This document shows positions 1 to 64,000 of a DNA stretch of 64,000 nucleotides, piece by piece. The stretch spans positions 19,896-83,895 of the forward strand of contig CAMBPB010000006.1 in NCBI GenBank assembly GCA_945869465.1, read 5' to 3'. The stretch is from Prosthecobacter debontii. GTDB lineage: Bacteria; Verrucomicrobiota; Verrucomicrobiia; Verrucomicrobiales; Akkermansiaceae. Positions within the stretch are counted from its first letter, which is position 1. Every line of letters begins with the position of its first letter. Under the pieces are notes generated by a model. The model made no database searches, had not been told where the DNA came from, and was given only the letters and a program-made list of their open reading frames with translations. The translations under genes and the position numbers were made by a program.

Positions 1-1
1 G

Positions 2-1207
2 CCGTTTTTCGTTTGGTCGATGCTGGTCACCGGCTTCCTGCTGCTGCTGGCATTCCCGCCGCTGGAGGCGGCCGGCATCATGCAGTTGATGGACCGGGTG
101 GCGCATTCCTCGTTCTTCATGCCTTCCGGTTTGTTCACCAAGGCCGAGGGCCTCGCCGATCTTTCCGGCGGGGGATCGCCATTGCTCTTCCAGCACTTGT
201 TCTGGTTCCTCGGTCATCCGGAAGTCTATGTGCTGCTGCTTCCCGCCTTTGCCTGCGTAGCGGAAATCATTCCCGTCAATACCCGCAAGCCGCTGTGGGG
301 GTATAAGTCGATGGTCTATTCGTTGCTGGTGCTCGGGTTCCTGTCATTCGTCGTCTGGGCCCACCACATGTACATGACCGGCATGGGTGCCGCGGTCTCC
401 ACCTTCTTCCAGACCACCACAGTGCTAATCTCAATCCCCTCGGTGGTCATCATCACCTCGATGCTGATCTCACTGTGGGGTGGCTCGATCCGCTTCACGC
501 CGCCGATGCTTTGGGCCTGCGCGTTCATCCCGATGTTCGGTATCGGCGGCCTCACCGGCTTGCCGCTCGCCTTCAACTTGGCGGACCTCCACCTGCATGA
601 CACGTATTATGTGATCGGCCATTTCCACTATGTGGTAGCGCCGGGCATTCTGTTTGGCTTCTTCGCCGGAGTGCTCCATTGGTATCCGAAAATCACCGGG
701 CGGTTCATGAGTCGGACGCTCAACCACCTGCATTTCTGGCCAAGCCTGATTTGCATGAACCTCATCTTCTTCCCGATGCTTCTGCAAGGGATGGCCGGGT
801 TCCACCGCCGCTGGTACAATGGGGGAGACGCCTATCTGGACAAGGCCACCGCCGCCGCCGCTAACGGATCCAACGTGTTTGCCAACGCCGCGGCCAGCCA
901 CATCGACATGAACATCCTGATGTCATGGGGGGCATGGACTTTGGCTCTGGCACAGATTCCATTCATCATCAACCTGTTTGGATCATTGAAGTTCGGCCGG
1001 AAGGTGACCAGCGACAATCCGTGGCATGCCACGACCTTGGAGTGGGCCACCCCGACGCCTCCGGGCCACGGCAACTTCACTTTCGATCCAGTGGTTTACC
1101 GCGGACCCTATGAATACAGCCGCCCGGATCGTGATGAGGATTTCCTTCCGCAGTGGAACGAACCGATTCGTACCGACTCCGCGGATAAGCCATCATCCGG
1201 CCACTGA
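2..1207 (+). CDS. ctaD: Cytochrome c oxidase subunit I, 5' truncated by window edge
   Basis: Catalytic subunit of a haem-copper terminal oxidase in the inner membrane, which reduces O2 to water and pumps protons. The reading frame is open from base 2, and the residues before the first ATG (PFFVWSMLV) continue the family alignment, so the gene begins outside the window. Visible ligand motifs are GHPEVY (CuB histidine and the cross-linked tyrosine), WAHHMY (CuB histidine pair) and [12 protein letters not shown] (haem a3 and haem a histidines). About 401 residues of a protein that usually exceeds 550 are present. It is followed after 40 bp by subunit III, so it heads or continues the oxidase operon. 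The identification is secure. Confidence 0.97.
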
Positions 1208-1247
1208 TTTTTCCTTTGATCACTTCTGATCACCAGCAACTTTTCCC

Positions 1248-2861
1248 ATGGAAATTCCCTACATCGTCACTCCCCGGAAGGACACCGGCCTCTTCAACTC
1301 GAAGATCGCGATCTGGTTGTTCCTCGCCTCCGAAGTCATGCTCTTCGGCGGATTCTTTTCAGCCTATGTCTTTCTCCGGATTGGAGCGGACTACCCGTGG
1401 CCCGAGCGCACCCTTCCGGTGCTGCCGGGTTTGATCAACACCTTCGTGTTGATCGGTTCCTCGATGACAGTGGTTTTCGCCTGGGCTTCCCTGAAGCTGC
1501 ACCAATGGCGCAGGTTCCAGCTGTTCATGGGCATCACGGTCGCTTGCGCCGTTATTTTCATGATCCTCAAGGGCATCGAATACAACGTGAAGTTCCAGCA
1601 CCAGGCGGTGCGGTTGAAGGATTATTCGGTGGTCGAGGGCCACTTGGGTTACGAGAAAGTCGGCGAGGAATATGAAAAGGATCATAACGGCCACAAGATC
1701 GAGGAGAACCGGATTCTGGTAGAGGCCACGCGCGTCACTTTCAACACCGTCCGGTTTCACAAGTCATGGGTCGAGGAATTGATCAGTCAGGCCGAACATC
1801 GGAAATCCAAGATCGTTCTGGCGGAGGATCTATCCGCCATCATCGATGAAGGCCAGCCCCCGAAAACCCTCGCCAAAGCCGGTGATGCACTTTCCTTGGA
1901 GTTGCTCGAACGCCTCCAAAAGGCACATCTCGACGCCCGCGCGCACAACGGAGCACTCCGCACCGCCGCCCTGCGTGGCGAGTGGAAGAAAGCGAATGCG
2001 GCCAATCCCGGAAAGCGGGGATGGGAGATCGCTTCTGGTGTTAATATCGACGTTGAGGCGCTCGCACCCAAACTTCTAACCGAAATTGGCACGGTGGCAT
2101 TCACGGTGGAACCCGCCGCCCGTTTCGATTTCCAGCCGCGCGATGTCCGGGAAGCGGAGACCCAATCACGCCTCCGCGATGACACTTTGGTGGACGGCAA
2201 GCTGCTCGCCAGTCCGATGGTGTTCCACTACGTCGATGCAATCGATTTCCAGCACCTTGCCATGAAGGCGGTGGAGAAGGGCCAGGACCCGATGGTGGCC
2301 ATCGAAGATTCCTGGCTCATCAAGAACCATCCCTTCGCCAAGGAAGCGTGGGAATGGAACAAGGGTGAGGTCGCCAAGCTGGAGAAGAAGCTTATCGAGA
2401 AGTATGGAATGGACGGGAAGACCGGAAAGCCCAACCGCGAACCGACTCTCAAAGAGCGTTATCGCATCGGTTGGAAGGACTTCGTCGCCAAGGCGGACGG
2501 CGTCGGCCGTGAGAAAGAGACCATCGCGCTGAAGGAGGAATTCATGGGCCCGGATTACAAGGGGCGCGAGGCGAAACACACCTTCCCGCATCTGTCCCTG
2601 CCGCGCGAGCAGGTGGGATTCGCCTCCAAGTTCTCACCGGCCTGGAATACCTACTACGCGATTTACTTCACCATCACCGGCCTGCACGGCCTGCACGTGA
2701 TCGGCGGCGCGCTGGTCTTGGCCTACTATCTGTTCTTCGGCAGGAAGATGTATGAATCGAATCCCGAATGGCTCGCCAACCGGGTGGAAATCGGCGGCTT
2801 GTTTTGGCACTTCGTTGACTTGGTTTGGATCTTCGTTTTCCCCATCCTCTATTTGATGTAA
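1248..2861 (+). CDS. ctaE: Cytochrome c oxidase subunit III with a large soluble insertion
   Basis: Non-catalytic membrane subunit of the oxidase that stabilises subunit I. Residues 20-46, 55-83 and 87-118 form the first three helices (IAIWLFLASEVMLFGGFF and so on). Residues 466-537 hold the conserved end (TITGLHGLHVIGG, GLFWHFVDLVWIFVFP). Typical proteins of this type have about 190-260 residues; this one has 537. The excess is a hydrophilic, Lys/Glu-rich insert at about residues 120-465, between helix 3 and the next helix, where family members have only a short loop. The insert stays in frame and shows no stop codon, so the gene looks intact. Its function is unknown; it could bind an assembly factor or an electron donor. 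Confidence 0.93.
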   Translation: MEIPYIVTPRKDTGLFNSKIAIWLFLASEVMLFGGFFSAYVFLRIGADYPWPERTLPVLPGLINTFVLIGSSMTVVFAWASLKLHQWRRFQLFMGITVACAVIFMILKGIEYNVKFQHQAVRLKDYSVVEGHLGYEKVGEEYEKDHNGHKIEENRILVEATRVTFNTVRFHKSWVEELISQAEHRKSKIVLAEDLSAIIDEGQPPKTLAKAGDALSLELLERLQKAHLDARAHNGALRTAALRGEWKKANAANPGKRGWEIASGVNIDVEALAPKLLTEIGTVAFTVEPAARFDFQPRDVREAETQSRLRDDTLVDGKLLASPMVFHYVDAIDFQHLAMKAVEKGQDPMVAIEDSWLIKNHPFAKEAWEWNKGEVAKLEKKLIEKYGMDGKTGKPNREPTLKERYRIGWKDFVAKADGVGREKETIALKEEFMGPDYKGREAKHTFPHLSLPREQVGFASKFSPAWNTYYAIYFTITGLHGLHVIGGALVLAYYLFFGRKMYESNPEWLANRVEIGGLFWHFVDLVWIFVFPILYLM

Positions 2862-2908
2862 CTCGTTCTTCCGCACCGTTTGAACTGAATACCCGCAATT
2901 CCACGTCC

Positions 2909-3250
2909 ATGGCCAACTCTCCTGAAGAAATCAAAAAATCGGTCCGCACCTATCTCTTTGTCGGCGGAGTCCTGTTTTTAGGAACCATCATCACCTACCT
3001 CGTCGCAACGGTGCCGGCTCTCGACGTCGGCAAACACGGGTTCGACAAGTGGGACTGCGTGTTGGGACTGATCATCGCTTCGATCAAGGCCTCCCTGGTA
3101 GCCGCAATCTTCATGCACCTCAACCATGAGAAAAAGGCCGTCTATTGGCTTTTCGGCTCCGGTCTCTGCGCGGTCATCAGTCTTGCGGGCTTGACCGCCC
3201 TCGCGTTGGGCGATCCGATCTTCGACACGTTCTTTTATAGCGGCCGCTGA
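2909..3250 (+). CDS. Cytochrome c oxidase subunit IV (prokaryotic COX4 type)
   Basis: Small accessory subunit of the haem-copper oxidase, 113 residues with three predicted membrane helices (YLFVGGVLFLGTIITYLVA, VLGLIIASIKASLVAAIFMHL, SGLCAVISLAGLTALAL). The IIASIKASLVAAIFMHLNHE stretch is typical of prokaryotic COX4/caa3-type subunit IV. The ORF track starts at 2825, inside ctaE. I chose ATG 2909 because it follows the ctaE stop and places the first helix about 15 residues from the N-terminus. It lies 47 bp after ctaE in the same operon. Confidence 0.88.
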   Translation: MANSPEEIKKSVRTYLFVGGVLFLGTIITYLVATVPALDVGKHGFDKWDCVLGLIIASIKASLVAAIFMHLNHEKKAVYWLFGSGLCAVISLAGLTALALGDPIFDTFFYSGR

Positions 3251-3308
3251 AAAATCCGTGCAATCGCCCGGCTTGATGCGATTTTATTCCTGAATCCAAT
3301 CCACGCTC

Positions 3309-3509
3309 ATGTCACTCAAGAACTTCCATCTCGTCTTTGTCTCCGTCAGCACCCTGCTGTTCGTTTTTATGACGCTTTGGGCTTTCGTCCTCTCGCCGGA
3401 ACGCTCGGCAATGATCACCGCGCTGGGCTGGGTGGGAATCGCCGGCGCTTGCCTGATGTTGGCGTATGGCGTTTATTTCTACCGCAAAGCCCGGAAAATC
3501 CACATCTGA
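3309..3509 (+). CDS. Small membrane protein of the oxidase operon
   Basis: A 66-residue protein with two hydrophobic segments (FHLVFVSVSTLLFVFMTLWAFVL and ITALGWVGIAGACLMLAYGVYFY) and a basic C-terminus (RKARKIH). I do not recognise a named family. It sits between COX4 and subunit II on the same strand with short spacers, so a role as a small oxidase subunit or assembly factor is likely. That rests only on location and topology. It is too short for strong homology claims, but the tight packing in the operon supports a real gene. Confidence 0.75.
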   Translation: MSLKNFHLVFVSVSTLLFVFMTLWAFVLSPERSAMITALGWVGIAGACLMLAYGVYFYRKARKIHI

Positions 3510-3549
3510 GCCGCAGCCATTTTTCATTCCCTCATTCCTTTCAAACACG

Positions 3550-3768
3550 ATGTTTCCTTCCGCTATTCTCGCCTGTTCGACTTGTCGCGTGACCATGATC
3601 GCCGGTGGCGGCGATGCCGCCGGGTGGTCGATCTTTTTCCTGTTGGGAGTGATTCTCGCGGTGCTTGGCGGGATCGGCCTGTTCATGTTCCGGATGGCGC
3701 GGCGCGAGAAGGAACATTTGGATCCATCGCTCTCCGACGATTATGTCCCATCGGATCCAACCCGATGA
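3550..3768 (+). CDS. Small single-helix membrane protein of the oxidase operon
   Basis: A 72-residue protein with an N-terminal Cys-containing stretch (ACSTCRV), one membrane helix (WSIFFLLGVILAVLGGIGLFMF) and a charged C-terminal tail. The ORF track starts upstream at 3466, inside the previous gene. ATG 3550 is preferred because it clears that gene by 40 bp. No family recognised. The C-x-x-C pair near the membrane could bind metal or form a disulfide, which would suit a copper-delivery or CcoS/CcoQ-like accessory role, but this is speculation from context. Confidence 0.68.
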   Translation: MFPSAILACSTCRVTMIAGGGDAAGWSIFFLLGVILAVLGGIGLFMFRMARREKEHLDPSLSDDYVPSDPTR

Positions 3769-3810
3769 AACTTCGGTGGAGTTAGAACTTAAGATTTAGA
3801 ATTTACAACC

Positions 3811-4575
3811 ATGAGTCCTTCCAAATTCAGCGGCATCCCGGAAAACTACTCCCTTCACGGCGGGCAGGTCGATCACATGATCGATGTGGTCCACTGGTTC
3901 ATGATCGCCCTGTTCGTCGGGTGGACGCTGTTCTTCCTCTACTGCATCTTCCGGTTCTGGCACAAGCGGCACCCGAAAGCTTCCTATCACGGGGTTAGGA
4001 GCCACCTTTCCAGTCATTTGGAAGTGGGTGTGATCATCGTCGAAGCGGTGCTGCTGCTGGGATTCGCGTTTCCCCTCTGGGCCGAGCGGGTTGACAGTTG
4101 GAAGGAAGTGCAAAGCCTCAACCCGGCCCGCGTCCGGGTGGTCGGCTGGCAGTTTGGCTGGACCTATCACTACCCCGGTGCGGATGGCAAATTTGGCCGG
4201 GTGGATTCCGCCCTGATTTCCGGCTCGAACGATCTCGGAATTGATTACGAGGATCCCAACGCGCTGGATGACTTCACCAGCCCGATTCTCAAACTCCCGG
4301 TGAGCCGTCCGGCCGTGCTCAACATCGGCACCAAGGACGTGATTCACAATTACCATATCATTCCGATGCGGATCCAACAGGATGCCATTCCCGGCCGGGA
4401 AATTCCGATGTGGTTCACGCCGGTGAGGACGTTGGAGACCTTCGTCGTTTGCGGGCAGCTTTGTGGCGAAGGCCATGGCAACATGGTGGGCAGCATGGAA
4501 GTGGTCGCCGCCGACGAATATGACTCTTGGTTCAAGGGTCAGAGCGAGGGAGCCCTCAAGACGAACAAGAAGTGA
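3811..4575 (+). CDS. ctaC: Cytochrome c oxidase subunit II (CuA subunit)
   Basis: Accepts electrons from cytochrome c or an equivalent donor and passes them through the binuclear CuA centre to subunit I. Two N-terminal helices (about residues 27-50 and 70-90) anchor a periplasmic cupredoxin domain. CuA ligands are visible: His179 in DVIHNYHI, then Cys214, Cys218, His222 and Met225 in CGQLCGEGHGNM. The aromatic GWQFGWTYHYPG electron-entry region is also present. No haem c CXXCH domain is fused, so an external donor is needed. Subunit II lies last in the operon instead of first, which is an unusual order. The protein is full length at 254 residues. Confidence 0.96.
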   Translation: MSPSKFSGIPENYSLHGGQVDHMIDVVHWFMIALFVGWTLFFLYCIFRFWHKRHPKASYHGVRSHLSSHLEVGVIIVEAVLLLGFAFPLWAERVDSWKEVQSLNPARVRVVGWQFGWTYHYPGADGKFGRVDSALISGSNDLGIDYEDPNALDDFTSPILKLPVSRPAVLNIGTKDVIHNYHIIPMRIQQDAIPGREIPMWFTPVRTLETFVVCGQLCGEGHGNMVGSMEVVAADEYDSWFKGQSEGALKTNKK

Positions 4576-4598
4576 TCCCGTGGTTGGGAGGGGGATTC

Positions 4599-5162
4599 TC
4601 AAGCCTTCCTTGCCAACAGCAGATAGGGAGCCGGTTGCAGTGTGCCGAGCATCCCGTATTTTGCGGTGCGCCATCCGTAGGCCGCCCGGGAACTCAACCA
4701 CGCTTCCACCGCGGCCGCTTCCACGGCACCGGCGGGATGACCCGGATAACAGACCACCGACAGGACCCCGCCGGATTTCAATAATCCTTGCGTCGCTGCC
4801 AGTGCCAGCAGGGTTTCCTGACTCTCGGTGGTCATTGCGTGGTCATCGCCCGGCAGGTAGCCGAGATTGAACATCACTGTGGAGATCGATCCCGCTTCCG
4901 CGTGCTCCGCCATCCGCGAGTGGCTGGTCTGATAGAAATCGACCCTGCAACCCAGGCCCGCCGCGTCCACCCTGGATCGGGCGGAGCGGATGGCTTTTTC
5001 CTGCGGATCGAACGCCAGCACCCGGCCCTTTTCCCCGACGCATCCCGCGAGGAAGACCGTGTCGTGTCCATTGCCGGCGGTGGCGTCAATGACGGTGTCT
5101 CCCTCTTCAATCGCATCACGCAGGATCACTTGGGCAAGATGCGTGGGGCGCGGCGGATTCAT
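4599..5162 (-). CDS. Class I SAM-dependent methyltransferase, MnmM/YtqB-like
   Basis: 187-residue methyltransferase of the family once called putative rRNA methylase (PF06962). Members such as Bacillus YtqB/MnmM methylate the tRNA wobble-uridine derivative nm5s2U to mnm5s2U. The SAM-binding loop is seen in VIDATAGNGHDTVFLA (about residues 23-38), the acidic ribose-binding residue in LAFDPQEKAI, and a NLGYLPGDD motif typical of the family near residue 100. It lies 24 bp downstream of the MuiA-like gene on the same strand and converges on the oxidase operon. The substrate is inferred from the family. Confidence 0.85.
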   Translation of the reverse strand: MNPPRPTHLAQVILRDAIEEGDTVIDATAGNGHDTVFLAGCVGEKGRVLAFDPQEKAIRSARSRVDAAGLGCRVDFYQTSHSRMAEHAEAGSISTVMFNLGYLPGDDHAMTTESQETLLALAATQGLLKSGGVLSVVCYPGHPAGAVEAAAVEAWLSSRAAYGWRTAKYGMLGTLQPAPYLLLARKA

Positions 5163-5186
5163 GGTGGGGTGATGTGATGGGGCGGC

Positions 5187-7007
5187 TCAGAGTCCCTTGG
5201 CCGCGCGGCCTTTCTGGATGAACTCCTCACGCAAGCGGTCCTTTTCCTGCCCGCCAATGTCCTGCAAGGTCAGGCTCTTGTCGTATTCAACGGTATAAGC
5301 ATATCTGAGCGTGGTTGCCGCCGGTCCCGCACCCGGCTTGACTTCGATATCCCACATCAGCAGGCCCTTGGGTTTGTCAAAACGCTGATAGTCGGCGTCC
5401 TTGCTCAACGGATGGGAACTCTCGCCCATGCCGACCCGCAGGGTGTCAACGTCCCCCGTGTTTGGCGTGCGATCCCGCAGGATCAGGCGGACGGGCGTCT
5501 CCTTGAAGTTATCGACCACGATTTCATAGGTGAATGAAAACTGCCGGTTGCCGCCTTGCACGATTTCCGAGCGATCCACCAGGGAACGCCGCGCCCGCAG
5601 TTGGCTGTCAACGCCGAAGCTGATTGCGAATCCCTGGCCGGAGGCAATCGTCGGGATGTCCGTGCGGCCGGTGAACACGCCGTCGAGAAACACGTTGACC
5701 TTGCCGCCTAGCAGATCACGTCCGGTGTTGTTGCCAAGCGAGGCCTCGCGAAACACGCTGGAGGTAAGCACCGGCGCCGCCACATGATAGAACTTCGATT
5801 TCATGCGTCCGGACAGCACCGGCACCATTTGCGCGTCGCGGCGACTTTGCAGGCTGACCGGGCGTTCGATGGCATAGACGACGCTGCCCTGTTCGGATTT
5901 GCCACCTTCCAAAGCGCGCAGGTTGCCGATGCGTTCGTTGAGTTCCATCAGTTGCACGCTGGCGGCGGACTCGTTGGCGGAGAAGTTGGCGCGCAGCATC
6001 TCGTCGATCGAATTGCCGCGGAATTGCCGGGCCAGTGCCTCCTGGCGCAAGGTGAGGGCCTGCGAATACTTCGTTTGTGCGACGGTCCGGCTTTCCTCCT
6101 GCGCCGCGCCCTGCTGCACCCGGACAAATAAGGGCGAGAGTTGCGGGTTATAGGCCCCGACCGACGGTGACGCGGTGGACAATGCCAGCTTGACGTGACT
6201 CCAATCCTCGCCGCTCACCTGATGGACAATCGCGTTGAATTCCATGGCGACCTCGCCCTTGGCGGTGTCGCCGCGGAAGTTATAGGATGGATTCCAGCCG
6301 CAGTCGTTGACCAGATAGTTCAACTTCAGCGAGGCCGGACCGGCGGCGGTTTTCTGCAGGTAAATGACGGCCTCGTAGGAGACCGGAGGGCCTGCGGCGA
6401 GCGTCTTGCGCCGGTTTTCGAGCAGCTTGAGTTGCTCGGCGCTGTCCTCGATCTCGAGGTCGAGCTTCATGATTTCCTGCGAGGCTTTTTCGTATTCTTC
6501 GAAATGGAGCTGGGTGAGTTTGCGGAGTTCATCGGCTTGCAGCACGCCGTGAGTCATCTCCTGTTGGGCGGCCGGAGCCACAAAATTGGAGCCCAGACGC
6601 TTGAGAAATTCCTGCCGGATGCGGCGCAGCGAGATTTCATTGCCAGCGACCGCCGAATTGCGCCGCAACTCCTTGATCGATTGCTCCAACTTGGCCACCT
6701 CGCTCAGCGCCCGCGCGGCTTCGTCGGGGGTTTTGGTGCGGAACGCCACTGAGCGGATCTCGACCCCCTCCGCCTGGTCCGCATAAACGGAATCGGGATC
6801 GGTGGCCGAGGGCAGGTCGGAGACCACCACTTCCATCGGAGCTTCCGGTCCGGCAGGAATCTCCACCTCCCGGGAGACCAATGCCGAACCCTGATAAACG
6901 GTGACTTCCGACAGCTTGCCGGTTAGCACCGCTGGGGTTTGGGCGGTGGCGCAACAGGTCGCGACACTCCCGGTGATGATGATACGGCGCAACATGCTTG
7001 TTGTCAT
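5187..7007 (-). CDS. MuiA-family protein (DUF4140/DUF4139), secreted
   Basis: 606-residue protein with an N-terminal signal-like segment (RRIIITGSVATCCATAQ), then an N-terminal DUF4140 beta domain (VTVYQGSALVSREVEIPAG). A coiled-coil region at about residues 100-200 (ELRRNSAV, KLDLEIEDSAEQLKLLENR) is followed by the DUF4139 domain with its typical LKLNYLVNDCGWNPSYNFR and WSHVKLALSTASPSVG stretches. Relatives are called mucoidy inhibitor A, but no biochemical activity is established for them. Likely acts in the periplasm or outer envelope. Probable operon with the downstream methyltransferase. Confidence 0.85.
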   Translation of the reverse strand: MTTSMLRRIIITGSVATCCATAQTPAVLTGKLSEVTVYQGSALVSREVEIPAGPEAPMEVVVSDLPSATDPDSVYADQAEGVEIRSVAFRTKTPDEAARALSEVAKLEQSIKELRRNSAVAGNEISLRRIRQEFLKRLGSNFVAPAAQQEMTHGVLQADELRKLTQLHFEEYEKASQEIMKLDLEIEDSAEQLKLLENRRKTLAAGPPVSYEAVIYLQKTAAGPASLKLNYLVNDCGWNPSYNFRGDTAKGEVAMEFNAIVHQVSGEDWSHVKLALSTASPSVGAYNPQLSPLFVRVQQGAAQEESRTVAQTKYSQALTLRQEALARQFRGNSIDEMLRANFSANESAASVQLMELNERIGNLRALEGGKSEQGSVVYAIERPVSLQSRRDAQMVPVLSGRMKSKFYHVAAPVLTSSVFREASLGNNTGRDLLGGKVNVFLDGVFTGRTDIPTIASGQGFAISFGVDSQLRARRSLVDRSEIVQGGNRQFSFTYEIVVDNFKETPVRLILRDRTPNTGDVDTLRVGMGESSHPLSKDADYQRFDKPKGLLMWDIEVKPGAGPAATTLRYAYTVEYDKSLTLQDIGGQEKDRLREEFIQKGRAAKGL

Positions 7008-7175
7008 GGTAGAAACACGTTAGGAAAATCGGTGGTGATGTCAACCATTCCCTGGTTTCCCCCGAAATCCGCGCTTCTCCTCGCTGCGGTGAAAGACCAC
7101 CTGTCCGCTTCTCGAGGCGGGCGTTGGCGCACGACTGGTTGAAGGAATGGCAATAGACGGCCTTGAACTGGGAAC

Positions 7176-9860
7176 TTACGGATCATCGCTTCCGAGCGGC
7201 GAAACGACACCGTCCGGAGCGACCCGACAGCGGATCATCCGGGTGGCGCCGCGTTTCACGATGGCGGCGCGGGTTCCGTTCACGTGGACGGGCTGATCCT
7301 GTTTCCCGCGGATCATGAATTCGACCTCGTAAGGATTTTCCCAAGGCATTTTCAGCTTGGAGAGACGCCCTGCCGCTGTGATGTGGAAGGCGTCGCCCCG
7401 CCGCTCCAGCGAGAGGTTGATTCCATCGGTGCCGACGGCAAAGCCGTGCTCGAGATCGATGACGCCGCCGCCGGTGAAACGGGCGGCGGCGGCAAGGCCG
7501 GTGAAAATGCCCGAACATTCGCCCCAGCTCGGGTGGGTGCGCATGGCGGACTGGTTGTGGCCCTCGTGGTTGATGTTTTCGGGACCGAGGCCTAATCCGT
7601 AAAGATTTACGTGCGGATAGATGCCGTTCCCGATATGGCGCGCGTGGTGGATCAGCACGGTGCTGGCGCGCGCCGCGGAAATTCCGCGCTCGACGAGGTC
7701 CTGACGGCCGAGTTCGAGTCCATACCAGAGCAGTGGCTCAACTAACTCGCACTGTCGCGCATCAAGCCATGTGGCGGTGTCCACATTGTCCGCCGTGCAG
7801 CCGCCGAAGGGGTTGGCGGTGTAAATGTAATGCGGGTCCCAGCTCGCCTGCGAGAAGCTCAGATAGTCCACGACCTTGGCTCCGGCTTCAAGATGGGCTT
7901 TGTCGCGGGTGATTTGATAGAGTGCTTTGAATCCCTTGGCCGCCCATTCCGTGCTCAGGTTGCCGCGGATCGGAAGACCCTGCTGAGGATCCTCCGTGTA
8001 GCTGAACGGATTTTGGCCGCACGAGCTGTAAACTTCGAGGTCGATCCAGCGCTGCTGCGGGATGATTTCCTTCATCAAGTAGGCGGCGATGCGCTCGGCA
8101 CCGGCACGATAACGCGTCTCGCCGGTCACTCCCGCCATCTCTGCGAGCAACCACATCATGGCCGCCGGTTGGGCGCTGTAGTGCAATTCTGCGATCATTT
8201 TCATGTCCGCCGTGTAGTAGGACGGGATCGCGCCGCGCTCGTCGATGCGTGCCACCAAGCCGTCGGCGAACGGGCGCAGGTATTCGACGATGCGCGGATC
8301 TTTGCCACACCGTTGATGATATTCTAACAAGTGTGCGGCGGACTTGCTCATGGCGACCACGTTGTAAACCGGTGCGGTGCGGTTGAAGATGCCTTTCGCG
8401 GAGGGAGACGGACCGGAACTGCTCAGCGCCCACTGTTTGCTCGCCAGATGATAGATCAGAGGAAAAAACCCGGCATCGTTGCGGGGAGCCTCGAGGGCGA
8501 GGTTGACGATGCGTTGCCCGCGTTCCTTTAGCTGCGGCATGGCGAGTTTTTCGCCCCAATAGACCATGCCGCTGGCATCCCGGATGTTGTTCCAGAACTC
8601 GCAGTTCCACAAGGCGTCACCGAATCCCAGCACTCCCAGCGGCGACACCATGCCTCCGACCGGCTTTCCGTTCATCTCGAAATCGACGAATACGCCATGG
8701 TTCTCGTAGCCGGAGACCGGCGCCTGGATCGCGGGCGGCAAGGGCTTGGAAACCACTTCGTAAATGGTGCGGACATACTCGGCGAAGGGCATCGCGAGAT
8801 GCGGTTGGTCGCGGAACTGCTGATGCCCGTAACGCTGCCAGATGTGGCGGGTCGCGACCTGATAGGCAGTGCCCTCCGGCATGTCGGCACCGGCAAGCAG
8901 GTCGTATCCGTAGCGGATCCCGGGTTTTGATAGATGGCGGATCATCGATGCATCGTTGGTCCGTTGGTAGCGGACGTGATGCGACACCACAAAATCCATC
9001 ATGCCATAGGAAAAAACCGGCTGTTCGGTGAGACCGGACCGGGCGTTCAAATCGAGCGCCGTGGGCATGGTGTAATACTCGTCGATGATGGGCACCGAGT
9101 ATGGATTGCGAGCGACCTTTTGCGTGCGCCGGGCATCGGGCGACGGGTTGGCGTAAGCGTTGATCAGCGTCAGGTCGGGCACCATGCAGGCATACAGGCC
9201 ACCTTTCTGGAGCACGATGGCGGGCGAGTGGAATGCATGATCGCCGATCACCTGGTCGATGGCCGGGCCCGCGCGCGGGTCGTCCTTCTTGGCCGTCGGG
9301 CTGTGCACGAAATCCGGGGCACCCGGCGGCAGGAACTCCCAGGTAGAGAGGAAATAATCTAGCAGCGGCTCGCCAAGGGTCGCGGAGACATCGATATGAA
9401 CGCTCGTGCCGTCGCGGGCGATGGTCAGGATTTGTTCCGCGACGATGCGGCCTTCCACCCGACCGCTCATCTTGATCTTCACCTGCTGGTCGGTCCGGGA
9501 TGCCAGCGAGAAGCCGCTGAGGATTTCATTGGCCTGGTAACGGTGCGGGGTCACCGAGCGATCGAACAGCTTGTTGGCGGCGGGGGTTTTCGTGATGTCG
9601 GGCCGCAGCGTGCGGCAGACCGGTTGCCATTTGCCAGATGCGTCCGCCGCCAGCAGCGTGACGCTGACCGGTTGTGTGGTCTCCTGCGCCAACACGACGC
9701 CGATCCTGCCGTTGGCGACGTGGAGCTCCCCCGGTTTTTCGACAATTTTCCACTCGGCGGAGGCCGGCCGGGCAAGGACTAGGAAACCCATGGCGGTGAG
9801 CAAACCAGCCGGCCAGCGCGCACCGGCGATCGAAGTCACATAGGGAAAAATGGATTTCAT
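7176..9860 (-). CDS. Large secreted protein, alpha-toroid glycosidase-like, function unknown
   Basis: 894 residues from the start chosen here. The ORF track begins at 9962, but the ATG at 9860 gives a good signal peptide (MKSIFPYVTSIAGARWPAGLLTAMGFLVLARPASA). The first 400 residues look beta-rich; the middle and C-terminal part contains repeated helical stretches (AAMMWLLAEMAGVTGETRYRAG, RGNLSTEWAAKGFKALYQIT) like the (alpha/alpha)6 barrels of glycoside hydrolases and polysaccharide lyases. Several conserved-looking polar/aromatic stretches (SSCGQNPFSYTEDP, NPFGGCTADN) could form an active site. I cannot place it in a named family. A role in polysaccharide breakdown outside the cell is an inference from the fold impression. 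Confidence 0.8.
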   Translation of the reverse strand: MKSIFPYVTSIAGARWPAGLLTAMGFLVLARPASAEWKIVEKPGELHVANGRIGVVLAQETTQPVSVTLLAADASGKWQPVCRTLRPDITKTPAANKLFDRSVTPHRYQANEILSGFSLASRTDQQVKIKMSGRVEGRIVAEQILTIARDGTSVHIDVSATLGEPLLDYFLSTWEFLPPGAPDFVHSPTAKKDDPRAGPAIDQVIGDHAFHSPAIVLQKGGLYACMVPDLTLINAYANPSPDARRTQKVARNPYSVPIIDEYYTMPTALDLNARSGLTEQPVFSYGMMDFVVSHHVRYQRTNDASMIRHLSKPGIRYGYDLLAGADMPEGTAYQVATRHIWQRYGHQQFRDQPHLAMPFAEYVRTIYEVVSKPLPPAIQAPVSGYENHGVFVDFEMNGKPVGGMVSPLGVLGFGDALWNCEFWNNIRDASGMVYWGEKLAMPQLKERGQRIVNLALEAPRNDAGFFPLIYHLASKQWALSSSGPSPSAKGIFNRTAPVYNVVAMSKSAAHLLEYHQRCGKDPRIVEYLRPFADGLVARIDERGAIPSYYTADMKMIAELHYSAQPAAMMWLLAEMAGVTGETRYRAGAERIAAYLMKEIIPQQRWIDLEVYSSCGQNPFSYTEDPQQGLPIRGNLSTEWAAKGFKALYQITRDKAHLEAGAKVVDYLSFSQASWDPHYIYTANPFGGCTADNVDTATWLDARQCELVEPLLWYGLELGRQDLVERGISAARASTVLIHHARHIGNGIYPHVNLYGLGLGPENINHEGHNQSAMRTHPSWGECSGIFTGLAAAARFTGGGVIDLEHGFAVGTDGINLSLERRGDAFHITAAGRLSKLKMPWENPYEVEFMIRGKQDQPVHVNGTRAAIVKRGATRMIRCRVAPDGVVSPLGSDDP

Positions 9861-9958
9861 GGATTTTTTTGCTGGTGTTCCGCTGCTCAAATTCCGCGGA
9901 CAGGGCGGGTTCAGGTTGCGACGTGCGACCCATGGATGACGACTGGCTTTTTCCGATT

Positions 9959-10399
9959 TCACGGCTCAGGCTGGCGGGCTATCGGCAGCGCATAAAAATC
10001 GAATGGGTTTTCTGATGTTTTGCCCGGTCCGGACCGATGCGGCGGTTGGAGATCGGGCCAATTCGATACCAGGCGGACCACGCCGCTCCCGCACAAGAGG
10101 ATTCCATCCCATGCGACCGCCGTCTCCACCCGGCTGCCGACCCCCACCATCGCCTTGGCCTTGCCATCCAGCGTGCCGCGTTGGTCGATCTGATCCCGCA
10201 GCCGCGCCAGCAAGGTTTCGCCCGCCTGCGCGCCGTGGTTCTTCGTGAGGGTTTCCCATGCCTGCGGCGGCGTCTCCGGCACCCGGGCCAGCAGATCCAG
10301 TCCCTTGAACTGGGAAAATGTTTGGTCCGTGGTGATCATTTGAAACCCGCAACGCATGGCGAAGGCCGCCAGCCAGATGTTAACATCCGGCAGCTTCAT
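9959..10399 (-). pseudogene. Chimeric remnant: VapC-type PIN toxin ends joined to type I restriction HsdR pieces
   Basis: The 146-residue frame begins MKLPDVNIWLA, the start of a VapC PIN domain with its first catalytic Asp. It then jumps directly to what looks like the PIN C-terminus (AFAMRCGFQMITTDQTFSQF), so about 90 residues with the other catalytic acids are missing. After residue 38 the sequence changes to WETLTKNHGAQAGETLLARL and DQRGTLD, which resembles the N-terminal region of HsdR. This is followed by GKAKAMVGVGSR, which may match the later HsdR helicase region (GKAMVV..SR). No functional toxin or nuclease can result. The family matches come from memory of motifs and need a search. 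The frame starts inside the upstream antitoxin-like frame, as in vapBC operons. Confidence 0.55.
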
Positions 10400-10601
10400 G
10401 GCTCCATTCCATCTCTTGTTTCAGCAGCACTTCCGCCACTTGGTTGGCACTCAATTCCGTGCCTGCCTTTTTACAGTGAATCAATGGCAGCATCACCCGG
10501 TGCCGGGACGCTTCGCTTTGCGGACTGGGCTGCGACAGACCGCGGCGGAAAATCCCGGTGGCCACGTCGCGAAGCTTCCGGCCTTCGTGCGCAGCCGGCA
10601 A
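10380..10601 (-). pseudogene. VapB-type antitoxin remnant
   Basis: A 73-residue frame opened by a TTG codon. AAHEGRKLRDVATGIFRRGL resembles the ribbon-helix-helix/AbrB-linked region of VapB antitoxins, and PLIHCKKAGTELSANQVAEVLL resembles their C-terminal toxin-wrapping tail. The frame overlaps the PIN remnant by 20 bp, the coupling typical of vapBC. The frame runs upstream to a stop near 10638 without a good start or DNA-binding strand, and weak similarity shifts to another frame there, so the N-terminus appears frameshifted or lost. Its toxin partner is broken as well. Confidence 0.5.
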
Positions 10602-10876
10602 TTTCTGTGGCCCGCTTCGTCGGTGCGGCTTAAGATTTCAGCGGAAGCGCCGGCCGCGAAGAAGCCACGCAAGAAAGTCGGCATGCACACCGGTGGTTGG
10701 AAGAATCGCCTTCAAGTCCTGGTTGCAGTAAGCAGTGGGCCGCGACTTATCACCCATGACTCGCGAGAAGGAGATTATGAATTTGAAATCATCAGCTTTA
10801 CCTAAAGGCATTGCAGTTAGCCCCGAACCGTGGAGTTTCACCGAACGATTGCGTGGCGGGATCAGGATCTTTGAAT
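10602..10876. other. Spacer with no recognised gene
   Basis: 275 bp between the antitoxin remnant and the FN3/cyclophilin gene. Short frames on both strands (for example 10638-10841 minus) have no recognisable motif and no ribosome-binding site. The base composition is a little more AT-rich than the surrounding genes. This looks like decayed sequence belonging to the toxin-antitoxin/restriction relic. Confidence 0.5.
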
Positions 10877-13180
10877 TTAGGGTACAGTCACGGAGATGGT
10901 CTGGGAGACCGTCTGCCCATCAAGATCGATGGCGGTTACCGCGATCGTGGTTGAGCCGGCGGCGACTCCGGTGATGTCCACGTTGGTGCCATTGATCAAG
11001 GCCGTTGCAACAGCTTCATCCGCGCTGACCGCCTCATAGCGAAGAATCGGCACGGCGAGCACGGAGTTGACCTTCACCAGCAGGTTTGTATCCATTGTTG
11101 CAGGCGCCGAGGCGGCATCCATCGGCATGTCGTCCAAAGTCCTGGAGTTTCCGTCCACCGTGAGAGTATAGTCGCTGCGGGGCAGGGCGCCGATCTGGTT
11201 GACCAGAGTCATGCCGGTTCCCGCGACCCGTCCGAAGACGGTGAAACCGCCGTTCTGATAGTCGAGGTTCGGGGCGTTGCTGTCATTGAGATTCACGAAA
11301 AACTCACAGGTTGCGCTGTTTGGATCTCCGGGAGATTTGGCCATGGCTACGGTCCCGGTGAGGTTGGCGATTCCGGGTTCGTTTTGCGCCGCCGGAAAGG
11401 TCACGATCTTCGAAAAGCCCGATCCACCGTGGGTGTAGCCGCCGCCTTGGACTACGAAATTGGGAGGGCTGCGGTGGAAGAACGATCCGTCGTAACTGCC
11501 ACTTTCGGAGTAATTCAAAAAGTTATTCACCGTCTTGGGCGCGGCGAGCGGATAGAGAATGATGTCGAACGGTCCCTTGGTGGTGGTGACCCGCCGCGCG
11601 TCACTCGTGTCAGGATCGGAGAATTTGCCGGTGATGGGAACCGAAGATGTGTTTCCACCCGTCACTTCAACCGCATCAAAAGCCGCAGCAACCACCGGAG
11701 CGGCGGGCGGGCGGACAATGCGGAGAACGAGATTGCGCTTCACCACCCAACTGCCATTGAACGTGGCTTTCAACTTGACGATTTTCACGCCTTCACGGGT
11801 GGTCAGCCCGCTGATGGTTTTGGTTGCGTCGTCATATGACAGGCCGCTGGGCAGGTTGCTGACCGTTAGGGAGACCAGCTCCGCCGGATTGGAAATGCCG
11901 ATCTGATGCACAAACGACGTATTCCAGAATATCGGCGGATTGAGATCGCTGGTGATGCCCTCGCGGGTTTTCAATTGGATCACCGGCGCGAACGATGAAA
12001 AGGAGAATTGATTGAGGCCCCGCACCCGGATGTCATAGAGCGTGCCGGGTTTGAGGCCCGTCAGGTTGAATTGTTCGACATTCGCGGCCACGGTTCCGAG
12101 CACGTTGTAGGCCGTGGTCCCAGCTTCACGTCCCTGGATCTGGTATCCGGCTTCAAGGGTGGAGTTATCTTCCCAGGTCAGGCCAATGGTGGTGTCGTTG
12201 ATCACCGTTCCGAGTGGATTGGTGGGCTTTGCAAGGCTGGAGGTGGTCACCGAAGCGATTGCCGAGAAATCCGTGTAGACCTTTACCGCGCTCACGGTCC
12301 GGAAGGCCCGCAGGCGGAAATCATAGGGTGTGCCCAACGAGAATCCGTTGATCGGGGTGGTGGACGAGACGTTGGCTCCGACCTCGCCGAGGCTTGCGAA
12401 CTCGTTGGTGCCCGTCCGCCACTGGATTTCGTAACCCTCTTCCACTGAGGAACGGTCCTTCCATTTGAACGAGATGGCTCCCTCGCCATCCGCCTTGGCG
12501 ACAAACTTGGTGGGAGGTTGAAACGCTAGGGTGGTCCCCGTGGCGATGTTGCTGTAGGCGCTGTAAACGACCGGCTCGCCCTTGAATGCCCGGGTTCTGA
12601 AGGAGTAGGCGGTGGTGGGCAGGAAGCCGGCCACCGGAAAACTGAACGTGACGGACGGATTGACGTTGACAAGGAGCTGCCACGCCTCCGTCCCTATCCG
12701 ATACTCAACCTGATAGCCTGTCTCGGATGTCGAATTGTCATCCCAAGCCAAGCGAAAACTTCCGTCGTTCACGACGGCGGCCGTGCAATTGGTCGGTGGA
12801 TTGAAGGTGGAGGTCGGCAGCGAGTTCACTGTGACCACCGAGGTGTAACCCGAGAAACTCTCGGCTCCCGTTTCGCCGTTGTATGCCGCCAAGCGGAACG
12901 ACAGCGTGCTTGCGGGCAGTTCGTTGGTGATGACGACGTAGGATGTCAGGTTGGCGTAGGGCAACAGCAGGAACCGGGCCGGAGCGGCCACCGTCCCGAG
13001 CGAGACCCGGATGTCCCAGCCCTTTTCATTGGTTGCATTGTCCTTCCATTCCATGAGGAACGAATTCACTCCGAGAGTGGTCACCCGCAGGTTGGACGGA
13101 GCGGCGGGAGGTGGCAGAATTTGAGCGGAAACGGATCCGATGAATCCCAGAAGGCATGCGGCAATCGTTCGATAAATCAT
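10877..13180 (-). CDS. Secreted protein with fibronectin type III repeats and a cyclophilin domain
   Basis: 767 residues from ATG 13180, where a signal peptide begins (MIYRTIAACLLGFIGSVSAQ). The longer frame starts at 13246 with an ATGA overlap to the hemB stop and cannot be excluded. Residues about 25-400 hold four fibronectin type III repeats (APSNLRVTTLGVNSFLMEWKDN, PTNCTAAVVNDGSFRLAWDD and similar). A putative Ig-like He_PIG domain follows, then a cyclophilin domain (TTKGPFDIILYPLAAPKTV, GDPNSATCEFFVNLND, GGFTVFGRV), and a C-terminal Ig-like segment. Cyclophilins catalyse proline cis-trans isomerisation. Exported ones may fold surface proteins. Last gene of the pdxJ-acpS-hemB run. Confidence 0.87.
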   Translation of the reverse strand: MIYRTIAACLLGFIGSVSAQILPPPAAPSNLRVTTLGVNSFLMEWKDNATNEKGWDIRVSLGTVAAPARFLLLPYANLTSYVVITNELPASTLSFRLAAYNGETGAESFSGYTSVVTVNSLPTSTFNPPTNCTAAVVNDGSFRLAWDDNSTSETGYQVEYRIGTEAWQLLVNVNPSVTFSFPVAGFLPTTAYSFRTRAFKGEPVVYSAYSNIATGTTLAFQPPTKFVAKADGEGAISFKWKDRSSVEEGYEIQWRTGTNEFASLGEVGANVSSTTPINGFSLGTPYDFRLRAFRTVSAVKVYTDFSAIASVTTSSLAKPTNPLGTVINDTTIGLTWEDNSTLEAGYQIQGREAGTTAYNVLGTVAANVEQFNLTGLKPGTLYDIRVRGLNQFSFSSFAPVIQLKTREGITSDLNPPIFWNTSFVHQIGISNPAELVSLTVSNLPSGLSYDDATKTISGLTTREGVKIVKLKATFNGSWVVKRNLVLRIVRPPAAPVVAAAFDAVEVTGGNTSSVPITGKFSDPDTSDARRVTTTKGPFDIILYPLAAPKTVNNFLNYSESGSYDGSFFHRSPPNFVVQGGGYTHGGSGFSKIVTFPAAQNEPGIANLTGTVAMAKSPGDPNSATCEFFVNLNDSNAPNLDYQNGGFTVFGRVAGTGMTLVNQIGALPRSDYTLTVDGNSRTLDDMPMDAASAPATMDTNLLVKVNSVLAVPILRYEAVSADEAVATALINGTNVDITGVAAGSTTIAVTAIDLDGQTVSQTISVTVP

Positions 13181-13242
13181 GGGCTTGGCGCGGATTATGG
13201 CACCATTTTTGCACCGCGCAAAGATTTTTACCGGGGTCGGTT

Positions 13243-14226
13243 TCAATGCTCGCGAAGCCAGATCGCGGCCTGGGTGGCGAAGTAGGTGAGGATCATCGAG
13301 GCCCCCGCGCGCTTGATGGCGAGGAGTGATTCAAGGACGATGGCACGTTCGTCGAGCCATCCCCCAGCCGCCGCGCTTTTGAGCATGAGATACTCGCCGC
13401 TGACCTGATAGGCGGCGACCGGCAGCAGCGTGGTTTCGCGGACCTTGGCGATGATGTCCAAATAGAGCCCGGCGGGTTTCACCATCAATATGTCCGCGCC
13501 CTCGGCCCCGTCGAGCAGGGTCTCGCGGACGGCCTCGCGCGAGTTCGCGGGGTCCATCTGATAGGTCTTCTTGTCGCCGGCCTTTGGCGCGGAGTCGAGT
13601 GCACCGCGGAACGGCCCGTAAAAGGCGGAGGCATACTTCGCGGTGTAGCTGAGGATCGAGACATGGGTGAAATCCTCACCATCGAGCATGTCCCGGATTG
13701 CGGCGACCCTGCCGTCCATCATGTCGGACGGCGCGACGATGTCGGCTCCGGCGCGGGCATGGCAAAGCGCCTGAAGGCAAAGCACATCGACGGTTTCGTC
13801 ATTGAGAATGGTCAATTCGCCATGTGCGCCCCGGTGGACGATACCGTCGTGACCATCGGAGTTGTAGGGATCGAGCGCGACGTCGGTGATGACGCAAAGC
13901 GTGGAATGGGCGGCTTTGAGGGCTCGGATGGCGCGGGGGACGAGGCCGTTGTCGTGATGGGATTGCTCCGCGAGCGGCGACTTGAGGGCATCCTCGATCT
14001 TTGGGAAAAGCACCACGGCGGGGATGCCGAGCGCATGGGCCTCGCCCGCCTCGCGGACCAGGCTGTCCAAACACCAGCGGGTGACACCCGGCATCGAATC
14101 GATCGCCGTATCCACCGGGTCTTCGTGCAAGAACATCGGCAAAATGAAATCGGCGGGGGACAGCGTGGTCTCGCGGACCATCGAGCGGATCGCAGGGGTG
14201 CGGCGGTTGCGGCGGGGACGGTTCAT
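13243..14226 (-). CDS. hemB: Delta-aminolevulinic acid dehydratase (porphobilinogen synthase)
   Basis: Condenses two 5-aminolevulinate molecules to porphobilinogen in tetrapyrrole synthesis, in the cytoplasm. 327 residues, normal length. The Schiff-base lysine is in ADILMVKPAGLYLDI, and the second conserved lysine lies in the SYTAKYASAFYGPFR stretch. The metal site reads DVALDPYNSDGHDG, with Asp/Ala in place of the Cys triad of zinc enzymes, so this is the magnesium-type variant. It supplies haem for the oxidase and tetrapyrrole for the CbiX-like chelatase encoded in the same window. It lies 53 bp after acpS on the same strand. Confidence 0.97.
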   Translation of the reverse strand: MNRPRRNRRTPAIRSMVRETTLSPADFILPMFLHEDPVDTAIDSMPGVTRWCLDSLVREAGEAHALGIPAVVLFPKIEDALKSPLAEQSHHDNGLVPRAIRALKAAHSTLCVITDVALDPYNSDGHDGIVHRGAHGELTILNDETVDVLCLQALCHARAGADIVAPSDMMDGRVAAIRDMLDGEDFTHVSILSYTAKYASAFYGPFRGALDSAPKAGDKKTYQMDPANSREAVRETLLDGAEGADILMVKPAGLYLDIIAKVRETTLLPVAAYQVSGEYLMLKSAAAGGWLDERAIVLESLLAIKRAGASMILTYFATQAAIWLREH

Positions 14227-14279
14227 GGGGAAGAGGTTGGTGAATGGTTGCTGAGACGAGGGTTTCTAACTATCAACCC

Positions 14280-14669
14280 TCAACCCTCAACTTGCATCGC
14301 GATGGCATTGGCGGCGGCGTAGTCGCGGGCGTGGGTGAGGCTGATCATGATTTCGGCGATGCCGTTATCTTTGGAGAAACGTTCGGCGGCTCCGCAGAGG
14401 TGCAGTTTCGGCGCGCCGGCCGGATCGTGGAGGATTTCCAGATCCAACCATCCGGCGTGGCCGCCGATGCCGGTCCCGAGCGCTTTGGAAACGGCTTCCT
14501 TGGCGGCGAAACGCGCGGCGTAGTGCATCGCGGCGTCTTTCCGTGATTCGCAGTAATCCCGCTCCGCGGTAGTGAACAGGCGGGCGAGGAACGGCTCGCC
14601 GTGGCGTTGGATAGCGGAGCTGATGCGCGCCACTTCCACCACGTCGATACCGATGCCGAAAACGCGCAT
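14280..14669 (-). CDS. acpS: Holo-[acyl-carrier-protein] synthase
   Basis: Transfers 4'-phosphopantetheine from CoA to apo-ACP, activating fatty acid synthesis. 129 residues, the usual length. The GIGIDVVEVARI motif (Mg2+ Asp) and RFAAKEAVSKALG motif (Glu and Lys of the active site) are both intact. It starts 3 bp after the pdxJ stop, so the pair is translationally coupled, as in many bacteria. The spacer to hemB contains short direct repeats (ccctcaaccctcaac). Confidence 0.96.
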   Translation of the reverse strand: MRVFGIGIDVVEVARISSAIQRHGEPFLARLFTTAERDYCESRKDAAMHYAARFAAKEAVSKALGTGIGGHAGWLDLEILHDPAGAPKLHLCGAAERFSKDNGIAEIMISLTHARDYAAANAIAMQVEG

Positions 14670-14671
14670 GA

Positions 14672-15418
14672 TCAGGCGGAGTAACAGGCCATGAGATCCT
14701 TCATTTCGCGCACTGCGACACTCATGCCAACGCGCATGGCACGCGAAACGATGGTGTGGCCGATGTTGAGCTCCGCGAGGTGGGGAATGGTGAGCAAGCG
14801 GGTGATGTTAGAGTAATTGATGCCATGACCGGCATTGACTTGGAGGGCCGAAGCATGACCCTCCTTGGCGGCGGCGATCAGGCGCGCCAGTTCGGTTTCC
14901 ACGGCATCGCCCACGGCGTTTGCGAAACCACCGGTGTGTAATTCGAGCATGTCCGCGCAGGTTTTGCCCGCAGCTTCGATCTGCTTGGAATCTGGATCGA
15001 CGAACAGGCTGACCTTGATCCCAGCATCCTGCAAGCGGGCCACCACCATCCGGATTTTGTCAAAACCGGCCAACACGTCGAGACCGCCCTCGGTGGTGAT
15101 TTCCAGCCGCGATTCCGGCACCAGACAGACAAAGTCCGGCTTGAGCTTGAGTGCCATGCCGACCATTTCCTCGGTCACTCCCATCTCGAAATTGAAGGGC
15201 AGCGGCACTTCCGCGCGGATCCGCATGGCATCCGCCTGCTGCATGTGGCGGCGGTCGCTGCGGACATGGACCGTGAGTGAATCCGCACCGCCGGCGAGCG
15301 CGTCATGCCCGGCCTCCAGCGGGCTGGGTTCGGCATGCGGAGATGCCGACATTCTCGCATAGCGGGCCTGACGCAGGGTGGCGACATGATCGAGGTTGAC
15401 TCCGAGAAGCAAGGGCAT
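14672..15418 (-). CDS. pdxJ: Pyridoxine 5'-phosphate synthase
   Basis: Last step of the DXP-dependent route to vitamin B6: joins 3-amino-2-oxopropyl phosphate and 1-deoxyxylulose 5-phosphate. 248 residues. Family motifs are LGVNLDHVATLRQAR at the N-terminus, GGADSLTVHVRSDRRH, FNFEMGVTEEM (catalytic Glu), VNAGHGINYSN and ELNIGHTIVSRAM. Tandem with acpS. The PLP product is used by 5-aminolevulinate-related and many other enzymes, but no regulatory link to hemB is visible. Confidence 0.97.
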   Translation of the reverse strand: MPLLLGVNLDHVATLRQARYARMSASPHAEPSPLEAGHDALAGGADSLTVHVRSDRRHMQQADAMRIRAEVPLPFNFEMGVTEEMVGMALKLKPDFVCLVPESRLEITTEGGLDVLAGFDKIRMVVARLQDAGIKVSLFVDPDSKQIEAAGKTCADMLELHTGGFANAVGDAVETELARLIAAAKEGHASALQVNAGHGINYSNITRLLTIPHLAELNIGHTIVSRAMRVGMSVAVREMKDLMACYSA

Positions 15419-15472
15419 GCCCGTCTATAAAGATTCAGCGGGCGCCGGGCAAGTCTCTCTTGTCAGCGGAAA

Positions 15473-15901
15473 TCACGGGGGGGCCAGCAACGTGAAGGGC
15501 CAGATCGGGATGTTTCGCAAGATCCAGAAAACCATCACAATTCCGAAGAGCCACCAAGCCCCGCGCCGACCGATTTGAAATCTCACGGGCAGGGCGGTGC
15601 CTCGCATCCAGCCGATGAGTTCCAGCCCAAGCCCAAGCAATGCGGCGGAAACCAGCACCATGCCCACGGGATTGAAGCGAAATGCCTCGCCAAAACGCCC
15701 GTGCAGCGAGGCATGGGCGGCACGCGTCATGCCGCAGCCCGGGCAGTCGAGCCCCGTGAAACGATGAAATAAACACCCCGGAAACCAAGAGGCGGACGGG
15801 CCGTGGCGGTAGAGCAAACACGCCAGCAAACACGCGCTCAACCCGCCGAGTGCCAGCACCATCGCCCGGTTCCTGCGCATCGTTTCATGGAGGGGTGGCA
15901 T
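15473..15901 (-). CDS. DUF2752 membrane protein
   Basis: 142-residue protein with three to four hydrophobic segments and the DUF2752 signature FTGLDCPGCGMTRAAHASLHG at about residues 48-68 (the paired cysteines are diagnostic). The function of the family is not known. It lies 54 bp upstream of pdxJ on the same strand and may head the operon. ATG 15901 gives the longest frame; the Met at MRRNRAM (15880) is an alternative start. Confidence 0.85.
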   Translation of the reverse strand: MPPLHETMRRNRAMVLALGGLSACLLACLLYRHGPSASWFPGCLFHRFTGLDCPGCGMTRAAHASLHGRFGEAFRFNPVGMVLVSAALLGLGLELIGWMRGTALPVRFQIGRRGAWWLFGIVMVFWILRNIPIWPFTLLAPP

Positions 15902-16015
15902 GGTGTGAGAATGATCCCGATGTCCTTGCCAGTTCCGCTCTGCTCCGTAAACCTCAATTTCCCGGCCAAATCAGCATTGCCACGCCGCGGTTGGCCGATA
16001 GCCTCCGTCCCCACC

Positions 16016-17209
16016 ATGATCGTCGCACCCAAAATCCGCGGATTCATTTGCACCACCGCCCATCCGGATGGTTGTGCCAAACACGTCGCCGAACAAATCG
16101 CCGTGGTCAGGAAACGCGGCCCCATCGCCAAGGGCCCGAAGAAGGTGCTCGTGATCGGTGCCTCGGCGGGTTACGGTCTGGCCTCGCGCATTGCCGCCGC
16201 GTTCGGTTCGGACGCGGCGACCCTCGGCGTGTTTTTTGAAAAAACCGGTGAGGCGGATCGCACCGGGACTGCGGGTTGGTACAACTCCGCCGCCTTTGAA
16301 AAGGAAGCCGCCGCCGCCGGACTTTACGCCCGTTCGTTCAATGGCGACGCGTTTTCCGATGCCATGAAGGCGGAGGTGATCGCCGCCATCAAAGCCGACC
16401 TCGGCCAAGTCGATTGTGTGATTTACAGCCTCGCCTCGCCGCGCCGCACCCATCCGAAATCCGGGGAAGTCTTCAAGTCGGCCCTCAAACCGATCGCCCG
16501 GAGCTACACCAATAAAAATCTCAACACTACCACCGGCGTGGTCGGTGAAGTCACCATCCAACCCGCCGAAGGGGATGACGTCGCCCAAACGGTGGCCGTC
16601 ATGGGCGGTGAGGATTGGGAAATGTGGATCGACGCCCTGCTCGCCGAAAACCTCATCGCTCCAGGCACCCAAACGCTCGCTTACTCCTACATCGGGCCGG
16701 ATCTCACGTGGCCGATTTATAAAAACGGCACCATCGGCAAGGCCAAGGAAGATCTCGAACGCGTGCAACGCGAACTCGATGCCAAGCTCGCCCCGCTCGG
16801 CGGCAAGGCCTGGGTTTCGGTCAACAAGGCGCTCGTCACTCAGGCCAGCTCCGCCATTCCGGTGGTCCCGCTCTATATCTCCCTGCTTTACATGGTGATG
16901 AAAGCTGACGGTTCACACGAGGATTGCATCGAACAAATGGACCGCATGTTCCGCGAGCGCCTTTACAACGATGGCGATCCCCAACCCGACGAGGCCGGCC
17001 GCATCCGTCTCGACGATTGGGAAATGGCCCCCGCCGTGCAACAACTCGTGATCGATCGCTGGCACCAGGTGAACACCGAAAACCTTAAGGAACTCGCCGA
17101 TTTCGACGGTTACCAAGCGAGTTTCCTGCGCCTCTTCGGCTTTGGCTTGGAAGGCGTCGATTATGCGGCGGAGACCGATGCCGCCACTGCGGTGCCCTCA
17201 CTCGCGTGA
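16016..17209 (+). CDS. fabV: Trans-2-enoyl-ACP/CoA reductase (NADH), FabV type
   Basis: Catalyses the last reduction of fatty acid elongation, an alternative to the triclosan-sensitive FabI. 397 residues from ATG 16016, matching the usual FabV length of about 400; the ORF track's start at 15803 lies inside the divergent DUF2752 gene. Motifs are IKPxIRGFICTTAHPxGC near the start (here MIVAPKIRGFICTTAHPDGC), the NADH-binding VLVIGASAGYGLASR, and the catalytic Tyr-x8-Lys in TLAYSYIGPDLTWPIYKNGTIGKAK. The 3' end overlaps the convergent corA-like gene by 12 bp. Confidence 0.96.
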   Translation: MIVAPKIRGFICTTAHPDGCAKHVAEQIAVVRKRGPIAKGPKKVLVIGASAGYGLASRIAAAFGSDAATLGVFFEKTGEADRTGTAGWYNSAAFEKEAAAAGLYARSFNGDAFSDAMKAEVIAAIKADLGQVDCVIYSLASPRRTHPKSGEVFKSALKPIARSYTNKNLNTTTGVVGEVTIQPAEGDDVAQTVAVMGGEDWEMWIDALLAENLIAPGTQTLAYSYIGPDLTWPIYKNGTIGKAKEDLERVQRELDAKLAPLGGKAWVSVNKALVTQASSAIPVVPLYISLLYMVMKADGSHEDCIEQMDRMFRERLYNDGDPQPDEAGRIRLDDWEMAPAVQQLVIDRWHQVNTENLKELADFDGYQASFLRLFGFGLEGVDYAAETDAATAVPSLA

Positions 17210-17995
17210 GGATTTGTCGTCCCCTGAATGCAGCTCCACGTCAAAATCCGAGAATCTGCCGGTTTGCCGCCCGACAAGCCAGAGCAGGACAATTCCAACC
17301 AGTAGGCCGCCGGTCAGAATGACCCAGAACAACGGTTTTACGAACTCCGGCAGATTCACGTTCATTCCGAACAATCCGCCTAGCGCCACCAGCGGCAGGA
17401 AAAACCCGGCGAGCAAGTTCAGGCGGAAGGCGATCCGGTTCAAGCGGGCTGCGGAAAGCGCCTGTTCCTCCGCCCGTTCCGCCCGCCAGAACTCCAAGGT
17501 CACCCGGCCGTCCGTGTTGAGCAGATCCGCCGCCCGCTCGAGTTCCTTCGCCCGGTCCCGGTAGCCCCGGATTTCCCGGTCGTCCGGATCGATCACCAAC
17601 ACCTGCTCCAGCGCTTGCACCAGGTTGCGGCTGGTCCGGGTGAGGGGGCCCGAATGCCGCAACAGCGTAAAAATCTCCACCGCCGTGTCCGCCTCGTCGA
17701 TCACCTCCTCATGGCCGTCGATCACCTTCGCATAGCGGTCCATGAGCTCACCCAAAAGACTGAGCCCCTCCCCGGACGCCTGCATCCAAGTGCCATCATG
17801 GCGTTTCCAAAAAAATAACGCCTCGCGCTCGGGAATCCCCGGGCGCGGCACTTCGTGGGCGATCAGCAACAACTCGCCCGCACCCTCGATGCAGCGTTGA
17901 TGTCCCGGCCGGGTGCTCAATTGCTCGCGCAGCTCGGGCTCGATTTCGAAATGCCCGGGCAATTTCAAGGGTTCCGTGACAGCCATGAGCGGCAT
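17198..17995 (-). CDS. CorA-like divalent cation transporter
   Basis: 265-residue protein of the CorA Mg2+/Co2+/Ni2+/Zn2+ channel superfamily. The cytoplasmic N-terminal part is acidic and helical; the C-terminus has two membrane helices with the GMN pore motif (GFFLPLVALGGLFGMNVNLPEF, then LFWVILTGGLLVGIVLLWLV). It resembles the shorter ZntB-like branch. The substrate ion cannot be told from sequence. Convergent with fabV and divergent from glyS. Confidence 0.88.
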   Translation of the reverse strand: MPLMAVTEPLKLPGHFEIEPELREQLSTRPGHQRCIEGAGELLLIAHEVPRPGIPEREALFFWKRHDGTWMQASGEGLSLLGELMDRYAKVIDGHEEVIDEADTAVEIFTLLRHSGPLTRTSRNLVQALEQVLVIDPDDREIRGYRDRAKELERAADLLNTDGRVTLEFWRAERAEEQALSAARLNRIAFRLNLLAGFFLPLVALGGLFGMNVNLPEFVKPLFWVILTGGLLVGIVLLWLVGRQTGRFSDFDVELHSGDDKSSRE

Positions 17996-18216
17996 GCTAG
18001 CGGTTCGATCACTCCCGAAAAGCCGGAATCCTCATGACCGGCGGAAATCGAAGCGCTTGGGGGGAGGAGGGCTTCAAGTTTCGCCGGCTTTGCAAATCCG
18101 GGGGGAGGGGATGTCGGGGGGGGACGCCGCCTGAATTTCCGGCCGGAACCGACTGAGAATCCCGCCTTGCCCCGCACCGCCGCGCCTGCTTCGATCCGCC
18201 CCCCAACAAGCATCAC
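17996..18216. other. Divergent intergenic region between corA-like gene and glyS
   Basis: 221 bp that must hold promoters for both flanking genes. G-rich tracts (tggggggaggag, gtcggggggggacg) are present. No hexamer pair convincing enough to call, and no riboswitch or T-box was recognised upstream of the tRNA synthetase. Confidence 0.4.
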
Positions 18217-19818
18217 ATGGCCAACAAAGACGTCACCGATCCCGCCCGAATGGAGAAAATCGTTTCTCTGTGCAAACGCCGCGGATTCATTTTCCAAGCC
18301 GGCGAACTCTACGGCGGCCTCAACGGCTGCTGGGATTACGGCCCGCTCGGCGCAGAACTGAAACGCAACCTCAAAGACTTCTGGTGGCGCAAGACCGTGC
18401 AGGAGCGTGATGACGTGCTCGGCATGGATGGAGCGATTTTGACGATGGAACAGGTGCTCGTTTCCTCAGGGCATGTGGGCGGGTTCAATGATCCGATGTG
18501 CGACTGCCTGCTCTCAAAAGCCCGCTTCCGCGCCGATCAAATTCCGGCCCAGGACGGCACAGCGGTTTGGTTCTCAAAAGCGGAATTAGCTGGAATCACT
18601 CCAAGCAACCTTGAAAAGGAATTCGCAGTTCTGATTCCGGATTCCAGCGACTCCAGCATTCGAAAAGCTAAGAAAACAGCATCCCTATATTACCGAAGTT
18701 TGCTGAGCCCGTCACAGTCAGCCATGTTACAGGAATTGACCCAGCAAGTGGGAGATCATCTGAAACCTATTGAAGAACGCCGCGAACCCGTCTCCGGAAC
18801 GACCCGCTTCAATCCTGAAAACGGCTCACTCCTGAGCGATCCACGTGATTTCGAGCTGATGTTCAAAACCAACATGGGGGCCACTGGTGGAGATATCGCC
18901 TACCTCCGCCCGGAGACCGCGCAGTCGATCTTCGTGCAATACAAGAACGTGCTCGACTCCAACCGGATCAAACTCCCCTTCGGCATCGCGCAGATCGGCA
19001 AGTCGTTCCGCAACGAGATCAACCCGCGCAACTTCATCTTTCGCTCGCGCGAGTTCGAACAGATGGAGATCGAATACTTCTGCCACCCGGACGATGGCAT
19101 GCGGCTCACCGACGAGTGGTTGGAGGCACGTCTGAGTTTCTACGAGGAAATCGGCATCCCGCGCGAAAAACTCCACATCCTCGATGTGCCGGATGGCGAC
19201 CGCGCTTTCTACTCGAAAAAAACCTACGACATCGAATACGAATTCCCCTTTGGCATCCAGGAACTCGAAGGCGTGGCCTACCGCACCGACTACGACCTCA
19301 AAGTGCACGAAAAAGGCGCCGGCAAATCGCTCGTTTACTTCGATGAGGAGACCAAGGAGAAATTCATCCCGCATGTCGTCGAGCCCTCCGCCGGTTGTGA
19401 TAGAACCATCCTCGCACTCCTCTGCGAGGCCTTCGACGAGGAAATCCTCACCGATGACAAGGGCAAGGAGGACATCCGCACCGTGCTGCGCTTCAAGCCC
19501 ACCATGGCTCCCATCAAGCTCGGCATTTTTCCGCTGCTCAAGAAAAACGAGGAGCAGGTCCGCATCGCCCGCGAAATCCAACAGAAACTGCAGAAGTGGA
19601 TGACCGTTTTCTACGACGACGGAGGTGCCGTCGGTCGCCGCTACCGCCGCCAGGACGAGGTCGGCACGCCTTATTGCGTGACCGTGGACTTCGATACGCT
19701 CGGCGAAAACGGCGACGACCTCAAAGGCACGGTGACCATCCGCCACCGCGATTCGATGGCGCAGGAACGCATCAAGATCGAGGCGCTGCTGCCTTGGCTG
19801 CTAGACCGAGTGAGATGA
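18217..19818 (+). CDS. glyS: Glycyl-tRNA synthetase (alpha2, class II) with atypical insertion
   Basis: Charges tRNA-Gly. 533 residues of the GlyQS/eukaryotic-like dimeric type. Class II motifs are present: GGLNGCWDYGPLGAELKRN at the start, LRPETAQSIFVQYKN, FRNEINPRNFIFRSREFEQME (motif 2) and VEPSAGCDRTILALL (motif 3). The anticodon-binding domain is at the C-terminus. Between residues about 100 and 205 the usual zinc-ribbon (DCKxC...CPxCG) is missing: the first pair reads DCLLSK and the second Cys pair is absent. This stretch is replaced by a helical, AT-richer segment (18553-18830). The frame is intact. Confidence 0.96.
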   Translation: MANKDVTDPARMEKIVSLCKRRGFIFQAGELYGGLNGCWDYGPLGAELKRNLKDFWWRKTVQERDDVLGMDGAILTMEQVLVSSGHVGGFNDPMCDCLLSKARFRADQIPAQDGTAVWFSKAELAGITPSNLEKEFAVLIPDSSDSSIRKAKKTASLYYRSLLSPSQSAMLQELTQQVGDHLKPIEERREPVSGTTRFNPENGSLLSDPRDFELMFKTNMGATGGDIAYLRPETAQSIFVQYKNVLDSNRIKLPFGIAQIGKSFRNEINPRNFIFRSREFEQMEIEYFCHPDDGMRLTDEWLEARLSFYEEIGIPREKLHILDVPDGDRAFYSKKTYDIEYEFPFGIQELEGVAYRTDYDLKVHEKGAGKSLVYFDEETKEKFIPHVVEPSAGCDRTILALLCEAFDEEILTDDKGKEDIRTVLRFKPTMAPIKLGIFPLLKKNEEQVRIAREIQQKLQKWMTVFYDDGGAVGRRYRRQDEVGTPYCVTVDFDTLGENGDDLKGTVTIRHRDSMAQERIKIEALLPWLLDRVR

Positions 19819-20131
19819 AAACGAGCGTGATAGACGCCGCTGCGGCCGAGGCGGCGTGGCGAAAATGGCTGGAAAAATAGCAGCTTGTCGCGCGCCAAGG
19901 TGCCCGCGCCAACTTCGCGTGATATCGGTTGGCCGCCAACGTTTCGCCAGCGTCACTTCCCGCCAGCGTGTAACTCAAAAACAGTGTGCGGGCACGGACC
20001 AGGCGCAGCAACGGACACGACATGACTGAGGGCGGGGGGCGGGGCGGCAATGCCTCATCCCTAACTCTATGTGAGGCGTGGAGAGCGGGGTGGGGGACCG
20101 CCTCAGAGTGGATTCCCGCGGGTTTTCAAGG
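19819..20131. other. Intergenic, no gene seen
   Basis: 313 bp between the convergent glyS and carboxypeptidase genes. A minus-strand frame (19772-20050) overlaps the 3' end of glyS and shows no family motif. A G-run (gagggcggggggcggggcggc) near 20030 is notable, but no clear intrinsic terminator with a T-run was found. Confidence 0.5.
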
Positions 20132-21646
20132 TCATTCGCCCTGAATGAATTTCACGAGATCGGCGCGGGTCTTCACCAGATCGGGCGGATTCAGATAGAA
20201 CATGTGACCGCCGTCATAGAAAGTCTCCGTGATGTTGCGCTTTGCGCCGGCCGGCAGATCCAGCAGATGGCGGAGCGAATAGGACACGCCTTCCGGCGGG
20301 GTGGCAAGGTCGGTACGGCCGCCCATCACCAGCACCCGGAGGTGCGGGTTGTCCCGCATCGCCGCAGCCAGTCGATCGCCGACGTTGACCACCTCGTTGT
20401 TGGCGTTCCAGCGCCACGGCTGGACCTTGCCCGTTAGAATCTCATAAGGCTGGTCCTCCTTGTATCCCAACTCGCGCCCGAGGTAATCCATCATTGCGGT
20501 GGAAAAGGCACCGAAGGCCAGCGAGAAGGAAGGATCATACTCCGGTGTCGGTGAGGATTTGCTGGTGGAATCCCATGCGACCCGCGCATCGAAGCGACCC
20601 AAGACCTTGCCCTCGGCGCGGAGCAGTTCGCCGCGGAAAAAGTCCAGGCCGATGCGAAGATCGTAGGTCAGCCACGCGTCGGCGGAAATGCCGGTAAGGC
20701 GCGCCAATTTGCCGGCGATCACCTTGCGCGTTTCCGCGTCCAGCGAGTTTCCCTTGAGCAATGCGCCGGCATATTCACCGAAGGCGTACTCGGTGCTCTC
20801 CTTGATCAGCGCATCACGGTCGCCGGTGATTTTCTTGTGGAAATGCGCCGTGCCGGTGAATGACGGCAGATAGACCATGGAACTGACGTCGTTGCCCGAT
20901 GCGGACCGGAGCGTGGCGAAATCCAGCAGCGACGAGAGCAGCACCACGCCATTGAGCTGCATGCCGTAGCGGGATTGCAAATGGTGGGAAAGCCCGGCGG
21001 CGCGGATTCCGCCATAGGATTCGCCGAGAATGTATTTGGGCGACGACCAGCGGTCGTGCTCGCCGAGCCAGCGCCGGATGAAGTCGCCGACCGACTCGAT
21101 GTCTTCCTGGAGACCATGGAAATCAGCGGGTTTGGTGTCGTTTTCCGCCCGGCTGTAGCCGGTGGAAACCGGATCCACGAACACCAGATCGCAGACGTCC
21201 AGGATACTCATCGGGTTGTCCACCACGCGGGTCGGCGGTGGCGGCGGGGCGGTTCCGTCACCGGGCAGCTTGACGATTTTCGGCCCGAGCACGCCGATGT
21301 GCAGCCAAACCGCCGACGAACCGGGCCCCCCATTGAACGCGAACAGCACCGGGCGATTCGACGTATCATTCACATCCGTGCGCTCATAGCTGACGTGGAA
21401 AATCGAGGCCCGCGCCTTGCCGTCGTCCTGCTTGAGTTGGAGTTTTCCCGTCGTGACTTTGTAAGGGATCTTTTTCCCGCCGATCTCGACCGAGGCTTCC
21501 CGGACGATCGGTTCGACGACCTTGAGCGTTTCCTTGTCCTTCTCGGTGGATTTTTCTTTCGGCGGCGTGTCCGGCTTTTTCTCCGGTTCCGGAGCGGCAA
21601 CGGCGGTGAAGTTGAGGCAAAGCAGCAGGAGAAGGGTGAAGCGCAT
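20132..21646 (-). CDS. Secreted serine carboxypeptidase, peptidase S10 type
   Basis: 504 residues with a signal peptide (MRFTLLLLLCLNFTAVAA) followed by a Pro/Glu/Lys-rich linker. The S10 fold is shown by RPVLFAFNGGPGSSAVWLH (oxyanion region), ILGESYGGIRA with the catalytic Ser, VMGGRTDLATPP with the catalytic Asp, and FYDGGHMFYLNPPD with the catalytic His. It removes C-terminal residues from peptides, probably in the periplasm or outside. It stands apart from its neighbours and is likely a single-gene unit. Confidence 0.92.
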   Translation of the reverse strand: MRFTLLLLLCLNFTAVAAPEPEKKPDTPPKEKSTEKDKETLKVVEPIVREASVEIGGKKIPYKVTTGKLQLKQDDGKARASIFHVSYERTDVNDTSNRPVLFAFNGGPGSSAVWLHIGVLGPKIVKLPGDGTAPPPPPTRVVDNPMSILDVCDLVFVDPVSTGYSRAENDTKPADFHGLQEDIESVGDFIRRWLGEHDRWSSPKYILGESYGGIRAAGLSHHLQSRYGMQLNGVVLLSSLLDFATLRSASGNDVSSMVYLPSFTGTAHFHKKITGDRDALIKESTEYAFGEYAGALLKGNSLDAETRKVIAGKLARLTGISADAWLTYDLRIGLDFFRGELLRAEGKVLGRFDARVAWDSTSKSSPTPEYDPSFSLAFGAFSTAMMDYLGRELGYKEDQPYEILTGKVQPWRWNANNEVVNVGDRLAAAMRDNPHLRVLVMGGRTDLATPPEGVSYSLRHLLDLPAGAKRNITETFYDGGHMFYLNPPDLVKTRADLVKFIQGE

Positions 21647-21734
21647 GGCGGGTGGGTGAAGCGGTGGTCTCAGAGAATCAAGAGTGCCTGACGGCGAGAT
21701 TCAAGCGCCACCACGTCGGTGGTCCATTCAAATT

Positions 21735-22775
21735 TCAACCCTTGCTCATCGCCCCGATTTCATCGCGGACCATCTTGGCAAACTCCGGCGGCCCCAGCAC
21801 TTTGGCCTGACTCCCGAAACTCAGCACCCAGCGCAGGACCTCCTCCAATCGTCCGACTTCAAATCTCACCTCTACCCGCGTGCCTTTGGCATTCAGCGCC
21901 ACACACTCCTGCGTCGGATGCCAACGGCGCTCCTGGCCGAGCCTTGCCGCGTAATTTTTCAGTTCCACCCGCACCAAATGCCGGGTCGTATCGCCCTCCA
22001 CATTCCAAACGCCAAACGATCGCTTCAAATGCTCGCCGCCGTTAAAGCCAGGCGGACGTTCAAAGCGTTTGTTTGAAACCTTGATCCGATTCATCCGCGG
22101 CAACGCAAAAGTCCGCAAGGCGTCGCGCGCCAAGTCGTGGGCGATCAGGTACCAACCGCCATCGACCTCGCCGAGATGCAGGGGTTGGACCCGCCGGGGT
22201 TCGGCACTTTCCGCTCCCAGTTTTCGGTAATAAAATGTTGTAACAAGTTGTTGAAGAATTGCTTGGGCGATTTCCCCAAGGCGTTTGAGGTCACGCGGAT
22301 CCTGTTCCAAGACCTTGCGCGAGAACGCCTCGTCGAGATCATTCCAGGCGAACTGGATCTTTCCCATCATGCCGCGAGTCAGGCTGCTGAAGGCCGTCCG
22401 CAACACCTCGGCCAAGGGAGTTCCGCGGACGGATTGCAGGGCGTTGCGAGCCAGAAACAATCCCGCCAGTTCTTCGGCGGTGGTTTGGAACACCGGGAAA
22501 TCGGACACATCCTTGGCGTAGGAATAGCCGTGCAGCGCGTCCACATAGACGATGGGCAGGCCGAGTTCGTCGCGCATGAAACTGACGTCGCGCTGGATCG
22601 TTTTGCGTTCGACCGAAAGTTTTTCCGCCAGCACCGTGCAATTCGGATACGCGCCGCTCTTGATCGCCGAGTGAATCTCATAGATCCGGAAGAGCGGGCG
22701 TCGCGTGATTCCAACACGCTCACTTGCATCGTCCAGCAACTTGGCCAGGTCGTTTTGAATCCGGTTCATTTCCAT
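21735..22775 (-). CDS. WYL-domain transcriptional regulator
   Basis: 346-residue regulator: N-terminal winged helix-turn-helix of the DeoR/HTH_11 type (LAEKLSVERKTIQRDVSFMRDE, about residues 45-66), a central helical part, and a WYL domain in which the signature is LGEVDGGWYLIAHDLARDALRTF (about 205-227). A WCX extension is at the C-terminus. WYL proteins sense nucleic acid or nucleotide ligands and often control stress or defence genes. The target is unknown; it is divergent from nothing and lies next to the long minus-strand sigma/vWA run. Confidence 0.9.
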   Translation of the reverse strand: MEMNRIQNDLAKLLDDASERVGITRRPLFRIYEIHSAIKSGAYPNCTVLAEKLSVERKTIQRDVSFMRDELGLPIVYVDALHGYSYAKDVSDFPVFQTTAEELAGLFLARNALQSVRGTPLAEVLRTAFSSLTRGMMGKIQFAWNDLDEAFSRKVLEQDPRDLKRLGEIAQAILQQLVTTFYYRKLGAESAEPRRVQPLHLGEVDGGWYLIAHDLARDALRTFALPRMNRIKVSNKRFERPPGFNGGEHLKRSFGVWNVEGDTTRHLVRVELKNYAARLGQERRWHPTQECVALNAKGTRVEVRFEVGRLEEVLRWVLSFGSQAKVLGPPEFAKMVRDEIGAMSKG

Positions 22776-22953
22776 GTGAGTCTGTGGGGGTTGAGCCGAG
22801 TAATCCAGACTTGATGCCCTCGAACCCCATGATTTATTACTTGTTACAATATATGTAATGCGGAATCAAAAGGGTGAGGTCAATGGCATGGGATCCGCCG
22901 GCAGGATTCGAGTTCGGGTTCTGTCCCGCAGCGCGTCAATCGGCGCGGGAATC
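22776..22953 (-). promoter_or_regulatory. Probable promoter region of the WYL regulator
   Basis: 178 bp between the regulator start and the end of the giant gene. An AT-rich block at about 22831-22860 (tttattacttgttacaatatatgtaatg) stands out in GC-rich surroundings. It contains ATTAC...GTAAT half-sites that could be an operator for the regulator itself. This is inferred from composition and position only. Confidence 0.4.
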
Positions 22954-25900
22954 TCAAGCAGCCGTGTTGGTTTTCGACAAAACGTCAGGTGCGGCAGTCG
23001 ATTTGCGCACCCGCTTCATCGCGCCCATTGCTCCGACCAACAGGCAAAGCAGGATCGCCAGCCAGGCGAAGCCGCTGTTTGTGCGTTTGAGTTGGAGTTC
23101 GATGGCCATCGGGTGCTCGCCGTCCACTTGCACGCTGCGGCCGAAACTCAGCACGGTGCCGCGTTCCGGCATCGTGACTTCGAGCGCGGCGGGTGCGGGT
23201 TCGGCAGCGAGTTGTTGGGTGACGATGCGGTTGGCGATCTCCTTGAGCGCGGAGTTTTCATCGGCGGAGTTGCCTTCGAGGAAACGGTCGAATTGTTTGG
23301 GATCGTAGTTGTAGGCGCCGCGCAGCACCGGGTTGACCTCGGCGGCGCGGTCGAGCTGCGCGTTTTCCGCCTGTGGCGGAGCGGCCAGGCGGTTGTCGAG
23401 ACCCACCCGCTGGCGGCGGGTGTTCAGGCCTAACACCGCCTGCTGGGTCTTGAGCTGGCGCAGCTGGACGCGCGCGTCCTCGCCGGACGCCGCGTCGAGC
23501 TGGCCGTTGCGCGTCGCGTTGCCGAGTGCGAGGCCGGCCTTTTCCTGATCGCCCGCCTTGAGCCAGGCGTTCGCCTGATCCAGCAGGGCCACTGCGCTTC
23601 TGGCGCCGCTCGCGCGTTGGCCGGTCACGAATGACTGATAGTCCTCGAGCCGGAACGAACCGACCGACTGCTGTTGTTTCAGATCGAAATCCCCGCCGTG
23701 ATCGGCGAGCCGCCAGCCTTCCGGGACCAGCACCTGCCATGTTAGATTTTCCAGCGGCACGTCGAGCACCGGCCCTTCGAGCCGTTTGCCGCGCACCATC
23801 GCGGCGGAATAGACAAAGCGCACGACGGTTGGCTGCCCGACTTCCGGCGACGGAAAGACATGGAACAACCAGGCCCCGCCCTCGCGAACCAGCGTGGCAC
23901 CCTCGTCGTTCACGAACACGTTGAACAACTCGGCCTTGTCCGGCAGCGTGAGCCGCAGCGTGCCTTTGCCGACGACCCGCATCTTCATGCGCACAGCCGT
24001 TAGAGCATCGCCGCCCGGCGCGAGCAAGGTGGTGAGCGAACCCTCGGAAACCCGCAGTTTGCGCAGATCGGCGAGTTTGTGGCGTTTTAAAATGACCGGC
24101 AGCGGCCCCTCGGGATCGGCGACGCGGAAAGCCATGGTCGGCGCGACTTTGCCCGCCGCGCGGCCGAGTGTCGATTGAACCACCGCCCAATCCGTGCGCT
24201 GCCAACCGCGCGGCAGCGCGCCGGCTTCGAGTTCGAGCCGCCCCCCTGCCCTGACGGCGGCGAAGTAGGAAATCGGCCGGACATTTTCCAGCACCACTGG
24301 CTCCACCGACTCCTCGCCGCCGTCCTTGCCTGGACGTTGATACTCGAGTTCCACATCGGTTTCACCGGCGAGCCCGCGTTGGAAACGGATTTCATACAGT
24401 CCGGGTTCCCCCTCGACCGGAATCAGATCCGAAACCGCGGAGCCGGTGGCGCGCACGGTGGCGGCGGCGGTGGGATCGAGTCCCGCAATCCGCACCCGCT
24501 GGGACTTGACCGCAGCGTTTTCGATTCGATAGCCGATATGCACCCGCGAAAGCAGCTGCCCCTCGCGGATTGTGGCATCATGGAAAACCCGCGCCGTCAC
24601 CCAAGGTTCGAGGCGGCTGATTGATAGACCGAGCGCCCAATCGCTTTGCAACAACCGATAGGGCAAGGCGCCGGGCCGGGCCGCGGCGCGCGCGGATTCT
24701 TTCGGTCCGTCGGCAAGTTCGTGGGGATCGAGTTGCAACACGTATTTCCGCTCCACCGCACGCACCTGCAAGCCGCGCTCGGGAACCACCGTGAGCACGC
24801 CGGTTTCGCGGGACGCGTCGCGCAGGCTGAGGCGCGGCACCATCCATTTCTCCTGCGCTCCGGTCGGCTGGCCGGTGAGGGTGAGACTGAACTCACGGCG
24901 TCCCATCGTCTTGCCTGATAGATGAAAGGTCACCACCCGCTTGCCGTCGATTTTGCCCTCGGTCCAGTGGCTCAGGCCCTCGCCGGTGGCGCTCTCGATC
25001 TCGAGGTCCTCCGGCACGTCTAGCGCGAGGCGGAACACCCCGGAGCGCGTGATTGTCACCACCAGGTCGGTGGCCACCACCAGGCGGTCCTCACCTAACG
25101 AAACGAGCTGCCATGACTCTGCCCGCAACTCGGGAGCCACCTCGGTGACCTTGAGCTTGGCCTTCACCGCGCTCGCGCCGTAGCGGAACGCATGCTGGAG
25201 CAGCGCCAGCGGCTGGCCGTCCTTGGTGTGCGGCAGCAGCCGGTTGTTGAAATCCTCGGGATTGACCCGCGAAAGGCCTTCCACTGCGACGGCTTCCGGC
25301 TGCACTTCCTCGCCAAACGCGATTCCTAACAATCCGACCTCTCCCGCCGAGCCTTCCACACGGACCGGTTCGAGTTCCAGCTCCAGCGGCAGGGAGCCGG
25401 CCCCGCGCTGGGTTTCGATGGTGAACGAAAACCCCTGATTCTGGGCGGGCTCCACGCTCACCCGCAGTTCGAGTTTCGCCGGATCGAAGCGCCACGCGCC
25501 GACCGGACCATCGAGCACGTCGCTGACGGTGAAGCCGGCGGGGATCTTCATCGTTAGAGAAGTCACCCGGCCCTGCGCGGGGCGGATGTTCACTGCGTGC
25601 CGGCCGTTCACTACGCCCGGCCCGGGGAGAAACAAATTGGAAACCTCGGCGAAAAACTTCGATTCTTCGGTGTCCGCGTCCCGTTGTTTCGGGCGCGCCC
25701 TGATGATCACCGGATCCACCGGCCCGAGCACTAACATGGCTCCGCTGTGGTCCGGCTTCAGATCCGCGAGCGGCTGGATTTTCGCGGCGCCCGGACAGAA
25801 AAACTCCCAGCCGCCCTGATCCCAACGTAGCGTCACGCGCCGCATCGCGGCCGGAGCGCCAGGCACCTCCCAGCCTTGCAAGGGATCCGTCAGGGGCATT

Positions 25901-28900
25901 TCAAACACCGCCTTGCCAGTCAAACGCCCCGCCTCATCGGCGATCAAGCCATAGGCGTTGCGGCCCTCGCTCCGCATCTTGACGATTCGCAGCCCCTCGC
26001 CCTCAAAGCGGCTCAACACCGCCGGTTCACGCAGTAACAGGAATCGGTCCCCTTCTTCCGCCCGCAACGTCACCTCCACGGAACCGTAAAGCCGCCCGTC
26101 GCGAATCTGCCAGTCGTGGATCATCGATTCCGCGGGTTTCATGCCCGGGATTTCCGCGGCTTGCGCGTTCCATGGCATCAGCAAACCCAGCGCCACGGCA
26201 GCGACCACGGCTTCCACGGGTCCCGGTTTCCGCAGCCCGTCAATGGTTTGATAGATCCGGGGAGCCAGCCAGACCAAGCCCACCAGCGCGACGATTCCGC
26301 AGAACAACGGCGCGCCGCCGCGAACCGATAGAAACGAGGCAACCACCAGGGCAAGTCCGCAGCCGAGCCACCACCGGTCCCGCCGAAGCAAGCCGCGCAG
26401 CGCCACCACGGTCCCCAGCAGGAAGCCCAACCAGACGCCCCAGCCGGTGCGGGCCAGCCACACCGGAACATTGCCGATTTCCACTGCCACCTCGCCATCC
26501 GCCGCCACCACGGGCGCGGCGTATTCCAACACCGCCGAACTCCCGCGAGCGGTCGCTCCGGCCGACACGCCGAGTCCCGCCGCCAGCACGACAAACAGCA
26601 GCCCGAGCGCCAGCACTAGGATTTTTCTAACACCAAATGGGTTTCCCCTGCCCAGCGTGATCGCCGCGAGCCCGGCTAACAACAGCATCGCGGCGCCACC
26701 GCGGCGTTTCGCGAGCCACTCCCAGCCGCTCTCCGCGAGCACCGGTTTCACGAGATCGGCCGTGCCGCCGCGCGGGACGAGCTGGCGGCCCTCGTCGCCG
26801 GTGATCATCCACTCGCCGATCACCACCGGCGCGTCGAGTCGGGGCGCTACCAACCGGAGGTGCATGGCCTTGTCAGCACGGGCGCCATAGAGCAGGGAAA
26901 CCTCCACCGCCTGATTCGGATCCGCCTGCGAGGGCAGCGGCACCAATGTTTCCCCACCGTCGGCACGGGCGTTCACCGCCTCGCCATTGACCTTCGCCTC
27001 CCACAACACAGCTCCCTTTGGAAACACCATGCGCAAGGCGCTGCGACCGCGGGTCTTCACGAAAATCCGGGCGTCCGTCACCCACTGGCCGTCGCGCGAG
27101 ACGCGGCTGGTGAGCTTTTGAAAATCCACCACCTGACCGACGGTTTCGCCGGGTTCGAACCATTCGATTTCCATGCCGATCTTGAAGTCCCGCGCCGTGT
27201 ATTGCCACGCGCCCAAGGTGGGAGCGCTGCTCAGCAGGCGGAACTCGGCGGGTAGCTCGGTGGAATCGATCGCTAACAAAGCACCCTCGCTAACAGACTT
27301 GTGGTTCACCTGCAGCGGGCTCACCACCTGCACAAATCCCCTCTCGCCCTGGACCCCGAGCGGGCTCACCTCGCCGGGTGATAGCTTGCCGCCGTGCGAA
27401 CTCATCGGCTGTTCGAATGTTAGGAGAAGCGTGCCAGTGCCGAGCACCGGCCGCGACAGCGGCACGATCACCGTGTTGCCATCACGCCGCCAGTCGCGGC
27501 CCACGCTCTGGCCGGTGACGTCGATGTTGCCGATCGCCTCGGGCACCGAGATCTTCCATTCGGTCGCGGGCGATCCGACCACGAAGAAGTTGATCAGGAC
27601 GCTGCCATAGACCGCTCCCGCCTTGAGCGAATAGAGGTGAAACACGTCCGCCTGGATGTCCTGGCCGAGCGCTTCCACGGCGAGTCCCACCGTCCACGCG
27701 TCCTCGCGCAAACGGAACGCCTGCTGCAAACCCGGGGTTTTCTTCGGGAAAAACGTGATCGGCACTTCGGCGACGCCGGAGGTCTTGACGGCGGTTAGAC
27801 GATAACCGGCAGCCGCCACCGCGCCGATGTATCCGCGGCGCGATTTAACGCCCGGGAAGCCGAGCGGCTGAAGCGCCCACGGCCCGGCCTTGGCCGCTTG
27901 GTTTTTCTCAAGGCGCACGCTGACGAGTTGGCGGTTGATCACGGGTTGTTTGAAGAGGATCTTGAGCTTGCGTTTCCCGTCCTTGATGTCGCCCGCCACC
28001 GCGTAGTCCGCGACTTCGGCACCGGTCACGGCCGCCACCGCGTGGTCGGCGGGGATTTCCAGCTCCCACTCGCGCAACGGCGCTTCGCGGATGTCCAGTT
28101 CCAAGTCCGTGGCAATCCGGCGGTCGGTCTCGGCCAGTTCGTAAATCGTCACTTCCGTTAGGCCGACCTCCGGCAGCACTTGGTTGGAGTTGACCGCGTA
28201 GCCGTATTCTGCCGAGGGAAACCGATAGACAAACACCTGCCGCAGCTTTTCATCCACGCCGCCGGGGAATTGGCCGGGCGCGAGCTGGATCAGACCCTTT
28301 GCATCCGCCACTTCGATTCTCACCGCGCCGTCATTGGCCACCCGCAGCCAGCCGCTGTGACGCAGCGCGCCGATTGGCGCCATGCGCAGCGACTCCGCCT
28401 TTACGGGGAATCCACCCAGCGCCACCTGCGCTTCGATGACCACCCGGGCCGCGCCTTCGAGGGGCCGGCTCAACTTCACTTCCAGCCGCCGCTTGCCGTT
28501 TGTTTCCCTAACCGCCCAACCGAGCACCGGCTCGCCGGCCACCGACAGCACCTCGCCCGGGCCATCGAGTGTTAGTATCAGGTCGGCGAGTTTGCCTTGC
28601 AACACCCGCAGGTCCACCACCGTCATCTGCCGCAGCAGGCCGCTGCCAACTCTAACATCCGTGGTTTCCGTGCTGGAGAAAAACAGCGCGCCATCGGCCA
28701 CCTTGTCGGCCGTGTGCCAGCCCATCGAGGTCAGCCCGCTTGCCGGGAGGAACCCGCGCCAGAGTTTGTCGGCAAACTCCGGCACCACCGGCAGGGACTT
28801 GTCAAACGCCACGCCGCCGGCCAGACCGTCGATGGTCACCGGCACTACCACGCCGGCGGGCAGGCTGAAGGCCAGCGTCCGCCAATCATCCTTACGGGTC

Positions 28901-29886
28901 ACCGGCACCTCGAAAGCCAGCTCGATGGGAAACTCGCCTTCGCGTTCGGCGACCAGATCGTAGATCCAGGCAGCGTCCTTTTTCCGCAGGACCACGTGCC
29001 AGCCATCGCCGGATACCCCTTCGGTAAGCGCCGCGCCGCCGGCTAACAACTCAACGGCGGAACCATCGCCCAGGGAGCGCGCGGTGCCCGTGAGACGGAA
29101 GGAAACACTGCCACCATTGTCCGACACCTTGCCTGCTAGAGAGGTGTCCATGACCTCCAGCCCGCGGGCGTCGGTGCCGGCGGGTGAGACAGTCATTTTC
29201 ACCATGGCGGCCGCGGTCCCCACGAATTTGGCGCCCGCCGAAACATTCTCAAATCCCTCGAACTTGGCGTTCCGCGCGCCTTCCACCGGCACCAGTCCAT
29301 CCGCCTGGGTCATTTTCAAGTCCACGCCGCGATCGATCGCCATGGTCACTACCAACGAAAACCCGGTGGCATTTCCCGGCCCCACCAGTAACAATCCGGC
29401 ATTTTCCTTTTCAACCTTCTGGCGGGTTTTCACCAGCACTTGAAACACGGCGGAAATCTTGGGTTCCACCTCGACCGGGCGGACATCGAGAAACCGTTCG
29501 CCGTTTTCCGCAACCCGCACCGACCAATCGCGCAGCCCGGTGCCGGTGACTTCCGTCACCTCGCCCGGTCCGTTGAGAGCCAGCGTGAGGATTTCGGCTT
29601 TGCCTTGAAGCACGCGGAAGGTGATTTTCTGTTCGCTGGTGATGGTCTCCAGCCCGACGCGGGCAATCACTTCCGCCGATGCCGAGAAAAACACCGGGGC
29701 CTCCTTCGGTGCCTTGGACCACGGGATGAGCACGACGCGTTCATCGGGTTCCTGGGCGTGGAGGAAGGGGGCGAGGAGCATGGCGATAAGGAGAGTGGAC
29801 ATTCCATTCCACAGCCTTTCCTGCCTTTGCTCGGGACAGGAATGTCCCGGCTCCTCATGGTCGTTCCGTTCGCTTGTGGTTTTCAT
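22954..29886 (-). CDS. Giant membrane-anchored beta-rich protein of the sigma/vWA run, function unknown
   Basis: 2310 residues from ATG 29886 (2327 in the ORF track). A hydrophobic export segment (MSTLLIAMLLAPFLHAQ) lies about 28 residues in, after an insertion of a palindromic repeat. About 1000 residues of beta-rich sequence follow, with an internal duplication around VLQGKAEILTLALNGPGEV and VLQGKLADLILTLDGPGEV. Next come five or so membrane helices near residues 1060-1240, a second beta-rich half of about 950 residues, a short helical/TPR-like stretch (QANAWLKAGDQEKAGLALGN) and a final helix (GFAWLAILLCLLVGAMGAM). No enzyme motif seen. Last gene of the run, so it is probably expressed with the vWA protein. 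Confidence 0.85.
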   Translation of the reverse strand: MKTTSERNDHEEPGHSCPEQRQERLWNGMSTLLIAMLLAPFLHAQEPDERVVLIPWSKAPKEAPVFFSASAEVIARVGLETITSEQKITFRVLQGKAEILTLALNGPGEVTEVTGTGLRDWSVRVAENGERFLDVRPVEVEPKISAVFQVLVKTRQKVEKENAGLLLVGPGNATGFSLVVTMAIDRGVDLKMTQADGLVPVEGARNAKFEGFENVSAGAKFVGTAAAMVKMTVSPAGTDARGLEVMDTSLAGKVSDNGGSVSFRLTGTARSLGDGSAVELLAGGAALTEGVSGDGWHVVLRKKDAAWIYDLVAEREGEFPIELAFEVPVTRKDDWRTLAFSLPAGVVVPVTIDGLAGGVAFDKSLPVVPEFADKLWRGFLPASGLTSMGWHTADKVADGALFFSSTETTDVRVGSGLLRQMTVVDLRVLQGKLADLILTLDGPGEVLSVAGEPVLGWAVRETNGKRRLEVKLSRPLEGAARVVIEAQVALGGFPVKAESLRMAPIGALRHSGWLRVANDGAVRIEVADAKGLIQLAPGQFPGGVDEKLRQVFVYRFPSAEYGYAVNSNQVLPEVGLTEVTIYELAETDRRIATDLELDIREAPLREWELEIPADHAVAAVTGAEVADYAVAGDIKDGKRKLKILFKQPVINRQLVSVRLEKNQAAKAGPWALQPLGFPGVKSRRGYIGAVAAAGYRLTAVKTSGVAEVPITFFPKKTPGLQQAFRLREDAWTVGLAVEALGQDIQADVFHLYSLKAGAVYGSVLINFFVVGSPATEWKISVPEAIGNIDVTGQSVGRDWRRDGNTVIVPLSRPVLGTGTLLLTFEQPMSSHGGKLSPGEVSPLGVQGERGFVQVVSPLQVNHKSVSEGALLAIDSTELPAEFRLLSSAPTLGAWQYTARDFKIGMEIEWFEPGETVGQVVDFQKLTSRVSRDGQWVTDARIFVKTRGRSALRMVFPKGAVLWEAKVNGEAVNARADGGETLVPLPSQADPNQAVEVSLLYGARADKAMHLRLVAPRLDAPVVIGEWMITGDEGRQLVPRGGTADLVKPVLAESGWEWLAKRRGGAAMLLLAGLAAITLGRGNPFGVRKILVLALGLLFVVLAAGLGVSAGATARGSSAVLEYAAPVVAADGEVAVEIGNVPVWLARTGWGVWLGFLLGTVVALRGLLRRDRWWLGCGLALVVASFLSVRGGAPLFCGIVALVGLVWLAPRIYQTIDGLRKPGPVEAVVAAVALGLLMPWNAQAAEIPGMKPAESMIHDWQIRDGRLYGSVEVTLRAEEGDRFLLLREPAVLSRFEGEGLRIVKMRSEGRNAYGLIADEAGRLTGKAVFEMPLTDPLQGWEVPGAPAAMRRVTLRWDQGGWEFFCPGAAKIQPLADLKPDHSGAMLVLGPVDPVIIRARPKQRDADTEESKFFAEVSNLFLPGPGVVNGRHAVNIRPAQGRVTSLTMKIPAGFTVSDVLDGPVGAWRFDPAKLELRVSVEPAQNQGFSFTIETQRGAGSLPLELELEPVRVEGSAGEVGLLGIAFGEEVQPEAVAVEGLSRVNPEDFNNRLLPHTKDGQPLALLQHAFRYGASAVKAKLKVTEVAPELRAESWQLVSLGEDRLVVATDLVVTITRSGVFRLALDVPEDLEIESATGEGLSHWTEGKIDGKRVVTFHLSGKTMGRREFSLTLTGQPTGAQEKWMVPRLSLRDASRETGVLTVVPERGLQVRAVERKYVLQLDPHELADGPKESARAAARPGALPYRLLQSDWALGLSISRLEPWVTARVFHDATIREGQLLSRVHIGYRIENAAVKSQRVRIAGLDPTAAATVRATGSAVSDLIPVEGEPGLYEIRFQRGLAGETDVELEYQRPGKDGGEESVEPVVLENVRPISYFAAVRAGGRLELEAGALPRGWQRTDWAVVQSTLGRAAGKVAPTMAFRVADPEGPLPVILKRHKLADLRKLRVSEGSLTTLLAPGGDALTAVRMKMRVVGKGTLRLTLPDKAELFNVFVNDEGATLVREGGAWLFHVFPSPEVGQPTVVRFVYSAAMVRGKRLEGPVLDVPLENLTWQVLVPEGWRLADHGGDFDLKQQQSVGSFRLEDYQSFVTGQRASGARSAVALLDQANAWLKAGDQEKAGLALGNATRNGQLDAASGEDARVQLRQLKTQQAVLGLNTRRQRVGLDNRLAAPPQAENAQLDRAAEVNPVLRGAYNYDPKQFDRFLEGNSADENSALKEIANRIVTQQLAAEPAPAALEVTMPERGTVLSFGRSVQVDGEHPMAIELQLKRTNSGFAWLAILLCLLVGAMGAMKRVRKSTAAPDVLSKTNTAA
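29795..29849. repeat. Palindromic repeat, copy 1 (inside giant gene leader)
   Basis: 55-bp imperfect inverted repeat with left arm gtggacattccattcc and right arm ggacaggaatgtcccg. It has the same length and arm spacing as the copy at 30459-30513. On the minus strand it is translated as GHSCPEQRQERLWNGMST, directly before the hydrophobic signal core. The in-frame ATG of MSTLLIA lies in the left arm. Confidence 0.75.
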
Positions 29887-29974
29887 TTGATTGGTTCTAA
29901 CAATATTATTGCGGCACGTGCGTAAACGCCGTGTCAATTCGCTGGCGCTCCCTCCACTCCCCTCCCCTTTTGTA

Positions 29975-30556
29975 TTATTCTTTCTTCGGCTTCCCGTCTG
30001 CTTGCGGGGTTGCCTGCTCCGCCTGCTCTTTCGTTAGAACCGAGAGTCGGGTGATCGGACGTTCCGGAAATTTGGAACCTGCCTGGGTGACGTAGTCGTG
30101 GTTCCATTGCAAACGAACCAGATCGCCGGGCTTGAGGGCGAGGATGGCATCCCGAATGGCGGCGGGCACCTTTGGGTTCTTCAGGTTGTCCTCGATGAGC
30201 ACGAGAAAGCGCGCCTGTTTCGGATCGCCGTATTCTCCGGGTTTTTCGTAACTCAGGTATCTGACGATGTCGAAAGTGGCGAGTTTGCCGGATTCCCCGC
30301 AGCGGTCCGGGCAGAGGGAGGTCCTGCCCATGCACTGATGATCCTTCAAACCCGTGAAGCGGGCGACGGTTTCGTGTGCGGATAACAACTCGCGCTGTTT
30401 TTCCGGGGCGGGTTCCTGGGCAAACGTGATGCCGGAGAGCATAAGGGCGATAAGGAGCGTGGACATTCCTGTCCACCGTCTTCCCTGCCGGTGCTCGGGA
30501 CAGGAATGCCCACTCTTCTTAGGCTTCGCAACGATTCGGTGGGATGCGGTTTTCAT
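29975..30556 (-). CDS. Small secreted protein between vWA and giant genes
   Basis: 193 residues from ATG 30556, chosen because its context (atcaaaATGaaaacc) matches the start of the downstream giant gene. A hydrophobic export segment (MSTLLIALMLSGITFAQ) follows a repeat-derived stretch (GHSCPEHRQGRRW). The mature part has a Cys cluster (DHQCMGRTSLCPDRCGESG) and a likely beta-barrel (LKPGDLVRLQWNHDYVTQAG). No family recognised. The cysteines could bind metal or form disulfides in the periplasm. It lies 46 bp after the vWA gene. Confidence 0.75.
   Translation of the reverse strand: MKTASHRIVAKPKKSGHSCPEHRQGRRWTGMSTLLIALMLSGITFAQEPAPEKQRELLSAHETVARFTGLKDHQCMGRTSLCPDRCGESGKLATFDIVRYLSYEKPGEYGDPKQARFLVLIEDNLKNPKVPAAIRDAILALKPGDLVRLQWNHDYVTQAGSKFPERPITRLSVLTKEQAEQATPQADGKPKKE
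30459..30513. repeat. Palindromic repeat, copy 2 (inside small secreted gene leader)
   Basis: 55-bp inverted repeat with arms gtggacattcctgtcc and ggacaggaatgcccac (15 of 16 positions pair) around a 23-nt loop. It is homologous to the copy at 29795-29849. It is read through as coding sequence, and the ATG of the MSTLLIA signal core sits in its left arm at 30464-30466. Confidence 0.8.
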
Positions 30557-30570
30557 TTTGATAGGGGGAG

Positions 30571-30598
30571 ATGGCGGCGGGCAGGATGCCCGCGCCAC
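30571..30598. repeat. Short GC-rich palindromic intergenic repeat (GQDARAT type)
   Basis: The sequence ggcgggcaggatgcccgcgcc forms a hairpin of GGCGGGCA and TGCCCGCGCC around gga. The plus-strand translation GGGQDARAT is one I recognise as recurring in short predicted proteins of Verrucomicrobia and Planctomycetes, which suggests an interspersed element. It occupies nearly all of the spacer between the vWA gene and the small secreted gene. Confidence 0.6.
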
Positions 30599-30602
30599 CT
30601 GG

Positions 30603-33600
30603 TTAGAGCGATTCGATCATGTGTAGCACTTCGGCCACGCGGCCGTTGTGGCCGTAGAACTGTTTGACGTTGGCGCGGGGCGCGGCGAGTTGTTTGAAGT
30701 CGATGGCTTCGGCGAGCGGGCCGCCGCGGAGTTTTTCGGCGGCGAGCATCGCGAGCACGGCCAGTTGCATGGGAGGCGTGGCGCGATCGAAGGCCGGGGC
30801 ATTGGCGTCGTGAGGAATCGTCCAGGTGCGCTCGACCATTTCACCGCGGGTGGTGTCGTGGAAACGCACGCTCACTTCGCCGAGTTCGCCGTTGCCTCCG
30901 GGGAGCGGCTCGACTTGATAGACGGCGACACCGGCCTCCTCGGCGGCGAGCTCGGCGGCGTCCACCGCGTCGTTGCGGAAGTCCTCGGTTTTCAGACGGT
31001 CCTTTTCGAAACCGATCAGTTTGTAGCGTCCCACGCGCTCCGGATTGAACCGTACCTGCACCTTGACGTTCTCCGCGGCGGGCCGGAAGGCACCGGCGAG
31101 CTGCTTGGCGAAGTTTGCATCGGCACCCTTGCCGACCACGTAATAGCGGCCGTTGCCGTTGCGGGCGAGCTCGCCTAGCAGTTCATCGTTGAGTCCGTCC
31201 GCGGCGATGCCTGCGATGTCGAAGGCGATGCCTTTCTGGCGCAGGGCTTTGACTTTTTCCGCGAGGCGCGCGGGATCGGCGTTGCCGAGGTTGGCCGCGC
31301 CGTCGGTGAACAGCACGATGCGGTTCTGCGCGCCTACCAGTTTACGGCGATCCGCCAGTTGTTCGCCGAGCTTGATGGCTTCCTCCAGATTGGTGCCGCC
31401 TTCGCTGGCGGATTGGTTGACGAGTTCGGCAAGTTTTCCGGCTTTTTCGCTCGTCCAGCCATCGGCCAGCAGGCGCGGCGTTCTGGAAAACCCGATCACC
31501 GTGACCAGGTCATTTTTGGTAAGCAAGCCGGCGAGTCCAGCCAGCGCCTTGTCCATCGCCGCGCGGCGGTCCTCGCGCACCATCGAGCCGGACTGATCGA
31601 CTAACAAGGTGAGCCGCAGCGGTTGCGAGGCGGCACGTCCGGCGGCCGCGGTCTTCAGCGCGACCCGCACCAGGTTGCGGCCGGGAATGACCGGATGGGC
31701 GGATTGTTCGATGGCATGGGCCACCGGTTCGCCGGCGGTCGGCGCGGGATCGCCGTAATCCACGGCATTGTAGAACTGCTCGACCTTGATGCCCGCCAGA
31801 TCCGGCCGCTCGCCCTTGGCCAGCGCGGCCTGTGCGATTTTGAACGAGGCGTCGCTGATGTTGAGGGAGAAGGTGGAATAGGGGTCTTCGGTGGCGACGA
31901 TTTCCTCCATCAACTCGGCGAGATTGGGCTTGGGCTTTTCCGGTTCGGGCGCGGCAGATGCACCCGACAGTTTCAGTTTCATCTGTTGGAGAAGCGCCTG
32001 GTCTTTCTCGAATTCTGTCTTGGCATCCACGAAATCCTGCGCGTCGAGTCCGCGTTTGATCGCCTCTTCGCGAGTCTCGTCCTTCATCGCCTGAACGGAC
32101 TTCAGCCGATTGCTGGCAAGATCGAGTTGGGCTTCCATCGTTGCTTTGAGATTTGCCGTCCCTTCGTCGAGTTGGCGCTTCATGGTCGCGATTTTTTCAT
32201 TCGCGGAGCGGACCGTCGAATGATCATTGCCAAGCCCCTTGATCGTGAGATTCTCTAGCTGACGCTTCGCCTCCAGATACTGGGGATAGAGGTTTTTGAC
32301 GATATTGTCTGGCAGAGCAAGACCGCTCGCATAGGTCATCAATTGATCGTTCTCATACTTTTTCATGCTGGCGATCTGGCTCTCCAACTGGGACTTGTCC
32401 TGCTCAAGCTGATGGAACGTCAGCAATGCGTTCCTGGCACCTTGGTCCTCGTCCACTCCGGAGCTGCCGAAAAACGAGTCGGTTCCCTTGTAGATGATGC
32501 CTTTGGTGCGGACAATGGTCGCGAGGACCTTGCGGCGCTCCTCGACTTTGTCTTCCTGATCTTTGATGGCTTTGAGAACTTCCTCCAAACTAGCGGCAGG
32601 TTCTTCCCTCTTATCGACGATCCTTCCTCTGATCGGAGAAAGGTTTTCGATCCGATCTTCTGCGGTCAATGCGGGGTTCGATTGAATGGCGTCGGATAAC
32701 TCCTTGGTTTTTGCTCCCGGTTCAAGGGCGGCAAGGGCGTCGTGTGTGGCGATTTCGGGTATAGCGGGTGTCGGCTTCTTGGTTTCGGCAACATCCCGAT
32801 TAAACAGGCGACCCAACACGGGAATGTCCCCCATCTGGGGAGCTTTCGCAGCGGATTCCTGTTCCTGTTTCGCTTCATCGGGCGAACTCATTTCATCGTC
32901 AACGTTGTTCGGAGCGGACAGAACGGTATCGATGTTCGCCTTGGCGACCGCTTGATCGCCGCTGCGAAGGCCGCTGGTTGCACCCGGAAGCGTGGTGGCG
33001 GGTTCGGGAACGGCCGCCGCGGCGAGTTGTGGCTGCCCGGCCGGTGCGGCAGGTGGTGGGGGTGGTGGTGGGGGTGGTGGTGGTGGGGGGGGTGGACTGG
33101 CGCGGGCGGACGATTTGTGCTGCTCGCTCCTAGCCGAAAGATGTTCCTCCTCGCCCTCGGCGGCGGAATCCCGTTGGTTGGCGGCAAGTCTCTTTTGTTC
33201 TTGGGCGAGCTTGTGCATCGGGGGCACGATGCGAGGCCGGGCTTGGCGGCTTTCGGAGACTCCCCCCCAGCCGGAACCGAAACCGTCACCACTCCCAACA
33301 TCCATGGAGGGAGTCACAACATCGACATCCGGGATGGGCACCGCCGTGGGCGATGCGGTATTGGCGGCAATTGCTTTTGCCATGGGTGAAACCGGGGCAT
33401 CCGACTTATCGGCTGGGGGTGCGGGAGAACCCGCCGGAGCCGCAGCCAAGGCGGGACGGCTGGCGGCAGGTGCCGATGGTTTTCTATCCGAAACCGACGA
33501 TCTGCCGTTGACGTCATTTTTCGCGAGTTGGTCCGTCGCATCCGCCCGGGAGGTCCGACCGGCGGGTCCATTGCCAGGTTGCTCAAGGTTGGGAACATTC

Positions 33601-34136
33601 ATCGGCTTGGGAGTGCCCTCGATGAGTTCGGGAGGAAGGTTGGTGGCGAGGGGCACACCGCGAGCGGTGCCTTCTATAGATCTGTCATCTCCACTTTCCG
33701 CCATGTAGGATATAGTCTTTTCAGGCTCGCGAATGGTTTGTGGTCTAATCCAAATCGGGTTGACCATCTGTAGAACAACCACGGCCAGAACGACACAAGC
33801 CGCGATGGCCAACAACGCTCTGCGACCGCTGCGTCGTATGCGAAGTTCCTTTTGCGGATCGAGGCGGATGGTTTTCTCCGCCCCGAAGATCTCATCGAGT
33901 GCCTGGCGTTTTTCCGGCGGGAGTTTCCATCCCTCGTCGGGTTGGGTGGCTTCGGCTTCGGTGAGCAGGCCGTGGAGGGCGCGCATGCGGCGGCGGAAGA
34001 CGAGCAACTCGGGACGCTCTTCGCAGAGGCGCTCCAATTCCGCCGCTTCAAAGGCGGAGGCCTCGCCAAGCACCCAAGCCACGATCCGGGCTTCAACCGG
34101 TTCGTCGCCAACGGCAGTAAATGGAGAGTCGTTCAT
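30603..34136 (-). CDS. Anti-sigma-like membrane protein fused to YfbK-type vWA domain
   Basis: 1177 residues. Residues 1-100 are cytoplasmic and resemble anti-sigma N-termini (ARIVAWVLGEASAFEAAELERLCEERPEL); a membrane helix follows at about 105-125 (LLAIAACVVLAVVVLQMV). Next is a long Ala/Pro-rich linker with a run of about 14 prolines near 350, then a coiled-coil region (about 510-725). The C-terminal third is YfbK-like: the vWF_A N-terminal piece (DPYSTFSLNISDASFKIA), a vWA domain with complete MIDAS (DQSGSM, EGGTNLEEA, FTDGAANLG) and a DUF3520-type end. The linker holds MGDIPVLGRLFN, reminiscent of secretins. It probably restrains the sigma factor encoded just upstream and binds a partner outside. 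Confidence 0.88.
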   Translation of the reverse strand: MNDSPFTAVGDEPVEARIVAWVLGEASAFEAAELERLCEERPELLVFRRRMRALHGLLTEAEATQPDEGWKLPPEKRQALDEIFGAEKTIRLDPQKELRIRRSGRRALLAIAACVVLAVVVLQMVNPIWIRPQTIREPEKTISYMAESGDDRSIEGTARGVPLATNLPPELIEGTPKPMNVPNLEQPGNGPAGRTSRADATDQLAKNDVNGRSSVSDRKPSAPAASRPALAAAPAGSPAPPADKSDAPVSPMAKAIAANTASPTAVPIPDVDVVTPSMDVGSGDGFGSGWGGVSESRQARPRIVPPMHKLAQEQKRLAANQRDSAAEGEEEHLSARSEQHKSSARASPPPPPPPPPPPPPPPAAPAGQPQLAAAAVPEPATTLPGATSGLRSGDQAVAKANIDTVLSAPNNVDDEMSSPDEAKQEQESAAKAPQMGDIPVLGRLFNRDVAETKKPTPAIPEIATHDALAALEPGAKTKELSDAIQSNPALTAEDRIENLSPIRGRIVDKREEPAASLEEVLKAIKDQEDKVEERRKVLATIVRTKGIIYKGTDSFFGSSGVDEDQGARNALLTFHQLEQDKSQLESQIASMKKYENDQLMTYASGLALPDNIVKNLYPQYLEAKRQLENLTIKGLGNDHSTVRSANEKIATMKRQLDEGTANLKATMEAQLDLASNRLKSVQAMKDETREEAIKRGLDAQDFVDAKTEFEKDQALLQQMKLKLSGASAAPEPEKPKPNLAELMEEIVATEDPYSTFSLNISDASFKIAQAALAKGERPDLAGIKVEQFYNAVDYGDPAPTAGEPVAHAIEQSAHPVIPGRNLVRVALKTAAAGRAASQPLRLTLLVDQSGSMVREDRRAAMDKALAGLAGLLTKNDLVTVIGFSRTPRLLADGWTSEKAGKLAELVNQSASEGGTNLEEAIKLGEQLADRRKLVGAQNRIVLFTDGAANLGNADPARLAEKVKALRQKGIAFDIAGIAADGLNDELLGELARNGNGRYYVVGKGADANFAKQLAGAFRPAAENVKVQVRFNPERVGRYKLIGFEKDRLKTEDFRNDAVDAAELAAEEAGVAVYQVEPLPGGNGELGEVSVRFHDTTRGEMVERTWTIPHDANAPAFDRATPPMQLAVLAMLAAEKLRGGPLAEAIDFKQLAAPRANVKQFYGHNGRVAEVLHMIESL
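33052..33094. repeat. GGT/GGG low-complexity tract encoding polyproline
   Basis: 43-bp simple-sequence tract of ggt and ggg units on the plus strand, encoding a run of about 14 prolines in the linker of the vWA protein. Such tracts slip easily during replication and could vary the linker length in steps of one residue or cause frameshifts. Confidence 0.85.
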
Positions 34137-34240
34137 GAAGAGATAGTGGATTGTGGATGAAGGGTGCCGAGTGAGCAGTGAGCAGAGGAAGAGAGATTGC
34201 GCGGTTCAGGGTCTTTTCTGATCTTGAAGTCTTGTGTCTT

Positions 34241-34822
34241 TCAGCCATCGGCTGATTCGATGCCGAGGCGGCGGAGGGAGTCGGCTAGATTTTTGAGGGC
34301 GTGGTGGAGTTTGTAGCCGACGTTGCCGATGCTGAGGCCGGTGCGTTGGCTGATTTGCTCGTACTTGAGATTTTCGTGGTATTTGAGGCAAATGAGAGCG
34401 CGGTCGGCGGGGTCGAGTTCGGCGAGCAGGAGCTGGAGGGTGCCGAGGGCTTCGAGGCGGCCGAGGGATTGCTCGGGATCGGGCGCGTCGCTGGCCAATT
34501 CGTGGATGAGGTCGGTGGAGGTTTCGCGGCGGTGGTCACGGAGGTGGTTGAGGGCGAGGTTGCGGATCGAGCGGAAGAGCCAGGCGCGGGGATTGACGAC
34601 CTCATCCCAGTGGGCGTGGAGTTTGAGGAAGGCTTCCTGGACAAGGTCTTGTGCGGTTTCCCGCTGGCCGAGCAACCCGTAGGCGAAACGGAGCAATGGC
34701 GATTCCTCCGTTTCGAAAACCTGTCGGAGTGTCGGTTTATCCTCCATGGGGGCTCGAAACGGGATCACCGGATTGCGTCCGGTTTTAGCCATTGGATGGG
34801 CGGTGGCGGTCATTGTTTCCAT
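34241..34822 (-). CDS. ECF-type RNA polymerase sigma factor
   Basis: 193 residues. Region 2 is seen in LLRFAYGLLGQRETAQDLVQEAFLKLH and NPRAWLFRSIRNLALNHLRDHRR. Region 4 is seen in LAELDPADRALICLKYHENLKYEQISQRTGLSIGNVGYKLHHALKNL, with a normal helix-turn-helix. It directs RNA polymerase to a set of envelope or stress promoters. The anti-sigma/vWA gene starts about 104 bp downstream on the same strand, the usual sigma/anti-sigma arrangement. ATG 34822 is the longest start; MEDKPTLRQVF (34747) would be closer to the family's usual N-terminus. Confidence 0.93.
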   Translation of the reverse strand: METMTATAHPMAKTGRNPVIPFRAPMEDKPTLRQVFETEESPLLRFAYGLLGQRETAQDLVQEAFLKLHAHWDEVVNPRAWLFRSIRNLALNHLRDHRRETSTDLIHELASDAPDPEQSLGRLEALGTLQLLLAELDPADRALICLKYHENLKYEQISQRTGLSIGNVGYKLHHALKNLADSLRRLGIESADG

Positions 34823-34924
34823 GATGCTGCGCGCGCTGGATCATGCTTTTCACTGATGAAGACACAGACCGGCGGATTTCATTAGGAAAAAATTCGTGAA
34901 TTTTCGTGTGGAGCGGCGGCACGT

Positions 34925-34940
34925 ATCCGCCGATGCGGAT
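34925..34940. repeat. Palindromic repeat atccgc-cgat-gcggat, copy 1
   Basis: 16-bp perfect inverted repeat (6-bp arms, 4-bp loop) within a longer similarity (gagcggc...tccgccgatgcggat) to the copy at 35131-35146. Both copies are in the same orientation about 206 bp apart. Confidence 0.65.
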
Positions 34941-35087
34941 GGAGAGTCGATGGCATGCGTTTCGCTCGGCTCATGGTCAACCCATCCTCAAGGGCGACGC
35001 GCTACGGTGATTGTTTGCCACAAAACGTCATCTGCGGTAGCAGATTTCCGGTTCGCCGGGGATAGACTCGGTCCCGACGGGACCATT

Positions 35088-35114
35088 CATAAGAACCCGG
35101 CACACGCTGCCGGG
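35088..35114 (-). terminator. Weak terminator-like hairpin downstream of guaA
   Basis: Read on the minus strand, the sequence after the guaA stop forms cccggc-loop-gccggg followed by ttcttat. The stem is GC-rich but the T-run is interrupted, so termination efficiency is uncertain. The position, about 35-60 bp past guaA, fits the end of the guaB-guaA operon. Confidence 0.35.
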
Positions 35115-35130
35115 AGGAGCGGCAAAACAT

Positions 35131-35146
35131 GTCCGCCGATGCGGAT
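35131..35146. repeat. Palindromic repeat gtccgc-cgat-gcggat, copy 2
   Basis: 16-bp inverted repeat differing by one base from copy 1, located 2 bp after the guaA stop codon. It lies at a gene's 3' end, as is common for REP-like elements. Confidence 0.6.
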
Positions 35147-35148
35147 AC

Positions 35149-36672
35149 TCACTCCCACTCGATGCTTGCGGGCGGCTTGGTGGAGATGTCGTAGAGCACG
35201 CGGTTGACGCCCTTCACCTCGTTGAGGATGCGGTGGCTGGTCTCGCGGAGAAGCTGATCGGGAAGATCCACCCAGTCGGCGGTCATGGCGTCTTCGGAAA
35301 TCACGGCGCGCAGCGAAATCGCCCACTCGTAGCTGCGTTCGTCGCCTTTGACGCCGACGGTTTTCACCGGGATGAGCCCGGCATAGGCCTGCCAGACGCG
35401 GTCATACCAACTGTGCTCCTTGAGTTTGCCGATGAAGATGGCGTCGCACTCGCGGATGATGCGCAGCCGGTCCGGGGTGATCACCCCGGGGCAGCGCACG
35501 GCGAGACCGGGGCCCGGGAACGGGTGGCGGTGGAGGATGTCATGCGGGATGCCGAGTGAGGCACCGAGCGCGCGGACCTCGTCCTTGAAAAACTCGGCCA
35601 GCGGTTCCAAGACTTTCCCCTGGGCCTGCAATTCCAGAATACGGTCAACCCGGTTGTGGTGGGTCTTGATTTTTGATGCCTTGGACTTGGCGTTAGAAGC
35701 GCTCTCGATGACATCCGGATAGAGCGTGCCCTGGGCGAGCATTTCGGCATTGCCGACCGAGTCCCAGAAGACATCGATGAAGAGGTTGCCGATGATGACT
35801 CGTTTTTTCTCGGGATCGTCCACGCCGTCAAGCGCTGTTAGGAAGCGTTCGGCGCAATCGACCGTTTCGATAGGCACGCCCATGCGGTGGAAATTGCTGC
35901 GGACCTCCTCGCCCTCATCCTTGCGCATTAGTCCGTGATCGACAAAAATTGCGCGCACGTTCGCGCCGGCCTCGTGCAGCAGCACCGCGAGCACGGTGCT
36001 GTCCACGCCGCCGGAAACGCCGCAGACAATTTGTTTGCCGCGCACTTTCTCGCGGATGCCTTCGATGACCTCGCGTTTCAAATCGTCGATGCGGAATGGC
36101 AGCAGGTGTTTGGCATGGAGCAGGAAATTGTGCAGGATGCGCAAGCCCTCATGGCTGTGAGTAACTTCCGGGTGGAACTGGATGCCAAAAAAGCGCTCGT
36201 TCCATTTCAGGGAAACCGGCGTTCCGTGTTGGTTGCTGGCGATCACCTTCGCACCTTCCGGCAGCACCTTCACGGTGTCCGAGTGGCTCATCCACACTTG
36301 TGACGAGGCGGAAACCCCTTCGTAAAGCCCCTGGCATTCCGCCGGGAAAAGATTCGCCGGACCATATTCACGCCGGTCGCTGGCCTCGACGGTGCCGCCG
36401 AACTTGATGTTGAGAAGCTGCATGCCGTAACAGACGCCGAGCACCGGCACGTTGAAGGCCTGGAGCGCCTCGAAATCGAGGTCCGGCGCGTCCACCTCGC
36501 TGGTGCTGCGCGGTCCGCCTGATAGAATAATGGCCCCGGGTTTTCCGATGTTAGGAAAATCCTCGATGGCATGGAGTTTTGCGAAAAATCCCAACTCGCG
36601 CACCCGGCGGACAATCAACTGGGTGTATTGCGAGCCGAAATCGATGACGGCAACGTGATTCTGGTCGTGCAT
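35149..36672 (-). CDS. guaA: GMP synthase (glutamine-hydrolysing)
   Basis: Converts XMP to GMP using glutamine and ATP. 507 residues. The N-terminal class I amidotransferase domain has the nucleophile in PVLGVCYGMQLLN and the His/Glu pair in GIQFHPEVTHS. The ATP pyrophosphatase domain has the P-loop GVSGGVDSTVLAVLLHE. The C-terminal dimerisation domain ends PPASIEWE, the usual family terminus. It lies 45 bp downstream of guaB in the same orientation. The spacer holds near-direct repeats (ttctaaatcttaaattctaaattctaaa). Confidence 0.98.
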   Translation of the reverse strand: MHDQNHVAVIDFGSQYTQLIVRRVRELGFFAKLHAIEDFPNIGKPGAIILSGGPRSTSEVDAPDLDFEALQAFNVPVLGVCYGMQLLNIKFGGTVEASDRREYGPANLFPAECQGLYEGVSASSQVWMSHSDTVKVLPEGAKVIASNQHGTPVSLKWNERFFGIQFHPEVTHSHEGLRILHNFLLHAKHLLPFRIDDLKREVIEGIREKVRGKQIVCGVSGGVDSTVLAVLLHEAGANVRAIFVDHGLMRKDEGEEVRSNFHRMGVPIETVDCAERFLTALDGVDDPEKKRVIIGNLFIDVFWDSVGNAEMLAQGTLYPDVIESASNAKSKASKIKTHHNRVDRILELQAQGKVLEPLAEFFKDEVRALGASLGIPHDILHRHPFPGPGLAVRCPGVITPDRLRIIRECDAIFIGKLKEHSWYDRVWQAYAGLIPVKTVGVKGDERSYEWAISLRAVISEDAMTADWVDLPDQLLRETSHRILNEVKGVNRVLYDISTKPPASIEWE

Positions 36673-36717
36673 GGAAAATTGAAATTCTAAATCTTAAATT
36701 CTAAATTCTAAACAAAC
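36673..36717. repeat. AT-rich spacer repeat (attctaaat units)
   Basis: The guaB-guaA spacer consists of repeated attctaaat/cttaaat units. A related sequence in the opposite sense (gaacttaagatttagaattta) fills the spacer before ctaC at 3785-3807. Both are AT-rich islands in GC-rich DNA. Confidence 0.5.
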
Positions 36718-38172
36718 TCAGCTGATCGGCTGATAGTTGGTCGGTTCCTCGGTGATGACCACGTCATGAACGTGGCTCTCGCGCAGGCCGCCGGCGGTGA
36801 TGCGGACGAAGTTGGCGCGTTCTCGGAGTTCCGCCAGATTCGAGGCGCCGATGTAGCCCATGCCGGACTTGAGGCCGCCCATGAGTTGGAAGATCACATC
36901 GGATAGAGGCCCCTTGTAAGGCACCCGGCCTTCGACCCCTTCCGGAACGAGTTTGCCGGAACTGTTCTGGCCGTAGCGGTCACCCGCGCCTTTCTGCATG
37001 GCGCCGATCGAGCCCATGCCGCGGTAGGTTTTGAATCGCCGTCCTTGGAAGTGCACCGTCTGGCCCGGGCTCTCGCGGGTTCCCGCCAGCAGCGATCCTA
37101 ACATCACGAGGTCGGCCCCGGCGGCGAGTGCCTTGACGATGTCCCCGGAATAACGGATACCGCCATCGGCGATCACTTTCACGCCATGCTCGCGGCAGAT
37201 ATCGGCGACATTCCGGATCGCGGTGAACTGGGGCATGCCGACGCCGGAAATCACCCGCGTGGTGCAGATCGATCCCGGACCGACACCGACTTTCACGGCG
37301 TTAGCGCCGGCCTTGACCAGATCGCGCGCGCCCTGTTCGGTGACCACGTTGCCTGCCACGACCGGCACATTTGAAAGAGAGCGGAGCTGCCCGATCACTT
37401 CCATGACATGACGGGTATGGCCAGTGGCGGCGTCGATGAACAACGCGTCGGCTCCGGCTTCGATCAAGGCCCGGCCGCGGTCGATGCAATCGGGTCCCAC
37501 GCCCACGGCGGCCCCGCAGCGGAGGCGGCCGTTTTCGTCCTTGGCGGAGTTGGTGAAGGTGATGCGTTTTTCGATATCGGAGCCAGTGATCAGGCCCGCC
37601 AGCCGTCCGTCCGGGTGGACCAGCGGCAGTTTCTCGATGCGGTTTTGATAGAGAATGCGGCGGGCCTCCTCCAGACCGGTCGTCGGCGGCGCGGTGACCA
37701 GTTTTTCCAGCGGCGTCATCACGTCGGCCACCTTGGCATCCTGGCGTTCGAGATAACGGATATCGCGACCGGTGACCATGCCTTCGAGCAGGCCATTGGC
37801 ATCAATCACGGGAAAACCGGAGAACCCATTTTTCGCCATGATTTCGCGCACATGATCGACCGAATCCTCCTTGCGAACGGTGAGCGGTTTGAGAATGACC
37901 GCGTTTTCCGAGCGTTTCACCCGCGAAACCATCGTCACCTGTTCATCAATCGGGCAGGCCCGGTGGATCACGCCCATGCCGCCTTCGCGGGCCAAGGCGA
38001 TCGCCAAATCGTGTTCCGAAACCGTGTCCATCGCCGCCGAAACCACCGGCAGGAACAAGTGAATGCCCGCCGTGATGTGGGTCGAAAGATCCGCGTCACC
38101 GGGCAGAACCGAGCTCATCGTCGGCACCAGAAGCACGTCATCGAATGAAAGTCCTAGGGAAATCTCTGCCAT
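36718..38172 (-). CDS. guaB: Inosine-5'-monophosphate dehydrogenase
   Basis: Oxidises IMP to XMP with NAD+, the committed step to guanine nucleotides. 484 residues from ATG 38172 ([17 protein letters not shown]), which matches the family's usual length and start; the ORF track start at 38220 adds 16 residues unlike the family. Two CBS domains interrupt the barrel at about residues 95-205. The catalytic loop is [17 protein letters not shown], and the flap contains [11 protein letters not shown]. Probably the first gene of the guaBA operon. Confidence 0.98.
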
Positions 38173-38322
38173 GCGGGAATCAATCGAGGTGCCCCCCAAC
38201 GCGCAAGTCTGAATCCGCAAAAAGACCGCCCCGGGGTGGAGATCCGGCGCAAAATCCCGAAAACCCGTTCTCGACAGGTTTGAAACCCCTGCTTAGTTTG
38301 CGCCCCTCTTCCACCAAACACC

Positions 38323-39168
38323 ATGATTCGTAAATTCATCCCCGGCGCCCTGGCCCTCGGCCTCATTGCCACCTCATCCGCCCAGAAACCGGCCGCAGGC
38401 CCCGCAAAAACGGAAGCCACCACGCCACCCATCGAAGTGCCCGCCAAGCCGAAACTCGATCCCGCCGTGATCAAGGCGGATTCGTCCTATGCGCTCGGTT
38501 TTCGCACGGGAAGCACCTTTGCCCAGCAATTCGGCCGCTTCGGCGTGAGTGCGGCCGACATCCAGGAGGAGAATTTCCTCAAGGGTTTCATGGTTGCGGT
38601 CAAGGGCGACAAACCTGAGTTGGAGGAAGCCAAACTCCAAGCCGCCATGCAGGCGCTCGGTGATCTTCTGCAAGCCCGCGAAAAGGAAACCGCCGCCGCC
38701 AACTTGCAAGCCGGCAAGAAATTCCTTGAAGAAAATGGCAAGCGCGAAGGGGTCATCACCACCAAAAGCGGCCTGCAATACGAGATTCTCGCCAAGGGCG
38801 GCGATGTCAAATACGTCGCTCCTAAAGAAGGTGCCGAGGACAACAAGCAATTCATGGTCCATTATAAGGGCACTCTCATCAGCGGCAAACAGTTCGACGC
38901 TTCACCTGAAGGCGAGCCCGTTCCGATGACCCTCCAAGTGGTTGAAGGTTTCAAGGAAGCCCTCACCACCATGCCGGTCGGTTCCAAGTGGAAGCTCTTC
39001 ATGCCCAGCAGCCTTGCCTACGGCGAGGAGCGCCGCAGCGCGGACATCGCACCGAATAGTGCGCTGATCTTTGAATTGGAACTCGTCAAAATCCAGGATG
39101 CACCGCCAGCTCCGGCGGCGGGTGGCTTGCCATTCCCGATGCCTCAGGGCGGACCGGGCGGCAAATAA
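38323..39168 (+). CDS. Secreted FKBP-type peptidyl-prolyl isomerase (Mip/FkpA-like)
   Basis: 281 residues. A signal peptide (MIRKFIPGALALGLIATSSA) is followed by a helical dimerisation domain of the FKBP_N type (SSYALGFRTGSTFAQQFGRFG, KKFLEENGKREGVITTKSGLQY) and a C-terminal FKBP domain (FMVHYKGTLISGKQFDAS, MPVGSKWKLFMPSSLAYGE, SALIFELELVKIQ). It speeds proline isomerisation in exported proteins. Divergent from guaB. A clear intrinsic terminator follows. Confidence 0.94.
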   Translation: MIRKFIPGALALGLIATSSAQKPAAGPAKTEATTPPIEVPAKPKLDPAVIKADSSYALGFRTGSTFAQQFGRFGVSAADIQEENFLKGFMVAVKGDKPELEEAKLQAAMQALGDLLQAREKETAAANLQAGKKFLEENGKREGVITTKSGLQYEILAKGGDVKYVAPKEGAEDNKQFMVHYKGTLISGKQFDASPEGEPVPMTLQVVEGFKEALTTMPVGSKWKLFMPSSLAYGEERRSADIAPNSALIFELELVKIQDAPPAPAAGGLPFPMPQGGPGGK

Positions 39169-39190
39169 GCCTGCTATTCGAAGATTCTCC

Positions 39191-39228
39191 AAAAGGGCGG
39201 CCGGATTCAACCGGCAGCCCTTTTTTTG
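39191..39228 (+). terminator. Intrinsic terminator after the FKBP gene
   Basis: Stem-loop aagggcggccgg-attcaa-ccggcagccctt followed directly by a run of T (ttttttt), 22 bp after the FKBP stop codon. The stem pairs over about 11 bp with one mismatch. This is the best intrinsic terminator in the window. Confidence 0.88.
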
Positions 39229-39286
39229 CCGCACGGATCTAGCAGCAAGAACTACCGATGGCCCCGGAAGGGAAATGATGGAACCC

Positions 39287-39964
39287 TCAGGCCTCTTGTT
39301 TTTGTTTCTGAAGTGACTCCTCCTTCGACACTCGCCGGCATTCCGCCACGAAGTGATTGCAAGCTTCCCTGCACAGCAGCGGAATCGCCTCGGCTTCAGA
39401 AAGGCCGCCCGGAATGCCGTTGTAGCGGCTGGCGTCACTGTCCTCCAGCGGGGTGTTTGCAGCGATTTTCCAGAGGATCCGTTTTGCGCACTGATGCGCC
39501 GGACCGCAAACCTCCTGCACGAGTCGCTGCGCCCCAGCGTCGCTGATGGTGCGGGCGAAGCGGTACATTCCGGTCTGGCGATCCAGCTTGTCGCGCAGGT
39601 TTTCGACTTCCAGCGTGCCGCTCCGGCGGGCGAATATCAAGCCCACGGCGGCCGGGTAAAATTGGTCCAAGGCCTGCCGCAAGTCTTCCTCGGTTTCCAA
39701 CGCCATCACCCAGCCGTGTTTCAAATTCGTCTGCCCCTTGGTGAACCGGTAGCTGCCATCCTCCGCATACGTCGAGAGATCCCGCGCTGCGCCCGGCCCT
39801 TCGTGAAAGTCCAATCCACCATACGCCGGCTGGGTCGATAGCTCGGCATCGGACTCGTGGCAAAGGAGATAAGGATGTCCGTAAACATTCGCTTGAATCT
39901 CCAGTTGGCCAATCCGGTGAAGACCGGACCGAAGCAAATTCCGCAGTTCGAGGGCGATTGACAT
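39287..39964 (-). CDS. DR2241-family protein, putative 4Fe-4S
   Basis: 225 residues. It matches the DR2241 family that is often fused or adjacent to CbiX-type chelatases. The C-terminal half has Cys residues suited to an iron-sulfur cluster (QEVCGPAHQCAKRIL and LLCREACNHFVAECRR). The N-terminal half (LLRSGLHRIGQLEIQ, WVMALETEEDLRQALDQFYPAA) follows the family. It probably works with the chelatase just upstream in tetrapyrrole metal insertion or redox. The start codon is 10 bp from an AT-rich 12-bp palindrome. Confidence 0.82.
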   Translation of the reverse strand: MSIALELRNLLRSGLHRIGQLEIQANVYGHPYLLCHESDAELSTQPAYGGLDFHEGPGAARDLSTYAEDGSYRFTKGQTNLKHGWVMALETEEDLRQALDQFYPAAVGLIFARRSGTLEVENLRDKLDRQTGMYRFARTISDAGAQRLVQEVCGPAHQCAKRILWKIAANTPLEDSDASRYNGIPGGLSEAEAIPLLCREACNHFVAECRRVSKEESLQKQKQEA

Positions 39965-39973
39965 TTTTTATAA

Positions 39974-39985
39974 ATTAACGTTAAT
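39974..39985. promoter_or_regulatory. 12-bp perfect palindrome attaacgttaat between cbiX-like and DR2241 genes
   Basis: The 32-bp spacer is almost pure A/T (ataaattaacgttaataatattcctaattattt) and contains the self-complementary attaacgttaat, placed 10 bp before the DR2241 start. Could be an operator, an internal promoter or an AT-rich translation enhancer. No T-run hairpin is present. Confidence 0.4.
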
Positions 39986-39996
39986 AATATTCCTAA

Positions 39997-40824
39997 TTAT
40001 TTAATTTCGTGCGTCTTATGGATCTTGTCGAAGTCGCATATCTGGTCCAAAATGACATCTGCCAGCAAGCGTTCGGTTCCGATGGCGGAACTGTAAAAGA
40101 GGGTTTTGCCACGGAGGTGGTGGGGGTTGTGGCGGAACACATCACGCTGGCTGGCGGCCGCGCCCACTTCGTTTTCGATGCCGAGCAGCACCGGAATATC
40201 CTGGTAGGAATGCAGGCCATCGGAAATGAAAAACGGGACCACGATCACATTGGGCGTCGGGGCCATTTGATCCCAGTGGGCAATAAACGGAGGCTCTTCC
40301 ATGTAGGCATCGAGCACCGCGGCATAGCCGGCACCGGACGCGGCGATCAGTTCGGCCTGGTCGCGGATGGCCTTCGTCGAGTTTAGGTTCAAGCCGGTGC
40401 CGTGGCCGGTGATGATCAGGGTGGTTTGAGCGGGATCGACCCCCGCTGCCACCTCCTTGGCGCGCCGCAGGATCAAGCCGGTCATGGACGGATGGACGCC
40501 GACCGGCAGGCAGTAGTGCAGGGTTTTCCCGCGCACGCGAGTGCTGGGGCCGGTGAGTTCCAGTTCCCGCGGGATGACGTCCTGGGTGAAGTAGCCCTCG
40601 CTGATGAAATCCGGGACCACGTAAACCTCGTCGGAATCGATCATGTAGAGCGCCTCGCGCATCGACGGCTCTTCCTTCCAGAAACAGCAATGGACCTCCG
40701 CGAACAGTGCGCGGCGGCGGATTGCATCGGCGTGTTCAAAGTAGGGCGCGGACGAGTCCGGATTCTCCGTGGAGCCGTGACCGACAATGAGCAAGGCGCT
40801 GTGAGGCTTCGACGCGATGGGCAT
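39997..40824 (-). CDS. CbiX-like sirohydrochlorin chelatase
   Basis: 275 residues from ATG 40824 (MPIASKPHSALLIVGHGS), which begins where the family begins; the ORF track start at 41235 is a shadow frame inside glgA. The two CbiX half-domains are visible: LLIVGHGSTENPDSSAPYFEHAD with the metal-ligand His, and TLIITGHGTGLNLNSTKAIRDQAE with FFISDGLHSYQDIP. It inserts Co2+ (or Fe2+/Ni2+) into sirohydrochlorin. Paired with the DR2241 gene downstream. The metal is not determinable here. Confidence 0.9.
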   Translation of the reverse strand: MPIASKPHSALLIVGHGSTENPDSSAPYFEHADAIRRRALFAEVHCCFWKEEPSMREALYMIDSDEVYVVPDFISEGYFTQDVIPRELELTGPSTRVRGKTLHYCLPVGVHPSMTGLILRRAKEVAAGVDPAQTTLIITGHGTGLNLNSTKAIRDQAELIAASGAGYAAVLDAYMEEPPFIAHWDQMAPTPNVIVVPFFISDGLHSYQDIPVLLGIENEVGAAASQRDVFRHNPHHLRGKTLFYSSAIGTERLLADVILDQICDFDKIHKTHEIK

Positions 40825-40903
40825 GACGGGAATCTGGCGACATTGCGCCGGATTGCAAGTCCCGGAGAGGCATTGGAAGCCGGACCCGGGTGACTCACGC
40901 GTA

Positions 40904-42484
40904 TCAGGCGTCAGCCAGTCCCTCGGCGAGACTGTTTGCGATGGCTTTGATCGCTTCACCGGATTGTTTTTCGACCAGCGGGCGCTCGAGCATTTGCTCG
41001 TAGATCTCGATGTAACGGCGCGCCACTTCGTGATGGCTGAATTCGCGGGTGCTCTCCTGCATGATGCGGCGGATCTCCCGCTCGCGGGTGGCGATGGGCA
41101 GCGCGTGAAACTCCATCGCCTGGTCGATGGACTGGCGGAAGCTCGCGGAAGAATAGTGGTCGAAACTGAAACCATTGCCCGTCGATAGATCCACATCCAG
41201 CGGCCGGATCGTATCGTAAAGTCCGCCGGTGGCATGCACGATCGGCAGCGATCCGTAGAGCGGCGAGGTCATCTGCGGCAACCCACAGGGCTCGAAGAGC
41301 GAGGGCATCAGCATGAAGTCCGAAGCCGCATACGCCAGGCGGGACAATCGTTCCTCGAAATCCACGATAGAAACCCGCTCGTGAAAATCGAAGGCGGCGA
41401 CGATTTTTTCGATCCACTGCTGGTGTGGTCCGTTAGCCACCACCACGACCTGCAGATTTCGCTCCCAATAGTCCGAAACAAGCTGGTGCAGGATGTCGGT
41501 TAGGAGCTGGGGGCCCTTTTGCACCGGATCGAGTCGCGAGGGCCAGAAGAAGATCGGGGCGTCGGGATCGATTTTGAGTTGAAGCTCGCGCTGGAGTGCC
41601 AGTTTGTTGGCGGCCTTGCCCTCGCAAACATCCGCGAGCGTGAAATTACGCGCCAACGAAGTGTCGGTCGCCGGATCATAGGAAACATCCGGAGCGTTGA
41701 GGATGCCTGCGGAACAACCGGAGGCATACTTGTGTCGCAACTCGGCGCGCACCGAATCCGGCACCACCGAGTGCCAGCCCTCGACGATTTCCCACAGGAA
41801 ACGCGGACTCACCGTGTTGATATAGTGCGCGGCGAAGATTCCCGAGGTCAGCAGATCCACCGGCACGTGGGACCGCGCGTGATCGTAGCTGTTTGGCGCG
41901 CCGCAAAAATAGAGGTTCATCCAGAACTCGGCGGCATCGATCCCCGCCTCCTCGATCCGCGCCAGCGACACCTGCCGCGTGTGGATGTTGTGCACCGTGA
42001 ACAAACTCTTGATCCCCCGCCGCCGCGCCATCGCCGGGATCAACGCGGTCATCCAGTCATTGCAATGGATCAGGTCCGGACGGACCTGCGGGACGATGTG
42101 GTTGATCACCTCCCGCTGGAACACCAGCGCGATGCGCATCGATTCGTCGGAATGGTTGCTGTAAACCTGCTCGCGATAGTAAAAAATCCGGTCCTCCGCG
42201 AGGTGGATGTGGGTGTCTGGCAGCACCTCGTGGTATTTCCGCAACTCCTTGTCGTGCAGGTCGAAAATGTCGCCCTGAAACATCCGCCGGTAATTGGGCA
42301 TCGCCACATGCACGTCGGCGCCCAGTTCGAACAAGGCCGACACCAAGGAGGCGGAAACATCGGCCAATCCGCCCGCCTTTGCCGACATGCGCTGGGTCAT
42401 GTTGCCCATGCCCGGCGGCAGATAGGTGATCTCCGGGGTGACGATCAGGATGCGGGGTTTGGCTGGCTTCTCGTTGGCTGACAT
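40904..42484 (-). CDS. glgA: Glycogen synthase (ADP-glucose type, GT5)
   Basis: Elongates alpha-1,4-glucan from a nucleotide sugar. 526 residues. N-terminal Rossmann domain with the substrate-binding SAKAGGLADVSASLVSALFELG (K-x-GGL motif), LIHCNDWMTALIPA and LFTVHNIHTRQ. C-terminal GT-B domain with FFWPSRLDPVQKGPQLLTD and MPSLFEPCGLPQMTSPLYGSLP, where the catalytic Glu lies. No other glycogen gene is adjacent. It is 79 bp from the chelatase, possibly an independent unit. Confidence 0.94.
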   Translation of the reverse strand: MSANEKPAKPRILIVTPEITYLPPGMGNMTQRMSAKAGGLADVSASLVSALFELGADVHVAMPNYRRMFQGDIFDLHDKELRKYHEVLPDTHIHLAEDRIFYYREQVYSNHSDESMRIALVFQREVINHIVPQVRPDLIHCNDWMTALIPAMARRRGIKSLFTVHNIHTRQVSLARIEEAGIDAAEFWMNLYFCGAPNSYDHARSHVPVDLLTSGIFAAHYINTVSPRFLWEIVEGWHSVVPDSVRAELRHKYASGCSAGILNAPDVSYDPATDTSLARNFTLADVCEGKAANKLALQRELQLKIDPDAPIFFWPSRLDPVQKGPQLLTDILHQLVSDYWERNLQVVVVANGPHQQWIEKIVAAFDFHERVSIVDFEERLSRLAYAASDFMLMPSLFEPCGLPQMTSPLYGSLPIVHATGGLYDTIRPLDVDLSTGNGFSFDHYSSASFRQSIDQAMEFHALPIATREREIRRIMQESTREFSHHEVARRYIEIYEQMLERPLVEKQSGEAIKAIANSLAEGLADA

Positions 42485-42660
42485 CAGACTCTGGGTAAAG
42501 GTTATGGTTCCACTTGGGTCGAATCTGGAGACAACCGCAGACGTTCGCCACCTGATTCTTGCTGGAAACCGGGATTATTTTTGCAAAGCTCCGGTTCCGC
42601 GCGCCGCCGCGGACGCATTCGCCAAATCGATGGAGAAATCGCCCACTGCCTTGGTTCTCC
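42485..42660. other. Intergenic between NUDIX gene and glgA
   Basis: 176 bp, no gene. It should contain the glgA promoter; ggattatttttgcaaagc is AT-richer than its flanks. No hairpin with a T-run was recognised. Confidence 0.35.
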
Positions 42661-43284
42661 CTAATCTCCGCACCCGGCGAGATGCCTTATGCAGATTTGG
42701 GACCAAGTTTCCAAGCGCTCGAACCAAGGGCCGTCCAGATCTGATAGTGCCGTGAATCCGAGATCGGCCAGCGCATCCTCGCGGGATGACACGGCGTCGG
42801 ATTTCAGATCCACCAGGTGCACGATTCCGAGATGCACCCGCCCCACCGCATTCGATTCATCGTTCAGCAGGGCGATGATCCGGTGTTGGTGGTCTTCCGG
42901 CAGATCCAACTCCTCTTCGATCTCGCGGGTGACCGCCGCATGATAGGCATCCGGCCCGGTTTTCCCGCCGGCCATGTCCACCGGATTGACGTGACCACCC
43001 ACCCCCACGGAAATTTTCGCGTGCAGCCGGCTTTCGCCGCCCGCCTTGCCACGGGTGTAGTGGAGAATGCGACCGCCGCAGCGAAACACGCAGTAAGGAA
43101 TCAGTTGCTTGTGGGACGGATCCTCCTCGGCCGTCGCACGATCCATGAAAAAGTGGCTGCCGGGATCCAATAATCTTGCGACCGCCGCCTGCAAACCCTC
43201 CGTCCGGAGCCCTTCGAACGCGCCGATTTCATCCAACAGCGCGCGCGGCACCACCAATACCTGTTCTCCAGCATACTTCGACAT
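42661..43284 (-). CDS. NUDIX-domain hydrolase-like protein
   Basis: 207 residues from ATG 43284 (MSKYAGEQVLVVPR). The ORF track start at 43536 adds 84 residues of low-complexity character that I reject. The NUDIX box appears as GGKTGPDAYHAAVTREIEEELDL, preceded by SVGVGGHVNPVDM, a phrase typical of a phosphoesterase-like NUDIX subfamily. Members hydrolyse nucleoside diphosphate derivatives. The first Glu of the canonical GX5EX7REUXEE box is not clearly in place (the aligned position is A/Y), so activity is uncertain. Confidence 0.82.
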   Translation of the reverse strand: MSKYAGEQVLVVPRALLDEIGAFEGLRTEGLQAAVARLLDPGSHFFMDRATAEEDPSHKQLIPYCVFRCGGRILHYTRGKAGGESRLHAKISVGVGGHVNPVDMAGGKTGPDAYHAAVTREIEEELDLPEDHQHRIIALLNDESNAVGRVHLGIVHLVDLKSDAVSSREDALADLGFTALSDLDGPWFERLETWSQICIRHLAGCGD

Positions 43285-43698
43285 GCGGCGGAGGATAGTG
43301 GCCCGCCCCTTTCCGCCAAGCACTTCTTCTCGGACTGAACAATCAGGATTTCCTGAGATTAAGTCATCGCGTGATATCAAGTGGCCGGTTTTGTGACATG
43401 CTCCTCCGGTCAGCCAATCACCTCCGGTCACTGACGCCTCCCCTGCCCCCCACCCCACCACTCTGAACCCACCCGGCCCGCAAGGATCCGCCGCCTTCCA
43501 GTGGGGAGTCGCCCCTTCCTCTGCCGCCAATTCCACCTATCTCCACCCAAGCTCACGGTGGTCTGCGGCATGATCTTCCTGCTCCGCCGCAGACGCTGAA
43601 TCCCCCGTCTTCCGGGGATTTCAGGAAATCGCACAGTTACCCAAAAAATCGTCTTGCCCATCCGGAACTCCGCCGGTAAACCTCCGCCCCACCCGCAA
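43285..43698. other. Intergenic, no gene seen
   Basis: 414 bp between the NUDIX gene and tRNA-Ala. Contains short direct copies of cctccggtca (about 43403 and 43424) and a possible hairpin aatcccc-cgtcttcc-ggggatt near 43600. The minus-strand frame 43428-43661 shows no motif. It must hold the tRNA promoter, but I could not fix its hexamers. Confidence 0.5.
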
Positions 43699-43771
43699 GG
43701 GGCGTTAGCTCAGTTGGTAGAGCACTTGCATGGCATGCAAGGGGTCAGCGGTTCGAATCCGCTACGCTCCA
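43699..43771 (+). tRNA. tRNA-Ala (anticodon GGC)
   Basis: 73-nt cloverleaf: acceptor GGGGCGT/ACGCTCC with the G3-U70 wobble pair that identifies alanine tRNAs, D-arm GCTCAGTTGGTAGAGC, anticodon stem CTTGC/GCAAG with loop ATGGCAT (anticodon GGC), and T-arm CAGCGGTTCGAATCCGCTA. The discriminator is A. CCA is not encoded. A short run of T follows (actttttaaaa). Confidence 0.97.
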
Positions 43772-44058
43772 CTTTTTAAAAATCTCCTGCTCCCATAAGG
43801 GTTACAGCGGATCGGGCCAAGACAGGATTCGGTGACTGTGTCCTAAATGTTTTCTAACGCATCCGTTCCGATTGCCGGTCGGGTTTCACCCTGGTGTTGC
43901 TCATTCCCCGCATGACTCGCCGAAACTCGATGTTCCACGATGCAGGGGTCGAGGGGACCGCGAATCCGCTCGCCCGATTCCACCGGCCGATCCCACCGGA
44001 CTACCCTGTGACCCGAAGGACCGGCAGGCATGGGAGGGAGCCGGCCACGGGGCATGTG
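43772..44058. other. Intergenic, no gene seen
   Basis: 287 bp between tRNA-Ala and the repeat protein gene. No conserved frame; the short T-run just after the tRNA may end its transcript. Frames on both strands are short and lack motifs. Confidence 0.4.
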
Positions 44059-44613
44059 CTATTTCTTCAAACCGGCCAGAGGAGCGGGTGTTCGCGTGAC
44101 GCCTTGGCATTTTCCACTGCCCGTGCTGCTGCCTATCAGGCGGCCGGACGCGTCCCGCTGGGTGCCGGTGAGTGATCCCGAGGGGCTGGCTTTCGTGGTC
44201 TGGCTGCCGGTGAGTCGGCCCGAGGCGTCGCGATATTGGGTGTTGGTGGCCGAGCCGCTGCCAGTCCGGGTGTCGGCGCTGCCAGCCAAGCGTCCGCTGG
44301 CGTCGCGGTAGGTGGTGCGCGACGAGGCTCCCGCGGTGGGTTGCGTGGTGGCGGTGCCGGTCAGCCTGCCGCTGGCGTCGCGATAGTTGGTCTGCGTGCT
44401 GCCGCCGGGGTTCGGGTTGGTGGTGGCGGTGCCGATGATCCGGCCCGAGGCGTCGCGCGTGGTGGCTTGCACGGTTCCGCCCGCGCTCTTCTGGCGGTCG
44501 ATGGTCTGGACGAGCCGGCCGGAAGCGTCACGGACCAACTCCCGGCAAGTCTGCGCGGTGAGGGTGCAGGCCAGGGCGAGCGAGAGCAGGACGGGGAGGA
44601 TAAGTGCCTTCAT
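44059..44613 (-). CDS. Secreted tandem-repeat protein (YxDASGRLxG repeats)
   Basis: 184 residues. A signal peptide (MKALILPVLLSLALACTLTAQ) is followed by seven tandem repeats with a core of RDASGRLxGxAxT and a period of about 21-24 residues (RDASGRLVQT, RDASGRIIGTATT, YRDASGRLTGTATT and so on). The core is similar to YD/RHS repeats, which form beta wraps that can bind carbohydrate. The tail has a single Cys-containing stretch. Function unknown; a surface or periplasmic scaffold is possible. The repeats may vary in number between strains. Confidence 0.8.
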   Translation of the reverse strand: MKALILPVLLSLALACTLTAQTCRELVRDASGRLVQTIDRQKSAGGTVQATTRDASGRIIGTATTNPNPGGSTQTNYRDASGRLTGTATTQPTAGASSRTTYRDASGRLAGSADTRTGSGSATNTQYRDASGRLTGSQTTKASPSGSLTGTQRDASGRLIGSSTGSGKCQGVTRTPAPLAGLKK

Positions 44614-44813
44614 GAGAGTGAAACGTAAGCCGGACGCTGCTCATTCAAGCAGAATGCCGAAATCATCGGCTTCCCTATTTAAAATCCATCATCAAAAAAT
44701 CCAAAATTTCTTTTACCCACCCCCGCTATTTGTCCCACCCCCCGTGGTAAAAACAGGGATTCCGAATTGCTGAAAACGCCGGAATTCAGCCCGGCACCAC
44801 CCCACCCTTCCGA
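44614..44813. promoter_or_regulatory. Divergent intergenic region, AT-rich
   Basis: 200 bp between the divergent repeat-protein gene and the small ORF at 44814. A conspicuous AT-rich stretch (ctatttaaaatccatcatcaaaaaatccaaaatttcttttacc, about 44675-44717) is a likely promoter zone for one or both genes. No specific hexamers are claimed. Confidence 0.4.
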
Positions 44814-45068
44814 ATGAACCCTCCCGAGACGCGCCTCAATTACGACCAGCTCCAAACCGGGGTGGCCGCGGCAAACCGGCATTTCGCCCTGATCGGATCC
44901 AGCGATGGCAGCCAAGGTCTCACCCTCATCGGCCTCCAAATCTTATGGGGGGCGCAGGAAATGCCGTGGCACGGCAGCCGCTTCCGAAAGTTGGAAAACC
45001 TGGCCGACCACGCCCCTAAGAAACGCCGCCGCAAGCAGCCTTCCTCCAAACTCGTTGCCATCCATTGA
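44814..45068 (+). CDS. Small hypothetical protein
   Basis: 84 residues (MNPPETRLNYDQLQTGVAA...), ending in a basic KKRRRKQPSSK tail. No family recognised. It ends 19 bp before the next gene on the same strand, and composition matches its neighbours, so it is plausible as the first gene of a two-gene unit. Evidence is limited to its frame and position. Confidence 0.5.
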   Translation: MNPPETRLNYDQLQTGVAAANRHFALIGSSDGSQGLTLIGLQILWGAQEMPWHGSRFRKLENLADHAPKKRRRKQPSSKLVAIH

Positions 45069-45087
45069 ACTCAAACCACTCCCCGCC

Positions 45088-45990
45088 ATGGACTTCTTCA
45101 ATCGATTCAAAAAAAGCCAACCGGCGGCGGATGACGACTGCCAACACCTGTCAGCCTTGGGAGATGACGAGGACGCATGGGATCGTCTCGACGACGCCGA
45201 ACTGAAACAGGTCGTTTTGGTGAAATTCATCGAGTATGGCGCAACCCAAGATGGCTCCCGGATCGCCGGACTTTTCGCGCTCTATCGCTACTTGATGCGA
45301 CGTCTCGACGTGGACGAGCGCCGGGAAATGCTCACCGAGTTCAGCGAAATGATCGAGCAACACGAAGGGCTGGGCCACATGGGCCTGATGATGTTTCTCG
45401 CTGCGGACACGGATCCCGGCATCCGCTCGTCCGCCGCGCTGAGCCTGTCGGTGCTGTTTGATCCCGCCGACGGGGACGAACTGGCCGGACCGCGGTTCGT
45501 GATCCACACGCTCGTCCATCACGACGGCGGCGCACCGGAACAAGGCGCTGCCTTGGGCGGAGTTCTGCTGCTAGGCGACAAGCGGATCATGCCGCTGCTG
45601 GCGGAAGTGTGGGACGAATTGTCCGAGGAGGCGCAGCTGCAAATGACCGCCGCCAAATCCGGGTTTGTCAGCGAGGGAGTGGTCGAGTTCTGGCTCGACC
45701 GCCTGGAAGCGGGCTGCAGCGAGGCGGTTTTCGGCTCTGCGGTCGCGGCCATCGCCAAGATGCCTGTCATCGCCCAAGTCCCCTACGTGCTGGATATGGA
45801 ACGCCTGCTGCCCGCCTACGCCGGCGGCGAGCCGATGAAACTGCTGCGCCGGACCTCCTTCGCCGACTACCTGGACGAAATCCGCCCGCGTTTGGAGGCG
45901 CTGGAGCAGAGGGAGTCGAAGCCCAAGGTCATTCCCCGCATCTTCCAGTTCTGGAAGGAGCCCGAAGCCTTCCGGGGAATGGTCGGGTGA
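45088..45990 (+). CDS. HEAT-like helical-repeat protein, function unknown
   Basis: 300 residues from ATG 45088 (MDFFNRFKKSQ); the ORF track start at 44905 overlaps the small upstream gene. The sequence is almost wholly helical, with repeating helix pairs (DERREMLTEFSEMIEQH, DTDPGIRSSAALSLSVLF, GGVLLLGDKRIMPLLAEVWDE) like HEAT/Armadillo solenoids that bind proteins. No enzyme motif or signal peptide. Could act as a scaffold in the cytoplasm. Confidence 0.7.
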   Translation: MDFFNRFKKSQPAADDDCQHLSALGDDEDAWDRLDDAELKQVVLVKFIEYGATQDGSRIAGLFALYRYLMRRLDVDERREMLTEFSEMIEQHEGLGHMGLMMFLAADTDPGIRSSAALSLSVLFDPADGDELAGPRFVIHTLVHHDGGAPEQGAALGGVLLLGDKRIMPLLAEVWDELSEEAQLQMTAAKSGFVSEGVVEFWLDRLEAGCSEAVFGSAVAAIAKMPVIAQVPYVLDMERLLPAYAGGEPMKLLRRTSFADYLDEIRPRLEALEQRESKPKVIPRIFQFWKEPEAFRGMVG

Positions 45991-46083
45991 AAAACTGACT
46001 TCATCCGCACATTTCCGCTTCTCTCCCTGTCAGATTTCCATCAGCTATTTAAATTGCGCCACACCCGTTTCATCACCCTCTTC

Positions 46084-47205
46084 ATGAGCCTTCGCATTTT
46101 CCACACCGCCGACAACCACATCGGCCTTTCCTTCAACCAATATCCGGAAGCTCGGGAACGCCTGATTGAGGAACGCTTCGCCTCGCTCGAACGGATGGTC
46201 GCCACGGCCAACCTCCGCGCCGCCCACTTCTTCGTGGTCGCAGGCGACCTATTCGACAAGACCACCGTCACTAGGGCCCAGATCGAGCGGGCGGTGACCA
46301 TCCTCGGAAAATTCGAGGGCGAGGCGGTGCTGGTCCTCGCGGGTAATCACGATTTCTGTGAGGGACCGGATAGCAAACTCTGGAAACAGTTTCGCACCGC
46401 GGCGGACGGCAGCCGCGTGCTCGCCCTGACCGAGTCGGGCGCCACGGACTTCGAAAGCGACGACTACAAGGTCCGCTTCTACGCCTGTCCCTGCCCTAGC
46501 AAGCACGGCAGGGAGCACACGATCGGCTGGGTGGCGGACGCGGAAAAGCCAGCTGACAGGCTCCACATCGGCATCGCCCACGGCAATGTCGAGGGCCTGG
46601 GACTCGATGCCGACCAACGCTATTTCAACATGGCCGACAGCGACTTCCGCAACGCCGGCCTCCATACCTGGCTGCTAGGGCACATCCACGTTCCGGCTCC
46701 CGCGCCCGGTAACACCGGCAGGCCGCTTTACTTCATGCCCGGCATCCACACCCCGGACTCGGTGAAGTGCAGCCACCCCGGCCACGCATGGTGGATCGAG
46801 ATGGACGCCGACGGCACTTGCCGCCACGAGCAACTCACCACCGGCGCCATCCGCTTCGTCCGCCTGAACCCCGATCTGCACCACGCCAACGACATCCGCG
46901 AACTGCGGTCAAAGTGCGAATCCCTGGACGCGCCCAACACCATCCTCGACCTCCAACTCACCGGCCGCCTGCGCGAAGAGGAAATCGCCGAGCTCAATGC
47001 GATGCTGGCCACCATCAGTTCTGCATTCCTGAATTTCTCCCAGGAGCGCAACATCGCCGCCGTGCTCGACGCCGCCGCCATCGCCAGGCGATTCCCCGAA
47101 GGCACCCTGCCCAGCACCCTTCTCCAAGCCTTGCTAACCGACGATGCCCACCCCGGCGATGCCCATCTGGCTCTCGACATCATCGAATCCCTCCAAAAGC
47201 CATGA
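46084..47205 (+). CDS. SbcD/YhaO-like DNA repair exonuclease (metallophosphoesterase)
   Basis: 373 residues from ATG 46084 (MSLRIFHTADNHIG). The calcineurin-like phosphoesterase motifs are complete: HTADNHIG, VVAGDLFDK, LAGNHDF, IAHGNVEG and LLGHIHVPAP. This is the nuclease of SbcCD/Mre11-Rad50-type complexes, which processes DNA ends and hairpins with a partner ATPase. The ATGA overlap with the next gene shows they are co-translated. It resembles the YhaO branch. Confidence 0.92.
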   Translation: MSLRIFHTADNHIGLSFNQYPEARERLIEERFASLERMVATANLRAAHFFVVAGDLFDKTTVTRAQIERAVTILGKFEGEAVLVLAGNHDFCEGPDSKLWKQFRTAADGSRVLALTESGATDFESDDYKVRFYACPCPSKHGREHTIGWVADAEKPADRLHIGIAHGNVEGLGLDADQRYFNMADSDFRNAGLHTWLLGHIHVPAPAPGNTGRPLYFMPGIHTPDSVKCSHPGHAWWIEMDADGTCRHEQLTTGAIRFVRLNPDLHHANDIRELRSKCESLDAPNTILDLQLTGRLREEEIAELNAMLATISSAFLNFSQERNIAAVLDAAAIARRFPEGTLPSTLLQALLTDDAHPGDAHLALDIIESLQKP

Positions 47206-49637
47206 AACTCCTCTCCATCCGCCTCCATCCCTTCGGCGGCACCGCCAACCGCACCTGCACGCTCCAAGATGGCATCAACGTGCTCGAAGGACCTAACGAG
47301 TTTGGCAAAAGCACCCTGAGCAACGCCCTCTGGCACGCGCTCTTCACACCCACCAACCTGACCCCGGTCAACCTGCGCAACACCATGGGCCGCTGGTATC
47401 CCAAGCCCGGCGGCGACCATGCGCGGATCACCGTCCAGTTTCAGGCCGATGGCCAAACCTGGACTCTCCATAAAACCTGGGGTGCCGGAGCCGTCTCCAG
47501 TCTCCAGGCGGATGGCGCCGCCGGCATCGCCGATCCCGCTAAAGTCCAAACTCAGCTCGCCACCTTGCTACGCCGCAACGAAGCCACCTGGCGGCACGTG
47601 CTCTTCACCAGCCAGGCGCAACTCGCCGCCACCATGGAACAACTCCGGGCCAACTCCGGAAAAATGGACGATGTCCAAACTCTCCTCGCCGGCCCCGCCG
47701 CGATCCCCGGCGACATCCCGCCGGACAAACTCACCGCCGCCCTTGACGCCCGCATCACCCAGCACTTCGGCCGCTGGGACATCGGCTCGAACGGCCCTGA
47801 AAAGGGCCGCGGCATCGACAATCCCTGGGCGAATGGCGTCGGTCCCCTGTTGAGTGCCTGGTATGCCATGGCAAAAATCCGCCGCACTCTCGACGAGGTC
47901 ATCCAACACGAGCAGGCCGTGGATGACATCAACGCGCAAATCCACCGCATCGCCGGCGACATGTCCGCCGATGAAGAATTCGTCCGCACCGGCCGCGTCC
48001 TCCGCGATGGCCTGGGCAAACGCGCCGGTCTGGAGGAGCGATGCCAACGCCTCACCGGCGAATTGCGCCTCCTCAGGGAAATCATGGTTGCCTGGCCCGG
48101 TGCCGCCCAAGTGATCCAAGCGAAGCAAACCGAGCTCACCAGCGTCAGCAAAGACCTCGAATCCACCGAGGCCGAACTCAAGAACGCCCGGAAACGCGGA
48201 CAAGCCGAACAACTGCGGGTCGCCCACGGCCTCCTCACCCAAGCCAAGGAGGAATGGCGACGGGCCGCCGCCCAGCTCGCGGAATCCAAAACCATCGCCC
48301 CCGAGTTGCTGGCCGAACTGAAGCGCCTCGAAAAGGAAATCGACAGGCTCCGCATCAACATCGCCGCCCAAAAACTCACCGCCAAGTTGGAGAGCGCCAG
48401 CTCCCAATCCGTGACCGTACAGCGCGGCACCGGCGAACCGGAAATCATCACCCTCTCACCCTCCGCTGCATGGGAAAACCAAGCCGAGGGCATCTTCCGC
48501 CTGGAGTATCAGGATCTCAAACTCAGCGTCGAGAGCGGCACCGGCGATGTGAACGCGCTCTTCACCGGTCTCGAAACCGCCCGCACCCGACAGTCAGAAA
48601 TCCTCCAAACCCTCGGCCACGAAACCCTCGCCGCCGCCCAACTCGCGGACGCCGATCACCAAAAGCGCGTCACCGAAGAGACCACTCGGAAAGGCCTCTA
48701 CCGCACCACCTTGCAGGGACGCAGCGAGGAAGATTGGGCGGCAGACATGGCCGCTCTCGCGAACCTTCCGGAAACCCGCTCCGTGGACGTGCTCGAAAAC
48801 GAGAAAAACCGCCTGCTAGGCCGCAAGGCGGCGCTGGATCTAGAGATCCGCCAGGAGCGCGAAAAGATCCTGAAGTGGACCAACGACCACACCGACCTCG
48901 ATACCCTCACCGACAAGATCCTCACCCAAACCGCCGAGTCCAACCAAGCCAGACAAGACCTCGCCGGCCTGCCCGAGTTGCCGGATGGCTTCGCCTCCAT
49001 CTCCGCCTATCTGGCCTTGCTCACGCAGAAGGAAACCGCCCGTGAACAACAGGACGAACTCCTCAAGAATCTGAAAATCGAGCAAGGCCGACTGAGCGGA
49101 GCCGCACCTGCCAACACCGCCGAGGAACTCCACGCCGATCTGGAAATCCAACAACGCGAATTCGAGCGCCAGCATGCGGACGGCCAAGCCCTGCTGCGCA
49201 TCCGCGCAAAACTGCAGTCCGTCATCGCCAACCGCGGCATCGACGATCCCATGCAGGGCCTCACCTCCGCCGTCTCAAATCATTTCCGAAACCTCACCGG
49301 CGGCCGCTATCAAGAAGTCACCCTGAACGGCACCACCCCCACCCGGGTCGGCGGCGCACTCACGCTCGAAACCACGCTGCTCTCCCAAGGCACCCTCGGT
49401 TCCCTCGCCCTCGCCACCCGCCTGGCCCTCTCCGAACTCTACCTCAAGGACATGCCCGGCTTCTTCCTCCTCGACGACCCCTTCACCGACATGGACAGCA
49501 CCCGCCGCGCCGCAGCCGTCAAGGCCATCGGAGCCTTCGCAGAAAACCACCAAGTCCTCTTCTTCACCTGCCACCCGGAACACGCCGGGGAGTTGCAGAG
49601 TCTTGCGGGCGCAACAACCCTTCAAATGACGACATGA
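47202..49637 (+). CDS. SbcC/YhaN-like ATPase
   Basis: 811 residues from ATG 47202, which overlaps the nuclease stop as ATGA; the ORF track start at 46767 is a shadow. The N-terminal P-loop is in VLEGPNEFGKSTLSNALWHALF. A long Glu/Arg/Ala-rich central region (about residues 200-650) is coiled-coil with an interrupting globular part. The C-terminal half-site has the signature STLLSQGTLGSLALATRLAL and Walker B FFLLDDPFTDMD. It forms an Mre11-Rad50-like complex with the upstream nuclease. It is shorter than SbcC (about 1000-1050) and close to YhaN in layout. Confidence 0.9.
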   Translation: MKLLSIRLHPFGGTANRTCTLQDGINVLEGPNEFGKSTLSNALWHALFTPTNLTPVNLRNTMGRWYPKPGGDHARITVQFQADGQTWTLHKTWGAGAVSSLQADGAAGIADPAKVQTQLATLLRRNEATWRHVLFTSQAQLAATMEQLRANSGKMDDVQTLLAGPAAIPGDIPPDKLTAALDARITQHFGRWDIGSNGPEKGRGIDNPWANGVGPLLSAWYAMAKIRRTLDEVIQHEQAVDDINAQIHRIAGDMSADEEFVRTGRVLRDGLGKRAGLEERCQRLTGELRLLREIMVAWPGAAQVIQAKQTELTSVSKDLESTEAELKNARKRGQAEQLRVAHGLLTQAKEEWRRAAAQLAESKTIAPELLAELKRLEKEIDRLRINIAAQKLTAKLESASSQSVTVQRGTGEPEIITLSPSAAWENQAEGIFRLEYQDLKLSVESGTGDVNALFTGLETARTRQSEILQTLGHETLAAAQLADADHQKRVTEETTRKGLYRTTLQGRSEEDWAADMAALANLPETRSVDVLENEKNRLLGRKAALDLEIRQEREKILKWTNDHTDLDTLTDKILTQTAESNQARQDLAGLPELPDGFASISAYLALLTQKETAREQQDELLKNLKIEQGRLSGAAPANTAEELHADLEIQQREFERQHADGQALLRIRAKLQSVIANRGIDDPMQGLTSAVSNHFRNLTGGRYQEVTLNGTTPTRVGGALTLETTLLSQGTLGSLALATRLALSELYLKDMPGFFLLDDPFTDMDSTRRAAAVKAIGAFAENHQVLFFTCHPEHAGELQSLAGATTLQMTT

Positions 49638-49664
49638 ATCCGATACATATTCCAACCTTGATTT

Positions 49665-49693
49665 GTTGAAAAAAAACGATCATTTTTTTCAAC
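49665..49693. promoter_or_regulatory. Inverted repeat gttgaaaaaaa-tttttttcaac, likely autoregulatory operator
   Basis: Perfect 11-bp arms (gttgaaaaaaa and tttttttcaac) around a 7-nt centre acgatca, ending exactly one base before the ATG of the AbiEi-like gene at 49694. AbiEi-type antitoxins repress their own operon through inverted repeats near the start, so this is the likely operator. The A/T runs would also bend the DNA. Confidence 0.6.
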
Positions 49694-50299
49694 ATGAAAG
49701 CGGCCCGAACCCCCATCTCCCAAGGCCAGGTCATCCTCCGCCGCGTGGCGGAGAAGGGTCGTGGCTGGGCCTTCACGCCACATGACTTCGCCGATCTCGG
49801 TGATCCTCGTGCCGTGGGGGTGACGCTCGGCCGTCTTGTTCGCGACGGAAAAATCCGCCGCATCTCGCGCGGCATCTACGATTGCCCTCACGATCATCCC
49901 TTGCTCGGGAAAACGGGAGCCACCTCGGATGACGTCGTCGCGGCGGTCGCCCGGGGCCGCCATCTCCGGCTCTTGCCATCACCCCAGGTGGCCGCCAACC
50001 AGCTTGGTCTCAGCACCCAGGTGCCGGCCCGTTTGATTTACCAATCGGATGGTGCGCCGACTACTTTGAGCTTGGGCAATCGCCAGATCGTATTCCGGCG
50101 GAATACGGGACGGAACCTCGCGCTGGCGGGTCGCGCCAGTGGCTTGGTCGCACAGGCCTTGCGGGATTTCGGCAAGGGGAATGTCGCCCCGGACACCATC
50201 CGTCACCTCCGCCGCCGCCCAGATGCGGATGACGCCGGAGGTGGATTGGGGAGCCGTGGCGGTGAGGATTGTGGGGCTGAGGTAGCGCTCTCTTGCTAA
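49694..50299 (+). pseudogene. AbiEi-type antitoxin (DUF6088), C-terminus lost to a repeat, toxin absent
   Basis: The first ~170 residues match the AbiEi/DUF6088 family: a winged HTH (WAFTPHDFADLGDPRAVGVTLGRLVRDGKIRRISRGIYDCPH) and a beta core (LPSPQVAANQLGLSTQVPARLIYQSDG, IVFRRNTGRNLALAGRASGLVAQAL). After DTIRHLRRR, where family members continue LS-x-E-x-R, the frame runs into the repeat at 50228 and ends in unrelated residues (DAGGGLGSRGGED). No nucleotidyltransferase toxin (AbiEii) follows. The N-terminal DNA-binding part could still repress through the palindrome at 49665. Confidence 0.7.
50228..50278. repeat. Direct repeat, copy 1 (gccggaggtggattggggagccgtggcggtg...)
   Basis: 51-bp sequence sharing ggattggggagccgtggcggtgaggattgtgggg with copy 2 at 50652-50699; copy 2 lacks 3 bp and differs at two positions. 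Copy 1 fuses to the 3' end of the antitoxin gene. Confidence 0.8.
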
Positions 50300-50513
50300 G
50301 AGAGCAGGCCAATGAAGTGGGAAAGAACCGACCAAGAGGTTACCGTTTCGCAGTTCTTGGGCTTCTTTTTCGCCCCACATTGGCTGCTGCCCCGGCGGTG
50401 CAGCGCCACCTTCTTCAGCGTGTGACGGCGAGGCGGCGTATGAATTTCCCATTTCTCACCGTGCATTCATTTTCCGTGTATTTGGTGTATTCCGTGGTTC
50501 TCCATCTTCCCGT
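50300..50513. other. Repeat-derived sequence, no gene
   Basis: Contains cattttccgtgtatttggtgtattccgtggttctcc (about 50468-50505), a sequence of the kind seen as a widespread short interspersed repeat in several bacterial phyla (its minus-strand frame reads roughly ENHGIHQIHGK). Nothing else recognised. Confidence 0.55.
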
Positions 50514-50568
50514 TTATAGCCTCCGGCGGAAGAAGGTAAAGTGGGCGGTCCGGGCCGGATCGCGCCCT

Positions 50569-50637
50569 ACCAAGGCTCGGAGCGGGACGCTCCGGCAATG
50601 GCCTGTGGCGAGACGCCGCAGCCACGGGCTAGAGCTG
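50569..50637. repeat. Compound palindromic repeat (ggagcgggacgctcc and gcctgtggc...gccacgggc)
   Basis: Two hairpin-forming words lie next to each other between the two direct repeat copies: ggagcgggacgctcc (about 50577-50591) and gcctgtggcgagacgccgcagccacgggc. Both are of the REP-like type. No protein is encoded that I can support. Confidence 0.6.
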
Positions 50638-50651
50638 AGCTTGTGCCACCT

Positions 50652-50699
50652 GATGCCGGAGTTGGATTGGGGAGCCGTGGCGGTGAGGATTGTGGGGTT
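50652..50699. repeat. Direct repeat, copy 2
   Basis: 48-bp near copy of the sequence at 50228-50278, in the same orientation. Located where the HigB-like frame on the minus strand loses similarity to its family. Confidence 0.8.
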
Positions 50700-50860
50700 G
50701 GCCCATGTAAAAGTGATGCGCCATTTCGAGGCGCGGGCATTGGCGTCGATGGAGTATCTCTTGGTGCCGTGCAGTTTGTGGTAATGAAGAACGACGGCTT
50801 CTGGACTGGCTTCAACAATCGCTGTGAATTCGGCAAGGGTCGTGGCGGGCGGCGGTGATT

Positions 50861-51145
50861 TCAAATCAGGAGTGACGCTTCCAGGTTCAGCACTTCCGCA
50901 GTTTTCCTAACGTGGCCGGTGTTGAATTTCCTCTCACCGCGAAGAAGCCGGGAAGCGGTGGAGCGGTCGATGCCGATGAGCTTGCCCCACTCGGTGGCGG
51001 TCATGCCGATGTTTTCGAGATGGGCGGCGAGGAACTCGTGCGGCGGCAGCGAGGGGGGGATTCGTGCGATCAAACCACCTTCAGGCGCCGGACGGGTTGG
51101 TGAAGAAGCGCTGGCTGCGACGCCCGCAGCCTTTGCGACGGTCAC
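50861..51145 (-). CDS. Small HTH protein, HigA/XRE-like
   Basis: 94 residues if translation starts at GTG 51145, which overlaps the upstream transporter stop as GTGA; the 320-residue ORF in the track is a shadow of the transporter for its first 226 residues. The HTH is in GMTATEWGKLIGIDRSTASRLLRGERKFN, followed by KTAEVLNLE, typical of XRE/HigA antitoxins. It overlaps the HigB-like remnant by 4 bp. Antitoxin of a decayed HigBA-like pair is the most likely reading; order HTH then toxin is the reverse of classic higBA. Confidence 0.65.
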   Translation of the reverse strand: MTVAKAAGVAASASSPTRPAPEGGLIARIPPSLPPHEFLAAHLENIGMTATEWGKLIGIDRSTASRLLRGERKFNTGHVRKTAEVLNLEASLLI

Positions 51146-52053
51146 AGACCCGCCGCTAACAAGCGTTTCCGCCGCGCGAGCTCGCGCAGGATCAGCGGGT
51201 GCAGGAGATTGGCGGTGATGATGGCGCCGGTGCCGACGAAGAACGCCGGGTGGAGCTGGCGATGTTCGCCAAACAACAGCGCCGCGGCGATGATCCCGTA
51301 AACCGGTTCGAAATTGTTCGCCAAATTCACCGTGTAGGCGCTGAGATGCCTCAGGAGCTGGATGTGAAACGCATAGGCGAACACCGTGCAGGCCCACGCC
51401 AGCAACAACAGCCAGAGCCAATCGAGTCCCTTCCACTCGAACATCGTGACAAAAGCGCCGGGCCCGTCGAGCCACGGCAAACACCCCAGGCAGATCAAAC
51501 ACGCCCCCACCATCTCCCAGATCATCATGACCAGCGGATCCATCCGCCCCTGATTGACGAGCCGTCGGTTGAGCACTGGAAACACCGAGGCCAGCATCGC
51601 CCCCAGCAACGCCACCGCCAGCCCCGCCAGGCGCCCGCGCTCGAATCCGGCGACCAGCAGGATTCCCAGCACCACTAACAGCCCAAGCGCCACTTCCAGC
51701 GGCCGGACCCTCCGCCGATCGAAGAGCGGTTCGGAAAACGCCGTGAAAAACGAGGTGGTCGCCATGCCGGCGAGGCAGATCGAAATGTTCGCCAGCTTGA
51801 TCGCGCCGAAAAAGCACATCCAATGTCCACCGACGATGCAGCCAATCCCCAGCAAGCGCAGCATCCGCCCCGGCGGCGGCAGCGGATCACGCCGCAACAC
51901 CAGCGCCATCAGCAGCGCTCCGCCCAACGAGGCGAGAAACGTCCGCCAAGCCACCAGCGCCGGCGCGGAAAGCGTGATCAAATGCCCGAAGATCGACGTG
52001 GTGGCGAACACCACCACCAGCAAATGCAACTGAAGATAGATCAAACGCGGCAT
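51142..52053 (-). CDS. EamA/DMT-superfamily transporter
   Basis: 303 residues with ten predicted membrane helices in two EamA repeats (LLVVVFATTSIFGHLITLSAPALVAWRTFLASL and WLLLLAWACTVFAYAFHIQLLRHLSAYTVNLANNFEPVYGIIAA). The family exports or imports small metabolites such as amino acids or their analogues; the substrate is unknown. The 3' end overlaps the HTH gene, so they may be co-translated by chance of the truncated locus. Confidence 0.9.
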   Translation of the reverse strand: MPRLIYLQLHLLVVVFATTSIFGHLITLSAPALVAWRTFLASLGGALLMALVLRRDPLPPPGRMLRLLGIGCIVGGHWMCFFGAIKLANISICLAGMATTSFFTAFSEPLFDRRRVRPLEVALGLLVVLGILLVAGFERGRLAGLAVALLGAMLASVFPVLNRRLVNQGRMDPLVMMIWEMVGACLICLGCLPWLDGPGAFVTMFEWKGLDWLWLLLLAWACTVFAYAFHIQLLRHLSAYTVNLANNFEPVYGIIAAALLFGEHRQLHPAFFVGTGAIITANLLHPLILRELARRKRLLAAGL

Positions 52054-52179
52054 GCGAACGCACCCTCAATATCCCGACACCCCCCGGCAACGGAAAACGG
52101 CGGCAAGCCAATTTTTGTGCCGGATTCCACGCGCAACGAGCCGCAGGCCGCGGTGGCAATCCATGCGTCAGCTTCATCA

Positions 52180-54759
<2,580 letters not shown>

Positions 54760-55150
54760 GGCGATGGTGTTTGCTAGAACTTAGAACGTTTGGCGGGAGC
54801 TTGCAACGAGGGACTTGCGGGATTCCTGATCCGGGATGACAGGTTGGCGTTCCTGTTCGTCGCTACGCCGCCGGAACCGGTTTTCTTCATCCTCGGCAAC
54901 CACCACGCGATCCAGAAACTCATCCAAGCCACGCCCCAAGTTTCGTTAGGATCTCCGGGGGAAAATCAAGCGAACCGGGCCAAAGCAGGACGGTTTGGAA
55001 AAAAACGCGCGTCGAGAACTCCAGGGGGACTTCCGCCGCGCGCTTTTCATTTTGCGGTGTGCTTCGGCGGGATTTCATCCAAATGCGTCTTAAATCCATC
55101 TCGTACTAGACCAACCCGCTTGTCTGACCTTAACTGGCAGCCCGCAGCCC
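54760..55150. other. Divergent region between clpB and the methyltransferase
   Basis: 391 bp. On the clpB side the minus-strand sequence ttgcaa, 17 bp, taagtt is a possible housekeeping-type promoter about 25-60 bp before the start. No CIRCE inverted repeat was found. The plus-strand frame from 54790 has no family motif. A GC-rich fold around 55002-55046 (aaaaacgcgcg...cgcgcgctttt) is possible. Confidence 0.4.
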
Positions 55151-55714
55151 ATGAGCCTCCTTTTCTTCAAACGTGTCCTGGCCAATCCTGTCAGGGTTGG
55201 CTATCTGGTGCCGAGTTCCCGGTTTCTGACGCGTCAGACCGCCAAGCTGATCAATTTCTCAAAAGCCCGGACCGTCATCGAACTCGGTCCCGGGGAAGGC
55301 TGCCACACGCGGCGCATTCTGCGGCGCATGGATGCAGGGTCCCGGCTCATTCTGATCGAACTCGACGATCATTTCGCGAGGCACTTGGAAACCCAGTTTG
55401 CGCATGACGCCCGGGTCCTGGTGGTTCACGCCAACGCGCTTCATCTTGCCGAGACTCTGGGGAAACTCGGGGTTTCCGAGCCCGACTACATTGTCTCTGG
55501 CATTCCGTTCACCATCATGGACCGCGAATTGCGCGAGCAGTTGCTTGCCAACATCGCCCGCGCCATGGGGCCGAAGAGCCGGTTCATCACCTATCAGGCG
55601 ACCATCCAGATTTCCACCCACGGGCTTTTCGACCTCGTCCGGCGTGAACATTGCCTGTTCAATATCCCGCCGCTTCACGTGATGGAGCTCCGGAAAGCCG
55701 TCGTCGCATCGTAG
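55151..55714 (+). CDS. Class I SAM-dependent methyltransferase, phospholipid N-methyltransferase-like
   Basis: 187 residues. N-terminal segment ([25 protein letters not shown]) typical of PmtA-type and rRNA-adenine-dimethylase-like enzymes; SAM motif [20 protein letters not shown]; acidic ribose-binding motif [10 protein letters not shown]; and a [14 protein letters not shown] active-site region. The likely reaction is methylation of phosphatidylethanolamine, but a nucleic acid substrate is not excluded. It lies 10 bp before the Hsp70 gene on the same strand. Confidence 0.85.
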
Positions 55715-55724
55715 GATCCATGCC

Positions 55725-57506
55725 ATGAGCGAATGGATTCTGGGAATCGACTTGGGAACCACCCATTCCGCAGTGGGCACGGTGGATTGCGGGTTCCCCA
55801 TCCTGTTAGCCAACGAAGACGGCCGCCGGATCACGCCCAGCGCGGTGTGGATCGGCCGCGACGGAACCCTCGAAGTGGGGGCCAGTGCCTTGCGCCGCAG
55901 GACCTTGGAACCGGACCGGGTGGTCACCAGCATCAAACGCCTGATGGGCCGCCGCGCCGCTGAGCTGGAGGAGCATTTTCCAGTGCCGGTGGCGACGGGA
56001 AACGACGGCCTGCCAAGGGTGTTAGGCAGGACGCCCGAGGAAATCAGCGCGGAAATCCTCCGGGAAATGAAACGCATCGCCGAGTGGCGGATGGGCGCGG
56101 AAATCACCAAGGCCGTGATCACGGTGCCGGCGTATTTCCATGACGCCCAGCGCGCCGCCACCAAACGCGCCGGTGAACTCGCCGGACTCGAGGTGGTGCG
56201 GATTCTCAATGAACCGACCGCCGCAGCACTCGCCTATGGCTTGGACAAACTCGGCGACCACGCCCGGGTGGCGGTTTACGATCTCGGCGGCGGCACTTTC
56301 GATCTATCGATCCTTGAAATGCACGACGGGGTGTTCCAAGTGCTGGCCACTCACGGCGACACCCGTCTCGGCGGCGATGATCTGGATGCTTTGATTGTCC
56401 GCCGCGTGCGGGAACGGGCCGGAATCGACGAATGTGGCGGCGTGCTCCGCGTCCGCCTGATGGAGGAGGCGGAACGGGTGAAGCGCGTTCTATCAGATGA
56501 GGACGAGGCGGTGTTCCGGGTGCCGTTTTACGATGGATCTCACAGCATCGAACAAACTTTTTCCCGCGCCGATCTGGAATCCATCGCCGCGCCATGGATC
56601 CAGCGCACGCTGCGGCATTGCCGGCAGGCACTCGCCGATGCGGTGCTCAAGCCGGAAGACCTGGACGCGGTGGTTCTGGTAGGCGGCAGCACGCGCATCC
56701 CCGCGGTGCGCCGGGCAGTGGCGGGTCTTTTTAACCGCGAGCCGGATGTTTCCCAACATCCGGACGAAGCGATCGCACTCGGCGCGACCATTCAGGGCGG
56801 CGTGATGAGCGGCGCCCTGCGGACGGTGGTTCTGCTAGATGTAACGCCGCTCAGCCTTGGCGTGGAAACCTTCGGTGGCCTGATGAACGTGCTCATCCCG
56901 CGCAACACAACCATCCCGTGCAAGGCCGGCGAGATGTTCACCAACGCCGCCGACGACCAAGTGGCGATGCGCGTGCGGGTGCTCCAGGGCGAACGCGAAA
57001 TGGCGCGCGACAACTGGGAACTGGGCAATTTCGACGTGGCCTTCGCCACCGCACCCAAAGGCCAGGCCCGGCTGGGAGTGCAGTTCAAAATCGACGAAAA
57101 CGGGATCCTCGAAGTGCTCGCCCGCGATGTTTCCACGGGTGCCGACACCGTGGTGAAGATCGGCAATGCCGCGGTGAACGTCGATGACGCGGCGGTCGAA
57201 ACCATGGTGAGCGAATCCGTGGAACACGCGTTCACCGACATGGCGGAGCGGGTGTTCACCGAGGCGAAACTCAAGGCGGAGGAATTGCTGCCGGCGGTGG
57301 ATGCCGTGCTCGGCCAGGGTCTCGCAATGGACAACGAACGCGGCGAAATCGAGGCGGCGGCGGATGCCGTGCGCAAAGCCCTAACTACCGGATCCGGCAA
57401 CGCCTTGAAGGCCGCCGTCCAGCGCTTGGATTCCGCCACGGAGGCCTTGGCGGCCCGCCTCGTCGAACAGGCGATGGACGAGGCGATGGAGCGTGGGATG
57501 GCTTGA
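55725..57506 (+). CDS. Hsp70 family protein (DnaK paralogue, HscC-like)
   Basis: 593 residues. ATPase domain motifs are intact: [14 protein letters not shown] (phosphate 1), [17 protein letters not shown] (phosphate 2), [17 protein letters not shown] (adenosine), and the [13 protein letters not shown] connect motif. The substrate-binding domain ([18 protein letters not shown] and onwards) is complete, but the C-terminal lid is shorter than in housekeeping DnaK and lacks its usual tail. It is not accompanied by dnaJ or grpE here. A specialised chaperone co-transcribed with the methyltransferase is likely. Confidence 0.93.
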
Positions 57507-57619
57507 GCCCTGTAATTTCAAGATCCGCAGCGACAGGTCCGAGTTCATAAAAGAAGCACGGAGAAATTCAGTTTTGCCAATCTTTGACGCTTTGATTTTA
57601 ATCTCACAAAGATTTCCCA
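57507..57619. other. Intergenic between Hsp70 gene and tmk
   Basis: 113 bp. The AT-richer stretch gacgctttgattttaatctcacaaagatttccc directly before tmk is a plausible promoter or ribosome-binding area. No terminator recognised. Confidence 0.35.
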
Positions 57620-58270
57620 ATGCCCATGAGTCCAACACTCCCGCAAGACACCCCGACAGTAGTACCGTCAGACTCGCTCCCGCCGCACGGCCTTTTTATC
57701 GTCATCGAAGGCATCGACGGCACCGGCAAATCCACCCAGGCCAAGCGCCTCGGCGAGTGGTTCGTTTCGCAGGGACGCGAGGTGATGCTGAGCCGCGAAC
57801 CGACCGACGGTCCGTGGGGCAAGCGCCTTCGCGAGTCAGCCGCCACCGGCCGCCTATCGCCCGCGGACGAACTCCAATATTTTCTCAACGACCGCCGCCA
57901 GCATGTTGAAGAAACCATCGCCCCGGCGCTCGCCGCCGGCAAAGTGGTGATTCTCGACCGTTACTATTTCTCGACCATGGCCTATCAGGGAGCGCGCGGT
58001 TTCGATCCCACGGAAATCCGCCGGCTCAACGAGGAGTTCGCGCCGGTGCCGGATCTGTTGCTGATCCTCGATCTCGATGTGGACACCGCGCACCAGCGCA
58101 TCGGAGTTCGCGGCGACGCCACCAACGAGTTCGAGAAACGTGAGAGCCTGGAACGCTGCCGCGAAATCTTCCTCTCGCTCAAGGACGAACCGTTCGCGCG
58201 GGTGATCGATTCCAACGGCTCTCTGGATGAAGTCAGCGAGCGGATCCGGCAAATCGTCGGACCGGTCTGA
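57620..58270 (+). CDS. tmk: Thymidylate kinase
   Basis: Phosphorylates dTMP to dTDP. 216 residues. P-loop FIVIEGIDGTGKSTQAKRL, DR-Y motif in VVILDRYYFSTMAYQGA, and the LID-region arginines (RGDATNEFEKRESLERCREIF). The first 24 residues (MPMSPTLPQDTPT...) extend beyond the family's start; an internal start is possible, but no better Met exists near the FIVIEG. Normal otherwise. Confidence 0.96.
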   Translation: MPMSPTLPQDTPTVVPSDSLPPHGLFIVIEGIDGTGKSTQAKRLGEWFVSQGREVMLSREPTDGPWGKRLRESAATGRLSPADELQYFLNDRRQHVEETIAPALAAGKVVILDRYYFSTMAYQGARGFDPTEIRRLNEEFAPVPDLLLILDLDVDTAHQRIGVRGDATNEFEKRESLERCREIFLSLKDEPFARVIDSNGSLDEVSERIRQIVGPV

Positions 58271-58290
58271 CTCGTCCGACAAGTGAACCG

Positions 58291-58872
58291 CTACTTCTTC
58301 ATCACGTCGCTGGCCTCGACGCCCTTGCTGTTAGACCGGCGCTTGCTGTCCCAGCTTTGGATCTGTTGTTTTTGGACGGCCTTGTTGGATTCGTCGATGT
58401 TCTTCAGGTATTCGCCCTTCTCCAGCACTTTGCGGTTGGAGGGCTTGGGACTGGCGGCGCCGCCGGATGATTGCGGAACCTCCTGCGGAATGTTCGCTTG
58501 CAACACCGTGTTGCCGCGATGGAAGGCATAACGGGTGGCCTCTGCCGCGTAGATCGCCTCGGCCTCGCGGTGTTTTTTCGCCTTCGTCAGCGCCGCGCCC
58601 ATGAGAAAACGCGCCTTCATTCGCCACGGCGAATCCGCCGGCACCGCCCCGGCGGCGGCAATCGCCTCGTCCTGCCGGTCCGCAAGGTGGAGACTCAGCG
58701 CCTTGAGGTAGGCTGCGTAGCCAGGCTCCCCGGCATCCGGCGGCAGCGCGGCGAACGCGGCCGCAGCCTCGGGGTATTTTCCCGCCTTCAGCAGCGCCGC
58801 GGCATCGTCAATGGGAGCGGCGTGCAGAGGGCCGGCAATCGCCAGCAGGAACACAAGAGCGGAACGTTTCAT
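58291..58872 (-). CDS. Secreted TPR-like protein, function unknown
   Basis: 193 residues. Signal peptide (MKRSALVFLLAIAGPLHA) then two or three TPR-like helix pairs (DDAAALLKAGKYPEAAAAFAALP, YLKALSLHLADRQDEAIAAAGAVP, RMKARFLMGAALTKAKKHREAEAIY) and a disordered polar tail. It might assist protein complexes in the periplasm. Convergent with tmk. Confidence 0.75.
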   Translation of the reverse strand: MKRSALVFLLAIAGPLHAAPIDDAAALLKAGKYPEAAAAFAALPPDAGEPGYAAYLKALSLHLADRQDEAIAAAGAVPADSPWRMKARFLMGAALTKAKKHREAEAIYAAEATRYAFHRGNTVLQANIPQEVPQSSGGAASPKPSNRKVLEKGEYLKNIDESNKAVQKQQIQSWDSKRRSNSKGVEASDVMKK

Positions 58873-59073
58873 GGCGGTGGCAAGGGTGATGCTGAGACTC
58901 TAAGACTGAAAATCCGGGACGGCGGGTTACGGCTTGTGACAGCCGTATGAAATCGCGGGTGATAGGGCAAGGTGGATCACGAACGCGATTGTCCCTTGCC
59001 GACTCCTGATTGCCCCTTGCGATCACGGAATCGGGGATGTAGTTTATTACCCGGCCAAAAGGCCCCTAAAATC

Positions 59074-59418
59074 ATGAAGACGACCCCCATCCTAGACCCC
59101 CGTGCCAGTGATCTTATTTCCCGCGTGAGCGAGGACGTTTCCCTACTGCGCCAGGATATCGGCAACCTTGTCTCCCACACCGCCCACCATACGCTCCCGA
59201 CTGGCGTGCGCGAACTGGCGGACAACGCAAAACACCGCTTGGCCGACGGAAAACTATTTACCGCGGAGCAGCTTCGCGCGCTTCGCAACCAAGTGAACCA
59301 ACCTGCGGCGGCTTGGCTTGGCGGGGCGGCATTGCTTGGCTTGGTGGCGGCGGGAGGCTACCTCCTGTTCCGCGGTCATGGAAATGGCCTCAGCGACATC
59401 ACCCGCGAACACTCGTGA
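59074..59418 (+). CDS. Small membrane protein, DUF883/YqjD-like
   Basis: 114 residues from ATG 59074 (the ORF track start at 58972 adds a weak extension). An amphipathic helical body (DLISRVSEDVSLLRQDIGNLVSHT, VRELADNAKHRL) is followed by one membrane helix (PAAAWLGGAALLGLVAAGGYLLF). The layout resembles DUF883/ElaB/YqjD proteins, which link to ribosomes or membrane in stationary phase. The assignment is tentative. Confidence 0.65.
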   Translation: MKTTPILDPRASDLISRVSEDVSLLRQDIGNLVSHTAHHTLPTGVRELADNAKHRLADGKLFTAEQLRALRNQVNQPAAAWLGGAALLGLVAAGGYLLFRGHGNGLSDITREHS

Positions 59419-59428
59419 ACAACTCCGG

Positions 59429-61216
59429 CTACGCCCAACAAGGTCGCTCGGTTTCGAAATGCATCGGCTCGCCGCTCCGTGGATGGTGGAACGAAAGTTT
59501 CCACGCGTGAAGCTGGAGCGGCGGAGCTTCCACATCGAGCGTCTGCGTGTCGCCTAAGCGCCCGTCCGGCAGATAGGCGGGATCCCCCGCGACCGGATGG
59601 CCCAGGTGCCACAGGTGAATCCGGATCTGATTGGTGCGGCCGGTGAGAAGCCTCGCTTCTAACAAAGCCGTGCCGTCCGCGCGGCGCTCGATGACTTCAA
59701 AATCCGTTCGCGATGCTTGGCCGGATTCCTCGTCGATCCAATGGGTGCCGAGTCGCTGCGGTTCGGCAGAAATGGGAGCCTCGGAGAAAAATCGATCGTT
59801 TGTCGGATGGCCGGTCACCCGCACCAGATAGCGTTTGTCCACGGTGCCTTCGATAAACTGGCGTTGCAGCAGGCGGCAGAAATGCCGGGTGCGGGCGAAC
59901 AGCACGATGCCGGTGGTGTTCGCATCCAGGCGGTGCACCGGCCGCGGGACATGCGGAGGATCGCAGGCGAGGTTCATCAGGTATTGCAGCGTGTTGCGGT
60001 GGAAACGCCCGCTGGCGTGCATCGGCAGCGGCGCGGGTTTCCTAACGACTATCAGGGCCTCGTCCTCATGCAACACCCGGATGTCGGTGGCCACCGGCGG
60101 CTCGACATCAGGCGGAAACACCTGCACCACCCGCTCCCCCGCCCGCACGATGTGGTCTTTCGAGCGGACCACGCCGCCATAGTTCACAAACCGGCCTGCC
60201 TCACAGCGGGCTTCCCATTCAGCCGGAGAAACCTGCGGAAACAAATCGATCAGCACCTCCAGCAGCGCTCGCCCGTCATGGCCGGCCGGGATGTTCACTG
60301 GCCGGCGGTTTTCCAGCGGAACCGAGCCCGGCAGCGGAGCGCACACCTCGCGTAATCGGGCTTCCCTGGAGGCGATGCGCCCGGCTAACAATTCAGGCTC
60401 GCTCTTGAAACAATGCGGGCAGCTCCTGCCCTGCACAAATCGCGGATCCTCCTGATCGGTCGCGTCCAGCGGGGCCAGACAGGCGAAACACACCGCGTGA
60501 TCCGACTCACACAGGGCCGGGTCCACACCCACGCGCTGGTCGAAGACGAAACAATCGCCGTCGTAGTGCGCGCCGCCGCATTCCTCGAAGTATTTCAGGA
60601 TGCCGCCGTCGAGCTGATAGATTTGCCGGAAGCCCTCCATCTCCATGAACGGCCCCGCCTTCTCACAGCGGATGCCGCCGGTGCAGAACATTACCACCGG
60701 CTGGTCCTTCAGTTCCGCGGGCAATCCCCTAACAAACCCGGGGAACCCGCGAAAGGTTTTGATGTCGGGATCAATCGCGCCCTTGAATGTACCGAGTTTC
60801 ACCTCGTAATCGTTGCGCGTGTCCAGCAGCGTCACCGCCCTCCCCTCGTCCAGCCAGCGCTTCAGTTCCTTCGGCGCGATCTTCGGCGAGGTGTAATCCG
60901 CCGGACGCACCGCCTCCACGCCGAACGAGATGATTTCCTTTTTCAAGCGCACCAACATGCGGTTGAACGGCTGGCTGTCGCTCAGGCTCACCTTCGGTGC
61001 CAGATCCTCAAGGCCCGGGATCAATCGCAATCTCGCCAGCAGTCCGGCGATCGAGTCCGCCGCTCCGGCGACGAACAAATTGATGCCCTCGGTGCTCAGC
61101 AGGATCGTCCCTTTCAAGGACCAGGCCTTGCATGAAGCCTGCAATTCCTCGCGCAAGGCCTTGAGCCCGGTGAGTTCGGCAAAACGATACGTCGAAATAT
61201 TGGTGACCGCGGACAC
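59429..61216 (-). CDS. Fusion of tRNA uridine hydroxylase (TrhO) and RluA-family pseudouridine synthase
   Basis: 595 residues if begun at GTG 61216 ([12 protein letters not shown]), where TrhO proteins normally start; the ATG at 61312 would add 32 residues and overlap the divergent start. Residues about 1-300 are TrhO/YceA: an acylphosphatase-like segment, then the rhodanese domain with its Cys in [14 protein letters not shown]. TrhO hydroxylates tRNA wobble uridine (ho5U). A Cys pair region ([19 protein letters not shown]) bridges to the RluA part at about residues 300-595, with [20 protein letters not shown] holding the catalytic Asp. Two RNA modification activities are thus joined. Confidence 0.9.
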
Positions 61217-61310
61217 GGCGGAACGACAGCACGCGAACCAACCCGGAGCAAGCGACACTTGCAGCAAGAACCGGGTGGGCAGCATCTCCAAACCATGGCA
61301 GGCTGCGGCC

Positions 61311-62141
61311 ATGAATGATTACGAACGCATCGCCGGGGCCATCCGCTTCCTGGATGAGCACCGGGCAGACCAACCGGACCTCGCCACGTTGTCGGCGCGG
61401 ATCGGGCTCAGCCCGTCGCGTTTCCACTACTTGTTTTCCGCTTGGGCGGGAGCGACGCCGAAGGATTTCCTGCAATGCCTCACGCTGTCCCACGCCCGGG
61501 AATTGCTGCGCCGCGGTGAAAACGTGCTCGCCGCCGCGCTCGACTCCGGGCTTTCCGGACCGGGGTGCCTGCACGATCGGTGTGTCAGTCTGGACGCCGC
61601 CACACCGGGCGAAATCAAGGCGCGCGGCGCGGGCTTGACCCTTCACGCGGGAGTCGCGGAAAGCCCCTTCGGATTCTGCCTGATAAGCGAGACGCTGCGC
61701 GGCATTTGCCATCTCTCATTTTTTGAAGAGGGCGGTCGCGAAAAAGCCATCGCCGCAATGCGCTCCGAGTGGCCGCTGGCGACTGTGGATTTCAGTGACG
61801 ATCACGCCGCCCGCCTCATCGAAAAAATCTTCGCCATCGGGGCCAACCCGTCATCGCCATGGAAACTCTTTGTCCGCGGCACGCCTTTCCAACTCCGCGT
61901 CTGGCGGGCCTTGTTGCGGGTCCCGCCGGGAACCCTCGTCAGTTATGGCAAACTCGCCGCCGCCGCCGGCAACCCGAACGCTTCCCGCGCCACCGGATCC
62001 GCGGTGGGCGGTAACCCGATTTCCTTCCTCATCCCCTGCCACCGCGTGATCCGCGAAACCGGCATCTCCGGCCATTACCGCTGGGGAGTTGTTAGAAAAC
62101 GCGCGATCCTGGCATGGGAAACCGGACGCATGAACCCGTAA
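61311..62141 (+). CDS. Ada-like methylated-DNA-protein cysteine methyltransferase with AraC-type HTH
   Basis: 276 residues from ATG 61311 (MNDYERIAGAIRFLDEHR). The N-terminal ~100 residues are an AraC-type HTH (PDLATLSARIGLSPSRFHYLFSAWAGATPKDFLQCL). The C-terminal half is O6-methylguanine-DNA methyltransferase: the acceptor Cys is in FLIPCHRVI, and the DNA-binding part is in LRVWRALLRVPPGTLVSYGKLA. It removes alkyl groups from DNA and may regulate its own gene. The Ada zinc-type N-terminal domain is absent, so this is the shorter HTH-Ogt form. Confidence 0.93.
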   Translation: MNDYERIAGAIRFLDEHRADQPDLATLSARIGLSPSRFHYLFSAWAGATPKDFLQCLTLSHARELLRRGENVLAAALDSGLSGPGCLHDRCVSLDAATPGEIKARGAGLTLHAGVAESPFGFCLISETLRGICHLSFFEEGGREKAIAAMRSEWPLATVDFSDDHAARLIEKIFAIGANPSSPWKLFVRGTPFQLRVWRALLRVPPGTLVSYGKLAAAAGNPNASRATGSAVGGNPISFLIPCHRVIRETGISGHYRWGVVRKRAILAWETGRMNP

Positions 62142-62166
62142 TCCGCAGGTTCGTCGTTCCAGCGCA

Positions 62167-62195
62167 AAAGGCCGGGAGTCGCCCCCCGGCCTTAC
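62167..62195 (-). terminator. Intrinsic terminator of the secreted gene at 62219
   Basis: On the minus strand the sequence aaggccggggggcgactcccggcctttt forms a GC-rich stem (aaggccggg with cccggcctt) ending in tttt, 25-50 bp past the stop codon of the 62219-63784 gene. It may also act weakly on the convergent Ada-like gene. Confidence 0.72.
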
Positions 62196-62218
62196 ATTGA
62201 ACGATGGACCGGCGATTG

Positions 62219-63784
62219 TTACGGCTGTGACACCCCGGCGCGGAGGAAATCGCGCGAATCTCCATCGGTGACGGTGCCGGGGCTGCGGAAGGTGCGGTAA
62301 ACCCAGCCCGTGAGCGAGGGCAGTCCGGTCTGGATCGCCGTGGCATCGGCGCCGGTGATTTCCGTGACTCCCATCGTGGTGAAGTCCACCAGATCGTCGG
62401 AGCCCTGAATCTGATAGACAATGCCATCGACAAGGTCGGAAACAAGATCCCCGGGGCCGTTGAAGACCGCTCCAGCGCGCACGGGCAGCGTGAGGGTGAG
62501 CACCTTGCTGGTATCGATGAGGGTTGCGGTGCGGCCCACCACTTTGGCATCGTTGGCACCGCTCAGTGGATTGCCGTCGAAGGCGAATTCATCAAGGTTG
62601 GTGCGGCCGTCCTTGTCAGGATCGTCACCGGCGCCGGCCTCTTTGCCGGCGGTGCCATCCAGGCCCTTGGCCACGGCCCAAGCCGCATACGGGTCCGCAG
62701 GCGGGCTGACACCGATCACCTCCCCGAAGGTCGTGGACACCCGGATTTCGTCAGCGAACCATTTGCCGCCGGCCAGCGAGATGGTGTCGAACTTGGATTG
62801 GTCTAGGTCAGGCTTTGTCCCGGACCAGTTGGCCGAGGAGAGGTTGGGCTGGGCGGCGATGGCCGTATTGAACGCCGCCTCGCTCAACGTATCGGTTGCG
62901 AGGAATCGTACGACGGAAATAACATCCGGTGACCCGTCGTGCCACTCGATCTTGCCGATGATGATGTTGCGCGCGCCGTTCGGTTGGACACCGGAAACGT
63001 GGTGCAGCAGCATCGTATCCAGACCTTCGACCTGGGGAGTCGCAGCAACTAGACCCGCCGCAGCCCATGGGGCGGAAAGGTAAGAGGCTGAGGTGCCTGA
63101 ATTGACCTCAATACCCATCACGTCATAATTCGTGAACGTGCCGGTCGTTTCACCGGGCGATCCGGTGGCGTTGTCCCAAAACTGCGGATAGACCTTGTTT
63201 GCGTTGCGGACCGAGCTGCCCAGTCCGCCACCGCCGCCGATCGCCTCGCCAGTCGAGACTTGCCCGCGATCTTCTAACAACGGCCCCTTGCCGAGAGCCA
63301 GTTTCATGCCTCCGGGGTTCGCGACATACCCTCTCACCGAGACGAAACTGAACCAAGTCGTGGCACCCTCGACGAAAGTCGCTGTCACGCTTGGGTCGAG
63401 GGTCCGCCAAACCAGCATGTGATCAGTGGTGTTGCTGCCGCCCATGCCGAAATAGCCGCCGCTCGTTGGCAAATTCGCGACCGTGCCGTCATAGTCCAAG
63501 ACGACCGGGCCGGTATTGTTGAGATTGACCCCGGACTGGCTTCCCTGGCTATAGACGGTGATGGGGGAGGTATTGGTCGAAAAAGTGGACCAGGTGCCAG
63601 TCATCCCGGTGCCTCCGCTCTGACCGTTAAGCGCAAAGCCATTTGCGGATGGCCCTGCCGGTGTCCCGGAGGTGTAGCCGAATCCTTCGTAAAGCAGGAG
63701 CGTGGCTTGTGCCATGCCGGCCATTCCCAGGCCAGCAAGCGTATGTGCGATCCATCGAGTTTTGGGGTTTGTGTGTGCATGCAT
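62219..63784 (-). CDS. Secreted protein, autotransporter-like layout, function unknown
   Basis: 521 residues from ATG 63784, chosen because a good ribosome-binding site (aaggggtctt) lies just before it and a signal peptide follows (NPKTRWIAHTLAGLGMAGMAQA). The ORF track start at 63982 adds 66 residues of unlike composition. The mature part is Gly/Ser/Thr-rich with beta-strand character (TTDHMLVWRTLDPSVTATFVEG, GGGGGLGSSVRNANKVYPQFWD), like the LamG-type or concanavalin-like domains common in Verrucomicrobia secretomes, ending in a domain with QGSDDLVDFTTMG. No PEP-CTERM tail was found. Function unknown. Confidence 0.82.
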   Translation of the reverse strand: MHAHTNPKTRWIAHTLAGLGMAGMAQATLLLYEGFGYTSGTPAGPSANGFALNGQSGGTGMTGTWSTFSTNTSPITVYSQGSQSGVNLNNTGPVVLDYDGTVANLPTSGGYFGMGGSNTTDHMLVWRTLDPSVTATFVEGATTWFSFVSVRGYVANPGGMKLALGKGPLLEDRGQVSTGEAIGGGGGLGSSVRNANKVYPQFWDNATGSPGETTGTFTNYDVMGIEVNSGTSASYLSAPWAAAGLVAATPQVEGLDTMLLHHVSGVQPNGARNIIIGKIEWHDGSPDVISVVRFLATDTLSEAAFNTAIAAQPNLSSANWSGTKPDLDQSKFDTISLAGGKWFADEIRVSTTFGEVIGVSPPADPYAAWAVAKGLDGTAGKEAGAGDDPDKDGRTNLDEFAFDGNPLSGANDAKVVGRTATLIDTSKVLTLTLPVRAGAVFNGPGDLVSDLVDGIVYQIQGSDDLVDFTTMGVTEITGADATAIQTGLPSLTGWVYRTFRSPGTVTDGDSRDFLRAGVSQP

Positions 63785-64000
63785 AAGACCCCTTTTCTCC
63801 AATTCAATATTACCGTCAATCGAATTTTGTAAAACCCCCGCTAAATTTCGCAGACTTTTCCAAAATTGGCGAAACGGGACGTCGAAGATCTTTGCGCCTC
63901 CATCTTGCTCTGCCTCCGCATGCGGGCTTGCCCAGCGGGACCGAACGAGATACCGCCTGTCCATGATTGGACTGGAAACCATCGGCCTGCCGCTGCTAAC
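63785..64000. other. Window end: promoter region and possible start of a plus-strand gene
   Basis: The AT-rich sequence close to 63784 (ttttacaaaattcgattgacggtaatat on the minus strand) is a likely promoter for the secreted gene. At 63963 an ATG opens MIGLETIGLPLL, which could begin a gene running out of the window, but 38 bases are too few to support a call. Confidence 0.35.

Follow-up and report, generated by a model that had tools for sequence, protein, structure and literature searches.

A translated REP-like element is probably part of the signal peptides of two adjacent secreted-protein genes in Prosthecobacter debontii

Palindromic repeats that are read as protein have been described before. 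Intragenic REP dimers encode 20-30 amino acids, some of them N-terminal, and they are richest in the verrucomicrobium O. terrae and in Rickettsia conorii (PMC3733652). The same work cites the in-frame Rickettsia palindromic elements of Ogata, Claverie and co-workers, of which N-terminal cases are reported to be expressed (PMC3733652). In REPINs and BIMEs two hairpins, each on a conserved 4-nt foot, form an inverted pair, and RAYT transposases mobilise them (PMC3116915, PMC2817692).

In the window, by which we mean the whole 64,000-nucleotide stretch of P. debontii DNA that was analysed, two neighbouring genes are arranged in tandem on the minus strand. Gene A (29975..30556) is an open frame for a predicted secreted protein of 193 amino acids (MKTASHRIVAKPKKSGHSCPEHRQGRRWTGMSTLLIALMLSGITFAQEP...), and gene B (22954..29886) is an open frame for a large, likewise predicted secreted protein of 2310 amino acids (MKTTSERNDHEEPGHSCPEQRQERLWNGMSTLLIAMLLAPFLHAQEP...). 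Pfam scans returned zero matches for the gene A protein and for the first 300 amino acids of the gene B protein. Of 99 relatives, 15 have a conserved gene A mature domain, as do 28 contigs from other genomes, and 39 have an orthologue of gene B, adjoining gene A in several; the named orthologues belong to Akkermansiaceae and other Verrucomicrobiota MAGs.

Both genes begin with a ATGAAAACC start and an n-region, located on the minus strand at 30522..30556 in gene A (MKTASHRIVAKP) and at 29858..29886 in gene B (MKTTSERND). Between Met-Lys-Thr and the hydrophobic core each carries a 71-bp inverted dimer of a TAAGGAG hairpin unit, and the frame stays open from Met-Lys-Thr through this element into the mature protein. 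The unit has the consensus ATAAGGAG-N-G[Y/G]GGACATTCCTGTCC, and two units in inverted order make up one element. The gene A copy (30451..30521) reads KKSGHSCPEHRQGRRWTGMSTLLI in frame, and its 24-nt arms (30451-30474 and 30498-30521) are complementary at 21 of 24 positions. The gene B copy (29787..29857), reading HEEPGHSCPEQRQERLWNGMSTLLI, is partly decayed, with 18 of 24 arm positions complementary and one hairpin degraded (GTGGACATTCCATTCCAC). The two copies are identical at 57 of 71 positions (80%), and element plus signal core form a 103-nt direct repeat common to both leaders (29745..29847, 78% to 30409-30511).

The original prediction had noticed a palindromic repeat in both leaders, and this is no chance resemblance: the 45-nt core pattern (≤3 mismatches) is found in the window at the gene A and gene B sites only, with 0 expected, and GGACAGGAATG occurs 3 times against an expectation of 0.01. 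The predicted length of 55 bp has to be corrected to the 71 bp given above, and MSTLLIAM/MSTLLIAL, which had been taken for a signal core beside the repeat, is instead coded by the terminal arm of the repeat, MSTLLI corresponding to ATG-TCC-ACN-CTC-CTT-A, the reverse complement of TAAGGAGNGTGGACAT. The two starts, said to be the same, have similar but not identical contexts (atcaaaATGaaaacc in gene A, aatcaaATGaaaacc in gene B). One hairpin unit is open in five of its six reading frames, and in every element-bearing leader the best 12-amino-acid hydrophobic core includes residues encoded by the element. We consider it quite probable that both signal peptides contain a translated REP-like element, and that a gene B leader carrying it was then copied to gene A.

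The element belongs to a dispersed family. BLAST, pattern and covariance-model searches of its own genome, a draft of 3.59 Mb in 161 contigs, located the unit CATAAGGAGNG[Y/G]GGACATTCCTGTCC, single or in inverted pairs, at C19, C58, C62, C68, C76, C82, C89 and other places, with about 23 matches to the 30-nt unit at E≤0.013. This genome search had been suggested along with the original prediction, and it placed the copies other than those of genes A and B mostly at or near gene ends, as judged from open reading frames chosen by third-position GC bias; at several of these ends the tag's TAA serves as the stop codon of the adjacent frame. Strong matches, at a strict cut-off, were present in 35 of 73 congeneric genomes, with a maximum of 54 and with 41-54 copies in G026, G103 and G107. 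In the unit stem 94% of cells are paired and 18 changes affect both sides, a result reached by none of 500 shuffles. Of the seven stem pairs the two outer ones covary, and only outer pairs are informative here, since the inner stem had in part guided the collection of the units. The hairpin foot is (T)AAGGAG or a near variant in the 23 aligned units; neither a GTAG or GTGG tetranucleotide 5' to the foot nor a CGTC tag at one end was found to mark them. A variant with a CGACA stem adjoins the GGACA unit in heterodimers (L155, L192).

Units of the family were also met elsewhere. A single unit lies in frame within a serine/threonine kinase-like frame, near the activation segment, in G032 (L138), where it is read differently, as IRSGDTPVP, and another lies in frame within a 953-amino-acid frame in G005 (L139). 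Units of the TAAGGAG hairpin family form direct tandem arrays at L161 (G106:C363) and L149 (G006). The arm pattern that encodes MSTLLIA was found at 8 places in 387 genomes of the order, the clear leaders among them being only gene A, gene B and the gene B orthologue of G030; the idea of this arm as a general signal-peptide element was rejected on that count.

Orthologues with and without the element were compared. Gene A orthologues have leaders free of it, such as MKTTAFSVLIAFALTASAPA (G070), MKTALLLAILLSPLLA (G014) and MKPALILLALATALFAQ (G033), and so do gene B orthologues, reading for instance MKTTLLLLALTGLLTAQ, among them G016, where a short leader (MKTTLLLLALTGLLTAQEADER) precedes a mature region 71% identical, and G041 (MKVIILMLLTPFLLAQ). 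Together with the copies elsewhere in the genome, these element-free leaders support the original reading of the repeat as an inserted element. Gene B leaders with the element were found in G025 (MKKFFNRIAQRFHKESGHSCPFLVRTVVSALLITLALAQ), G030 (MRKFIYRLAKRFHKERGHSCPFYMWTGMSTLLIALTSLAFAQ), G035 (MKSALTQNKEQGHSCPFFLWTKMSTLLIALTGLCLAQ) and a Lac Pavin MAG, all four at the same place and in one shared GHSCP...LLI frame. In the Lac Pavin leader the 3' arm is present three times in frame (EKRRTGMSTLLI-EKRRTGMSTLL-KRRTGMSTLLIALALTALSHA). Across the six element-bearing leaders one frame is kept, and the indels in spacer and n-region are multiples of 3. The gene B leader of G058 (L104/L074) holds a different palindrome (GGCAGGGACCTTTTTCCAAAAGGTCC... 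GGACGCTTCGCAAAAGCGTCCCTGCC), in frame and at the same place. Downstream of the leader, a short stretch of the Lac Pavin gene B (L075, about 4770-4860) is duplicated and shifted in frame, which may be an assembly error or a true break.

In the gene B tree, G000 and the Lac Pavin MAG form one group and G025, G030 and G035 another, with modest supports, and there are element-free members within both groups. This arrangement fits two or more entries of the element into gene B as well as a single old entry followed by several losses.

Gene A probably received its leader from gene B, because the DNA upstream of its element resembles a relative's gene B leader. When the 30 nt between ATGAAA and the element in gene A are aligned without gaps to the gene B leader of the Lac Pavin MAG, 21 of 30 positions are identical, a score reached by none of 200,000 shuffles, and the n-region of the window's own gene B aligns to that leader with one 6-nt deletion (0 of 3000 shuffles). 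In the Lac Pavin MAG the leader of gene A is unrelated (MKTTDITYIIALAMAVPTHVPA), and its protein has an extra N-terminal domain. The direct similarity between the A and B n-regions is weaker, being reached by 91 of 3000 shuffles, and the case for copying therefore rests on the third sequence, from Lac Pavin. On these alignments the simplest history would be that a B-type leader, element included, passed to gene A before the 6-nt loss in gene B.

The original prediction had left open whether one leader was duplicated or the repeat inserted twice, and of these the duplication is favoured. Separate entry of the element into the A and B leaders at equivalent points, with no copying between the genes, seems unlikely to us. 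It would suit the two tree groups of element-bearing gene B leaders, and the different palindrome in G058 indicates that this stretch tolerates repeated insertion, but both copies are 71 bp long with the same private spacer and the sequence identity given above, this A/B interior was found in no third copy in the genome, and the match between gene A and a gene B leader extends outside the element.

Where translation starts is the second point at which the readings part. Because six leaders retain a single frame and their indels are multiples of 3, translation of the leader is likely to begin at the upstream ATG. It is improbable, in our estimate, that the element is untranslated, with the start at the ATG or GTG of its 3' arm (MSTLLIA...) and the repeat acting as 5' leader DNA or as an mRNA hairpin. 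Such a start would produce a short hydrophobic leader (MSTLLIALMLSGITFAQ), the ATG is retained in five of the six leaders, and N-terminal REPs are frequently mis-annotated, an untranslated reading having been argued for many of them in other species (PMC3733652). However, a start at MST would leave zero positive charge ahead of the core, the AGGA of gene A abuts the ATG, leaving too little distance for a ribosome site, that codon is GTG in G025, and the element-free leaders begin at MKT-type ATGs. The mRNA folds are only mildly stable (z -1.7 and -1.6), and the upstream start codon of gene A lies outside the hairpin; the translational control by an mRNA hairpin that had been suggested thus receives little encouragement from the folds. 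An alternative start inside the hairpin, also suggested originally, was rejected as the main reading given the kept upstream frame and the GTG; the palindrome itself accounts for the internal ATG as a by-product.

That the leader is a selected protein sequence merely looking palindromic, with the GHSCP...MSTLL residues conserved for function, is very improbable: the peptide does recur in five gene B leaders, the window's included, and in gene A, but the same DNA stands at gene ends, between genes and in other reading frames, the stems covary, and the peptide is missing from many orthologues. Conservation of the leader at the residue level had been named beforehand as a sign of selected protein sequence. 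It is seen in part, in those five gene B leaders, but their DNA retains the palindrome through compensating stem changes, so this conservation does not refute insertion.

For the translated, copied element we propose the following course. A dispersed REP-like element, in which two hairpin units tagged AAGGAG/GGAG stand in inverted order, would have inserted between the n-region and the h-region of a Sec-type signal peptide, the first leader to receive it being that of gene B or of an ancestor of this gene. It may have stayed because it is read through without a stop and because MSTLLI, coded by its terminal arm, would join the native hydrophobic core; the remainder would code a charged stretch lengthening the n-region. 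The gene B leader, element and flanking n-region together, would then have been copied to gene A by local duplication or conversion, replacing the leader of A. The direction from B to A, a start of translation at the upstream ATG and a working signal are what we infer from the sequences.

Perhaps an HPEP-type RAYT transposase mobilised the element; the tag and the architecture only are what point to a RAYT. The genome has 19 Y1_Tnp matches. Flanking hairpins with a GGAG foot were found at three of four loci of HPEP-type RAYTs (L054 in the same genome, with TAAGGAGCCACGACACTCTTGTCGTGG; L169; L191); these flanks have a TAAGGAG or GGAG foot and stems other than that of the element, and at none of the RAYT loci examined was the exact GGACA stem found on both sides. 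At the RAYTs of another type, those in ispG, the hairpins stand on a GTGG foot. A TAAGGAG hairpin beside all RAYTs was considered and rejected, such hairpins being found mainly at the HPEP-type ones.

RAYT-type transposases were also observed in frame inside long frames for alanyl-tRNA synthetase, IspG, leucyl-tRNA synthetase and HsdR, most of them with flanking hairpins. Such loci occur in the same genome outside the window at C24:32692 (L047) and C1:125730 (L044), and in other genomes in leuS (L169, G030), hsdR (L191, G026) and ispG (L184, G030; L190, G016). In each of the four proteins scanned, Pfam matched the host enzyme both before and after Y1_Tnp. Among 73 genomes of the genus the spacing between the GcpE halves of ispG is bimodal, about 0.99-1.95 kb in 28 and about 0.34-0.63 kb in 31; zero stops lie between the halves, and for some of the genomes only was the insert shown to be Y1_Tnp. 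A broader and tentative idea, which we hold to be possible and somewhat doubtful, is that in this genus hairpin elements with GGAG or GTGG feet, together with their RAYTs, spread into coding sequence as insertions that are translated and keep the frame. The small elements would be reused as functional parts of signal peptides, and complete RAYT genes would persist, in frame, within the essential genes alaS, ispG and leuS as a non-splicing analogue of inteins.

At this locus the states before and after mobile hairpin DNA joined a likely protein targeting signal can be clearly compared, and related species supply intermediates: the element absent, one element, a tripled arm and a different palindrome. 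Signal peptides tolerate extension of the n-region, and they may therefore be a natural landing zone in which selfish repeats turn coding. In-frame REPs in signal peptides and RAYTs within housekeeping genes are named in no paper that we found in the open-access literature, and the main text of PMC3733652 contains neither insertion at the n/h boundary of a signal peptide nor copying between adjacent leaders.

With the intragenic REPs of that paper the element shares short hairpin units, inverted dimers, dispersal, location at gene ends and a tag that can supply a stop codon, TAG there and TAA here, and, as there, some dimers are read in frame as 20-30 amino acids, some of them N-terminal. The differences are in the tag, GTAG or CGTC there and AAGGAG/GGAG here, and in the copy number, which is lower here. 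Like the RAYT-associated GTAG REPs it is a dispersed hairpin of 20-40 nt, mostly extragenic and near gene ends; lacking a GTAG or CGTC tag, it is not filed as a REP of either class. The Rickettsia palindromic elements are likewise mobile palindromes tolerated in frame in protein genes that have uninterrupted homologues, although their host is unrelated, the element here codes part of a likely targeting signal, and the likeness is drawn by description. The inverted hairpin pair and the conserved 4-nt foot are shared with REPINs and BIMEs, and RAYT genes of the same genome carry such flanks; the foot is GT(A/G)G there and GGAG here, and the tie to a RAYT is here one of tag and architecture. The GGAG foot points to a type of RAYT/REP recognition beyond the GT(A/G)G rule. 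By analogy, then, the element appears to work like the intragenic REPs and the Rickettsia palindromic elements, with a GGAG tag of its own, and what is new is this tag, the position at the n/h boundary with core residues encoded by the element, the in-frame tandem expansion seen in a relative, and the probable copying of a leader to the next gene.
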